NCBI GenBank assembly: GCA_963969395.1
Contig: OZ017795.1
Span: forward strand, 37,553,063-37,617,062
Direction of reading: 5' to 3'
Length of the DNA stretch: 64,000 bases
DNA from: Pseudoscleropodium purum
Taxonomy: Eukaryota; Streptophyta; Bryopsida; Hypnales; Brachytheciaceae
In this document: positions 1 to 64,000 of the stretch, in pieces
Layout: the number at the start of each line of letters is the position of its first letter
Numbering within the stretch: position 1 is the first letter of the stretch
Made by a program: the position numbers and the translations under genes
Notes under the pieces: model-generated
What the model saw: the letters and a program-made list of their open reading frames with translations, nothing else
What the model was told of the DNA's origin: nothing
Databases searched by the model: none

Positions 1-1559
1 ATCATTTGTACATTATAGGATCCAAATATGATAGTATATATTTTCTCTCTTACAACATATTAAGACTAAATTATAAAAGATAAATATTAGTACAACAAAG
101 GCATAAAAATAACTTCAACCGATTGAAATAATATTGAATTATTTTGATAAAGACTCAATAAATAATGACTAAGTGAGCATGTAATCAAATTAGCCTCATT
201 GGCATGATACAAATTTTATTAGTGATGACTTTAGCTATAGTAAAACCAATCAATTAGTATACATCATGCTATACTTAAACTACCTCTATTGTTAGATATA
301 TAAAAGTAACAATTATAAGATTAATTTATAAAATTAGAGAATAAATGCATATTAATTCCAAAATGAAGATATATGATTGGATGGTTTTCCTTAGTTGTCA
401 ATAGTTATAAAGCATGGAAGTTGATAGATTTTCAAAATAGAAAATTGTGTTGAGTTTAATAGGTTGGTTATACCATTTGTCCTTTAGATTGATGAATATT
501 TTGCCTACTAATAGGCAACAAAAATTGTAAAGTCATCATTTTACTATTTTGTAATACATTGACCTTATTACTTCTAAATTTGATATTATTGCATTTCTAG
601 CCATTTAATAATGTAGAAGGTCAAATTATGGTTATTTACAAAAGTTTGCTATTGAATCAAATAGGTTTTACATGAAGGATTTGGCTAGCAAATCAGTTAG
701 TATAACATTAGAGATTAACTTAGAGAAATTTTTTTAGGAATGGAATTTTGTATGCAACTTACAAGAAGTTACATTCTTTTTAAAATATGTAAGTATGTAC
801 ATGAAAAATTATAGAAGATAAAGTGTATGATGATAAGATATAATATTTTAGGAATTAAATGCTATATATAAAGATTATGAATCTATTGTAATAATTGTAG
901 AATATTTTTTTAAATATTTTGAGAAAATGTGGGATATCGAAAGAAATAGTCACTATATTAGAATATGAGATCCAAATGATAAGTTACTATTGATTGGAGT
1001 TGATACTATAGACATAAAAATCATAACAATTTTCATGTTCATGAAATTGTCTTGTTTTCATGATTTTGGAGGTTTGAAATGAACAAAACAAATTGTATCT
1101 ACACATATTATTATTAAAAGTCATGCACATTTTTTAAAATATAATATTTGAAGTCCATATTTAAAATACTAAACCAACCATTAAAAAAAGCTTAAAGACA
1201 AATAGATGCACAAAATATGCTACTTGAAAAATTTGAAGTCAATCAATTTACATTGTGAAATGTTAGCTAGTTTAAGACAATAATCGAATTAGTATGGATT
1301 TTCATTTAGTCTTCATTTGCTTGACTAAGTACAATCATGGAAATTATAGTGATTGGAAAAAGGTCATACTTTCAATAAACAACTTTACTATTGTAGTCAA
1401 AGTTTTGCTCTATCTACTAGTACAATTTTGTTGGATATAGGAAAAAAATTTGTACTAATTTATGTTGATGTTGTGATTGCTACGTAGCCTATTGCAACCT
1501 ACTGCAACCCAATAGTAAGATTGATTGCTTCTCCAAGTCTTGATGCAATTCCTCCTTTA
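1..1559. other. AT-rich intergenic DNA, no gene seen
   Basis: No open frame of useful length on either strand and no recognisable motif. The composition is AT-rich with short homopolymer runs. I see no terminal repeats or RNA gene here. Confidence 0.6.
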
Positions 1560-3130
1560 GATTGACTAACGACCACATACTTGTCTCCAAATTGCCAATG
1601 CTTTGAGTGGATTGGGAGTCTCAAACATCTTGGTTGAAATTTGGGACTCTAATTTTGTCATAGTCTTGTTTAGCTCACTCTTTTAGGTATTAATCTCTTC
1701 TTTCATTTTCTCTTTACATTGTTGTAGGATTTGTTGTCTATGTGGAAAAGCATAGGGCTTATAGCTATGGTAAGTGTTTGTGAAAAGGAAAGAAAAGAAA
1801 GAGACTTTAAAAACCCTAATCTCATACCTAAACCAACAACAATTTCCAAAAGAAAGTATTTCCCATCAAATTAATCACATACTAACCCTCAATTCTCAAG
1901 CCTATTAGTTGCAATAGTACTTGAAACCCTCTCAAGTTTGCCTATTGTGCCTTCTCTATTCCAAAAAATAATCCTCTTAAGAATCTACAGAAAAAAACCC
2001 ATCTCATACTAAAAAGAATAGCACTCAACTAGCAACACATTAAAAAGAATAACCAATTTTCAAGGCAAAAATAAATAAATAAAATTGGTAAACTCTAAGT
2101 ATATAAGAAAAGAGTTCCTCCAAAGATGGAAGCCAAGCTATTAAATACCCACCACATGGTACCAAGGCTACAAACAATAAGGGACAAATGACCCTCCAGC
2201 CCTCTTCACTAGACTAGCCACCTCCAAGACCTAACCTCCCAATAAGGCTAAATCTTCAAAGAAACTAAATCTCCAATGAACCCAAACACCTGTCAAACTT
2301 AACCTTCTTACAAATTGGATCCAACCTCAATAGTAGTAAGATTTCTAAAATTAACTAATAGGTGGTCTACATCACAACAATGTACCCTCAATGTAGTTAT
2401 AGCCTCATATATCTTCTTACTCTTATGCATCCTACAAGTCACTAAATTTTTGTTGTAAACGAAGATATTTCTTTGACTTGGATGCAAGAACTTCCTTAGC
2501 CTCTTGGTATAATTTCAAGGTCTTTATTTTAGAAGTCCCAAATACTTTTATTTCTATTTTCTAGGCAATCTCTTTGGTCTTGTAAGCATCAATCTCCAAA
2601 CGGGTAATCCATTGCATTTCTTTTTATTCATTAGTCATTTCAAGCAAATCATTTTAAGAAGGATTTATGGAAGATTTTGATACCTATACTTCATTGGGTG
2701 ATGTTAATAAAATTGGTCTTTTTTTCTTTACATTAAAATGATTACTTAGATACAAGTGTAGATGGGCTACTAGTTGCTTGGGCCATCAGTGATGGCTCTC
2801 TCATAAGGGTGGAACAATCACATTGGGTGGGATGTATGCACAAATCATCAAAAGAAAAAAAAGTTGGGACCAAAGTTATAGAATTAGGATTCTTCTTCAA
2901 CCATAGCTCTTGTACTAAATAATTAAAAACTGGATAATTTCAATCAAATTGTTCTCCATTCCAAGCCGAGAGACTAATATGGATCTCTTCATCCATTCCA
3001 AAATCTAATTGGGAAATAGAGAAGAACTGTTACTTGAGGTAGGTGACTCAAACCACTAGTTCTTTATCTTCAATTCATTTAAGGTTCCATCTTGCAATGG
3101 TCTTTGCATTATTTGGATTTGATACAATAC
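1560..3130 (-). pseudogene. Decayed ORF of unknown, probably transposon, origin
   Basis: Read on the minus strand, several blocks look protein-coding although no long frame is left. Around 2960-2780 a frame gives a run with SQLDFGMDEEIHISLSAW and, further on, TLVPTFFSFDDLCIHPTQ. Around 2680-2440 a frame gives charged helical sequence such as MQWITRLEIDAYKTKEIA and KLYQEAKEVLASKSKKYL. Around 1730-1590 a coiled-coil-like stretch with KEKMKEEIN and KSELNKTMTKLESQIS follows. Stops and frame changes interrupt every block. The three blocks lie in the same order and strand, which suggests one ancient gene, perhaps an accessory ORF of a transposon. I do not recognise the family. Exact ends are uncertain. 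Confidence 0.35.
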
Positions 3131-3726
3131 ACTAGTCTTTTTTTCAAATGTGAATTTGGTAGTTATTGTCAAACAGTTCCCTCTTGGTGTCAATTTAAGG
3201 ACTTCAATTATCTTCTGTAGGATAAAGTGCACTATTCTCCCTTGATTTTACTTTCAAACTGAAGTTAGTGACAATTTGTCCTTTCATTTCTCTCAACAAT
3301 TGTATTTGACGAAACAAATAGACTTCATTGTATTTAAAAAGAAATTCTTTGATTATTCTCATATTCTCTCTTAGATTTTCAAAGAAGATTCAAAGTAATC
3401 AACTTGAATATAGAGAAAAAGTGTTAGACATTCTTTGTAGATTTTTCTCAAAATTTATTCTGTTCTCTCTTATTTTGTTTTAAGCTCACTTGGGCAATTC
3501 TTCTTACATCACTACAATTTTGTTTGTATTCTTACAATTATATTCCCAATAGTATTAGATTTATAAAATATCATAATCAATCACTTTAGTTACACATTAG
3601 GAAGGAATTGACCTAAGAAAGGGCCACTTTGTAATGCAAAAATTTAGGTGGAAAAGAGCATTCTCAATTCACTAAAAGGACCAAAAATTGCATGATGGCC
3701 TTAAAAGTACATCATGATTATTGAAG

Positions 3727-3868
3727 CCATGTGGCCACTAGGTTCATTAAGTTCATGATGGCTTAGTAATAGAGCATAGCTATTACAAATCTACTACAAA
3801 TTTTTACAGACCAAGTGGCCACTATCAAACCATGTGACCACTAAGTCCATTAAGTTCATGATGGCTTA
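3727..3868. repeat. Short tandem duplication, period about 103 bp
   Basis: A block beginning CCATGTGGCCACTA and ending TTCATGATGGCTTA at 3727-3766 recurs with a few changes at 3830-3868. Related CCAAGTGGCCACTA words lie between the copies and downstream. No coding content. Confidence 0.6.
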
Positions 3869-6800
3869 TAATGGCTTAGTGAGGATGGTTAGCATACAAT
3901 TCTCACAACTTTCCACCCACCAAGTAGTCATTACCAACCTTTAGTGTTCTCATATGGTGGTACTTATAACGTTGACAATTTCATACTCACTGCATTTAGT
4001 ACTAAAATTAATAAAAAAATCTCAAAATCATTCAATAGGTTCAATTCCCATTTAACTTTTAAGTGACCAAGTGACCATATATGGTTGATCTGAAATTTTA
4101 GGCTCATTTTGGTATGGGCACTTAAATTTGTTTGATCATTTAAAGAAAGTTTGGGCAATTTTTAGGGTTATCTATTGAAATTTTTCATTTTTCATTGAAA
4201 AAGGTACATATTTGATTGTTGAGAGGTCTCAATAGCCATATATATTCATTAGTGGAAGAGTAAAGCTTACTAAGTTTACTTCATCTTCCAACTTTGAGCG
4301 ATTTCACTTGATTTAAGATCTAAAAACTTGTACTTATCCATTTGCTTTAAAAATGATCCCAATGGAAAGAGTAAAGTATTTTCATGATTTTTACCATTAA
4401 AAAATGTAAACAAAAAAGTGTTGATTTGGAGTTATTTGTGATTTATACTTATAAAAAAAATAGCATCTTCAACAATTGCAAGGTGGATTGTGTAATGAGT
4501 TTAATAGCTTTTTATGGGAAATTAAGTTTTTTGAAAGTGCATTTTAGTGTGCTAATACAATTTGTAGTTGTTCATGTCACATCCAATCCCAAAATACTTT
4601 CATGTGCAAATTTTTGAAATATTATGGAGAGGGACAACATACTAAAAATAGAAAACATACATTTCTCTTGTTTTGATCTCACAACTCTTATGCAATTTTG
4701 CATTCAAAATTGGTGTGTTTACTAATAAGCATTCAAGCTCTTTCAACATCCATACAATTAGATTTTGAAAAAAACCAATTTGCTTCAATGGAGATAACTA
4801 TAAGCCCATGCTCTTTTTTTATAGTCAAAACATTCTTGAAAAGGCTTGGGCATTTAGGGGTTAGTGATTGTCAGTTTGTCACCTAGTATTTAAGACAATT
4901 AGAATGATATATGTATTTAAGAAGTGTCCATTGATCTGAAATGAATATTATACGAAAATGCTCTAAATATTAACTTGAACCGCTTATATCGTCTTGACAA
5001 TTCAATAGGCCTATTCTTCAAATTAGCACCGCCTTACAACAAAATTGAGAAATTATGCAATAAGCTTTGACAATGAATGCAAGAAATTTAATTAACAAAT
5101 AATTATATTATTTGACTTTTAACTTTAGCATGGAGGACAATGACCTAAGCACCTTGATAATTATAACTTGACAAAACATTTGACCTATGAATGTAGTTAT
5201 GCAATCATTTTATTTTCATTATATCTTATTATCTTTTATAGCAAGAAAAAAGAAAATTTTAAAATATATATTTTTTCCTTTTTATTGCCTTTTTATTTGT
5301 TTATTGTATATTTATTGTTTTTTATTGTCTATATTATGTTTGATTAATTGATTATTTTATTTAATCATTTAAAAAAAAATCTACTACTAGAATTTAGATA
5401 TGTTTTTTCCAGAAAATCTTTTAGATTTTGTATTTGATATTTTTCATTCTTGTATTTTGGAATTTTACCAATATTGATTAGGGATTTTGTTTATAAAAAT
5501 ACTATTACAAAAAATAGATATTCCTTCTGAATCTTAATTTTCATAAAAAAGCTATATATTCTCTCTTTCCTAATGAATTCATAAATTTTCTTTTATCAAT
5601 AAATAGTATAAAATCCATTGTTTGTTTTACATTTTAGCCAACAATAGCCAAAACCTTTCCCCGGTAGTAGTGCCAAAATTGTAGTGAAGGTTTTGCCCTC
5701 TCCAACAAAACTTAGGAACACTAATATAGGATTTTTTAAAATAGAAAAGGTTAAATAATTTATTGTTGTGTAACTAATATCATTTTTTAAGTAGTATTTA
5801 GAGTTTAGAATCAAATTAATATACGTGGTTTATGACTTTATAACATACAAACTTTCTTATTCCTAAGGTTCATAATTTGATTACAATCACTAGTTCTATA
5901 CAATGTTCTATTGGTTAATCAAATGTTTTAATTAATAATTGAAGTTTGGTCAATTTGTCATACAAACATATGCACAATTAGTGAATGAAAATGCAAAGAT
6001 AGTACTTTGAAATAGTACACACATAGTTCCTTAATCCATGCTTTTTTAATGTTTAGATCAATTTTGTCCATTCATTTCTCCCCTTGAAGAGCCTATATAT
6101 CACACTCAATGCACAATGCCTAATAATTTCATTAGGCTTTTGATCAATGACACTCTTAAATGCTCATTCACTACACCATGAAATCTCTTAGCAATAATTC
6201 CAATAGCCTCTGACAACAACTTCCAAATCCTTGAACAAAGCATCCACTATAAGATAAGTGCACTTGAAGTAAACTTCACCCGTTCTCAAATACTCACAAA
6301 TTTCCAATGCCGCACCTTAATTGCAATAGAATATTGATACCAAAGCATGCAATGGACGCATAGATAAGATTAGCAATCCTAACTCACACTTGCACACATG
6401 AATTACACAACAAGCCAATAACTACATGAGTAATAATATATAAATAAAAAAACACAAGTACATGTGAACATTGACAAAAGGCTAGTTTTAAAAAAAAATT
6501 CTAGTTATTTATAATCTCTTATGAAATGGTCACAACCTTTCCAAAGGTCATAGTGTTCATTCATTTTTACTTTTTATTTTTTTAAGTCTTTGTTGTTAAT
6601 TGTATTGAAAGGAAATAGGGTGTAAAGGTGTGCTTACAAATTGTAGGATTGTAAAGGATTAGAGAAAGTTTTCAGGGGAGATTGAGAGCTAGTGGATTGA
6701 TTGCAATTGATCAAATGACGTGTGCAATATGGAGTCTGCTACAAGAGTCATTGGACCAAAATTGAGCTCTAAGACATTGAGCAAAAGAAACACTAATTGC

Positions 6801-8685
6801 TAGTGTAAAGTTCATTGTGAAAACAATTTGGTTGTAAGAAGTTGTGAATGGGATGATTGGATCAATGTCCTTGTATTTCCCAAAGAAAATAGAAATAAAG
6901 ATTTCTAACTAAAAATAATAATTACAATAATCTAGATTTATAGATAGGTATAAAAAGCATTATAGATTAATATTTTATGCGATGCATTGAAAATTCTTTA
7001 TTTTATTGTTTAAAATACAAAAGTCATTGCAAAATAAAACAAAAACATAGATTTTGCAATAAAATATTTACTATCTCAAAAAACTATAAATTATATTTAT
7101 GTTTTAGTAATAAGTTGTAATTTATATTAAATGATTTTTTTCTAAGAATTTTTCATAATTGGTTTAGAATTTAACTGCGTAATATCTAAAATAATCTCTT
7201 TGTAAATCTAAACAAAGAACAAAAGAAATTGTCATCATTATTTGTAAAATCCTTTACAAATTGGAAACCATTATGTTTTGCATATAATATAATAACTGAA
7301 AGTTCTTATTATAATATAAATATATTCAACTTTAGTAGATGATAATTTCAAAGCTTGTCATCTATATCTTCTAGGACATTTAATATATTTTTTGTGATAT
7401 TATAAATCACCATTGGTCTTTTTAGGCACAACTATGTGAAAATTTGGTCTTTCACAGTCTAATTTAGTACATTGATGATATATTATCAATTATTGTTCAA
7501 TATACACTATATAAATGAAGTTGCTATTGATAGATTTTGAACAATAAATGCAAAAGGCGACAACATTTTTAATTGAAGAATGGCTATTTTATGCCAAATT
7601 TTACTAGATTTTATAATTTTAAAATTAAAATAGATTTGACAATTAAACTATTGAAAAAAATACAGTTTTTTAATTTTATCAAATTAATATTATTAATCGT
7701 AAAATGAATCTAATTAAATGCTTTATATTAGTATATAATAAAACAATACAAATGATTAAAATGTAAATTTTTTTATTACATATGTTATAAATATTAGCTT
7801 CTTATTTTTGTTATTTTGTATTGCTAAATTTTTGTAAAAAAATTAATTTAAAAAAATACTAGTAATTCTTTGTTTTCATATTTAGATGACAATACATCAC
7901 AAATGATTTTAATAATCATTTTCTTATTATCTAATTATTTTAAAGGATTATTATGATTTTTTACTATTAAATTATTTATAAAATTATAAATATTCATTAT
8001 ATTTAATAATTTATATTTAGATTAAACATAATTTTTTAGTTAATTAGTTGTTAATAATTGATATAAAATAATAAGCTTTAATTTTGAATTTGGTCTCTAA
8101 CATTTCTAATAATATATATTATATAATTTATAAAAATTTAATTAATTAATTTCTAATATATATAATTAATTAATTTAATTTAATTTAAATGTATATATTT
8201 TAATTTTAGAGAAACTTTGCAATTAAAATATATTATCATTATAATTATGGTGTCATAAACCTCAATGTAAACATCAAATAAATACAACATTAAATGAGTT
8301 TTAAATAATTAAAAACTATGACATTCATCTATTTGCAATTTACCAATAATGACATGCCACTAAATTCACCAAAAAATTGGTATTTAGATTTAGGTGCTAT
8401 TTGTTGTAGGAGATAGGGGACAAAATGGTTTATATTATACCAACATTTGAATTCTCATTTATTGTATATATTAGAAATGATAGAAAACCATTGATATAAG
8501 GACAATACAAATTGAATTTTAAAATGGTAAATTTATAAATATAAATAATATTTTTGTGCCTAATTTAGCTAGAAATCTAATATCCATTCATAGATTCATA
8601 ACTCAATCTATGAAAGTATATATCCATTCACAATCTCTTAAATCAATAAAAAATATTAAATTTAGAACTAAACATTCACTAATGT
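3869..8685. other. AT-rich intergenic DNA, no gene seen
   Basis: About 4.8 kb of very AT-rich sequence. The open frames of 60-77 codons in it are low-complexity, lack homology I can recognise and show no splice-compatible partners. From 7.6 to 8.3 kb the sequence is almost pure A/T. No terminal repeats or RNA genes were found. Confidence 0.5.
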
Positions 8686-8935
8686 TCTTTATGCCATTGC
8701 TATGGTCAAAATAAAAATACAAGTAAATTTCTAATTCATAAAAACTTCAAAATTCAATAACTTTCATGTTATAGGTTAGAATGTTACAAGACCAAGCCTA
8801 TGCACCCCTCCTCACCAAGGGCTCTCCAATGGTACCTAGCATGTGATTGGAGAACTCATAGTCTAGGAGATCTCAATATAACAAATAAACAAAACAAATA
8901 GCCTATTTTAAGGCATGGATGCATTTCTCCTTCTA
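8686..8935 (+). repeat. Dispersed repeat, uninterrupted copy
   Basis: This block (from TATGCCATTGCTATGGTC, through GTGCACCCCTCCTCACC-like sequence, to AAATAGCCTATTTTAAGG) is related along its length to 17412-17960. The copy here lacks the 289-bp MITE found in the other copy, so it is an empty site for that insertion at about position 8889. No open frame. Confidence 0.6.
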
Positions 8936-11900
8936 AATGTTAAAGAAAGTTAACTTAAAATTTAAATCAAGCTTGAGCTTAAAGTGGAAGCAATTTGTTT
9001 AAAATCAAGTAAACTTTATATAAAATTTTAAAAAATTATCTTCAAATTAAAATTAATTAAATAAAGGATAAATTTTAAAATATATTACACACTAAATAAA
9101 AGTAAAAAAACGTTGGATCCAAACTTCATCACCTCATGACCAAAATTTTCAACAACTTGGGATCCAAACTTCATGATGATAGGACCGATTTCTTGTGCAA
9201 ACAGATTTTGCACATTATACCAGTTGTGAGCACATGCTTCATGCCTTGAGTTCAATACACAAAATTATTATCTTTTCATTAATTGTTTAATATATATGCA
9301 TTGATTATAAAAGGTTATGTATGTGTTTTTATATAAAAGGTTATAACTTGTTATGCATGTGTTTTTATATTAATATGGAATGACATTTAACTTTGGTGTC
9401 ATATATCCTTAAAATTTCATTTTTAGAATGTGCAATGTATTTCAAAGACAAACTGTATTCTCTAAGTTTAGATAACTACCTCCATTTTAGCTCTAAACTT
9501 ACAAAATATTTCTATTTTAGAAGTACTAATGAAATATCATAATGGTAACAATTTATAAATGTGTACACCCACTCATTTATGGAATAATTGGGAGTCAAAT
9601 TGAATGCATTATGTCTACAAATACAGTTTGCACATCATGCATGTTCTAAACACATGCCTGAATGTACAAAAATACATAATTTTGCATTTTATTGTATTTT
9701 TATAATGAATTTTTTTCACTTATAATATACCATCATTTTAATAGAAACTTATCATAATGGACCATATAAGTAGCCTTTTTAAAAATCTTATTTTGTACCC
9801 ATAATATACAAATTTTATACAATTACTATGATTTGAATTGAAATACTCTAAGTTTATTTAGAGAGTAACTATCTATTATCAAAGTGGGTCCACAAATCTA
9901 TACTACTACACCAATTATTTGAATAACTCTAAAACACAATAACTATTTATTTCAAGCTATAATTTTTTATATGATGGCAAATTTTACCAATGTTGAAGAT
10001 ATTATACTATTGATGCAGTAGAATGTCCATATACATATTTCATGAAAATGTTCATTTTGCATAAATACATATAGTCAATTTAAAACAATTAAAGTGTCTC
10101 ACAATTCAAATGATTGGTAGAATAATGTACATTTGAGATGTACATATATTCTAGCAATTAATATGAAACTAATGTAAAGTCTCACATCAAGTATTTGACT
10201 TCCCAATAATAGCAATAATTGATATAACTCACACAGTAGCTCACTTTTTAAGCCAAGTATTTGGCACTTTTACTTATTATAGCTTAAGCTCACTTTTATT
10301 TTCCTTTGGTTGACTCACAATCATTTTGCAATCTATGCTTTGCAATACAACTAGTAGCCAATAGTACAACAAAATTGTATTGGATAGTGTAGAAACCATT
10401 GTTTCTATTCAAAGCACAAGGTAAAATTGGAGGCCTCAATTGCAATAGTGAGGATTCCACATTGACATTTCTCTTGCACACTTCAAATTGAGGACCACAT
10501 TCGGGTGATTTCTTCCTTAAATTTGTATATGTTTATTTTTCAATGGTACACTATGAACTATACTTGTGATTTTAGTGGGTTGTTCTTGCCTCACTCCGTC
10601 TTTGCTATGGTCACTCTATACTTTTGTTTAGCAATTCATTTTTTTATATTTGTATCAGAGAAAGTCTAAAATTTCATATTAAAATTTTGAAAATTAAAAA
10701 TTCCAATGTAAAGCCTATTAGGAATTTTTGAACCGATAAAGTACCATCAATTCACAAAATTGTCATTGAATGTAAATACTACCAAGTATATGTACATAAC
10801 TTAGCCATTTTTGTTTTCAAGCAACTATACCACAAGAATTCTTGAGTAAGTTTGAGAATACTTGAGTAAAATAAAATATTGGTTAATCTTCCAATTTTGC
10901 AAAGATTGGTTAGCATGTTGTACATGCATGACATCATCCCACCTATAAAATACAATCTCACATTGTTTCCTTTAATATATCCTAGCTTGCCTTGTTTAAC
11001 AATGTCATACATGGTGCCACCACTAGACATATGCTTTTTGACTTTACAAGTACTTTTTGAGCAAGACACCTATTTTTGAGTTATACCACAACTGGAAGGC
11101 ACTTCTTGAATTTGAAAACTCTCGAATGAATTTCCCATTCAAAACACAATCCTTTGAAAACACTTATGTGAAAAAATAAGTAGAATAAAAACCTTTAAAA
11201 AACACTAAAACTAAAATTTATCATTTAAAGATTATCAACTTAAAGAAAATAAATTATTTTAAAAATTACAAATATTGAATCTACAATTAATTTTAAAAGG
11301 AATTTTAATTATTGGTTTCAAATTTTTATTGAACATTATTGGATATTGTAATAGTAATTTCAATTGTATAGATATGATCCATAGATCATGTTTCACAACT
11401 TTGTTTGAAAGTCATTATTAAATCATTCTTCTAAATAGCATTATTTATTCAAAAATCTATTTTCATAGTTTTAAAAGTTTAGACTATTCTTTGGTTTTTT
11501 TTTTTAAGGTTTTAAATATTGTAGACATTTATTTTTATAAATGATATTCTAATTCAAACATATAACTAATATTGAAGAAAAGTGATTAGACTTCAACTAT
11601 TTTATAGAAAAGTCTTCATTACTTTATGAGGAATGCTTGAAATTCCTACTATTATGTAAATGTGTTTGGATTGTTGAAAAAAAAAATAGGAAAATTTACT
11701 TTACAAAGAATAAACTTTAAGAGAATTCTATAGCTTAAGGTTGCATGACAATTTTCTACACCAAGGGGCATTCCTCACTTTTTTAAATGAAGAAAAAACA
11801 AAAGAGGTAGATAAGCCTATTGTAAATATATTGGTTGCCTTGCCCACATGAGAGGAATGAACATTTTTAGTTTATTTCCTCATATGGACAAATATAAAAG

Positions 11901-12336
11901 AAAGGCAATGGCAATTGAAATGGAAACAATACCAAAATTCAAATTTGTCATGGATTTTTGAATTGTGCTATCCAAATAGCTCTAAAGAGCCTCTTGGTCT
12001 TCCAAATTCCATAGTAGTCATCTTACTCATCTAAAATGGTCATTTTATTATCTTAAAACAACTACAAGGCATGAGACTCATAATTCTATAATAGTTTTAC
12101 ACCTCAAAGGTAAAGGTTTCTATCTATTTATACCTTTAAATTAGGTTGTTTGTTTTGTTTAATACATTGAAATCTAACAAACCATGAGGCTCTAGTAGTA
12201 TTCTTTATACCATTTGAAAGCTCTTTTCAAAGAGGGAAGCATGGATTTTGTTTTGTGGCGTTTAGTGGACATATGGTGTGAAAGTTATTTAATTTCAAAG
12301 TTTTTATGAATCATAAAATTGAATGAAATTATTTTT
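8936..12336. other. AT-rich intergenic DNA, no gene seen
   Basis: AT-rich sequence with scattered short frames on both strands (the longest 96 codons, minus, around 10.8-11.1 kb) that I cannot connect to any family. No terminal repeats recognised. Confidence 0.45.
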
Positions 12337-12588
12337 TATTTTGAAAAAATAATAACCTTTGCATCGCAAGTCCAAATACCACGAAATAAAGCCTTTGCAC
12401 TCCTTTGTGCATAGAGCTTTCTATTTGTGCCTGTTTCATGGCTTTGGATCTACAGTTTGAAATTTAAGGATTTAAAAAATAAAATAAAATAATCTTTTAT
12501 TTTGGAAGAAACATAATTTTTACATTGCATGTTTGAACTCCACAAGACAAAGTCCTTACACTCTTTTGTGCAAGAGGCTTTCTATTTA
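12337..12588. repeat. Diverged tandem duplication, period about 160 bp
   Basis: Segment 12337-12429 (containing GCCTTTGCACTCCTTTGTGC and GAGCTTTCTATTTG) is repeated at 12497-12588 (containing GTCCTTACACTCTTTTGTGC and AGGCTTTCTATTTA). Divergence is substantial, so the duplication is old. Confidence 0.6.
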
Positions 12589-13822
12589 TATAAAAAACAA
12601 TCTTTTATACTATGTGAAAGATATTGAATTTCAAATTTTTTATAAATAAAAAATTGAAAATATTATTTTTACTTTTATTTTGGTTGTGGCAACAACAGAA
12701 AGTACACTAGTTTTGGTATTAAATCATTTATAAGAGAGAAAAATAAATCCAACCAATTAAAGGTGAATATACCTCAAGAATCTATTTGTTTATGGTGCCA
12801 TGTTGGATTCCAAAGAGCTAGTCCAGGTGACACCTAAACTATGTATGAAGGGAGACTCTATACTCACAACTAGAGGTATTTTAAAGTCATAGTGTGTTTG
12901 AATATAGTGACCAATACAACCACCCAATAGGATGAAAATCATTAATTTAGTTTAGAGGAATAAAAATAAAAACCAGTGGCAAAACACTATAAACCAACCA
13001 CATTTTAACAATTGTTATAATACAAGAAGCCCTTTAATCCCTTGGGCACAAAGTTATAAAGGTGGAACCAATATTGTAATTTGGATTAGATTGTAAACAA
13101 CCAAGAACACAATTCTTTATTGTAGGCTTAAGAATACAATCTTCAAAAAACATTTATTCCTATATATTTGGATTTCTTTCAAGTTAAAAGAGACCATATG
13201 TAACTAATAAAGAATAAAATGAATTGTTCTTTTAAAAAATACAAAATTGAATAAGAATTCAAATGCAATCTTAACAAAGAATTTAATTAATATGTATTTA
13301 ATGTGAGCCAAAGGATTACATTGAAGGTTTACAAACCAAAACACACCATGACTTTTTAAATATCTCTATTAGAATTAATTGTAAAATGAGACAAAACCAA
13401 TATGTAGATGCAAGCTAGTTTTGAAATATGGTCATGACAATAAATACACTATATGGTCTTCAGTTGAGCTTTGAATTCAAAATTCCCATTTGGGATTATA
13501 AATCCTTTTTTTACATGCTACATGCTTGTGAGTTCTCACCACTAAAAGCAAAACCAAGAACAAAACTCAAAAGAACTACACATTGCACCAAAAAAGAGTT
13601 TGACCCCCTCATTCTATGTTTTCTACTATTGTAAGGGAAAGAAACCTCATTTTCTTCCCACTTTACAATTAATTCTATTTTCACTCAAAGCTTTGATTGT
13701 GACCACTCAACCAACCCATTGTCATCCAAACCCCATTTATCCAATAATGACAACTTAAATTGACTACATGACTATAATAAGCCCATTCCTAGTTATAATG
13801 AGTTGTCCTAATAGTACATGCA
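12589..13822. other. Intergenic DNA, no gene seen
   Basis: AT-rich sequence downstream of the five-exon gene. The longest frame (68 codons, plus, near 13.4-13.6 kb) has no recognisable features. Confidence 0.45.
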
Positions 13823-14007
13823 ACACTCATTTACCAAAGTTCACATTATTTTTGAGTTAGAGCAAGTTCACACATTACCATGTTGCACCAATTTCCACAA
13901 AATTTTGTAGTGACACTCATTTACCAAAATTCTCCCTATTTTTGAGTTAGTGCAAGTTCACACATTACCGTGTTGCACCAATTTCCACAAAATTTTGTAG
14001 TGACACT
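13823..14007. repeat. Perfect-register 90-bp tandem duplication
   Basis: The unit starts ACACTCATTTACCAAA and ends AAAATTTTGTAGTG. Copy one is 13823-13912 and copy two 13913-14002, followed by the first bases of a third. The two copies differ at only a few positions, so the duplication is recent compared with other repeats here. It sits just beyond the 3' end of the minus-strand gene at 14.6-16.8 kb. Confidence 0.85.
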
Positions 14008-14009
14008 AA

Positions 14010-14566
14010 ATACTCTGGGTGATGCTAATTTCCCCCTTTTAATAATAGGACAAATCAGTGAACCTGTATTAGGCAAAATGTCTGGCTGCGTTTTTTTGTT
14101 GCTTTGGTATGCGTAAGGCTTCAATCTTTCCCATCATCATTCGTGAGGGACCCATGAACCAATCCCAAAATCTTTTCGTGTCCACAGGACAAGGGCAGAA
14201 ACCAAAAGTCAGTATGATGAGGAAAAAGGGAACCCTACAACACCAGTGTATAAGCTTAATGTAGTGCTTGTCATGCAGTCCATCTTGCAAACCATCCACG
14301 AGAATTTCCAAATTGCAAAACTGAAGATTAGAAGCATTCAGTGATAGTTCTTCACATTCAGCGATAGAAGCTTTCGTAAGAGTAATATACATTCGGCAGA
14401 GTTCAGCATATGCGAACAGCTTAATCCTTGGTTCTTTCGATTCTGCATCAGTGTTGGCAAGCTCCTCTCCAAATGATGATGATAGGGTCATCAAAATTCT
14501 GACTTGAATCGAAATAGCAGTTGCCTCTGCACATGAAATTCGCTCTTTCGGTCATAGGCTGCGCTG
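14010..14566 (-). other. Probable 3' untranslated region of the five-exon gene
   Basis: The sequence after the stop at 14567 stays more complex and less AT-rich than the DNA beyond 14010, as expected for transcribed sequence. A 141-codon frame runs through 14494-14069 on the minus strand, but it overlaps the end of the CDS frame region, has no splice join in phase and no motif I recognise, so I treat it as untranslated. Confidence 0.4.
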
Positions 14567-16753
14567 TCACTGCTTTGCAGCGAACTGGAGAGGAATGACT
14601 GGGACGAGGTAGTTGTTATGTGAAGAATCAAAAGTTTTGAAGTTCCCAGCAGATCCAGACGTCTGTGCACGGAGCAAAGCAGCTCGCTTTGCTTGTTGCC
14701 CGTCAGCATACTTTTGAGCTTGTCCAGCTTCATGCCTTCGCAAATTGACCTGAAACATAAACAAAAGAGTACTCCAGTTAGTAAAGAGTATCACATAAGT
14801 CATGCAAAGATTCTACAACAATCATTAACAGGGCATCACATGACAAGACAAGAGAAGTAATCCTTAAAGGGATATGACCTAGTTATAGAAATCTGTACCT
14901 CGGGTCGTCGGCCTAGGTGACGAGGCTCCGGTGCTCCCGTATTGGAATGCGGAGACCTACAGCATCCTCTAATTTTCATTAGGACCTAAATCGCACCCAA
15001 AAAGATCACCAGATCGTTCTCGAGTAGTAGCGTAACGCCACTTTTGAGAATAATACCAAATAAGTGTCATAAAGAGCAAAGCAGATCAAAGCTACGCCAT
15101 GTGAAGGAAATGGATCATTCGCTTGAGGAGCTCACTTGTTCAATTTGAGCTCAACTTTGAAAAAAATTGTCAAAGGTTTTCTTTCATGTCAATTCAAAGA
15201 GTGCTCAAGAGGGGTTCTCTAGAATCTTATGACGCAAGTTCCACACAGACATTGCATGTGATTAATGACTGCAATGACTGAAACCAGGAGGAACTGAACA
15301 GTACCTTCCAGGTTTGGAGGATCCACCAACACCATGCTGATCACCGGCTAAATCCGCTGTAACACACAAAAATATCTTTTCAAGGATGCTCACATTTCAA
15401 AGAAAAAGCCAATCGTTCGAAACAAATGAAATTAGAATGGAAATGACGGATGCAAAAGAAATATTTCATTAGGGTTTGTCAGAGTGTAAGACTTGACTTC
15501 TGCAAAAGGAGGCAACTCAGAAAGACGAGACCTCAAAACTATATGTGACGGCAAGTATTTCTGACAAGAGTTTGGATCGTAGGGTTTAGGGTTCATCATT
15601 CCATACCTTTTCCTGACGACCGGAGTGCCACCCGCTCTCTGAAACTCCCTGGAGCTCCTGGGGATGCACCCGGAGTTCCCGGGCTCGAGAGGGAGGGAGA
15701 TGGGATCGCAGCCGTTCCAAACCCTGGTGGTCCTCCTGAACCATCTCTCTTCGTTTCTGCTTGAGGACGACTGCTCTGTCAAGCAAAAACCAGAAGTTAG
15801 CTTCACCCTAAAACCCTAAACCCAAACTGACGGGATAAGAGACTCTGGTAGTACCTCAACGCTTGCACTCAAAAACTTCATACTGAGATATCATGCTTAA
15901 TTATCAACCAAATCATTTTGAGCAATATCTATTGGAAAGTAACTGATATGTGCTTTCACTGAGCTAAAATACGCCACCTAACTCAAAGATTTGAGATCAT
16001 ATGAGCGATTGAAGGTGCACAGCAAAAATGCCAGCAGACCATCCAGAGAGTCAACAGCCAGTTCGTTTTGTTGAGACGTCTTTCTCATCTGGTTCAAATC
16101 ATGCCAGTCATAGCTTGTTGGAAAGCAGATAACGATGCGCTTCTAATATTACCAATATTCTGAATTTCAATCACAGCGAAGTCCACTAGCTAGAGTTTCA
16201 GTACCGCCAGCAAGGGTGTCATACCCGCCGTCCCGGTGTAATCTCCACTTCCATTCACTTCTCACATGGAACCACCCAAATTGAAGCAAACCCCTAATTA
16301 CCATAATCCAATATACCAAACAATTCCTAAACCCCAGTCACGGGTTCCACAAGATGATCTCCCCAAATTTCATTCCATCGCCTTCAAGATCTCAAGATCC
16401 TGCCATTCCTAATCGTCCCTCGAGAACAAAGCTATCCCCTTGAAACGCAACAAGAGCGTTCGCCAATTTAGGGTTTATTGCCGTTCGATTGATTCACCAA
16501 ATCCAAGTACGAGACAAATTCATCGGATTCCAAAGAGCAAGATAAAAAAGAAGCCGTGAACTTACGCAGTCGTTTTGCCCAGACGACGGCGATGCGGCAA
16601 CACGGTGACATTATTAGTCTCGGCCGTCACACCGATCGAGTCCGCGGTACTTGCTAGCACTGCTCCACCGGCAGCGCTGTTGCCCCCCAAGCTCCCCGTG
16701 GACGCGCTGGAAGTCGGCGGCGAGGGCGCGGAATTCGCTTGCTGCTGCTCCAT
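14567..16753 (-). CDS. Five-exon gene, 215-residue Pro/Ser/Gly-rich protein of unknown function
   Basis: Exons (transcript order): 16753-16566, 15773-15607, 15356-15305, 14956-14899, 14749-14567. All introns have GT donors and AG acceptors, and the phases (2,1,2,0) join without a stop to give 215 residues. Residues 1-62, starting MEQQQANSAPSPPTSSAST, are Ser/Ala/Gly-rich and end in PHRRRLGKTT. Exon 2 is a Pro/Gly/Ser run ending FRERVALRSSGK. Exons 3 and 4 encode only 16-19 whole codons each. The last 60 residues are charged and likely helical (VNLRRHEAGQAQKYADGQ, then KRAALLRAQ) and end with NFKTFDSSHNNYLVPVIP and FAAKQ. The C-terminal block looks like the conserved part. The protein is probably intrinsically disordered and perhaps nuclear given its basic clusters, which is inference. 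I do not recognise the family. Exon 1 is CpG-rich. The weakest join is the exon 2 acceptor (AGAG followed by C), chosen because it keeps the frame. Confidence 0.7.
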
Positions 16754-17411
16754 CGCACCGCCCACACAACTTCCCTGCAATGGACCAACCTGAGACTTCT
16801 ACGTAGCACTAATTGCGCGTCCCAAAGCAAATCTCCGACGGATTCTGCATCGCAAATGCACCGTGATGCGCAGTAGCTCAGTCACATCGCAACATTTGGA
16901 ACGCAATCACACAAAAGATTGCAAGCTCGTCACGAAGTTAGGCACCGGCATCAAATCTTCCTTTGGAAGGAGGGGACAGTGTAGAGCAGGGGAAGGAAGA
17001 GACTGGATGAATGTGTGTATGAATGAGATCCTTGGATCTCGTTCATGCTTGAAAGCGTCCACAGCTCAGAGTTTGCTTGATACACGCCCAAAATGGTTGT
17101 GCTGAGGGTATCATGATTGTACCCGGATCCGCCAAATCTGTACCCGGTGGGTCTCAGGCAAATATAATGGCTACCACAGTGGGCCAGGGAGGATTGACCC
17201 GTCAAAGGGTAAACGTAAAAATTGCCCCCTATTTTGTGCCACTCAAATTTAGTACTTCATCATGCCTCATAGCTAATTTGGGGCCTCTGATTGCAAATAT
17301 GAATTCTGAATTTACAAATTTTATCAATTGTGGAAAATAAAAAAATTTCAATGTTTTCTTCAAGGATAAAACATGGGGCAAAATAGGGGGCAATTTTCCC
17401 TAACCCTATCC

Positions 17412-17960
17412 CAACGTGCTCTATACCATTGTCATGGTCAAAATAAAAGTGAAAGTAATTTTTTAATATTTTAAAACCAAAAATAACTCAAAAATTCATA
17501 ACATTCACATTGTAGGTCCGAACACTATGAAACAAAGCTTGTGCATCCCTCCTTGTCAAGGGCTTTTTGACAATACTAAGAATGTGATTAGAGGATACAT
17601 GGTTCAAGAGATTCCAATGTAACATTAGAAGATTTTCAACTGCATTGTAGGGCTACAAGTTCCTTGAGGTTTTTAGACCCTAGGAATTCGTTACACTTGT
17701 TGTCTTATGTGGCACAACGATTGCCATGTCATTAGAAAAAATATTTTTGAAAAATTTCAACTTTTTTTTTTTCATTTTAAAATTCTTCAAAAAAAACATT
17801 TCAAAAAATAAAATAAAAAAATTTGACAATGGTTGTTCCTTGGTTGTTGGGGGGATAGCAATAGGAATGACCTTGAAACAACCTTCTCAACCCCATGAAA
17901 ATTCTCTAATGCAAACGAAAGAAACAAAAAAAATAGCCTAACTTAAGGTAATGTGTGGAT
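17412..17960 (+). repeat. Dispersed repeat, copy interrupted by a MITE
   Basis: Positions 17412-17622 and 17912-17960 together match 8686-8935. The 289 bases between them (17623-17911) are absent from the other copy, so this copy was hit by a MITE. Confidence 0.6.
17623..17911. mobile_element. MITE, copy 1 of a local family
   Basis: It begins CATTAGAAGATTTTC and ends with the inverted counterpart GAAAATTCTCTAATG. It lacks coding capacity. The interior holds GTGGCACAACGATTGCC, shared with the copies at 19381 and 22460, and a long T-rich/A-rich fold. The uninterrupted repeat at 8686-8935 gives the empty site. A target duplication is not clear at either end, so the superfamily is unresolved. 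Confidence 0.7.
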
Positions 17961-18305
17961 GGATTTTTCTCCATTGGGCTTTGTCTTGCAATCATTTTTG
18001 TTCTTACAATTTGTTTTCGTGAGAGTTCTTATTTTGGATTTAGCATTTGTGAAGGATAAAAATGTCAATTACTATCCCTTGAAAAGATGCAAACATCCTT
18101 GTTCAAACTCAATTTGTCTCCCTCACCCCAATAAAATCCAAAGTTGTTGATCACACATCACAAAAAAATCCCCCCTTCCAATGCCATTGATCTTCTAGAA
18201 AATCCCAAGTTATTGATGTTGATCTTTTGATGCCATTGAAGAAGGGTCGTTGGATCTAGAAAAGGGCTCCATGGATGAAAATCCAAGCCATTGATTTGGA
18301 ATTTG

Positions 18306-18422
18306 AATACAAATATGAATATGGTACTAATACAAAAGATGGATATGGATATGGATACAAATACAAAGATGGATATAGATATAGATATACAAAATGGAGA
18401 ATTGGATACAAATACGGATACA
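18306..18422. repeat. GATATG-type microsatellite
   Basis: Imperfect hexamer repeats (GGATATGGATATGGATAC, ATATAGATATAGATATAC). Both strands stay open through it and encode Tyr-rich or Ser/Ile-rich low-complexity peptides, which are by-products of the repeat, not genes. Confidence 0.8.
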
Positions 18423-18429
18423 ACAATAT

Positions 18430-19380
18430 AGCAATATCCCATATCAATTGTATATCCTATTATGATTTGAAATTACAAATAGGAGGTTGGTTGGTTTGGA
18501 TTTGGTGGTGGTTAGGATTGGGGTTTGGAATAAGGGGGAAATTTTTAAAAATATTCAAATTGGGTTTAATTAAATCCAAGCACATGTAACCTTTGCCTTA
18601 CTATCCCTATCCACTCAAAAGACAAGTAAAAAAAATGCATGCTGTGAAGTCTTGGAGAGGAGATGTCGAGGTATGAGATTTAGAGATGATGACATCAAGA
18701 AGTTATTTGATGCTAGATGTTTGGTTGCATTGTTTTGATGTTTGGTGAAGATGATTGATTATTGTTGCTTTGGAATCTCATCTTGATATCTAGGATTCTT
18801 TTTAATTTGACGTATGAGCAAGTGATTGATTATGTATTAGAGCAAAAATTTTGAAATTTTACAAACTCTTGTATGAGAGAGAGATTTGTAAGGAATTATC
18901 AATTCATAGTGCATATAGTTGAACTTTCAAAATTATCTTGGCTATCTTAGTTTCTAGTTGGTTTTGTCTAATGCCAATTATTCTTGTGTCTACTTTCTAT
19001 CATATCAAATCTACAGCTCCACAACTTTCTTAGTATGTCTTCTTTAATTTACTTCTTTTTTAATTTCTTGAGCACTTCTTGTATTCTTGGTTGTGTTGCA
19101 CTATTTCTATATGGTAAGGTTTTCAAGTCCCAAGTCCCATGGCTCATTTGTTATTGCAATGTCTAAATAGAGATATTCAAATGAGAAAATGGTTGAACTA
19201 GAGGTTGGATAGGTTGGAGTTTAAGTTCAAATGTATGCCATCTACAAAACCTTAAGACCAAGATTAACCAAAGAACTTCCTTTGATGGGATATTTGTAAT
19301 GAGGTGTTCAACTTTCTTCATACATTTGATGTTGTATAGAAGAGTATTGTACTCAGATAGTAGGTTTGGTTGTGTCTATC
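18430..19380. other. Intergenic DNA between MITE copies
   Basis: No supported gene. A 60-codon frame near 19.0-19.2 kb is low-complexity. Nothing else recognised. Confidence 0.45.
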
Positions 19381-19684
19381 CATTAGAGGATTTCTAGACC
19401 CTTGGGAGGGTTGTTTCAAGTAGCTACGTCGTGAACTGTCCCCCCTTTAGTTTTTAGGGAACGGTTGTTTCCAACCAAATTTTTTTTTAAATAAAAATAA
19501 AAATAAAAATAAAATTTAGTCTTCAAATGAAGAAAAAAATTGGGAAAAAAAAATATTTTTTTTGGACGTGGCAATCGTTGTGCCACGTCAATGAGCTACC
19601 ACGCCCCCTTGTGCCCCCCCTGTAAGGCAATTTCCACAGTCTAGGAACTTACAACCCTCCTGGGGGCCCATAAATCCTCTAATG
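19381..19684. mobile_element. MITE, copy 2 of a local family
   Basis: Terminal inverted repeats of about 33 bp: the left begins CATTAGAGGATTTCTAGACC and the right, reversed, CATTAGAGGATTTATGGGCC. Both continue into GGAGGGTTGT. The core GTGGCAATCGTTGTGCCACG is the reverse complement of the core in the 17623 copy and forms a short hairpin of its own. There is an internal AAAT-rich microsatellite at about 19487-19520. No coding capacity. Confidence 0.75.
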
Positions 19685-20933
19685 TTTTAAGTGGATAGTG
19701 TCAAATGTGCATTGCAAATGAATGTGAATTCACATTGCAATGTGCATTGGAGGCAATTTAAATATTTTTTTAAGAATCACCACCCCTTCTCTCCAAGCCA
19801 AACCCTAATCCTAACCTTCACCCAAACCCTAATCTAAATCCAAAACAAATCCAAATCCTAATCGATCCCTATTTGTAATTTCCAAATGTAATATGTACAA
19901 AAAATATATAGATTAACTTTTGTATTTTCAGATCCATAGCGTTTTCAATATTTGTATCGTATTTCTATATCCATACCATTTTGTATTTCTAAATTGGCTG
20001 AAATTCACCTTTGCAGTACCAACAATTGAGATGCCTAAATACAGATCTACAATAGGGAGTGGAGGCGGGATTTATTTTTAACTCAATTGACGACTCTTGG
20101 AGGTGGGAAGAAGCCAAAACACGCACATGTGATTTTACAATAATAGAAATCTAAAAATGAATTTGAAATCTAAATCTATGGCAAGGTATGGAGGTGGGAT
20201 TTTTTTTTGAACAAGATCGACAACTCTTGTTGTGTCTTTGGGGTAGGAAGAGACCAAAATTGTTGTGCATATAATCACAATAGATAGTAGGTTTGGCTTA
20301 AATTAATTTTTTTAAAGTGTTGAATTTTTTACTTAATTCTGAGACTAATTAGCCAAATCTACAAATAAATGTAGAGATGGTTTGCCAAAAATCCAATAAA
20401 AATCATTAATGGAATTAAATATCAATTGTTATTTGACCATCTACGACCAAGAATTTAGATGGTGGAATGAAGCAATTACTTCATCGACATTTTGAGAGAA
20501 CATTGGGTTGAGAAGTTGTTATATAATGAAATCCATTGTCTGTCATGAATCCTTAAAAGGTATGGAAGCTGACTTATTTTTTACTAGGGACCTATTCTTG
20601 TTACATAAGCTACTTTCTTTCCAATTAGCAAGAGAAAAATAATGATTTTATATGGCTACAGTCTTGGTTGATTTTACAACCAACCCATTGTTGGAAATAA
20701 GAAGACCTATATGACAAGAATAGATCGAATAGAATCTCCAACTAAATAATTCATAGTAATTATGTTTTGAGAAATTCTAAAAAAATATGAAATCCTTTTA
20801 AACCTTATTTTTGTACATAGAAAAATTTTGCACTCAAAACTTGTGCTCGAAATATGAATAGTTACTTAGGTGGTTGGAAATGGATCAACTCTCTTATAGG
20901 ACAAATTTAAAGATGAGAGCTTGATCATTCATT
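19685..20933. other. Intergenic DNA, no gene seen
   Basis: Contains degenerate AACCCTAA words around 19800-19860 and otherwise AT-rich sequence. No open frame worth reporting. Confidence 0.45.
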
Positions 20934-21326
20934 GTCAAAACACAAGAATTGTGTTCAATGTAGATCTTCATACTTCATTTTGGTATAGGTAAAATAAATG
21001 TTTTCAAAGAAAAGTTGGCCTAAGAAAAGTTGTTAAATCAAGTTAAATTTCATTTTTAAAAACCCATTTGAAATTTTAAGCTTGCAAAAAAAAGCTATGG
21101 CCAAAATTCAAAGAAGATGTTTGAAAATGTCAAAGAAAATTTTCCTTCTAAATTTTGGCCATAACTTTTGATTGGAAGCTCAAAATCTCAAATGGGTTTT
21201 AAAAAATGAAATTTAACTTGATTTAACAACTTTTTTTAGTTCAAAGTTTTTTGGAAAAAATTATTCTACTAATTATGCCGAAATGAGGTTTGAAGTTTTA
21301 CATTGAACACAATTTTTACTTTTGAC
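20934..21326. repeat. 393-bp foldback (long inverted repeat)
   Basis: The left arm begins GTCAAAACACAAGAATTGTG and the right arm, reversed, begins GTCAAAAGTAAAAATTGTG. The arms pair for about 170 bases with mismatches, including an almost identical inner block (TGTTAAATCAAGTTAAATTT against its complement), and leave a loop of roughly 40-50 bases near 21115-21150. Sequence related to the right arm and its downstream flank recurs at about 47190-47370 inside the CACTA element. It could be a foldback MITE or a source of hairpin RNA. No coding content. Confidence 0.75.
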
Positions 21327-22459
21327 TTAACTATGAGTAGTTGAGTTCCTACCAGTTCTAATTTACATATCCTACAAGGGTTGTTTTACCTCCTACCTCT
21401 CCATGTGTATAAACGCTTGTCTTCTTAACTTTGACCAATCATAGAAAATAGCTTTTGAATCAATGTGAGGTGATTGCCAAAGCTTTTTAATTCTTAAAAT
21501 TTAATGATAAAGCTTTCAAAAATAATATTTTAAAGTGACAACGTTTATATTGGACTTAAATTAAATATTTGTCGCGAAAGTACCAAACTTGCTATTTTGA
21601 GTACAATATTAAAAGGTAAAGATATTGTTTTCTCTCATGAATGGAAGCAAAATCATATCTTTTGATATTGTAAGATCTCTTTTTGGTAAACATCTAGTCA
21701 TGTTCTAATCATTCCATAATTTTTGGTTTGTCTTCAAGATACAAATATCATCCAAGATATAGACACTAACTAGGACCTTGTAGATATAAATTTCTTGCTA
21801 GGTAACACAAATTCAATGTTATAGGGTGAGATTACAACAATCCAACAAGCTTTGAGTGCATCATTGCTTAGATATACCTAAATAAAACCTATTCCATGAT
21901 TACTAGATCTTTTGGAGGAGTTTAATGGTTAAGTTACAAGGAAAAAGTGCATGGTTTGAAGCACTGGACAATGCATGTTCATATTTATAATTGCTTAGTC
22001 TATCGATTGGCAATGTAATTCCTGTTTATGAAGGGTTTTAGTAGAAGATATGACTCTCTCAAGACACTATCATACATTATCCATTGTGGATATAGTGATA
22101 CAAACTCTAATAACATAAAAAACCATGATAAAGAAGAATATCTAATCACTACAATCCCTATTAATCCTCATCTCAAGTCTCACTTTGATCCTATTTCTTG
22201 CTCATCCAAGGGAAACTCTACGTCTCACATTAACCTCAAGTTATTTAATCCTTAAGACTCTTCAAGAAGATAACTAATTCTATTGATTCCTTTGTCTTTT
22301 ATGCAAGACAAGTTTTCATGTAGGTTATTTAACCTCACTTACCTTATTTATATATATATATATAATGTTTTAAGTTTGTGTGCATAAGTATGCTGGAAGT
22401 AATTTGGATATTTTGCTAAACATCTTATAAATAATTGAATTCAAATATGCTTCAATTTG
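21327..22459. other. Intergenic DNA, no gene seen
   Basis: AT-rich. Includes a short TA microsatellite near 22350. A 75-codon frame at 22.0-22.3 kb has no recognisable features. Confidence 0.45.
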
Positions 22460-22727
22460 CATTAGAAGATTTTAGGGGGTTCCAGAAGTCTACAAGTTAT
22501 TAGTGCTGGGAATTCAAATCTATAGTGATAGTGCAGTGGTTTGATGTGGTCGAGACCCTGCCATGTCATTGTCCAAATTTTTTTTTTCAACTTTGTTTTG
22601 CATTTGAAAAATTCAATTTTTTTTCTATTGAATTTTTTGAATTTTTTTTCCTAACAGCAAGCTGTTCTCTTTGTTGCGGGAAACAAGCCCGAAACATGCT
22701 TCTGAAGTCCCCCCAAATCTTCTAATG
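22460..22727. mobile_element. MITE, copy 3 of a local family
   Basis: The left end is CATTAGAAGATTTTAGGGGG and the reversed right end CATTAGAAGATTTGGGGGGA. The interior has a degenerate form of the family core (TGTGGTCGAGACCCTGCCAT) and T-rich stretches. No coding capacity. Confidence 0.75.
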
Positions 22728-24929
22728 TAGCAGCTAAACTCAAAAAGACTTATGCAAAGGACTCTAACATGGGGATCAACCATTTGCAAATAATTAATGT
22801 TTTGAAGGGCATATACAATGGTATCTTCATTGCTATCTATGACATATGTACAATTCTTGTGTAATTAAATGATATTCTACATGACTTATACACATGTGGT
22901 ATATAATAATATTATTACACTTTGACCTATATCTAATGTACAAATATATATACAAGTACATGCATATTGTACAAATATGGATATACTTTGGCCTATATAA
23001 GTACTCTACTTGACAATGGAGAGGACAAAGTAGTTATATAGGAAGTCTTTGCTATCTAAAAGTCTATCTTTATTTACGCTAGTATAGCTGTGTCCATCTA
23101 ATTATTGCAACCTCTTACTTACAAATCTATCTAGTACAAATTTGTACTACTTATCTAAAAGTATGTGAGAAAAATTTCAAAAACTTTGACCACACGGATT
23201 GAAAGATTCTAACATTTGAAGTTAGGAAAAAAAGTTTTATTCCAACCTTGCCTGACAAGGCTAGCAGACTTTAACTCCTCCTAAAGTGAGATTTTTACAC
23301 TATATATGGACAGTTATTTGTTTGATATTTGCATCTTGTATCACATAATTAATATACCTTCCAAATTTCAAAATCATCAAAGGAGTTTTGCACATGTTGC
23401 CCAAAGCTACCCAAATTGCCTCCAAAGTTTAGGGCATTGTAACTTTTGATCTGGGCACCCAATTACAAAAAAATTATATTCCTATTAAGGGTGTACTTGT
23501 TCACATCTTGTGTCAAAAATTTAAGAACATCCATTAAAAATGACTTCATATGCACCTACCCAAGTTCAATAGTCATTTGGTCCTTTACAGATTAAAAAAA
23601 AATGACCATTGCAATTTTGAACCCTAGTACATTTTTTGACTAACCTCTTCATTTGGAAGTTCCGGTAATATAAAGATGTATCATTAAAAAATCACTTTGA
23701 GAAATAATAAGCTATTGATTTGTGAAGAAGAGTAGATTTTGAAATATGTATTACAATTATTTCATCCCACTCTCTTGGTTTGAAATAATTCATAAGCTAC
23801 TAATATTTGTTACCCTCCTTGGTAAGTTGTTGTTAACAATTCAATCCAAGAACTCATATAGTTCAAAGTACGAATATGGACCTTTAATACCATGTACATA
23901 ATCTAATATTCACTTGTAGATATTCAAATAGAAATAGTAAATTTTCAAAAGTAAAACATGAAAAAGATCTTTTTGTATTATTGTTGGGAATTTCTTAAAT
24001 CAAAGCTTGAAGATGGCTTTCTTATGTCATGTAGTTGCATCTTTGAATAGTCTTCACCAAGATTCAAAACCATTAACTATAGGGTTTTTTAATTTACAAC
24101 CACAAGTAAATTGAAAACATTTACCTTGACAATGAATCAAAACACTTTATATCACTAAATGAACACCCTAGAAGTAAATATAATAACAATCTAAATGTGA
24201 GATGACTTAGAACATTGCCAACAATACGACAAATAAACTCTCTGTAATGTTTTTGGATTAGAATAGTTCAATTCATACTTAACCCTATTCAAATTATTCT
24301 CTTTTGCAAGGCAAAAATTGCATTTTTGCCAATATTAATTTGCCAATTGAACAAAAACTACTTATTCTTCTACAAATAATTCATTGACTTAGCAATTATG
24401 GTAATTCTTTTTGCTTCAACTAACTAGAAGACTCCAATTGGTTTAAAGTCAAAACATGTTCTAAAGGTGGAGCAATTAACAATTCATCGTCAAAAACAAT
24501 TACTTTGTGTTTTGCCAATATGAAGTTTTTGGTAGATCATTGAAGGTGCTCTTGAGGTAAGTACATCCAAAATTACATTGTATCTAAAAGTGCTATTTCA
24601 ACAAATCTTCCCTTTGTGTACATCTTGCAAATCAAGTTGTACCTATTATATAAGAAACAATTCTTAAACATCTATCCATCTACCAAAAAAATCTTTGACT
24701 TTTAGTAACTTTTGTATACATAAAATTGTGTGCACCTAGAAGAGACACTCTCCTAAATGCACCACCTAAATTTCAAGCTTATGTTGCTTCCAAGTGCATA
24801 CATCTTATCCAAATGTTGCATTCTTTGGTGCATTGGAACCTCCTTTCAATTGCCAATAAGAAAATATAAAAATTTGAACAACCTAATAATATTAATGGTG
24901 CCAATAGAAAAAACAGTGTCCCTACCTTA
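22728..24929. other. AT-rich intergenic DNA, no gene seen
   Basis: About 2.2 kb without a supported frame, terminal repeat or RNA gene. Confidence 0.45.
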
Positions 24930-25545
24930 CTCCCTAAATGCCAAGGCTTTTTTGAGCTTCTTGGAATTGCTTAAATTAAGCAAGAAAGCCAACGTTTTCA
25001 TAAGTTTTGTCAATTTTTTTAAAATTGTAATTGTACAAATTCAAACTAAACATGTTATAATTCACATAGGAAAGAAAACACAACAATATCACTTATGCAT
25101 TGAAAGATTATAATGTTTGATGAATGTGTTAAAACTATGAAAGTAATTAGAAGTCTATCAATTTCTTCACATATCAAACCTATAAAATTGGTCACCAAAA
25201 AATATAAGCTTAAAGACATAACATGTATAGCTCCAATCAAATTATGATGTCTCAAAATCTATTGTATAATTTTTTTGAATGAATTTATAAAGTGATTTTT
25301 GAAGCTCCAAGAGCCCTCAATACTAGGAGCCCTCAATACTAGAAAATCAAGATTTGCAGTGGCCACCCATGCATAAAATCTTGAATAAAAAAATCATAAT
25401 CATTCATTTTAAAAATCGAATTCCTGATGCTAAAACTAGACTTCAATGAGAATTTGTCGAAAATATAATATACTAACAATAGTAACTAGATAAGTTTCTA
25501 TTTAACTTCAAAGTTTAGTCTGCATCAAAATTTGGTGCCTGGTTG
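24930..25545 (+). repeat. Dispersed repeat, copy A (partner at 48206)
   Basis: The block from CCCTAAATGCCAAGGC to TTTGGTGCCTGG is collinear with 48206-48850 in the same orientation. Shared landmarks are AATTGTACAAATTCAAACTA, CAACAATATCACTTATG, GGTCACCAAAAAATAT and GATGCTAAAACTAGACTTCA. The copies are clearly diverged with small indels. A 118-codon frame that ends at 25113 overlaps it but has no matching frame in the other copy. Confidence 0.75.
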
Positions 25546-25559
25546 GACCGCTTCTACTG

Positions 25560-26101
25560 TTTGGAGTGGCAAGTAGGTTACATAAAATCAGCGTTATCAG
25601 ACTCTTCAGAGCACGGCCAGTGTGATCCCCTCTCCCGTCGGTTCACATAAATATCTTGAGCTGTAAGCATCAGAGCTATCTCAGACCTTGACAGAATCAG
25701 CTGTGAGCCTGTGACTACTTCAGAAGGGCCAGTTCTAAGTAAAGGGTTTAGAAACGACATAAGGACGATACAGAAGCCAGAAGGCCACAGACCGAACTCT
25801 AGACCTTAATACACAATTCTACTGCTGACTATTAATCAAACGCAAACTGCATCATCTTCAGCAAAGAAATACGGAAATAGATGATCAAGTAACCTCACCA
25901 TCAAGACCCCAATTCTAATGTGTCCTGAGCAGACTCACTAACAGCAGCAGAGGCAGCGTCGCAAAAAAAGTTCAGAAAAATCAACATATGAAAAGGTCTT
26001 CCATAGAGTGGAATTATTTACAAAATAAATAATCCAGAGTACAACTTCGTCGCCTAAGTTTACAGATCAACACAGGGTCGAAAAGCACATCTACATCTCG
26101 T
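25560..26101 (-). other. Probable 3' untranslated region of the SEC12-like gene
   Basis: Base composition rises sharply at 25.55 kb and stays gene-like up to the stop codon at 26102. Frames here are short and not splice-compatible with the gene. I did not find a clear AATAAA-type signal. Confidence 0.4.
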
Positions 26102-28918
26102 TCATGCATTATCACGGCCACTTATATTCACACTAGAGGACGATGTCAAGCGTGCAAAAATACGCGACAAGGTACTGCCCGAGGACCGAGCTTGCTGCCA
26201 ATCAGTGAACACGTCGTTGCCTAAAATAACGAGCAAGATAGATAGGAAGAAAATGAGAAGTAAAAGCACAGATCCCAGCCATGAGCCACTTCTGACAGGC
26301 ACAACTGGCGTGATGCGTGCACTAGAATCTCCTGATACAGACAATATGGCTTCCCCCGTTGGGGAAAACTCCATGGATGTGACAAAGATCATATGTGCAC
26401 TCTTCAACTTCTGACATACTGATAAGGTGACTGCATCAATAACTGCGATGTCTCCCTCGTTGCTTCCAATGGCAAGAAACCTACAAAAGTGGCAGGACGG
26501 TCACAAAGCAGCATATCAGGTTAGCATTCTATATGAGTCCTTTCAAGACTTCTACGTACTGCAACTTCAAACTGGAGAGACAACATTTCTAATCAAAAGG
26601 GTCAATCCCTTGATAATGCAACGAATGAGAACGAACAGATCTAAACTGAAAGTATCTTACATTAGCAAGAAAAATCACACCTAGGAGTATTCTAAAAACA
26701 ACTTAGGTAAGTCACAATTGTTTGCCAGGACTCTGTGCACCTAAGTTTCTAGAATACCTTGGGTTCTCTACAACCGGTATTGTCAGTACTCATAAGGTTT
26801 GGAACTGCACAGGTAAGAAAATAAGAACCCACCTTCCGTCTCGAGAAATCGAAAAAGCTGAAATTGGATCTTCTTGCACCTTCCGCGAATTCACCTGCTT
26901 CCAACTGACGGTATCAAATGCAGACACGAAGCCCATTCCTCGTTTCCGCACAGCTGCATACAGCAAGGGCTTGTTGCTATCTCGAGAGAATCTCACAAAG
27001 CCAATGCCTTCGCCTGAAAGTGAAGAAACACAACTTCCCGATGCAACATCCCAAATTCGACAAGCACTGCCATCTGATGTCGAGGCCACAAATGCACCGT
27101 CTACGCTAAAATCCAGATCCTTAATTGACTTATGAGCTTCAGGCTTATCAAGCAGCACCTGTACAGAACAATAATCAGTCAGCCCCAAATTCCACATTAA
27201 GGTAGTAACATTAGGTAGGTAACCCTTTTGATTGGAGTCCCAATCCTGTGGCATGAAAATCACCCAATTACAATGCAAGCGTTCATCCAAACATGTGCCG
27301 CAAATTTTCGCTTCCATATCTATAGTAGTTGAAACAAAGCTTCAAAGTAACATAATGTACCAATGGAAAGAAGGAATCGCACGTTACATATCTGAAGAAT
27401 AGAAAATGTTATGAAAGTTACTATGATTGACTATTAGCCTGGGGCACTTAGGTGTTCAATTCCATCATAATCAAAGATGCTTCCACGTGATACATTATAG
27501 ATACAATACTTCGAGGCAGTCTACACTTGCAATTGTGATCTTACTACTTCAAACTTCAACAATTCATGTCCAAATGATAGCTTTGGAATCTTTCCAAAGC
27601 TAGGGGCAAGACCCAAAAAATACAATTCGCTCTAGTAATAGAAACCACTCCAAACAGTTGAAAGCCATGGGGACGATTTCCTTACCTTAAACATCTCGAA
27701 TGAAGAGAATGAAAAAAAAATGAAAAATTACAACCCTAATCCCCCAAAACATGAGAAAAGCTCCCAAAATTCATCAGAAAAATTCGCACATCTACCTTGC
27801 TCATCATTCAACCCTAAAATTCCATGTCCATCTAACAAAGGAAACCACATAAAATGAAAAGATTGAAAATTAGAACGAAACCCTAATTCACGAAAGGAAA
27901 CAGACAAATTCGTAGTTAAAATATCGTGCTTCTCCACCTTGAACGTCCCCATCCGATCACACGACATTCAACCACAAAATCCATGTCCATGCAGGAACAT
28001 AGACCACATACAATGGGAACAATTAAAACCCCAAAATGCAAACCCTAATTCAAAAAAAAAATCTCTAATTCATCGTCAAAATTGCGCTCTACCTTGAACA
28101 TTCCCCGCTCGAGCAAACGACATTCAACCACAAATTCATGTCCATACAGCAACCAAGACTACACAGAATGCAAAAAATGCAAACCCTAGTAAATGAAGAA
28201 ATCTAAAATTCATCATCAAAATTCGCACTTCTACTTTAGACGTTCCCCACTCGATCACACGACATTCGACCATAAAATCCATATCCATGCAACAGCACAG
28301 ACCACACAAAACGCAGAGAAGTCAAACCCCAGAAATGCAAACCCTAATTCACGAAAAAATTCTAAACTTGTCTCCAATTCATCGATCAAACTTGGCGCTT
28401 CTTTCTACCTTGAACGTCCCCCACTCGATCACCCGCAAGTGTCCATCATCTCCCCCCGCCGCGAGCCGCGTCCCGTCGGGACTGAACACCACGCAGTTCT
28501 GCTCGCCCACCCCTTGCAAGGCCGGAATCTGTCGCTCCGCAGCCTCGACTCTCCCCTTCCCCTTCTTTTCGCCGTCCTCTCGCCGCACTTGGAACAGGCG
28601 GCAATCGTTTTCCAAGCTGCACACCACGGCCTCTCCGGAGGGATGCGCGGCCAGGCGGTACGGCGGGTCGTCGCCCGTGGCGAACGTGTCCACAGCGTCC
28701 GTCAGCTCTGTGGACTGGAAATCGTACTCCGCCAACAACAAGCTGTTGGGAACGCCATTGCGCTGGTTGCCGCCCCCGCCGGCTAACAAAACCAAACCCT
28801 TGCAAGGCTCTTCTTCTTTACCATCGCCAGGGGAGGAGCTACCCTCCACCCACGCCCCGGCGAACAAAGGCTGGCCAAATTTTTTCGAGCACAGCAGGTA
28901 GCGCAGGGCCCTGCTCAT
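26102..28918 (-). CDS. SEC12-like / PHF1-like WD40 protein, tail-anchored in the ER
   Basis: Three exons: 28918-28409, 27158-26833, 26480-26102. The phases (0, then 2) join to 404 residues, close to the roughly 390-400 usual for plant SEC12-like proteins (STL/PHF1). The family activates the GTPase SAR1 by nucleotide exchange at the ER, starting COPII coats; the PHF1 branch helps phosphate transporters leave the ER. Residues 47-58 (GGGGNQRNGVPN) match the K-loop that SEC12 uses on SAR1. WD-type blades follow: FSPDGTRLAAGGDDGHLRV at about 145, then HKSIKDLDFSVDGAFVAST at about 179, and MEFSPTGEAILSVSGDSS at about 315. A single membrane segment (WLGSVLLLLIFFLSILLVIL) lies at about 346-365, followed by some 40 residues expected in the lumen, without an HDEL-type end. 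I cannot separate the SEC12 from the PHF1 branch by eye. Intron 1 is 1250 bases and repetitive (see separate entry). Confidence 0.9.
27789..28437 (-). repeat. Tandem repeat that copies the exon 1 splice donor into intron 1
   Basis: The end of exon 1 plus its donor (plus strand CTACCTTGAACGTCCCC at about 28406) recurs in degenerate form within intron 1: CTACTTTAGACGTTCCCC (28231), CTACCTTGAACATTCCCC (28089), CCACCTTGAACGTCCCC (27934) and a weak CTACCTTGCTCATC (27792). Each is followed by GACATTC(A/G)ACCA-like sequence, a TCCATGTCCATGCA-like block and GCAAACCCTAATTC. The unit length varies from 141 to 175 bases. Confidence 0.8.
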
Positions 28919-29160
28919 GATCTCAATTACTCCCGCAAGTCGCACAAGCAAGCTGAAGTAGTAACAGGACACAATCGAAGGAAAGATCGTGCAGCTGCGA
29001 CACAAGTTAGCCAGACAGATCTGCGAGAGAGTGGAAGTAATAAGCTTCCTGATGACTCCAGTCTTCGTCTCCCTCCTCGTCCTTCTAAACCCAAACCCAG
29101 AAAGTTACTTTTAAAGCTGACTTTTGATGGTAAAGTTTGTGCACATGGCGCACTTAACAT
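28919..29160 (-). promoter_or_regulatory. 5' leader and promoter side of the SEC12-like gene
   Basis: The sequence upstream of the ATG at 28918 remains relatively GC-rich to about 29.1 kb, then drops. No convincing TATA box was found. The frame stays open upstream of the ATG for 29 codons, but the chosen ATG is the one followed by the family-like N-terminus. Confidence 0.35.
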
Positions 29161-30317
29161 GCGTCTGTCATTGTTTTACTTTTGCTCTTACGACCACATT
29201 TGCATTTATTGGGACACAGCAGATGGTCAGTTGGGGCAAGCGGTGAACCGATTCCCTCGCTTGCCCCCCCGCACCATTTCAACGGGGAGCACTATTTCTC
29301 ACCCTTCACATTGCGGCTATTGAAAGCACTAGCTCTCTACTGCTGCAATTTGTCATTTGCTGGTCGTTTTTGGTCTGAATTCAGGTGTTCCTTGCCATAA
29401 ATGGCTATTAACTGATTCACGTGGCCTCAAAAAAATCACAATGTTTTTGTTGTTGTGTTCCTATAGCGTTCAAGGTTTATGATGGACATATGAGCCCCTC
29501 CCCTCCATGCATGCCTATGCCCACGACCATGCCCATATATTCCAACACTTTCCCCTTTCCTTCTAGCTTTGCCATAGCGGTTGTGTTCCGTCCCAATGTT
29601 TTGTAGCGACAGCAAGGTTCACAGTTTCCAACTTTATTCAATCAAAATGGTTTTTTATATTAAGGAACACTAAAAAGATAACTTCTCGGCTACAATATAA
29701 ACTCAAAATGCATATTTAAAAAACAAAATAAAAGTGTAATCAAAAGAAAATCACAAAAGAAGATAAGAAAAAATAAAAAATAAAAAAAATGGCACAAACC
29801 ACACAAAATACAAGCATAGAAAAACAATCATAATTATTTTTGTGTTACTAAGAAGGAGAGTCCAAATTATGAAAATTTAAAGCAAGTTAGCATCTCATAG
29901 AAACTATGTATAAAACAAGGCATACCTCAAAAATCACTTAAGTTTTCTTCTTTTTGTTCATATCTTAACTTCAAAGCTTTTCTATGAGCCTCATAATTTT
30001 TTTTCCTTTTCTTTTATGTTTTACTTTTAAATTTGAGGGGCTTGTCCTTGAAGCTTTAGTTTTCATTTTTTCATTTTTTTAGGGTTTGCCTTTGAAGTTG
30101 AAGGACTTGTCCTCAAAGGTTTATTTATTTATTTTTGTCTATATTTTATCTTTAAAGGTGAAGGGATTATCTTTGAAGCTTTTGTCGTATGCATAGTTTA
30201 GGTGTAAGTATCTTTACACACAAAAACGTGGTAAGATGACACGGATTATCGTCTTTGGGAATTTCAAATGTTCTTCCAAATTTCAATATTTGGATGATCT
30301 CTTTTTCTTTTTCTGAC
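29161..30317. other. Intergenic DNA with a small tandem repeat
   Basis: 29.2-29.6 kb is somewhat GC-richer, with no supported gene. At about 30040-30190 three degenerate copies of a unit like GAGGGGCTTGTCCTTGAAGC followed by a T-rich run repeat with a period of about 66 bases. Confidence 0.45.
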
Positions 30318-30365
30318 CAGGGTTGCTAAAGTATGAGTAGGGAGCGATGAGCGTTGAGCAATGAG
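30318..30365 (+). repeat. Left terminal inverted repeat of the large element
   Basis: Begins CAGGGTTGCTAAAGTATGAG and ends CGTTGAGCAATGAG. Compared with the reverse complement of the right end it has 13 mismatches in 48, of which 10 are transitions. Confidence 0.7.
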
Positions 30366-31081
30366 TGTTGAGCATTGAGAAATTTTTGAAAGAATTTGTA
30401 AAAAACCTATAATTTTTTATCATAAGGATTTTTAGTTCATAGTTTATTATAAAAGGATAAAGCTATAGGTGCACTCAAAGAAGATGAATAGAGATGAATA
30501 GAGATGAATGGAGTTGGATGAATTATTATTTAGTTGACTTTATTGAATGAAATACATTTGTTTATGACATTGGATGAAAATAAATTTGGATGATTAATGG
30601 ATGATTGGGACTATAAAATCATTTGTTTTAGATAAATGTCACTTATCAAATATCTTAAATCTAAAGTTTAGGTGGATTTTTTTAAACTAAGGACCTACAT
30701 TTATATGGTATTTTAAAACCATTTTAGGGTGAAGGTACCACTTTTAATTAAAATTCACAATTCTTTTTAAGCATTTTTGAAGTTCACCAAATTTATTTTT
30801 ATGCTAACACCAACATTTACTATTTTTAATTATACGTTTTCATCAAAGAAAAGTACCATGTTGCCAATAGAAAGAAATAGATTCAATTCACAAATTTTTT
30901 TAATAGTTGACAACAATAACCATTATCTCTTGAAATAAATGTTCTTTTAATTAGCATTCTAAAGATCACCAAAATGCAAAATAACTTAAGAATATGATAA
31001 AGTATAAGAATGTAGTAGCCTTTTTAATCTTACTACATGACATTAGAAAATCAAGTAACAACAATAATCTTTAGAATAAGA

Positions 31082-34000
31082 TCAATTCGACCCAATGCCA
31101 CATATGGGAAAAGAATGATCACAAGCTTCACTATTATCACTATATGTAAGCCTTGGTGTGTCAACATCTGCTTTAAGGTCTAAAAACTTCTTGACAACAA
31201 TATTGTATGAATGATGCTTGGCAACAGAAATGGGTGATGGAGCCTCTACCATAGCTGTCGCTAGAATCTCGATATAACATGGTAAACTCTTTGGACTAGA
31301 AGAAGGCGAGAACACCAAATGCTTGAGAAGATTGCCTCTACAAAATGCAATGATTGAATAATTAGAAAATTTGAATAAATTAAAAGACATTGCACAATAA
31401 AAGAAAATAAACACATGTCTAAAAGCATCAACAAACTTACTTACAGCAACGTCTTTTTCGAGGCCTTGTAGAAGATTTGACAATGTCTTTGTCATCAGAA
31501 TCATCCAACACTATAAGTAAAGGCTACTTAATTTAAATAGTGGTAGTAGAAGTAGAAAGGATGATCAAAGGTTGAAGAAGACCTTCAAAAATCTCACTAT
31601 TGCTCTCGAAGGCCACAAATGATGTCCAATGTTGCAGCATGCATGGATAGAGGCCTTTGTTCATTGAATGCAATGTCATTAGTTGCACCAAATATGTTAC
31701 ATACAATGTAAAAAATACATGATTTGAATAATAAAAAGTAATGACTAATGAAAGGTACATGTAGATGCATAATAATCCAATACCACATCACCAGGTTTTG
31801 AAGATGCCTCAATTAGTAGTTGTACAAATAGAGGGTCTTTCTTACGAACACCTCTCCATAGAATTGTACCATTCATGAGGTATCAATACCTTTCCAATAG
31901 TACATTACACGCCTTCAAATTCCAAAAATTCAATTCCAAAATGGAAAAAGAAAGTTGCAGCTATAGTTAGCAACATGTACAACATTGTAAAGAAAAAAAC
32001 TGCAATGAATTTTGACTGCAATTTTTTTTACCACGCTTTGGTATGGTATAATTATGAGATAAAAATCAAAACATTTAAAAACTTGTAAAATGTAATTTTT
32101 TTTTATGTGAATGAAAGAGAAAGTTAATCACATACCTTAGTCCAAAATGAGGCCTTACAAAGCCAAGTCTCTTAGGTCATTGTATTGAAACTCAGAGCGG
32201 GAAATCTGAAACCTTCCTTAGAAGTCTCACTTGAGTTCCACCACCTAAGCCAACAAACCTTGTAGTTTGGTTGAACTTGGCATGTAGAAATCCTTTGAAG
32301 TTTCTCCAAGGATATCTCGGGCTTCTCATTGACTCTATAATATAAGTTTATCTGAAATTTGAAAAGACAAAAGTATAGTAAAAATCAAGTCCAAAAATAA
32401 TCATGTAAATAGAAAAAGAAAGTAGGCATAATAATATACCTCTTCTAGAAATCCAATGCCGTTTTTTGGATTTGCAATGGTGGATTGTTTATCAAACTTC
32501 GTTTGAAATCCTTTGATAGCTGCAGTGGTGGTTTGAGTCATGGCCTCATGAACACCCTTTGGAATTTGTTCTTCCAACTATGTCTTCTTATAGTAAGTTT
32601 GCATAGCCACATCTAAAACAGTAGCAATTTCTTGTTGTACATGAAAACATGAACCTAAAATCAGTATAAAATAAATTTTACAGATTACAACAAATGAATG
32701 GAAAAGTTTTACAAACAAAAGATATTCACCTCATGAAGGAATTGTATGAAGATAGGAGATGTCAATGGATACCAAGCACCTGAAAGCTTTTTGGTTTCAC
32801 ATTTCTTGTAATCCTTATCACTTAGAAGCCCCTTGAACTCTTCCAATTGCAAGTTGCCATAGGTACTCATTCTGTGCAATTGTTTAACCAAGTTGCTTTT
32901 GACATGGGAGTGCTCCGTAGACCTACAAATATCAATGAAAATAGAATGTAAGATGAATGAATGTGAAAGCATTGAATATTACAATACAATTGAAGAAGCG
33001 GTAAAATAAAATAAATTTTGATTCAACAAACATTAGAACTCACCAATAACCAATTGATGTCATTCATAGCCTCCAATAGAATGCATGTACGGCCTTCGGA
33101 CACCAATAACATATAATCAACAAGAAAATGCCATTTGCGATCATGCCGATGCATTCTGTGGATGTAAACATACCAAATTGCCAATCTGTGATTACCATCC
33201 CATACAAAAAACATGTGATTTGACAAATGTAAGATAGTTGGTTGAGAACTCAACCAACACTCAAATTGGTCATTCTCGTGTATCCAATCTTCATCCCATG
33301 TCTCTACAATCTCAAGTGTCACTAACTTGGAAGCTCTCTTGTCCTTTGTTGTTGACACATAGAGTATACGATCACCTTGTCGATATCCATGAACAAACTC
33401 AGCCTCCAATCATTTCACTTGACTTTGGAGGAGAGGATGGACGAATGGAAGCCCAATCATTCTGCACAAAGAAATATCAAATCAAGATCCTAGACCACCA
33501 CCATTGAAGAGCATGTTGTTGATGACCGCATTGGAGTCCAATTTCTAACTATTTCGCACATCCTCTTCCACCTCATCTACCATTCGCCCTTCAAAAACTA
33601 GATCAAAATTTTGAATATCAACGATGCTGTCAACCTACAATCAATAGAAAATTGAACCCAAGATATAGTTAACATAAAGAAGTCATGGAAAATGAAAACG
33701 AATACAACAACTATAATACAAAAACAACCATAGAAATTATCATACAAACATAAATAGAAATGCATCTAACTTGAAGATTGCCAACCACAAGTTGAGAATC
33801 TTCATTGGTGACAAGTTCCAACCACTCCATTTGTGGAAGCTTTCCATCGATGTCTATGAAGCTCTGTTTTGAAAAAACAAGAAGAATTATTTTTTACATC
33901 TTTATTAAAAATCAGCCTAAGTAGTGACCTCGTTAACAAGGCTACATTTTCAACCCAAAGTAAGCATCAGAAAAATACATTTTCAACCTAAGACTTAAGT

Positions 34001-35145
34001 TTAGATTCTCTAAGTGAGTCTTTAGAAAACCTGAAAAAGTGACCTTGTTAACAAGGTCAGTTTTTCTAATGTATTTCAACAGTGTTAAGAAAAAACAATG
34101 AAGCCTAAAATCAAAACTAAACTGTGTGAGTGATCTCTTAAAAATCCGAAGAAAGAGACCTCGTTAATGAGGTCACTTTTTCTAATCTAATTCTAACAAG
34201 GCCACTTTTTCCAATGTAATTCAGTACTCCGTAGCAAAAATTCGGAAGCCTAAATTTGAAATTGAAACCATATGAGTGATCTCTAAAAAATCTGAAAAAA
34301 TGACCTCGTTAACGAGGTTAGTTTTTCCAATGTATTTCAACAGTGAAAAGACAAAGCATTGAAGCCTAAAGTCAAAACTGAATTTTCTTAATAATCTCTA
34401 AAAACCCAAAAAAGTGACTTTGTTAACGAGGTCATATTTTGCAATCTATTTCAATAGTCTTCTAAAAAAAAGCAAAGCCTAAAATCTAAACTAAACAATC
34501 TTTGTCATCTCCCTAAACCCTGAAAAAGTGATCTCATTAATGAAGTCACATTTTGCAATCTATTTCAACAGTCTACAGGAAAAAAGCAAAGCTGAAAATC
34601 AAAACTAAACTATCTTTGTCATCTCCGAAAACCCTAAAAAAGTGACCTCGTTAATGAGGTCACATTTTCCAATCTATTTTAGTAGTCTTTACAAAAAAAA
34701 GCAAAACGTAAATCCTAAATTGAAATTGTCTTAGTGATTTTAGAAATCTCGAAAAAGCGACCTTATTAACAAAGTCACATTTTCCAGTCTAATTCAACAA
34801 TCCATAGAAAGAATTTCAAATTATACATAAAAATTAGAAATCATCTTAAAAAGACTATATTGAACTTAAGAATGTAATCTTGTTAACAAGGTCAAGTTTC
34901 AAACCCTAGAACTGCAATCTTATGAAAATCATACATCAAAACCGAAACCGTTTGAGTGATCTCCTAAACCCTTGAAAAAATGACCTCATCAATGACGTCA
35001 ATTTAGAACCTGAAAAAGGAGTGTTAAAAAATGGCACCTTTTGAGGATCTCTAGGAACTTGAACTTCCATTACATCAACGCCTTCAATGCTGTCAAGGAC
35101 ACCCTCCCCGCCGTTGCCGTGTGCCTCTCCATCCTTGTGTAGCAT
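31082..35145 (-). pseudogene. ParB-type domain plus DNA methyltransferase-like fusion, multi-exon, decayed
   Basis: Exons still read across GT-AG introns: 35145-35038 (MLHKDGEAHGNG...), 33863-33771 (SFIDIDGKLPQMEWLEL...), about 33634-33530, about 33450-33051, 32922-32730, about 32650-32440, 32351-32136, about 31880-31759, about 31690-31533 and 31504-31082. ParB-like signs: QLVVGNLQVDSI, then FEGRMVDEVEEDVRNS, then FFVWDGNHRLAIW (about 33216-33178) and DINWSTEHSHVKSNLVKQL. Methyltransferase-like signs: YNDLRDLAL/GLILD just before an intron at 32136, where a DPPY motif would begin; LLIEASSKPGDVVLDYYAST, like motif I; and WTSFVAFESNSEIFEGLLQPL, like the motif after it. This order (ParB, DPPY, motif I) is that of ParB-fused methyltransferases of phages and other mobile elements. 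Damage: stops at about 33545 and 33485, frameshifts near 33400 and 32205, a stop at about 32580, and no visible PPY exon. Family assignment is by motif only. Confidence 0.55.
33925..35000. repeat. Ten-copy array of a 20-bp palindrome with 114-bp period, inside an intron
   Basis: Consensus TGACCTCGTTAACGAGGTCA. Copies start at 33925, 34040, 34156, 34301, 34415, 34529, 34643, 34758, 34875 and 34981; steps are 115, 116, 145, 114, 114, 114, 115, 117 and 106. The copy at 34040 (TGACCTTGTTAACAAGGTCA) is a perfect palindrome. Each is preceded by a CTAAA..C(C/T)GAAAAAG-like run and followed by TTTTCCAATCTATTTCAACA-like sequence, so the whole unit repeats. The array fills most of the intron between the first two exons (35038 and 33863) of the methyltransferase-like pseudogene. 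Most changes within the palindromes are C to T or G to A. Confidence 0.9.
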
Positions 35146-35559
35146 GCCACTCTATAAATTCATTGCGAAAGCAACCCTAAGCCAAAACACAACAATGGAA
35201 AAGGAAGAGGACTACACCAAAGCAAACCGAAGACCAGCCCATGGAGTTGGTCTTCGGTCTCAAAAAAACCAAAAAAACAAGGAAGAGATTGGTAGATATA
35301 GGCCAAAAGAATCTTTCAAATAAAATCTACAATTTCCAAGATTTTCAGTTCAAATTTTGGGGGCATATAGATTAACCTTACAAGTAACCCAATTTTTTTT
35401 CAGAGTTTTTGAAGTTACGAGGAATTTTGCTAAAATTGGCAAAACTTTAAAAAAATATTTGGGCAAGATTTGGCCGAAAAATCACCTGATTCTAAAGATT
35501 TCAAAGAAGATTCCAAGATGTTGAATTAGTTTTTAGGTTGTAAAACATTCAAAACCACT

Positions 35560-36300
35560 TCATTTTTTGCATACTATATACTGTTGGAATCGTCTTCTCG
35601 AAATACACGAAATGAAGTTTGGTATCAAATTTACCTCTAACAAAAAATATTTAACACATACAATCAACTCCTCACAGTTTAATGGCTCTAGTTCTAGCAA
35701 TGAATATATGAACTTATTAATTCTGCGTTGATCACTAGGGACATGTTCTTCTCTAGTATACTCGGTTGGCATACGTCTACTTCAGTTTCATCAATAGTGT
35801 CAAGCTTAGCAATATCCATTCCTTCACTATTTTGTGTCAAACTATACTTGTGTTCAAAAGGTACATCTTCAACCCCATTATCCTCATACGACAAGGTCCG
35901 AACAATGCTATTAATCTCACCACCATTGGAATTCTACAAGCATCTAAACATCTTCAATTTCTCTAGCTGTTTCTTACTAGAGAAGCGAAGTCCTGCCTTA
36001 CATCTCTTTCTATGAGAACCCTTTGGCATCCCTCTAACCAAAAAAATCCAAGAAAGCAAACTCGACTTTCTCATTGGCAACACTCCAAACTCTTCGATAT
36101 ATAGCACTCTTCAAGTCTAATGAATGTATTCTCATCCAATTCATTATAGTTTCTCGAAACAAAACATCTACTGACCATAATATAAACGGTCAATAAGATC
36201 ATCCGTTCTTCGCTCAACTGCTTCATAATCACTCTTACATTTGAATATACTACTATTACATTGGAAGAGGCCTCCATTTGGGGCCTTCTCATCACCCTTA
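35560..36300 (-). pseudogene. Third ORF remnant of the large element, unknown function
   Basis: From an ATG at 36029 the minus strand reads MPKGSHRKRCKAGLRFSSKK and QLEKLKMFRCL, then after a stop SYEDNGVEDVPFEHKYSLTQ with an acidic run, and after a frame change REEHVPSDQRRINKFIYSLL. Upstream, 36300-36040 gives further coding-like pieces (SDYEAVERRTDDLIDRLYYG; SAIYRRVWSVANEKVEFAFL). The basic start and acidic middle suggest a small DNA- or protein-binding accessory protein, which is only inference. It lies between the two main genes on the same strand as the methyltransferase-like gene and may be one or two genes, or extra exons of that gene. Confidence 0.35.
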
Positions 36301-36562
36301 AATGTGAATGTGGTGCTATCTACAATTCATAATTCAAAAGATCGGGTACTAGTAGCTAAATTAAAAAAATCAATTGTTGGCTGTGCATAAAATCCTTAAA
36401 TATATAAGGCTTTCAATTCAAATTTCAAATTATCAAAATCCTACATAAAAAGCTCTAATCCATGTCCACTACCTCTTTGTCTTTTACCTATTATCACTAG
36501 AAACCTTTGGGATTCTACCAATAGTTCCAAGTAAGCAATGACATTCTATAGGAATTTGTAGA

Positions 36563-39500
36563 TTGTATACACATGCCAATATAGCCATGGCACTTGTTCG
36601 TAGTGACGAGTCCAACATTCCAATTTCTTTTCCTTGTAGTGATGCTAGTAGTGCATGGGTATCTGCTTTGATTCTTAATGTACACTTCAATTTAGAGTTG
36701 TCGTCCCTATGGGTAGAAGAAGAACTATTTGATTCTCAGGGACTTCGAGTCACATCTACAGTCATGCTATCGAAGATCAAAATAGACTTTGGAGATGGTT
36801 GGAGGCTTTCTCCAGATAAGTATCATGCTTTTGGCACTCCTAAATTCACTAGATCAGTGACAACCAAAATTTTCACACCTAGGTCTGCTACTTCTATTAT
36901 TCAAATGTCTTGGGAACTCGTGTGAAAGTAGATTCTTCGAGTCATAGCCATATTAATCTTACAGAGTCTTATGACAACGATACTACTATTTTCATTGATG
37001 CAAGTCACAAGCTACCTACCATATCTGAAAAGTGTACACACTATTTGAAGTACAGACGACATTCAACATGATAGCATGTTGCATCTTTCAGTTCATGAGA
37101 GGGCATCCAAGTTTGTGAGCATCGTAGAATGCCTTAAAGATATGCAAAGTCATCCGCGCACACGAAATGAATTGAAATTCTTAAACCTCAGTACACATCA
37201 TTGTAAATCTGTATGACATCTTCGTCAATCATTTAATGGAGACATTCTTTTTAAATTACCTCCTCTTCTTTCTTCGACATCTCCTTTCGAAAGTCGACCC
37301 AATTCAACTTCTTCATCTTCTGTAGGTCGACAATTAGAAGACATGGATCGTAAACTTGATGGCCATAATCAGACACACACACACTACAAACATTGTAAAT
37401 GACTTCGAATTGAAGTTCCGCTACTCCTTGTGTGTGGGCCACCTAGTTTGCAAGAACAAAGCTTGCCCTAGACTACGCCAAAGTGGTAGCAAAAACGAGA
37501 CAGAGTGGGAGGGGTCATCACCTAGCATCTTCCTTGTGGGAGAGTAGTCTCCATCAAAGTCTACTCTTGTGTGTCAAATATGCAAACAAGTTCCTTCCTG
37601 CAAAGCTTTATGCCTTTGTTGCATGTATAGGATCTTGAACTCTTTAGGCCTTCCCAGAGCTTGTATCCATGTTGGAATTCATGATCATCTTGTGGATAGA
37701 GGCATCTATCGTGATTCTGTTGATTGAACAACATCTTTGATTGGTGAAGGAGTATCAAGGATGCCTACAGTAACAAATTCGGCCATACAACTTGTTGCTA
37801 GTAAGGAATTCTTCGCATTTGAATTGTTTGGAGAGGAGCTTAGAGAAGAGCTCAGAGAGGAGGGACTACAAAGTAACCAAAAGCCACTTCACGGAGAGGC
37901 CCTTGAGGCAGTTATGAATAAATTTCAAATATTCAGTTCACTAAGTATTCAAAATACCATCTCTAATTTCCGTCATAGTAAAAGTAGAGGACCCATTGAC
38001 AACATTATCTCATTGAAAATGAAGATTATTTTTTCATATATTCAAGATAGTGTATTTCTAGACCAAGGTAAAGATAAGGTTTACCTTTTTAAGATGTCTG
38101 AGGAAGGCCCGGGAAGTGGAGTGGATTTGGTAAGCCAAATGCAACTGGGGGGAGACTTGCAAAATTCTTGGTGCATGTTTGATCATGTAAAGAGGATGAA
38201 AGGATGGACGTCAATGGCTGCCCACGTATACGACCTTGAATTTTGTCGGGTTCAAACTATTTGCATTTGCGACATGATGAGCAAGGATGCTCAATCCCAA
38301 GAACAGATGTGGAGATTCCTTAACTCAATCATAATGCGCTATGGGGTTTCTTCTCCACATTTCAAGGGTTTTATGGCTGATAATGCGATGGCAAACTGGC
38401 ATGTTGTTTGGGTGGTATATGGAAGTGGCAACAAGCAAGAGCCCATACAAAATTGAAAGCGCTCTTGTCTACTTCATTGGACAACTTCACTAAACAAACA
38501 TATAGAAAAACTCATTCAACCTGAATTCCAAGAAACTCACAAGAAGCTTTGCAAACAATACAAAGATGCAAAGACAATGGCAAAAACAGAAGAAAGATAC
38601 CTTGGAATTAAGGGTTGGTGGCTTTTTTCAAGGGCTGCATCAGAGGATTCTCTTCAACAATTGGATGATTGGTTGAGTTTTTGGTACTTTCGATATTGAT
38701 AGTGGGGTGGATTCTTAGAGTTGGTAAGATACATACTTCCTTCCATTTCAATTTTTCTACTTAATTGTTCAACTTCTATTCATAGAGTAGTTATTCTATT
38801 GTCTTAAATGTATATATGGTTTCTATTTCTATTTAATTGTTTTCATTCATATCTACTGAATTCATACAAATCTAATTTGAACATATAAAATTTTTAGTAC
38901 TTAAATGACACTTTTAGAATCAAGGGAGCCTTATATTGTTACTTTAAATTGTTGTTACTTGTGCAAAACTTGAACTTAGAAGAACTGGCCAAAATGCCTT
39001 CATGCAACTTGGCTGAGATAGTTCACAACAAATGGTTGAAAATGTCTGGGAAGAGGGGAACATGCTTGTACGTCACCACTACTGATGACATGATGTAGGC
39101 TATACAAAAATCGACTAATTATTGGGCATACCTCCAAGGTTATGCATTTGAAACTGGTCCCCACTTAAATGAACTTTGCCTATGAGTTGCAAGACAAACC
39201 AGAAATTCAACAAACTTTGCTAAGGCTATTGCCAAACTACCAAATGCTTATCTATTTACCACAAGAGTCCCCCACTTGGAAGGAGAAGAAGTATTTGGTT
39301 CTTCAAAGTGTAAACTAAACCTACCACCTAGGTCAGATAGTGATTCTCACCGCCACGATACAATGTACTTTTTTGCACCCAAAGTTCAGACTCTGTCAAC
39401 TAGAGCGCACACTGAAGTAGGCGCATCAATGCCAACACCAACACCAATGTCGACAGAGGAAGGACAACCAAGCACACTATGTCCCTATGCTACCAAGGTA

Positions 39501-40388
39501 CTTGAAACAAACTACAACCCTACTTTGTGGCACATTGCTAGATGCAAAAAGAAAAGAAAGACTTGTCACGGAGTTCAAGTTGGGATGAAGAAGAAATGTG
39601 GGGCCAAGATAAACAAGTCAAGTAAGAGTGGAACACTAGCACCTATCTACAATGGCCACATGACAAAATATGGAACCAAGGCCATCATCAACTTTGATTT
39701 CTAGTTTTGTGCAAATGACCTTATGCGTTGTGTAGGAGGCTCTAAAATCAAGTGGGTTCACGACTAGCCTCCTTTGCCAAATGTGTGGCCTATTGCATGT
39801 GGAACACATCTCACCAAATTACAGATCTTTTCTCTGAAAGAAGCAGGATTTCAATTGCAAACTGAGGAGCTAGGCAAAGTAATGTTCCATCTCTTTAACG
39901 AAGAGTGTATAGATGGAGGTGTATCTTTCCTTCACTCAAAACAATCAAATAGCAATTTGAAACCATCTAACGATGATATGCACCCGACAAAGCGATTGGG
40001 TAAGACCATATGACATAATCCTAATGCACCTACAATTGACCACTGCAACAAATGGGAGACAACACGAAACCTAAAAGCTATCATTCAATCTATAGTTGTT
40101 ATTCCATATCCTGGCTATGGTAGAGTGATAACTCTATTGTCTAGCATCTTTCCCAACCAAAAGGTCTATCGCGTCACAATTTCAAACTTTCCTGCTTGTA
40201 CCTGCGAAGACTTCATCACCATGAGTACAACTGCACTTGGTAGTAGGAAATATTGGATGAACTGCAAGCATTTGTATTATGTCTTTAGATTCATTTGCAA
40301 GGCAAATTCTGAGGACAATAAGTACATACATGCACTAAGTTTGAGCTTTGATGAAGTAAAGCTACTTCTTGTAGGTAGCAATCTATAA
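36563..40388 (+). pseudogene. Transposase pseudogene with SWIM zinc finger
   Basis: Coding blocks in order: 36563-36925 (ending FGDGWRLSPDKYHAFG and on), a Cys-rich stretch at about 37400-37650 (CVGHLVCKNKACPRL; VCQICKQVPSCKALCLCCMY), the largest open block 37737-38456, its continuation after one stop to about 38695, then after a likely intron (donor GTTGGTAAGAT at 38721, acceptor side near 38979) blocks to 40388. The core has FDHVKRMKGWTSMAAHVYD, CICDMMSKD and GFMADNAMANW, which I read as a DDE/RNase H-type transposase. At 40197-40271 ACTCEDF ... WMNCKHLYYVF gives CxC...CxH, a SWIM zinc finger, typical of Mutator-like transposases. At least seven stops interrupt it, at 36925, 38455 and 39118 among others. 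A KDZ-type transposase is the main alternative. Confidence 0.75.
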
Positions 40389-41186
40389 GATGTTGTATAT
40401 TCATCTTGTAGTATTAGGTTGAAAAACTACTTTTGTTTAGAAGTGGATACAAAATGGCCCATTGAAGTAGTTGACACATACACTAAATCCTAATTAGTTT
40501 AAGGTGGAAATAGTTTTTAGCAAGTTAAAGACAACTAAAATGATTTGTAAAACCATAAACATAAAAAGAATACATAAGAAAAGGCTAAATTTAGCCAACA
40601 AAACATTATAGAAAGAAATGTTACAATTCTACAAATGAATCTTGAAAGTACTACTAAATTCCAAGGAGAATTTATCATATAATGAAACAACATTGTACAA
40701 CTGATTGTTACATATTTCTAAATGAACCTTCTAAGAGTTCCTTAGTTATAAAGAACACAACCAACGTCAGAATAGTTAACAAAGTTTTAAAGTCAACAAT
40801 GCAAACTTCAAAAAATTTGTAAATTATTATTTTTACAGGGAAAAAAAATTCATTTTTTTAAGACATGTTACAAATATGTAAAGAAAGTTTTGGGAGGATG
40901 GATGATGAATGGATGACATGAATGAAGTCCATTCATTCATCAAGTCTATGGTTGAAAAATCATCTACTTGTGGGAAATGCTAGTCCTTCATTCATGCCCA
41001 TTCATACAACATTTGAATATAAAATTCATTATTTTCAATAAAAAAATTGCAATTTCTTGGATATATTTTTGTATTTTTGGTTTCTGACATTTCTATATTT
41101 AGATCTAACAACCCTATTTATTACTCTGACATGTCTATTTTTAGTAAAATTCCTTGCAGTGAGCGCTCAAATCTAATTGCTCATCA

Positions 41187-41234
41187 CTCAATGTTCAACA
41201 CTCATTGCTCCCCGTTTACACTCTAGCACCGTTG
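41187..41234 (-). repeat. Right terminal inverted repeat of the large element
   Basis: Reversed, it begins CAACGGTGCTAGAGTGTAAA and ends TGTTGAACATTGAG. It matches the left end at 35 of 48 bases without gaps. Flanks (TTTCTGAC left, CTTTGAGT right) do not form a target duplication. Confidence 0.7.
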
Positions 41235-43374
41235 CTTTGAGTGGGCCTGACTCCGAAACTTTCCAACTACATACTAATCCACTCTTCCGGCTAGTTCAAG
41301 TCCATTCTTTTTAAATGAATAGACATCTGCCCAGATGTCTTCCGTCCAAGCTACGAGTCGACCTCTCACCGTCAACTCGTATTGGTTCAGAACTCTGTAA
41401 ATAAGTCCTAGATCATCTCCTCGTTTTTCATGCTCCACGGCCTCTCTAACAATCCGACACACCTAATACACATGAGATCCTCTTTTACTTGCACTCGATG
41501 AGTCGGATTGGAAGGGATAATCAGACAAACCATGCGGGCTACAACCCCAGACTTTCGTACAAACGGATCACCAGCCGCCACCATGAATCACTAACAACCA
41601 ATAACTTAATCCGGTGCAAACGATATTGATCTTTCTATCCTCCTCCTATCTCGGTCGCTAATCACCACTCTTTCTCTCAACTATACATTCACAAAGTTCA
41701 ACAAGTAGAAAGGAAAAGAAAGAGAAGTGGTGGTGGATTTAAGTATCCGGTGCACGGCCAACAGTTCCTGGTGGAGATAGAGTAGAAGGACATTCCCCTA
41801 ACGGTCTCCTAGTTTCCTAAACTGGAAGTCTAGAATGTAGGTTTTAGAAATCTGGTACTTTTCCAGATCCTGAATTCGTATCAGATTTGTTTTCGTAACG
41901 TTACTAACGGTTCTAGCAATCCGGAAACTGACTATTTCTATCATAGTCATAGTGTAGCAAAAATCTCTAGGAGTTACGACAAAAAAAATAAAAACTGCAA
42001 GTCTATCTAACCTTATTCTAGATTAATTTCATCGGGTTAGAATTTCCGTACTTCCACAATTTAGAATGTATTCTTTCATTGTTTTAATTTGTTGTTTATT
42101 TAGGATCATTGTTATGTTGAAAAATGATTCTAGATGCATTTATGCCATACTTGGCAAAAGTGCCATAGAAATTGGCCTCCAATATTACACAATAGACATA
42201 CAAATTCATTTATATCTTGTAAATCAAACCATGTCCGACTGCACTCATGCAAACCTAAACCATTATTGAACTTCCTCTATGTTTAATTGATTTCTTCACT
42301 ATTTGATTTGTAAAACCTTCTTTGTTGAGCCCAACAATGATAATGACCATCTAAGCCAAAATGATCTACCTTAGTCTCATTTAGTAAAAAAATTACTTGC
42401 TTCCAATCCACAACAATCCCATTCTCATAAAATTTAATTTGGCAAAATCTAAACAAGTTTGAATATTTTTTCTTAAAAAAGAGGTTTATTTTACTTCACA
42501 CAAGCTTCCAAACTTGCAAAATTCTATGCTTACCATCATTGCTATTACACATGCCTTCTTTAAGTTGTCTAAACTCACTTTCCATCTTTCTCCTACATAT
42601 ACTTTAGCATTGAGAAGATCATGTTCCATTTGGATTCTCTCAACACTAGATTGACTAATAGCAAACCATTTGGCTACTTTTTATGTGTTCCATCCCTTTT
42701 GTAGCAAGGATACTATGATATTCAACTTTCATTAGGCAATGTCCTATCTTGTCATAGCATTTGGAACAACTAAAAATGCAATATACTACTTGAGAAGGAG
42801 AAGAAAGACTTTTGCTTACTTACAACAATCATTGCTGAATTGAAATTCTCTATTATATTGCCAATATATGGAAGAAATTGATGTATAGACATGTACGACC
42901 AAAAATGAGTCAATGAAAGATTCTCTTTCAAAATTAAATATCTCAAACACCTTTGTAGATTTTTTTATTAAAACTTTTATACATTAGTGAATACTTGAAT
43001 ACCTATCATTTAATCTTACTGATACCTCTGAATCCTCATTAATGTAGTAGATAGTTCAAATTATATTAAATACAAGCAAGCACTAACTTGAATTTGTGAG
43101 TCATTGTATATATAACCCTTTAAGAATCATCCTAAGTATTTGTCTTTTTTTAGTTCATAATTCAAATTAATGGATTCTATATATGTACCCTCCTAAGGCT
43201 CATTCTAAAGTATTTTTCTTTTTATTCCACAAGGCAAATTGACAATTTAGACTTATTTATGTTTATCTTCTTTATTCATTCATCTTCCACTTCGTCAATC
43301 ATCATCTTATGACAAATGAAATTTAAACTTCTACTTAACCTTTAAATAGTGTCAAAACTATTTTTTGGTCAATG
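41235..43374. other. Intergenic DNA with a possible coding remnant at 41274-41600
   Basis: The minus strand at 41600-41274 is GC-richer than its surroundings and reads VAAGDPFVRKSGVVARMV in one frame, then (in another) EAVEHEKRGDDLGLIYRVLN and GRLVAWTEDIWADVYSFKK, with good codon variety. I do not recognise it, and it may be a fragment of another transposon or gene. The rest of the stretch shows nothing I can support. Confidence 0.3.
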
Positions 43375-43377
43375 AAT

Positions 43378-46300
43378 CACTACAAGAATTTGGGGGTAAA
43401 TATAATTGGGTATATGTGATTGCTTATTTGCTTTGACTAAAATGTGACTAGTCCCTCCATAATTGCACCTGAATTTTGCAATCTCTAACATCCTAGTCAT
43501 TTTGCAATTGTCACTACAACTGTGAGATGAACCAATGATGATGTCTGTTTTTCATCTGCACTTTTCTGTTGACAGTGTTGTCAATAGAACAACATAGGAG
43601 GCCTTCGCATCTAACATGGAGGATTCAATCACACAAGATGACTTTCCATCACTAATATGTCACTCAAACATGACTCATATTGACTAATGTACAACTAAGT
43701 ATTGTGTCATCAGCTAGTTGACTTGGAAAGTGGTGTGATGATGTGACCATGGCCTTGTTGCACTTTAGGGTTGCGAATTTTTCGTAGTTATGTTGCAATA
43801 AGACAAAGTCACGCAAGTTGAGCTAGGGCACTAGGACACGACAAGAATATAACTTAGTTGTTATTTGTAATAGGATCTTAGGAAGTTCATTTTTTTGAGT
43901 ATCTGCCTCTGCCTCTGCTTGAATGGATAGGACCACACTGTGCTACCAACTGGAACATCATTGGCATATTTGTCACAAATAGGGGAGTGTAGTTAAGGAG
44001 AGGGAAGGAGAGGGTGGTATATTTTGATAAAATTGTGCAATCTTCATCATAGTTGTAGAATCATTTTTACTAAAACTTCAAAATATGAAATATTAGGAAA
44101 GCAATTGCTTCATCATAGTTGTAGAAATGTTTTTTTAAACTGAAATTTCAAAATATGAAAAATTAGGAAAATAATTAAAGAATCTTCAAGTTACCTTTTT
44201 AAAATATTTATCTTTGTATTGTTCAAAATAAATGTATTTGACTTTATGAAACTTTCAAAGTATAGATTGTGTGATAAAAGTTGAAGTCAAGGAATCCTAA
44301 AACCATTTAAGACTTTAATTATTTAGATTTTCTTGATTTAAAATTTGAATTTATAAAATTACTTCATAATACTTAACTGTCACCCCTCCAAAAAACATTT
44401 TTGTAAAAAGTAGTAGATTACAAGAATATTTTAACCTATAATAATTAAAATTATTATAATTTAGAAATATTAGTATCACTTATAGTAATAGGATAAATCC
44501 TTGTAATGATTTTAATATCTACTAGTTTAGTTTTCAATTTTATATTGACATATCCATCATGTTATTTATTTGGTAAATTGTTATTGTAATAATTTATTGT
44601 GGTATACAATTAGAATAATTCAACATTATTTTCCAAAATAATCAAAGTAGAGCTGTTTACTTAGGTTTGAGTTGTTTGTCCCTCCATAATTATCAATAGA
44701 AGCATACACTTTATATATGTATGCCTACAAAAAACTCTCATGAGAAGGAATGCACATGTATTCTATAAGGAAGACTGTGAGCATTGTAAATTTTTGAATT
44801 TTTGATTAATTGTCATTTGAAGTATAAAAGATAGTAAATTACTACTAGTATTCAAGAAGTAAGCACGAATGGATGATAAAAAGACAATTAGACAAAAGAT
44901 CTTAAAAGTTTTATTAAGGTTAGATTGAAAGAGTGACAAATTGTCTTAGTATTGGTTGAACATGAAAAGATACCACTTGTCTTGTAGCTTAAGAGGGACA
45001 AATTGTCAATCTTCTAGCATGCTCTCTAGGTTTTTTGATTTTGTGTCTTTGGCAAATTGCTTTGTGTTTATAAATTTATTGTTGGAATCTAGTGATTGGA
45101 TCCATTTTTGTACAGACTAGCAAATTGTCTGTTGTGAAAGTTAGATTTAGCAATTGGATCATATTATTTACAAACTAGTGATTAGTTTGTATTGTGAGTT
45201 AGATCAAGCAATTGGATCATATTGTTAAATGTGTGTCAATTTGTCTTGATACTATACTTGGTTTTTATATTAATATATTTATTATTTTAAAGCAATTTAT
45301 CTTGATTGTTGATTCATTGTGGATTAAGATCTAGTGATTGGATCTTTTCCTGTGTGTTTGGCAAATTGCATTGTGTTCATAAGCTTATTGTTGGAATCCA
45401 GTGATTGAATCCAATTGTTTACAGATTAGTGATTAGTTTGTATTGTAAGTAAGATCTAGCAATTGGATCAAATTGTTGATAGTGAGTCAATTTGACTTAT
45501 GTGTGCTGATGTAGGGATTGGATCATTGTTATGAATTTGACAAATTGTATTTTGTATGTGTTAAGTGAATCCTATGATTGGATTCATTTTGTTTGAAGTC
45601 TGGCAATTTGATTGTGTAGAATTTGAGACCAAGGATTTGTTGTATGTTATAATTGCTGAAGACTAATTGATTGTATATGTGTGAGTTTGCAACTAATTGA
45701 TTGTTTTATTTACATTGAGGCAAATTGCTTATGTAGTTGTGTAATTAATTGGCTTCTTTATGTATGTACAGTTGTTTGGCTAATTGCCAAGTAATTCTTT
45801 AGAACCAGTGATTGGTTTAGTGTAGTTTGATTGCATAAACAAATTGTGTGTGGAGTTCATTGTGTGATTAATTTATTAATTTAATTGTGTTAAGATTGAC
45901 AATTTATGTATTGGTTAATTTTTGTAAGATAGCAAATCATTGTGGTTTAATTGTCCACTATAATTTTAAAATAATTTTATTGTTAAATCTAGTGATTGGA
46001 TTTGTGTGGGTTAAAAATGATTGGAGGAATTATTTGATATGGTGTATTTGGCAAATTGTCTATTTGTAGAACTTAGAAATTGGGATTATTGTTATTGCAT
46101 GCTTAGAGAAAATTGTCCACTTGGTTTTGTGCATTGTGATTTTGAGATTGAATTCTTATGTGTATATGTGTAGTTTATAATTCACTGAATTACAAATAGA
46201 TTAGATTACCTATTTATTTGTTCAATAATTGTATAAGACTGGGGATTGGTCAAGTGTTGTATAAGTGTTAAGCCAAATTGTTAGTTTAATCTTGTGTTTA

Positions 46301-48057
46301 TGCCTCTATGTGTGGAGACTAATTGACTTGCTAATCTAAAATTGATATTATATATTGTCAATTGTTTGTGAGTGGATTAAGCTATGTTGATTAAAGTGTA
46401 GACAAATTATTTCAAGAAATAAGAATGGAATTTCCATCCTAGTGAAGTTGGGATTATACTATCAAGAAGTTGTTGAGGACCTAACAAATTGCTATGAAAA
46501 TTAAATGAACCAATGAATGCTACTTATGAGCTCAAGTGTCAAAACAAAGATATTGCTCTAAAATACTTTAGAGGAGTTTCCATGTTTTTGAATTGTATAA
46601 TAATAAGCTGTATTTGAATTCTATTATCTAGATGTCAAATTGTTTTGTATAGTTTAATTTTTAATGAAATTATAACTAGGCAAGTTGACCGGATTAGTAA
46701 AGTATTGATGTTGTACATGTAAGAAAGATCTTGTATGTGTATATATGATCAATTGACCATAAAGCAATTTTTAGTTTAGAATTGTACATAAAGAATTGAT
46801 AGGATAGTGATAAATTGCCGAAAGATTATATAAGTATATTTTCCATTTTTCTATAAGATACAACTAACCTTAGCTACAAATACGATAGACTATTTGACCA
46901 TTCCTAAGTTTGAAACCCCTATACTTAATCCTAGGTGTTTTGTGAGGATAACAAAACTCAGATTACAAAGACTTTTGCATCATTGCATTTCAATCACATT
47001 GAAGTCACGCAACAAGAAATTGACTTAAAGAAGATTGACATACAACTCCGCTATGATTTAGACACTACTACACAAGTAGATATGAATAGGATATCCTTGA
47101 CCTCAACACTTTATGGTAATTGAACAACATTGGCTTTTTAACTTTAGATCTAAGGCTTGAAATCTCAAACAAATTTTTGGAAATGAAAAATTGATTGTTT
47201 TCACAACTTTTCTTAGTTTTGAGTTTTTTAAAAAGGCAATGTACTATGCCTAAATGTGGTATGAAATTTTATTTTAATATAATTCCTATGTTTTACATAT
47301 CCCATATCATTTTTCATACCTCCTACCACCCCACTTGTATAAATGTCTTGTCTTTTCAACATGTAACATTCACATTAAGTGGCCTTTGAAGCTATGTAAC
47401 ATAGTTATTACATATGGTGTATTTTATATGGTGTATTTGTATGATATACTATATGTGATGTATTTTGTATGATATACTATATGGATGTATATATTGGGTG
47501 TATTTTGTATGATTTACTTTTTGTGGTCTATTTTGTATGATGTACTATGTATAATATATTGTGTATGTACTATGTATTGTATATTATATACATATACTAT
47601 AAGTCAAAATATAAGACAACACATCATCAAATTCCATGATTGCAAAATGACTCCGTACATGTTGTTCATCTGTGTTGAAACACAACTCAAACACGATTGG
47701 AAAATGACTTCCAAAAATAGTTGATGTGGAGGTCTATGTTAGCCTAAATAAGATAAGGTCATGATTGAAACATGATTGCTGATGTGTACATCAACGTCAA
47801 CGAATTTCACTAAAAAAAACAACAATTGCTCATGCTTTTTTCAAAATTTCCTCCTGTAACTCAACAGTCTCTCTTCATCTTCATCCATTCTTCATCATCC
47901 TCCAAAATAGATGGTGATATTACAATGTCGCAATCACATTTAATGACTTGGCCAAAAGGATTGCAAGGTCCCAAGTCACTTTCTAGTCATTTTTGTCTGG
48001 AATGACTATTTTGTAGTCACATTTTGTAGTCACATTTATCCCCAATTTCTTATAGTG
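43378..48057. mobile_element. Non-autonomous CACTA (En/Spm-type) transposon, 4.7 kb
   Basis: The left end is CACTACAAGAATTTGGGGGT and the reversed right end CACTATAAGAAATTGGGGAT; both then read AAAT(A/G)T. A 3-bp target duplication AAT flanks it (43375-43377 and 48058-48060). Subterminal TGTGACTA words occur near both ends (43446 on one side, GTAGTCAC twice at 48013-48033), as expected for CACTA transposase-binding sites. No transposase frame is present; the interior is AT-rich with a long degenerate repeat block. It therefore depends on a partner element. Confidence 0.85.
44970..46380 (+). repeat. Degenerate internal repeats of the CACTA element
   Basis: Words such as AGTGATTGGATC, GGCAAATTGC(T/A)TTGTGTT and AGATTAGTGATTAGTTTGTA recur many times, irregularly, over 1.4 kb (for example at about 45086, 45330, 45395, 45425 and 45985). 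No frame stays open. This looks like old satellite-like expansion within the element. Confidence 0.65.
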
Positions 48058-48205
48058 AATGACCAAGAAACTTTTTATGTAGGATAGAAGTGCAATTATT
48101 CATTTTTTTTCTTAAAGTTGATGATGTCACTAGTACCAAAAGTGATGATTTCCACAATCACCAAACTGGCATTTAAAGATAAAATTTTGTGCATTTTTAT
48201 TGATT

Positions 48206-48850
48206 TCTTAACCCCTAAATGCCCAAGGCCTATTTTGAGCTTCTTAGAATTTGCTCTAAGTTGAACAAAATGCCAACATTTTGTTAAGTTGTATCCATTT
48301 AAAAAAATTATAATTGTACAAATTCAAACTAGACATATTAGAGATCTCTTAGGAAAAGAAAATACAACAATATCACTTATGGAGTGAAAGATTATAATGT
48401 TTGACCATGAGGTGTTAAAACTACAAAAGTAATGTGTAGTCTTTCAATCCTCTTTTCACAAGTCAAATCTAAAAATTTGGTGACCAAAAAATATGAAGGT
48501 AAAGGGCCTAACATGTATAACCCCAATCAATTTATGGCTTCTTAAAATTTATTCTATAATTTTTTAAAATGAATTTCTAGTGTGATTTTTTCTCCAAGAT
48601 TTAGTATATTTGAGGCTCATTTCCAAGAGCTTCTAACACTATGGGAAGTCAAGATTGCAATGGGTACCTTTGCACAAAATCTTGAATACAAAAATCACTA
48701 TCATTTATTTTCAAGATCGGATTTTAGATGCTAAAACTAGACTTCAAGAAGAACTTTTCAAAGATGCAAACTAATAAAATTAAAAACTAGGTTAGATTTT
48801 ATTTAACTTCAAAGTTTTGCAAACAATAGATTTAGGTGCCTCAGGTATTT
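48206..48850 (+). repeat. Dispersed repeat, copy B (partner at 24930)
   Basis: Collinear with 24930-25545 in the same orientation (see that entry for landmarks). It begins about 150 bases after the right end of the CACTA element and ends about 230 bases before the GC-richer leader of the BTB gene. Confidence 0.75.
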
Positions 48851-49079
48851 AGGGGTTTAAAGTTACATTGTTTATATTATCAAAGCTCTTAAATCTTCCT
48901 ACAGGCCACAATTCCTCATCAGTGGACCTCAATTGCTTCACACCCAAAGCAAGTAAAATTTGTTCAATAAGGTCAATTTTTTATTCAAAAATAAGAAAAA
49001 AATTTGGAAAAACTCTCTCCTCTCAAGAAAAATTTCACAATTCATCCATTTTTGGATGAAAATTTGAGGGAGGTCCTGA

Positions 49080-50752
49080 AAGACTGTTTCCTTACGAATT
49101 CCCCTCGGAAACCGAGTCTCCAGTAGCATCCGTCGAAACGGAGAAGAGCTCCCTCCAGACCGTCCGATCATCCTCCAGGAGTCCAGATCGTCGATCGGTA
49201 TGGGAACGCAATATGTTCCCAACGTTCACTATTCCGGTCTGATTTGCACGAGGGCCGGGTTTGACTTTCCGTTTAGTGTGCCGGCTTTGAATGGGCTCGC
49301 CTCCCGGGATCCGAACCTGTAAGACTGTACTGCGTTTTCCCGGTTTCTTCAAGCACAAGCTCCCTGGTGCAGTACCGACTTTTCCGGATTCCTTGTTCGA
49401 AATCTGCTCTGCAAACGACAGACTGCGCTACGGTTTTGCTTTGTTTCCTCCTTCTGAAGTTTTGCTGCGATCATTTCATTTTCCTGAGTGGCCTCCTTGA
49501 TGCTCGTGTACCACTTCAGGTTTTCCAGGTCCATTTCTTCGCTTTCTATATCCTGGGAGCATTCTTCTTTGCAATGTCCCGCGCATTCTCACTTCAGAGT
49601 AGTTTTGGATTATGCCAACCCCATCGGTTGTCGTTTCTGGTATCCTCCGTGCGCTGATGTAATTGTCCGACAAAACCTGCGTAGGTTGGAACACTCTAAA
49701 TTGCCTCTTTTTCATTTTCTTGTTCTGGTCAAATTTGTACATGTTCTTGTAAAGAAATGAAAGAAGATTTTAACGTATCCAAAAATTCGTTAGTTGAATA
49801 TTGTATGCAAACGTTAGGAGGATGCAGAGGGTTTTTGGTAGATGGTTTGAAGCCGACATTTATACAGGGTATTAGCACTTCCTCTTCTTAACCAATATCT
49901 ACTCTTAGGCTCTAGTTGCATTTTCGCCTGGCACAACTAAAGTATGTTAGCATTCCTGGTCGTGGACAATTTGAGTTACTCCTCGCTAGGTAGGGATATC
50001 CGAAATCGCCACGACTGCTGCTTAGTAGAGTTCATGGTCATATTTTTACATGTTCTTTTTTGCAAACGAAATGTGGTTTCAACATTTCAACCCTCGAAAT
50101 GAATATGTCATTTGGATGCCTTTTGCAACAGTTACAAACAGTGAATGTTTGACTGGTAGATGCTCTTAACCGTAACTTGATCAGATGTTCAGGTGGTGTA
50201 TATCCTCTGAAATCAATATGTATCTATTGTCTAAGATTGTTGGATTGCTTTGGGGTTCTAGTTCCCCTAGATTGTTTGCAATTTGAGTTAAAGTTGTGTT
50301 TCATATCGAGAATTCGGACTCATTGTTCTGAAATAGGGCATAGAACTAGATGTCAGTGCCTTCCGAGGATGCACATTCTATGTGTAGGAATTATCTATCA
50401 AGTGCCGTGTTACATGAACAGGAAACTAATGATCATCACATTGGAGAAGGTCGGTTTGGCTCGATTTAGAGACTATCTGTAAATCTAAGATTTTGAGGTT
50501 TGAGTTCTTTATGTTGAGTGTCCACATGTAGGATTGCTTGACTGGAATCAGTGACTTCGGATCATGTTCGTTCTTTGGTGACACAGAAAAGAGAGAAAGA
50601 AGGGGGTCTGAGTAACAAAAAGAGAATCATTATGGTTCGGCAACTGATCAAACTGTGCTGTTGTAATCGCTTGCAGATTCTCCTTTCTGTTTTCAAGAGG
50701 TTGTAATGAGTTGAGCAGGAAGAGGGTGCCTGTGCAACTTCTCATCGCCAGG
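49080..50752 (+). promoter_or_regulatory. 5' region of the BTB gene, probably with a non-coding exon and leader intron
   Basis: 49080-49760 is markedly GC-richer than the flanks and has short frames on both strands, none convincing. 49760-50670 is AT-richer. A good acceptor (CGCTTGCAG at about 50676) precedes the coding sequence by 76 bases, so I infer a leader exon near 49.1-49.8 kb spliced to the coding exon. No donor could be fixed and no TATA box was recognised. Confidence 0.35.
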
Positions 50753-52021
50753 ATGTGTTCTGAGGTTGCAACACAGGAGCTCTTCGAGATGTGTTCTGAG
50801 CTTCGGCAGACGGAAGAGACGGTGCGCTGTTTTGGAATTGAAGAAGGTCAAGATGTTGCAGTCCGCTTGGTATCGAACGGAGGTGAAAGCGAGCATCACA
50901 AAAAAACGCTCCTGGTGTTGAATGTGCATTCGAGTCGTTTGAGCCGATGCAGCAAATACTTCGAGACTTGCTTGAGTGAGAGGTGGAGAAAATCAAGCAC
51001 GACACCCCCTTCGCTGATTGAATTCGTCCTTGAAGTTCACGGGGATGTTCAATGCTACACGGATTGTTTCACTCGCATGTACTCCCCCTTTCTCAAGGAC
51101 TTCCGGGATGTGAAACACAGTCTGGAGCTTCTCAAAGTGGCCTCCCAGATCGAGTTTCTCGAGCTCATGGACTCCATCTCCCGGTACATCAGCGCGATCC
51201 CTTGGTCATGTGAGGATGAAATCAGGATCAGAGAGTATTCCTCTTCGCCGGATTTTCCCTGTGAACATGCCAAAGATCTTGTGGCTCGCTTGGGGTTGCA
51301 CATGACGGAAGTGGATCGGCATAATCATATGTGTGACCTGGTCCAGCAGGGCATACGCACGGCTCTTCATCCAGATGGCAACTTCAAGAACACTCGCGCT
51401 TTTTTTGAGGGTTTTTTGCAGGGCATTAAATCCGGTACATCTGCAAATGTTGCCAGAACTGTGGTTACAATAGTGAGTGACGAGACGAAGAACATGCTCA
51501 ATTCCATTGGAAAAGAATGTGAAGAGAAGGGGTTTTATCACTTGGTGCCCAAGTTTACAGAGAAGCTCTTGTCGATCTGCTGGGCGCTGAACGCTCTGCT
51601 AATCGCAGGTGTGGCCGAGGAATTAGTTCAGTACATCGTGCAGTTGGATACGTTGGCTTGCATTGTTGCGAATGTGAATTGTTTCAATGGTCCGGAAGCG
51701 TGCAAGATGGCGGCCTTCGAGTTGGCGAAGCTCATCCTTAAAATGTATGGTGAGGTGCTGGATGGAAATCTGCTCTTGAACACGCCCGAACGGACTGCAT
51801 TGTTGAAGAACTGGCATGTGGTGCTGGAGAATCACGTCTCCAGGGATAGTTATTATCAAATCACCAAAAGCTTCTTCCTCACGTTGCCTCTGGAGCAGCA
51901 GACGGAGCTCATCAAGCTGCGGAAAGACAAGTTCACGGGCTACATCGACACAAGCTCTCTCGTGACACTCTTGAAGAAGAGTTGGCCAGCCATGGAGTCG
52001 GACTTGGAGCTCTCGAATTAA
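50753..52021 (+). CDS. BTB/POZ domain protein, probable CUL3 ubiquitin-ligase adaptor
   Basis: A single exon of 422 codons. Residues about 26-150 form the BTB domain: FGIEEGQDVAVRLVSNGGES, then LLVLNVHSSRLSRCSKYF and ETCLSERW, ending with LELLKVASQIEFLELMDSI. The next part (RYISAIPWSCEDEIRI and on) and the C-terminal half, with LKNWHVVLENHV and FFLTLPLEQQTELI, match the layout of the plant BTB family that includes At1g63850 and At3g05675. Proteins of this type bind CUL3 through the BTB fold and present targets for ubiquitination; the target is unknown. The frame is open upstream, but the first ATG is at 50753. A second ATG at 50789 lies within a repeat of ATGTGTTCTGAG, so either could start translation. 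No signal peptide or membrane segment. Confidence 0.88.
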   Translation: MCSEVATQELFEMCSELRQTEETVRCFGIEEGQDVAVRLVSNGGESEHHKKTLLVLNVHSSRLSRCSKYFETCLSERWRKSSTTPPSLIEFVLEVHGDVQCYTDCFTRMYSPFLKDFRDVKHSLELLKVASQIEFLELMDSISRYISAIPWSCEDEIRIREYSSSPDFPCEHAKDLVARLGLHMTEVDRHNHMCDLVQQGIRTALHPDGNFKNTRAFFEGFLQGIKSGTSANVARTVVTIVSDETKNMLNSIGKECEEKGFYHLVPKFTEKLLSICWALNALLIAGVAEELVQYIVQLDTLACIVANVNCFNGPEACKMAAFELAKLILKMYGEVLDGNLLLNTPERTALLKNWHVVLENHVSRDSYYQITKSFFLTLPLEQQTELIKLRKDKFTGYIDTSSLVTLLKKSWPAMESDLELSN

Positions 52022-53330
52022 ATTCCAACAAGTTTTCCTGTTGCAAGCCTGAATGGTCACGAGCATTCGTCACCCTGTACCTCGTCACTGGTGTTCCAGG
52101 CATTGCAGGTACCAAAACTACACCGTTCATTCATTCTATTAATTCAGTGTGTGATACACAACTTAGCAGGTTTACTGTAAATTCAAACACCATTTATCTA
52201 TGGATGGATAAGATGGGAACTCGATTTACCAAAAGTTCATTACTGTGTTGACCACGTGTGGATTAACTCACTATTTACTCTAAAGCTTCTCCTTCTCTTT
52301 CAGTAGGCGATGATGATTTCAAGTTAAACCAACAGCACTATACAGCAAATCAATTTTGTTTATTGTATGTCATGCTATTTTGGTTGCACACTAAACCATG
52401 GAGACAGTACTTAGTATCAACCCATTGGTTTAATTTCCTGCTGACGAATCCACTTGTACGCCTGGTCATTCATCATTGTAAGCATCATGTTGACATCATG
52501 AACCTGGGAGGAGGATGTCCAGCTTACCATGAAATTGGGAGCAAGGACGAGCAAGATAGAGAAAGTTGGTCCCTGAAGACTGCAGAAGCAGGAAGGCGGC
52601 GTAGGTGTTGTCAGTTGCATAGTTTGTATAAGATGATGTTTAGATTTATTCCTCTACTGCATATCCTGCATCAATTATGCTCCCAGAGTAAGTGTCCACT
52701 TCCATTCGCCTCGTTTTTCTTTTCGACGTCTGGCGGGCTTAGGATATCATTTCGGCATACCAAGTGCTGTGTTTCTTGTTTCATTTCTCTGAACCATCTC
52801 CCGTCTTTGTGCTGTCACATTGGAGTACAGTAAGCGTGAATACTGCTCCATGCGAGTGGACATACCAGGACAGCATTACAATTTTGGAGGATGGTAGGAA
52901 TTGCTGCAAGACATTCGGAAGCTGAAGCGATCGATAGTGAGTACCTCAGTGGGAGATTGAGATTGAGGACAGGTTGGACTTGGACATAAACAGTCTGCAA
53001 TCAATTTATCGCGTACTACCTTTTTCTTCGACACCCTCATTTTGGGAGACTCCGGACTTCATGGTTTTCTTATCTTTCAGTTCCTGTTGTCTCAGGACGA
53101 GCATCAGTGATTACAGTCCTGCAATTCTACTTTTTGTGCAATCCCTCCCTTGCAATCTCCATTTTCTGTGGGAGTGACTGAGGGTGTGCTCACGGCCTTG
53201 CTTCAACCGCACTTGAGAATGCAAAACCACTGTTCCCTCGTGCCTGCGCAAGAACTCTGAAAATGTAGGTCAGTCCTAATGCGCTGCCTACAATTGAATT
53301 CGTTCTAAGATTGACGGTGGCCTGTGCACT
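52022..53330 (+). other. Probable 3' untranslated or spliced tail of the BTB gene
   Basis: Composition stays gene-like to about 53.3 kb and then becomes AT-rich. Frames up to 156 codons occur (plus, 52363-52833) but show no motif and no homology I recognise. Confidence 0.35.
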
Positions 53331-54299
53331 AGGTATTTCTAATTGACCCTTAATTGACCAAGATGCCCACTTTTGGCCACATGTTTTTGAATAGGTTTGA
53401 ATAGGTCATTTGTGAACAATTTTTTTTTCACGTTGGTTTATTATTTGACCAACGTGTGTAAAGCTCTTCACTAATTCTGGGGACATATAATATCATCTGG
53501 GTTTATACCTCCAGTGGAAGCAATGCAAATGGTGTATTGAAATAGGTGTATTGACTCAATTGCTTTGTTGTGCAATGGCATACCATTTCATGATTAATGT
53601 TGCAACAAAATTTGTCACTTTATCAATTTATTGATGTAAAACTAGTTATTTTGTATGTTTGAGAAGCTCACATTATTCATTTAGCAAGTAATCAATACAA
53701 ACTTATAGAAATGTAATACTAACCACACTGTATTGTCATAGTTATTTTATAAATTTCCGTGTTGATTTCCACAAATTAAATTTAGATTCAACTTAGCATT
53801 GTTCTAGGATTCAATAGAAAGCATGGCCAACACAAAAGTGCCTAAAAATTGGCAACAAGTTTTTGCTCAAACAAATGCATTCACACAAATGCTTAGACAA
53901 TACTATATTTTACTATGCTACATTAGTTTGTATGCCAACTATACATGTAGAAGAGAACTCCTAAAGTATAATCTATTGCAAAATCACATCTCAAAAGAAT
54001 CACTATTTAATCCACTACTATGAATTAGTGAAGGAAGATCAATAATCTTTACAAGCTTCATAAAAGGAGCACACTCTTTCAAATGTTCTTGCATTTTTAT
54101 TATTTTTCCTTTGTACTCCATACAGTCATCTACCAAAGAATAAGTATTGGTGTTGAAGATCATGATGCTTCATACCAATTGCATTTAAGTTATTATTGAC
54201 ACTACTATAGGACTAAACTTTTGAGCAATGCACAATATTACAAATTAGAAACTCCAAAGCAGATCTAAAATGCTCTACATACAACTTGTAGATGTATTT
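53331..54299. other. AT-rich intergenic DNA, no gene seen
   Basis: No supported feature. A 66-codon frame at 53.8-54.0 kb is low-complexity. Confidence 0.45.
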
Positions 54300-56160
54300 A
54301 GATCCTAATTGGATTATCTAAATAAATAGTTTAATTTGTTCCTAGGGAGGCAATTCTAATAGGACTACTTCTACAACAACACTAGAACAAACAAATAAAG
54401 AACTAAAACACACAAGGAATGCATACTTCCAACTAACATTAATTTAATTCCTTACAATTTCTATAATAATTACTAAATTAATTATTCACTCCACTCTTAA
54501 AATACGAAGTTAAGTATCACCCCATTTGGAATTGATTTTTAATCTTCAATTTGGATTCCTTCATCTTTAATTGGATCTCCATCCCTAGCCAAATTGAATT
54601 GCTGTTGATGAATACAGGTTAAGCTTTTGCTCCCCACTCGGCTTGCTGTAACTTTCAATCTCCTACTCCAAAAAAGGCATGTCACTTCTCCAATTGAACT
54701 TTGTCTCCAATATAGGGAACCGCTACTTCTTCCTTCACCAACTTGGTTTTATCCTCTTTAATTTCACAACTTGGCTTTATATGATTTTTATCACTGCACC
54801 ATTGACACTTCTTCTTTCCCGAATTGGCACTCGGATTCTTGCTCTCATTACTCTCCATGACTCATTCTACTTTGCAACTCCTAATTGGGTATAATCAATT
54901 GACCCTCATGCCCTGAATATCCTCCCTAATTGGATTTGACTAGCACTCTTAAACACTCAAGTAGGAATCGACACAACAAAGAAACTAAAAACTGCAAATT
55001 AACTTCGAGCTTTAAAGCACTCACAAACAATTCAGACCTTCATACATATCTCCAACTTTCCGAATTGGATCACACAATAAATCATTCATGCAACTATTAA
55101 TTTCCAATTTAGTATCACTCATAGACTGCCAAACTCTAACTTAGCAAAATCAGTACACTGACTTAATTCAAAACTTGTAAGCACACATACATACCATTCC
55201 CAATTTGCTTAATTCATACTTTATTCAACCAAATAGGTGACAAATCACCATTGTAAACATGATTCCCTTTCCTTTCCTAACTGATTCACTCCAATTAGTT
55301 CACTGTTTTAAAATCTCCCACTTGGACTACACAATTTCTACACCCAATCATCTTTTACTAACATGTAATACCAATTTGGCTCAACAGTAATCACAACCAA
55401 ATTGATTCTTACTCCAAAAATTCACTACCAGATTTTCATCATAACGTCCTAATAAGTTAGCATCATTATGCATAAATCCTAATAGGACTGAATCATTTAA
55501 CCCACAGCCATCATTCCGATGCTGTCCCTCAACCACCGAATTGGACTAAAATTCTTCAGCTGCCACTCACTTATAAACCAAATTGAACTTCATGCCCACC
55601 ACTGCAACCACCAATTCGGATAAACGAACTTCCATTTCCTCCATATGAACAAGCACAGACAATTAAAAACACACACAACCGGTTAGGATTCTTACAATCA
55701 AATACACACAAAACCAATTAGAAACACAAAACGCAGCCACTCCAACTGGGACTCGCATTGGACTCTCTCAAACAGTGGGTCCATTCCAAATCGGTGAACT
55801 CTGCCTTAAATCCTCAAACCAGGCGGTTCCTTAACCAAATTGAAAACACCTCACAACTCTCAAATCGCCAAGTAGGAACCTCAAACATAACCGCAATTCC
55901 ATAACTGCATGTATAATCCATATTTGAAAACGACCACAACTCCAAATTGGTTAAGAAAAAAAAACAGACAAACTTCCAAGAATAAGAACACAGGACATTC
56001 CAAATCAGAACCACCATCCTATTCCACCAATTAGGATCCTCAACTTCCGACTAGGTTGATTCTTCCTTAGTTCACAACTCACCCCTGCATAATCTAATTT
56101 AGAAATAACACACAACCATGACGACCCAAACTGGTTTATTAACATACAAAATTACCCATT
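54300..56160. repeat. Array of degenerate CCAATTGG-like words
   Basis: Words like CCAATTGGA, CCGAATTGGA, CCAAATTGAA, CCAATTAGGA and CCCACTTGGA occur about every 35-70 bases for 1.8 kb, roughly three dozen in total, separated by unrelated C-rich spacers. The word is close to a palindrome, so orientation is hard to assign. No open frame. The complementary words (GATTGG, CAAATTG) dominate the interior of the CACTA element at 45-46.4 kb. Confidence 0.6.
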
Positions 56161-58860
56161 TGGAACATCAAATCAGAAAAACATAACCAAAATAGCACCA
56201 AATAGCCACAAAAAAAAATGCAAAACAAAAATCCTATTAGTTTATTTATACAACTCTTCTAGGAAATTGTAAGTACATCAATAGGTACAACAAATATCGA
56301 CCACTACTCCAGCTCCATGAACCAATAGTTGAGTAGTCTAATAAAATCTCATTTCAAAGTCAATAACTTTGGTCTAGACAACACTAAAAATAAGCCAATT
56401 TAGAGAGATATTGCCATAGCAGAACTTACATTACAGAAGCTCACATTCGTGAAGATGAATCTATTATAGACTTCACGAAATGCTATGTTCACTATCACGT
56501 TTGACATTTGTGAAGGCTTACCTTCCATCTACGATAGCTGTTGGACCTATTGTATTGATTGTCCAATGGAATTTAGACACAACCAAGGGTTTATCCAAAG
56601 TATTAATAAATATTGAAAAGACATGGACGTTGTTCTCTAGGTTACCAAAAGAGGCTTGATGATTGACACAATCTTGCAAGGGAGATTGATCCAACTACAC
56701 GTTGAAAACACCATGATTCAATTTTATTAGCAAAATTACCAATGTAAAGCTCTTTGAATCTTTGATTATTCATCTAACCGTGCAACTAAACATACATTTT
56801 ATGCACACTTTGATGTTGAGCACAAGGATTGGTGCCATTTTTGTCCACAATAGTGAAGCCAAAAGTCACATAATTTGTTCTAGAAGTCTTATTAGACTAT
56901 GTATCTATGTAAACAATCCTCATAGGAACAGTGATTCCTTGAATGAAAGCAACCTTGAGAAAAAGAATTGCAACAACAAAATCCATGTTGTTGAGAGTCA
57001 TCCTTGCTAGGGGTTGTCCTTTGATAACAATGATTGTCCTTGCATGCTTCTCTAGTCCATCTCATATATTTCTTGTCCATGAACTCTTGTCTATCTATTA
57101 CTTTTGCAACTTTCATGAGCTAGGGAAGTTGAAAAAAGTTACACAAAGAAAAAACTAATATAACATATCTTGAATTTCAACTTTGCCCTGGGAAAAAATC
57201 AAATATTTTGAAGAGCTATGGAATATCTCCATTAAAAAATTTATAGTGCACTCTTCACCTATACACTCATTGAAAAAAATTTACAACTAATCTCTAACCT
57301 AATCACAAGTTTACTTTGATTGATATCTAACCTAATCACAAGTTTATCTTGATTGATATCTAACGTAATCACAAGAAAGTAATAATACTATGCAATTGAG
57401 GCTTGAGAATGTAAATTAAATCTTTGTAAATTTGGAGACAAGGTACACACACTATCTATAATACATGAACCACAATTTCTAAACGTCAACCACCACCTCT
57501 AACTTGATTGCCAATTGATTTTGAGAAATCCAAATTCAAACTCTATCTATGAGTGCCAACTTCAAATAAATGCACTATTAATTCTATACTAAAACTTATT
57601 TTGATTGATTCAAACATTGATAGATGTGAGCTTCTATTTTGTCACTTGGGACTTACTAGTTTGTTTGTTTGTTTTTAATTTTGAATGTAGTTTTATATAC
57701 AAAAAACCTAAAAAAGAGTTTAAAACCAAAATAGGTATGTCAAATGCCATTATAAATATTTGGTTCTCAATATAGTATTTTTTTAAATTAAAACCAATTT
57801 TCACATGTAAATAGGGTAGAAACTCGTAAATTGTACAAATTATATTTATTTAGTAGAAATTGCCTAATTGCCTCACTTGCCAAATATATGATAAATCTTG
57901 GCTAAAATTAATTTGAAAAAACTTGATAAGAACCCTAGAAACTAGTTCACAAATAGGTTTCAAGTTTCTAGTCGATTTTTATTTTTTATAGAAATCCTAA
58001 TTATTAGCCTATAGATTGAAGAAACTCACAATGAATTGATGAGGATATCTCTGGCTAAAGGATAGTATTTTAGAGCTAAAATTACACTAGAAATTCAATG
58101 ACAAAGTTGCTTTGCCAAGATTCCTCTCCATGTGAAAGATTTTGTTGAATCCAATAATTAAGGGAGGTAATGGAAATTAATTCTCATTTGATAATTGTAT
58201 ACAACCAATATAGACTTACAAATCTTTTATGGAATTCATTAAAAGATTCTACAAAAAAATTCGGAATTTTTTGATACTCAAAAGATGCCTTTCTAGATGG
58301 TCAAGCGCCTTAATTTCTAATAGGAAATTCCTAAAAATTACCCAAGTTGCGGTAAAATCTCATTAAAAATTACAGTAGCTTCTTTATGTTATTAAGACAC
58401 TTCTCTGAGTTTCAAGACATTCCAATAGCCAAAAGTGCCCAAACTAGCAAGATTCTTTGAATACCAGCAAAATTAAAGATTATGATAAAGTTTAATTGGC
58501 ATTTCAGAAGCATACAAAATTGGAATGAGGTCAATGTTAGGTATTTTTTTACTCTTTAATAACTATTTAAGAACCAAGGCTAGTTCTTTTTCTCAAAAAA
58601 GTCAAACTCCAAAAGTTGGGATTTTAACTTCTTTAGACGATAAGTTGACGCCAGCTTTCGATGAATTTTTAGCATAAGAAAAAAGGATGGGGATCACATT
58701 TAACTAAAATTGGCTTTGTGAAGCCAATGGCACAATTTGTTTGTGATTTGAAACTTTTCTCCAAAAGTTAAAGTGTTATCCAGCAATAAATGTGATTTTT
58801 AGATTCCGTTTTGGTAAATAGTGGTTATAAGCCTAAAATCTTAGGGTTAAATGAGGGAGA
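56161..58860. other. Intergenic DNA, no gene seen
   Basis: AT-rich sequence. Frames of up to 82 codons near 56.8-57.2 kb occur on both strands and have no recognisable features. A small tandem repeat lies at 57294-57375. Confidence 0.45.
57294..57375. repeat. 33-bp tandem repeat, 2.5 copies
   Basis: Unit CTAACCTAATCACAAGTTTA followed by (C/T)TTTGATTGATAT; copies start at 57294, 57327 and 57360. Confidence 0.85.
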
Positions 58861-58877
58861 GGAGGCTATTATTGTAG

Positions 58878-58886
58878 TATAAAAGG
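58878..58886 (+). promoter_or_regulatory. Possible TATA box of an unassigned transcript
   Basis: TATAAAAGG followed 30 bases later by a pyrimidine-rich stretch (TCTCCCCAATCTCTCCTCTT). This arrangement resembles a plant promoter or a retrotransposon LTR, but I find no downstream gene, primer-binding site or second LTR. Confidence 0.3.
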
Positions 58887-59529
58887 CTATTGCTTTTCTC
58901 CCCAATCTCTCCTCTTTTATTCATTGTGAAGTCCGTTAGTCCATCCATTCCTCTTCTTTGGCCAAGTTTTGGCCAATTTTGTGTTTATGTGATGTTTAGG
59001 GAGCTTTTTTGGCCTATCTTTCTAATTGGAATACATACTTGAAGGAATTGGGGGTCCCTTTAAGTTTTGGGAATCTTTGTGAATATTTTCAAGTCATTGA
59101 AAGTTGTTTAAGTATTGTTTTGTAGAAGTTTTGGATCAAATACTAATCCTAGGGAGTCTCCAACCAAAGACTAGTGATGCCGCTAGTTGAAACTTTCTAG
59201 AGTCCTTGTATGTGTATTTGTCTTGTTGTGCAAGCTCTTTAGTAGAAATTCCAAACTTTTGTGAATTCCCCTAAAGCCTTAATTGCAAAGTCTTTATATA
59301 AAATCCATGTACTTGTTCATTTGTCTGTTAGTTTGGTTTTGTTTGTTGTTTTTCCTTAAACAATGGAGCCAGTTTTTTTAAAAATGAAGTAGTTAATATG
59401 TTTGAGTAAATGTAAGTAAACAAAATTAGTAGTCCGATTCTTCATTAAGAGAAAGAATTCAGGTGATATTAAAGAGGTTTAGAGTGATATTCTAGAGGAA
59501 ATATGATTTTCATATTAAAAACTTGAATT

Positions 59530-59940
59530 TGGAGTTGGTTACAGGGGATAGGGAGAGAGGAAAGAAAGTGGGAGGAGACTAAGAGGTTTTCAAATTTTAA
59601 AACATAAATAATAAAATTATTAAAAAAACCAAAAAAATAAGTGAACTCAAGGGACCAAAGAATGAGTGGAAAGAGAAAGTGAGGGGAAAGGAAAGAGTGA
59701 GGAGATAGAGAGGGGAGAGACTAAGGAAACATGGAGGAGAATTAGAGGGAGGAAATTGAAGGGAAGAAAAAGGTATCAAGAAAGTAAAGGAGAGGTTGCA
59801 TCCGGGGAAGGGGATGAAGTAGGAATCGATTGAGGAGAAGGGGCTAAAAGTTTGTTTTTCTTTAATATTTTAATGGAATAAAAATGAGAAGAGCTAAAAA
59901 GTAGAGAGAGAAGAGAGAGAGAGAAGACTAGTAACTTGTC
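59530..59940 (+). repeat. Purine-rich tract with strong strand asymmetry
   Basis: Most bases on the plus strand are A or G, for example GGGATAGGGAGAGAGGAAAG, GAAAGTGAGGGGAAAGGAAA and AGAGAGAAGAGAGAGAGAGA near 59920. One AT-rich gap at about 59590-59640 splits it. The minus strand shows an open Ser/Pro/Leu frame that is a by-product of the composition. Confidence 0.75.
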
Positions 59941-60762
59941 ATCCCATTTTTGGGTAGATTTTGTCTATCAAGATGTGTATAATACTATTCTGTCATATTG
60001 TAACAATATCTAACAGGTGCAGTTCCGTCACTTACGATATCTACTCTTGGTCAAATGGATTAGTATATGGCTTCTCACATTTCAAGAAACATTTCATTTA
60101 TTCCAATTGATCATATTCAAGTAGTATACACCTGATCGGGAAGGAGGGTGGGCCACTTTTTTTTTTAAAAACTTTTCATCACATACTAGTGCACAATATA
60201 CTGTTCATGACAGTTTGAACTAAGCACCCTACATATCTCTCAAATGATTCATACTTTTATCAATCATGCTAAAGAAGTAGTATAGCCCAAGATAACCCAC
60301 AATCATACCCCAAAATATCCATTAATTGTGTAGAATGCAATCCATTGACATTTCAAGAACTTAAAGCATAGTGGAATCGATATCGTTTAGAAACACAGTT
60401 GACTGCAAGCTACGATGTACACTCCAATATGAAGCAATCGCACCTCACCTGTGTCCATGCCCACCAAACATACAACCGTGTGTTAGTGAACGTATATGAG
60501 GTGTCTTCAGCGTGACCGTACATTGTCATCCAAATTGCATATTACAACATATAAGATGCAAGCAAATTAAATTGTCAGTGGAGCATCAAGTAAAAATGCT
60601 TGAATCTTTGCCTCAATAGTCTCCACTCTCTAGAGTATACGTGATAACTGCACTTGCAATACCATCTCTGTATCCATGCTGTAGCAAGGACAAAGTAAGG
60701 ACGAAGCAAGTGCGCTCAAACACAATGTTTCTTGGAAGTTGGAAGCTCAGTAGCTCTACATT

Positions 60763-61092
60763 GTCTTAGTCAGGGTTGACGAATTTGAACGTCCGCCCCA
60801 AAATAGCGTCCGTTTTCCGGACGTCCGGACGCACGGACGCTAGCGGACGCAGCGTCCTGACCGCCGTCGGAAAGCGGACGGGCGGGGTGGGGCGGACGGA
60901 CAGGGCGGACGGCCCGAGGCGGATGCCTAGATCGTGCGGACCAGATCAGTCCGCGCGTCAATCGGATGGCCGTAATCGGGCGGACGGGCGGACGAGGGAC
61001 TGGCGAACGCTGCGTCCGCCAGGACGCAAATGTCAGCGGACGCTGCGGACACAGCGTCCGCGTCCGGACGTCCTGTCAACCCTGGTCTTAGT
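60763..61092. mobile_element. GC-rich hAT-type MITE (element 60771-61084) with 8-bp target duplication
   Basis: The element is 314 bp with perfect terminal inverted repeats CAGGGTTGAC / GTCAACCCTG, flanked by GTCTTAGT on both sides (60763-60770 and 61085-61092). An 8-bp duplication and CAGGG ends fit the hAT superfamily. The interior is dense in CGGACG / CGTCCG words, arranged in inverted orientation towards the two ends (CCGGACGTCCGGACGC on the left, GCGTCCGCGTCCGGACGTCC on the right). The frames of 60-111 codons across it are repeat by-products. Its GC and CpG content is far above the surroundings. Confidence 0.9.
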
Positions 61093-61429
61093 AACGTACT
61101 TCTGGTCATGAATGTTTACTAGTACCCATAGAGATGAACTAGACTGATGTAGAGAGGGGTGTTCCGTCCACTGAGTGCAAAGCTATTATAACCAGTTGGC
61201 TTATACCCTCGGCCAACAGTCATGTGTATTGGCCTAGTTCGGGTCTCAATAAAGTTTAAAGGCATGTGCATTCGTGGCATTACGATGCATTTGTATGCCC
61301 CTAGATTGGTCATGCAGTATTGTGATGTGAATATTCTCATAGTTTAATCACCATTTAGTGATCTCGCCATAAATTTATGCTCATCACGATTTTTCTTGTT
61401 CGTGTTCTAACCTAAGGTAGCTTTGCAAA

Positions 61430-61455
61430 GAGACAGAGAGAGAGAGAGAGAAGGA
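61430..61455. repeat. GA microsatellite
   Basis: AGAGACAGAGAGAGAGAG-type dinucleotide run. Confidence 0.85.
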
Positions 61456-61818
61456 TGAGTCAAGGATAAAGAATGAGTGTTCAAAAAGAAAGAGGAAGTG
61501 ATTTTAAAAGAAAGGTTGAGTGCTCTCATTAGAATAAGGATCTTTTTGCTTGAAACAAGTAAAAATACAAACCAAAGAACATAGAATTTTTTGCCACAAA
61601 CAAACTCAAGTTCATGTAGAGTCGCAACCAAAATTTAAAAGTATAAAAGTGTGGTTTGAAAAGAGGAATGAGGACATTTAATAGGAGAAGGGAAGGAGGA
61701 AGAAGCGTTAAGGACTGAGAAAAATATCTTAAACCAAAATTAGATATTAGAATAGAAACAAAAGGATAGGACAAGTTAGATTCTCTAAATAAAAATCTTG
61801 ACATCATCAAATGTGCAT

Positions 61819-62065
61819 AGTTCTAGAATAAACTAAAAATCCAATGCAAAGGTCAACAAGTGCATTTAAAGCCTAAAACAAGGTAGATGTCGTACTCATA
61901 TCATCGTAAGTCATTTGTACGTAGTTGTAGAATAGAATAAAAATCTAATGCAAAGGTCAATAAGTGCATTCAAAGCTTAAAACAAGATAGATGCCATACT
62001 GACATCATTGTAAGTTGCTTATGCGAAGTTCTAAATTATGCTAAAAGAATCTCATGGTAAAGTCA
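61819..62065. repeat. 104-bp tandem repeat, about 2.4 copies
   Basis: Copies start at 61819, 61923 and 62027 with AGTT(C/G)TAGAATA and contain AATGCAAAGGTCAA(C/T)AAGTG and AAAACAAG(G/A)TAGATG. The third copy is partial and more diverged. Confidence 0.8.
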
Positions 62066-64000
62066 ACAATAGCATCTTGTCAATATTTATACTATGTTGA
62101 GACTATAGAAAAATAGTAGCCCAAAAAAAATTAGAAATAGAGATAGAAAAATAAAATAGGAATTAGAATATAGAGTGAAGTTTCACTCAAAATTGTATAT
62201 GTAGCAAATTAGTGGTACATAGAAACCTCAAATTCTTCAAAATAGAACTTGAAAGACCACCCAATAGCATTTATCTTAAAATGTGGGACAATGGAACTGT
62301 GAGGGAGGTTGACATTGATGTATGTCACTAAATTCTTCTTTTCCTTTTCAAAACATCTTAATTAGTAAGCTTTAATTAAGGTCAAGGACTAGAAGTAAGT
62401 CAAACTACTTAGAACTAAATTTAGATCAGATTTAAGTTTAGAATCCTATAGAAAAGATCTAGAGCTTTCCAAAATCCTAAAGTAGGCCCAATTCAGAGTT
62501 AAAACAAAGAAGTTAAAAGGAAATGAAGTTTAGAACCCAAGATGGATGAAACTTAAAAGTTTTCATACACAAGGAACAAGAATAGAAAATTATGCAAGAT
62601 TAAAAATTTAAAAGTCAAAAATGAAAATAGAAGTAGATTTTGAATTGTAGGTTGATAGAAAATAGTGGATGAAGTTTTGAAAAATTGATTAGCAATAAAA
62701 CTTCATCCACTCATAATTTTCACTAGAAAGGCTCAAATCTAAAGTTCTTTAGCAATCTAGATAGGTGATCTTAGAATTTACAAGAAACCAAATTTCAAAG
62801 CCTAAAAATAATAAATTAGCAAAAAAAATTCCTAACTTTAAAAATGAAGTAAGAAGTACATTAGAATCTTTTGAAGACAATTAAGCAGAAACTTAAAATT
62901 AGTATTTGATAGAAGGAACTTAGAAAGTCCATAACTACTTCAATCTTAAGAAAATACATAAAACTCCAATAGCTATAGAAGGATGAAATAGTAGGCTAAA
63001 TTTGGATGAAAAGTTAAAAAAAAATAACCAATAGAAGCCAAATGTGAGCTTAAGATAGATTTCAATATCCTAAGTACTTTGAAATTTTTTCAAATGAAGT
63101 TAAAATAGGAAATTAACGCAAAATCATGGATGAAATTTGATGAACCAAGTAGCAGTCAAAACTTCATCCGCCCATAACTTTGGCTAGGATAATTATTTAG
63201 GATCGAATTTTATATTTTTGTAAAGGGAAAAAAATCTCTAAAAGCTTAAGTTATTACTTTCGGTTTATCTTATCTTGCATAAAAAACCACAACAGTGAAG
63301 TTCATTTGGCCAATACCTTAATACTTATATTTGACAAATACTTTTTGGTTGTTTTTGCACATTTGAGTATACTAAGGCACTCTAAAAATATTCATTGCTT
63401 GAAAGCATAGTAGAACAACACCTAGGCACCCAACTTAGTTCAAAAAGCCCATGAATTAAAAAGAACTTGATTGTATTTGGTTATTTATGAAGGGTGGGTA
63501 AATAAATGCTCATAATAAAATATCTTCTAAAATTAAAATTTGTACCCTTCACCTTCTAACTCAACCAAAAAACTTTGTAACCAATTTCTACCTTGATTAC
63601 AGACTTTCAAAGACTATGTCTTTCATTGAAATTGAATTGTGCGCTTTTGAACTCTTCACTAATCTGCAAAATTTCTCAATTGATTTTTAACTTGAAATAG
63701 GCTACCTATGACTTGCACATACCACACTCAATGATATATATGCTCAAATGTCAATAAATTCTCTATAGTTTAAGAGACAAGGTGGACATTCACTATCTTC
63801 AATAAAAAAAACTGCAATTTCTAAAAGTCAGCTAGCGTCTCAAGCTCAATTGCTTGTAATGTCAAGAAATCAAAATTCAATTTCTATCTTTTCATGCAAA
63901 AAGAAACAAACCACAGTTGACTCCAATTTTGGGATCTGCAAATTGCCCCCACAATGAAAACCCCTGCACGAAACACAAATGCATTGATTTGATGACAACT
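62066..64000. other. AT-rich intergenic DNA to the window end
   Basis: A-rich on the plus strand, no supported gene. The only structure seen is the repeat pair at 62640-63200. Confidence 0.45.
62640..63200. repeat. Two related segments with short inverted repeats
   Basis: Around 62665-62725 and 63128-63190 the same layout appears: GGATGAA(G/A)TTT, about 20 bases, AAAACTTCATCC(A/G)C(T/C)C, ATAA(T/C)TTT and CTAG. The first copy can form a hairpin through GGATGAAGTTTT and AAAACTTCATCC. Confidence 0.6.

Follow-up and report, generated by a model that had tools for sequence, protein, structure and literature searches.

The window analysed here, a 64,000-nucleotide stretch of contig OZ017795.1 of the moss Pseudoscleropodium purum, contains an element that is best read as a MULE-like cut-and-paste transposon, now dead, its class being assigned from layout, terminal inverted repeats (TIRs) and target duplications, without a match to a MULE profile. 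A decayed transposase frame on the plus strand is accompanied, on the minus strand, by a decayed, intron-bearing accessory gene that joins a ParB/Srx-like domain to a C-terminus resembling beta-class N6/N4 methyltransferases (Table 1). A preliminary description of this DNA had proposed such a ParB-methyltransferase-like gene, with introns, inside a transposon with transposase and inverted repeats, and the arrangement is upheld and repeated elsewhere in the genome. In our preferred reading, to which we give an even chance, the accessory protein would have been a self-recognition factor of the element, acting via a palindrome array that lies upstream of the ParB-like exon.

Table 1. Features of the element, numbered from the first nucleotide of the window
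Feature	Position	Strand	Evidence
Left TIR	30324..30380	+	44/57 identical to right repeat
Last exon, frameshifted (VAFESNSEIFEGLLQPLI)	31550..31690	-	PF01555 when joined to preceding exon
Exon with methyltransferase motifs X and I (MNGTILWRG...GDVVLDYYAST)	31760..31882	-	PF01555; relative P0121
Deletion site, with loss of about 2.2 kb that includes motif IV	31879..31885		blastn junctions in fuller copies, e.g. c13, c19, c29
Exon KPEISLEKLQ...WLRWWN...KASFW	32136..32354	-	39% identity to L004 over 72 aa
Exon ...IANPKNGIGFLEE	32438..32655	-	resembles relative P0019 and L004 exon 3, by eye only
Exon STEHSHVKSNLV..., helical continuation	32730..32925	-	L004 among comparisons
ParB/Srx-like domain exon (WDGNHRLAIW), in-frame stops	33050..33634	-	tblastn, L004, fold of P0002
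Leader exon of accessory gene; start codon perhaps near 33830	33771..33863	-	frame and borders by eye; weak
Array of 10 palindromes (GTGACCTCGTTAACGAGGTCAC-like)	33924..35001		upstream of ParB-like exon
Decayed transposase frame with SWIM motif; layout MULE-like	37728..40388	+	stop counts; blocks in copies
SWIM-type motif CxCx19CxH	40197..40271	+	pattern match; Pfam SWIM E=0.25
Right TIR, 57 bp	41172..41228	-	partner of left repeat

The ParB-like exon has 34 matches in the genome of the window, and the ten copies examined, all of them broken, include six with a transposase beside the gene and four with both ends. The 887 codons of the plus-strand frame include 12 stops, of which the last is terminal, versus 39–71 in the other five frames, and its conserved blocks were found in six of the ten copies. 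The SWIM-type pattern occurs four times across the six frames of the whole window and is also present in copy c31. Pfam SWIM reached only E=0.25 against the window transposase, and the MULE transposase profile PF10551 had no match at E<=10 in the frames of the window, c31 and c17, all of which are decayed; the decayed frame with its motif corresponds to what had been reported as a SWIM-type transposase pseudogene. A SWIM zinc finger is a feature of some MULE groups. The inverted repeats are likewise present, at 57 bp and not at the 48 bp first given. Their local alignment scores 49, whereas none of 4964 random 200-bp pairs exceeded 40, for a site that was preset and not blind. The left end of the window element recurs in seven of the ten copies and the right end in five (c17, c19, c21, c29 and c31), where the repeat is degraded in c19 and c21 (19 and 13 mismatches over 42 ungapped positions) with its final dozen bases legible. 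Exact 10-bp target duplications flank c19 and c29, two of the four copies with both ends, and none is legible at the window copy, c17 or c31. Together, the 57-bp repeats and the 10-bp duplications agree with the TIRs and 8–11 bp target duplications expected of a MULE.

The exon borders of the minus-strand gene were read by eye, and the L004 protein bears out four of its stretches and their order. L004 is a contig with introns from a soil MAG, and the gene can be read through it in full (1040 aa) with the same domain order. The intron-containing pseudogene noticed earlier on the strand opposite the transposase is real, with two corrections: the 'GLILD' placed at an exon end does not lie in the true frame, which reads, after a stop, ETWLCKASFW and aligns there with NWIDRAAFW of L004; and FEGRMVDEVEEDV, taken as part of the ParB-type motif, lies before the ParB-like fold. 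The start of the gene is uncertain: a first exon at 35145–35038 was considered and dropped as weak, and if real it would place the palindrome array inside an intron.

The ParB-type domain, also part of the preliminary description, is supported by structure comparison, in which the predicted fold of the relative P0002 matches the ParB/Srx fold; Foldseek found ParB with every match at an E-value of at least 0.001 and query TM-scores of 0.18–0.25. All 120 relatives match the ParB-like exon by tblastn, and at least 90% invariant among them are residues G190, N191, H192 and R193 of P0002, which we take to be the GxxR-type nucleotide-binding motif of ParB/Srx, the binding itself being putative. Pfam ParB profiles had no match in the scanned window exons, and among the families listed for the 120 relatives (25 of 37) the only ParB model is the C-terminal CB_ParB_C, with four weak matches (best E 0.089). 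A PDB sequence search with a ParB-like alignment returned a single row at E=0.43, judged a chance match. The profile searches originally suggested as a check on the gene thus failed for ParB and succeeded for the methyltransferase family PF01555.

The PF01555 match spans motifs X-I-II. The exon with motifs X and I gives E=0.0028 and 18.1 bits in straight translation and is 83% identical to P0121, and when it is joined to the last exon, in a frame chosen by eye, the match reaches E=1.5e-6 and 28.7 bits, the only one to exceed the cut-off of 26.7, others being at or below it. No PF01555 match was obtained for the L004 large exon alone, the L004 last exon alone or the motif IV piece of c13, and AlphaFold modelled the methyltransferase part of L004 with a pLDDT of 37.9. 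Motifs X and I, plus a motif II-like stretch, are nonetheless legible, in keeping with the methyltransferase-like C-terminus recognised at the outset.

In beta-class N6A/N4C methyltransferases the catalytic motif IV is (D/N/S)PP(Y/F/W). The corresponding stretch is absent from the window copy and reads D-V-P-E in L004, and in open tblastn over all ten genome copies its fourth residue is always D or N and its third is P in seven, L in two and S in one; motif IV was misaligned in A5 and A6, two alignments that included phage rows, and these were left unused. Because the aromatic residue of DPPY is missing from L004 and from all ten copies, methylation is unproven, and the suggestion that this transposon had marked its own or host DNA is not borne out. 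An active transposon-encoded methyltransferase writing 6mA or 4mC on such DNA would fit the legible motifs X, I and II-like, and PMC12477816 interprets the ParB-methyltransferase genes of algal transposons in that way; given a motif IV that is non-canonical in L004 and the ten copies and gone from the window copy, we consider it somewhat unlikely.

The palindromes of the window array are spaced 106–145 bp apart, mostly 114–117 bp (about 114), and are candidate parS-like sites, binding by the ParB-like domain being putative. Arrays are present in eight of the ten near copies and, searching with the whole 22-mer, in nine of 13 diverged copies, four being without one; a looser search by the inner 12 bp finds at least three units in ten of the 13, and we prefer the former figure. 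L004 has four palindromes, 106–109 bp apart, in a similar location; CTCG-N4-CGAG is common to both arrays and the centres differ, TTAA here versus GATC in L004. Within the window array, covariation of paired positions does not clearly exceed that of shuffles (20/500 and 38/500). For the outer arms it is 0.595 versus 0.540 over 160 units of all loci (0/2000 shuffles as high) and 0.431 versus 0.396 over 84 units of diverged copies (8/2000), with shuffles that ignore relatedness; inner symmetry is uninformative in this test because units were located by the inner 12 bp. The excess is only small, outer arms are mostly asymmetric in diverged copies, and the hypothesis of covarying arms was set aside. 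Tandem arrays arise easily, and the row could be a decaying minisatellite or a replication or hairpin feature without a binding site, as the covariation within the window array would allow; that is unlikely in our judgement, since the units are more alike in their cores (identity 0.75) than in their flanks (0.45 and 0.47; all ungapped) and the L004 array is similar in place and spacing with a different centre.

The accessory gene family is large (249 matches) and apparently eukaryotic. An IMG/VR search with P0121 gave three loci, rejected as relatives: two, L001 and L002, carry methyltransferase genes of phage type, and the frame at L003 looks unrelated. Nothing was confirmed in IMG/VR when the queries were two ParB-like alignments, the transposase frame, the L004 large exon and one palindrome, and phage records had no match to P0002. 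Occurrence of the gene without the transposase, named beforehand as a refutation, was seen in four of the ten copies, each of which stops resembling the window element short of the transposase; six keep both. That the gene is a captured host gene, a Pack-MULE-like passenger with no role in the element, is very improbable: MULEs often capture genes, according to the available text of PMC6446971, and those four copies have no transposase match nearby, but against it stand the 34 genome matches, a layout repeated in several copies, and arrays that adjoin the gene in near copies, diverged copies and L004.

The self-recognition reading would work as follows. Like ParB on parS, the ParB-like domain, probably dimeric, would load on the palindromes of the array. 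AdoMet would be bound by the C-terminal domain, which would either methylate nearby element DNA or, its motif IV being odd, regulate without catalysis. As a result, the element would probably control its own promoters or evade silencing by the host, in a mode resembling that of VANC of Arabidopsis VANDAL acting via motif arrays. Counting against it are the missing aromatic residue of motif IV, the weak Foldseek E-values and TM-scores, the PF01555 misses for single L004 exons and the c13 piece, the low pLDDT, the weak covariation, asymmetric outer arms and array-less diverged copies (4/13), the lack of a Pfam MULE match for the transposase, and the uncertain gene start.

ParB/parS and VirB, a ParB-type anti-silencer whose sites lie upstream of controlled promoters, share the ParB/Srx fold and specific DNA sites with the system proposed here and are bacterial, whereas ours belongs to a eukaryotic transposon. 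To our knowledge they have no methyltransferase part. The closest architecture is that of the Ectocarpus element Sola1-1_Ec32 (PMC12477816, which also cites green and red algae), whose 1104-aa accessory gene product likewise has a ParB-like and an N4C/N6A methyltransferase domain and is encoded on the other strand from the transposase; the carrier there is a Sola-1 element of 21.5 kb, in contrast to the SWIM-motif MULE-like element here, the available text mentions no palindrome array, and the likeness is drawn here from architecture. The ParB-methyltransferase architecture in a transposon is therefore not new, having been reported from algal transposons in the same paper, and what is added here is the MULE-like carrier and the parS-like array. 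No published palindrome array adjoining such a gene was found in the literature searched, including the available text of PMC12477816, and the row appears to be new. VANC (PMC5735166) is also an extra MULE protein, with motif arrays in non-coding tandem repeats as targets; those motifs are in one orientation, unlike palindromes, and the text available does not describe it as ParB or methyltransferase. Fungal TET/JBP DNA transposons (PMC12730594) also carry a gene for a DNA-base-modifying enzyme, a dioxygenase and not a methyltransferase, and bdelloid N4CMT (PMC8885841) is also a bacterial-type amino-methyltransferase linked to transposons in a eukaryote, but a host gene with a chromodomain, which deposits 4mC at transposons in silencing.

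More broadly, we tentatively propose, at less than even confidence, a eukaryotic transposon family with its own ParB/parS-like identity system, in which a protein combining a ParB fold with a domain derived from a methyltransferase would load on an array before its own gene and mark or shield element DNA, protein and palindrome centre (TTAA or GATC) changing together between lineages. With this element, a MULE-like carrier joins the algal transposons that have ParB-methyltransferase accessory genes, and a candidate target site is named. How a transposon discriminates between its own and host DNA can then be tested directly, and the regular alteration of the catalytic motif would caution against calling such genes 6mA or 4mC writers.

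The transposon unit claimed in the preliminary description is real; its inverted repeats, a plus-strand frame and a minus-strand intron-bearing gene could all be found. The inverted-repeat pair scores 49, against a maximum of 40 among 4964 random pairs. Several of the stops in the transposase frame are clustered in a short intron-like stretch (38700-38895); SWIM is matched in this frame with a Pfam E-value of only 0.25, and no Pfam match to the MULE domain was obtained in it or in the frames of two own-genome copies. A second plus-strand frame lies upstream of the transposase (36542-37290), with a counterpart in one near copy (c17, 9705-10460) that is open for 252 aa and longer than in the window; it may represent the N-terminal part of the transposase or else a separate, third gene. 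Just beyond the left end of the element sits a minus-strand gene with WD40-repeat frames (28379-29101 and 26790-27338; Pfam WD40 match), possibly SEC12-like, and a long plus-strand open frame of 457 aa (50648-52018), without a match in Pfam, is possibly BTB-type.

Features of the element in the window, and motif IV in its near copies (c13-c31) and in L004
Feature	Position or copy	Strand	Remark
Terminal inverted repeats, 57 bp	30324-30380 and 41172-41228		44/57 identical
Broken accessory gene with introns	between the inverted repeats	minus	
Palindrome array, ten copies of a 22-bp palindrome	33924-35001		spacing mostly 114-117 bp
Transposase frame	37728-40388	plus	12 stops/887 codons vs 39-71 in other frames
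SWIM motif	40197	plus	inside transposase frame
Motif IV D-I-P-D	c13, c29		
Motif IV N-I-P-D	c15, c19, c25		
Motif IV N-I-P-N	c27, c31		
Motif IV N-I-L-D	c17, c21		
Motif IV D-I-S-D	c23		
Motif IV D-V-P-E	L004		

The ParB-like exon has 34 matches in the 313-Mb assembly, window copy included, the others being 72-92% identical. Ten near copies (~19 kb each) were compared with the window element and its transposase blocks, and for 13 diverged copies the 3 kb lying upstream were also taken. The transposase adjoins the accessory gene in six of the ten (c15, partially, c17, c19, c21, c29, c31), and likeness to the window element stops short of it in c13, c23, c25 and c27. Both ends are readable in c17, c19 (right repeat poorly kept), c29 and c31, which measure 12.6 kb, except c29 (15.6 kb); two of these four, c19 and c29, carry exact 10-bp target duplications. 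The ParB-like stretch is interrupted by one or more stops in every one of the ten, and the transposase blocks of all six copies that have them also contain stops.

A full-length relative was found on L004 (CADCWO010000058.1), a 4.7-kb contig assigned to a cyanobacterial MAG. Because five GT-AG introns can be read in it by our own splicing, L004 is taken for a eukaryotic contaminant, and the MAG assembly therefore looks contaminated. Spliced in this way, its six exons encode 1040 uninterrupted aa, four stretches of which match the window gene in conserved order; this comparison shows that GLILD, previously read as an exon end, is in the wrong frame. Along the large exon come first a strand resembling motif IV (ADMVLFDVPEDLP), next motif X (WRGAREK) and finally motif I (DDVILDITASTG). 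The exons of L004 individually do not match PF01555, the beta-class N6/N4 methyltransferase family, and a 293-aa piece spanning two exons does so slightly below the cut-off (2e-5, 25.1 bits). In the window, direct translation of the minus-strand exon 31882-31760 matches PF01555 at E=0.0028, and joined to the last exon, in a frame picked by eye, at E=1.5e-6, above the curated cut-off. The protein P0121 was the sole match of a third protein search (11 candidates); over the stretch it shares with the window methyltransferase-like part its identity is 83%, and it matches PF01555 itself (E=1.8e-4). Five distinct PDB sequences were matched (E 0.0064 to 0.97), four of them adenine methylases (RsrI twice, MboIIA, CcrM) and one named Protein C10.

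Several copies (c13, c19, c29) contain ~2.2 kb absent from the window (at 31879-31885), near which lies a hairpin-like repeat pair: window positions 31865-32047 match two or three places in own-genome copies, often inverted. Motif IV, readable within this stretch in all ten near copies, is a steady departure from the canonical DPPY there and in L004, the aromatic residue occurring in 0/11. This altered motif calls for caution about possible base methylation by the accessory protein.

Elsewhere in the window, only one site (51333) lies within 7 mismatches of the 22-bp palindrome. Among the array units, identity is 0.75 in the palindrome vs 0.45 and 0.47 in the flanks, by a gapless count that lowers the flanks somewhat. 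Depending on the start codon position, the array would lie before the gene or inside its first intron. In L004 a 20-bp palindrome occurs four times (at 21, 127, 234 and 343, with 0, 1, 3 and 0 changes), preceding a start codon at 552. The two palindromes have CTCG-N4-CGAG in common around centres of TTAA (window) and GATC (L004), a four-base half-site agreement that is only suggestive. At least three units are present in eight of the ten near copies, c23 and c25 breaking off before the array, and in 9/13 diverged ones; the 3 kb upstream of L036, L037 and L039 contain no unit and those of L043 one. Among the diverged copies CCTCGTTAACGAGG recurs frequently as the core, with mostly asymmetric outer arms.

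On the basis of section 5 of PMC12477816, the part consulted, the ParB-methyltransferase architecture and its underlying idea are already known; the literature searches brought up no MULE-like carrier, palindrome array or altered motif IV. In the portions of the sources consulted, VANC proteins of Arabidopsis MULEs act via arrayed motifs in non-coding DNA of the element itself (PMC5735166), and VirB is a ParB-type anti-silencer. Layout, array and fold together point to the accessory protein as a putative self-recognition protein.
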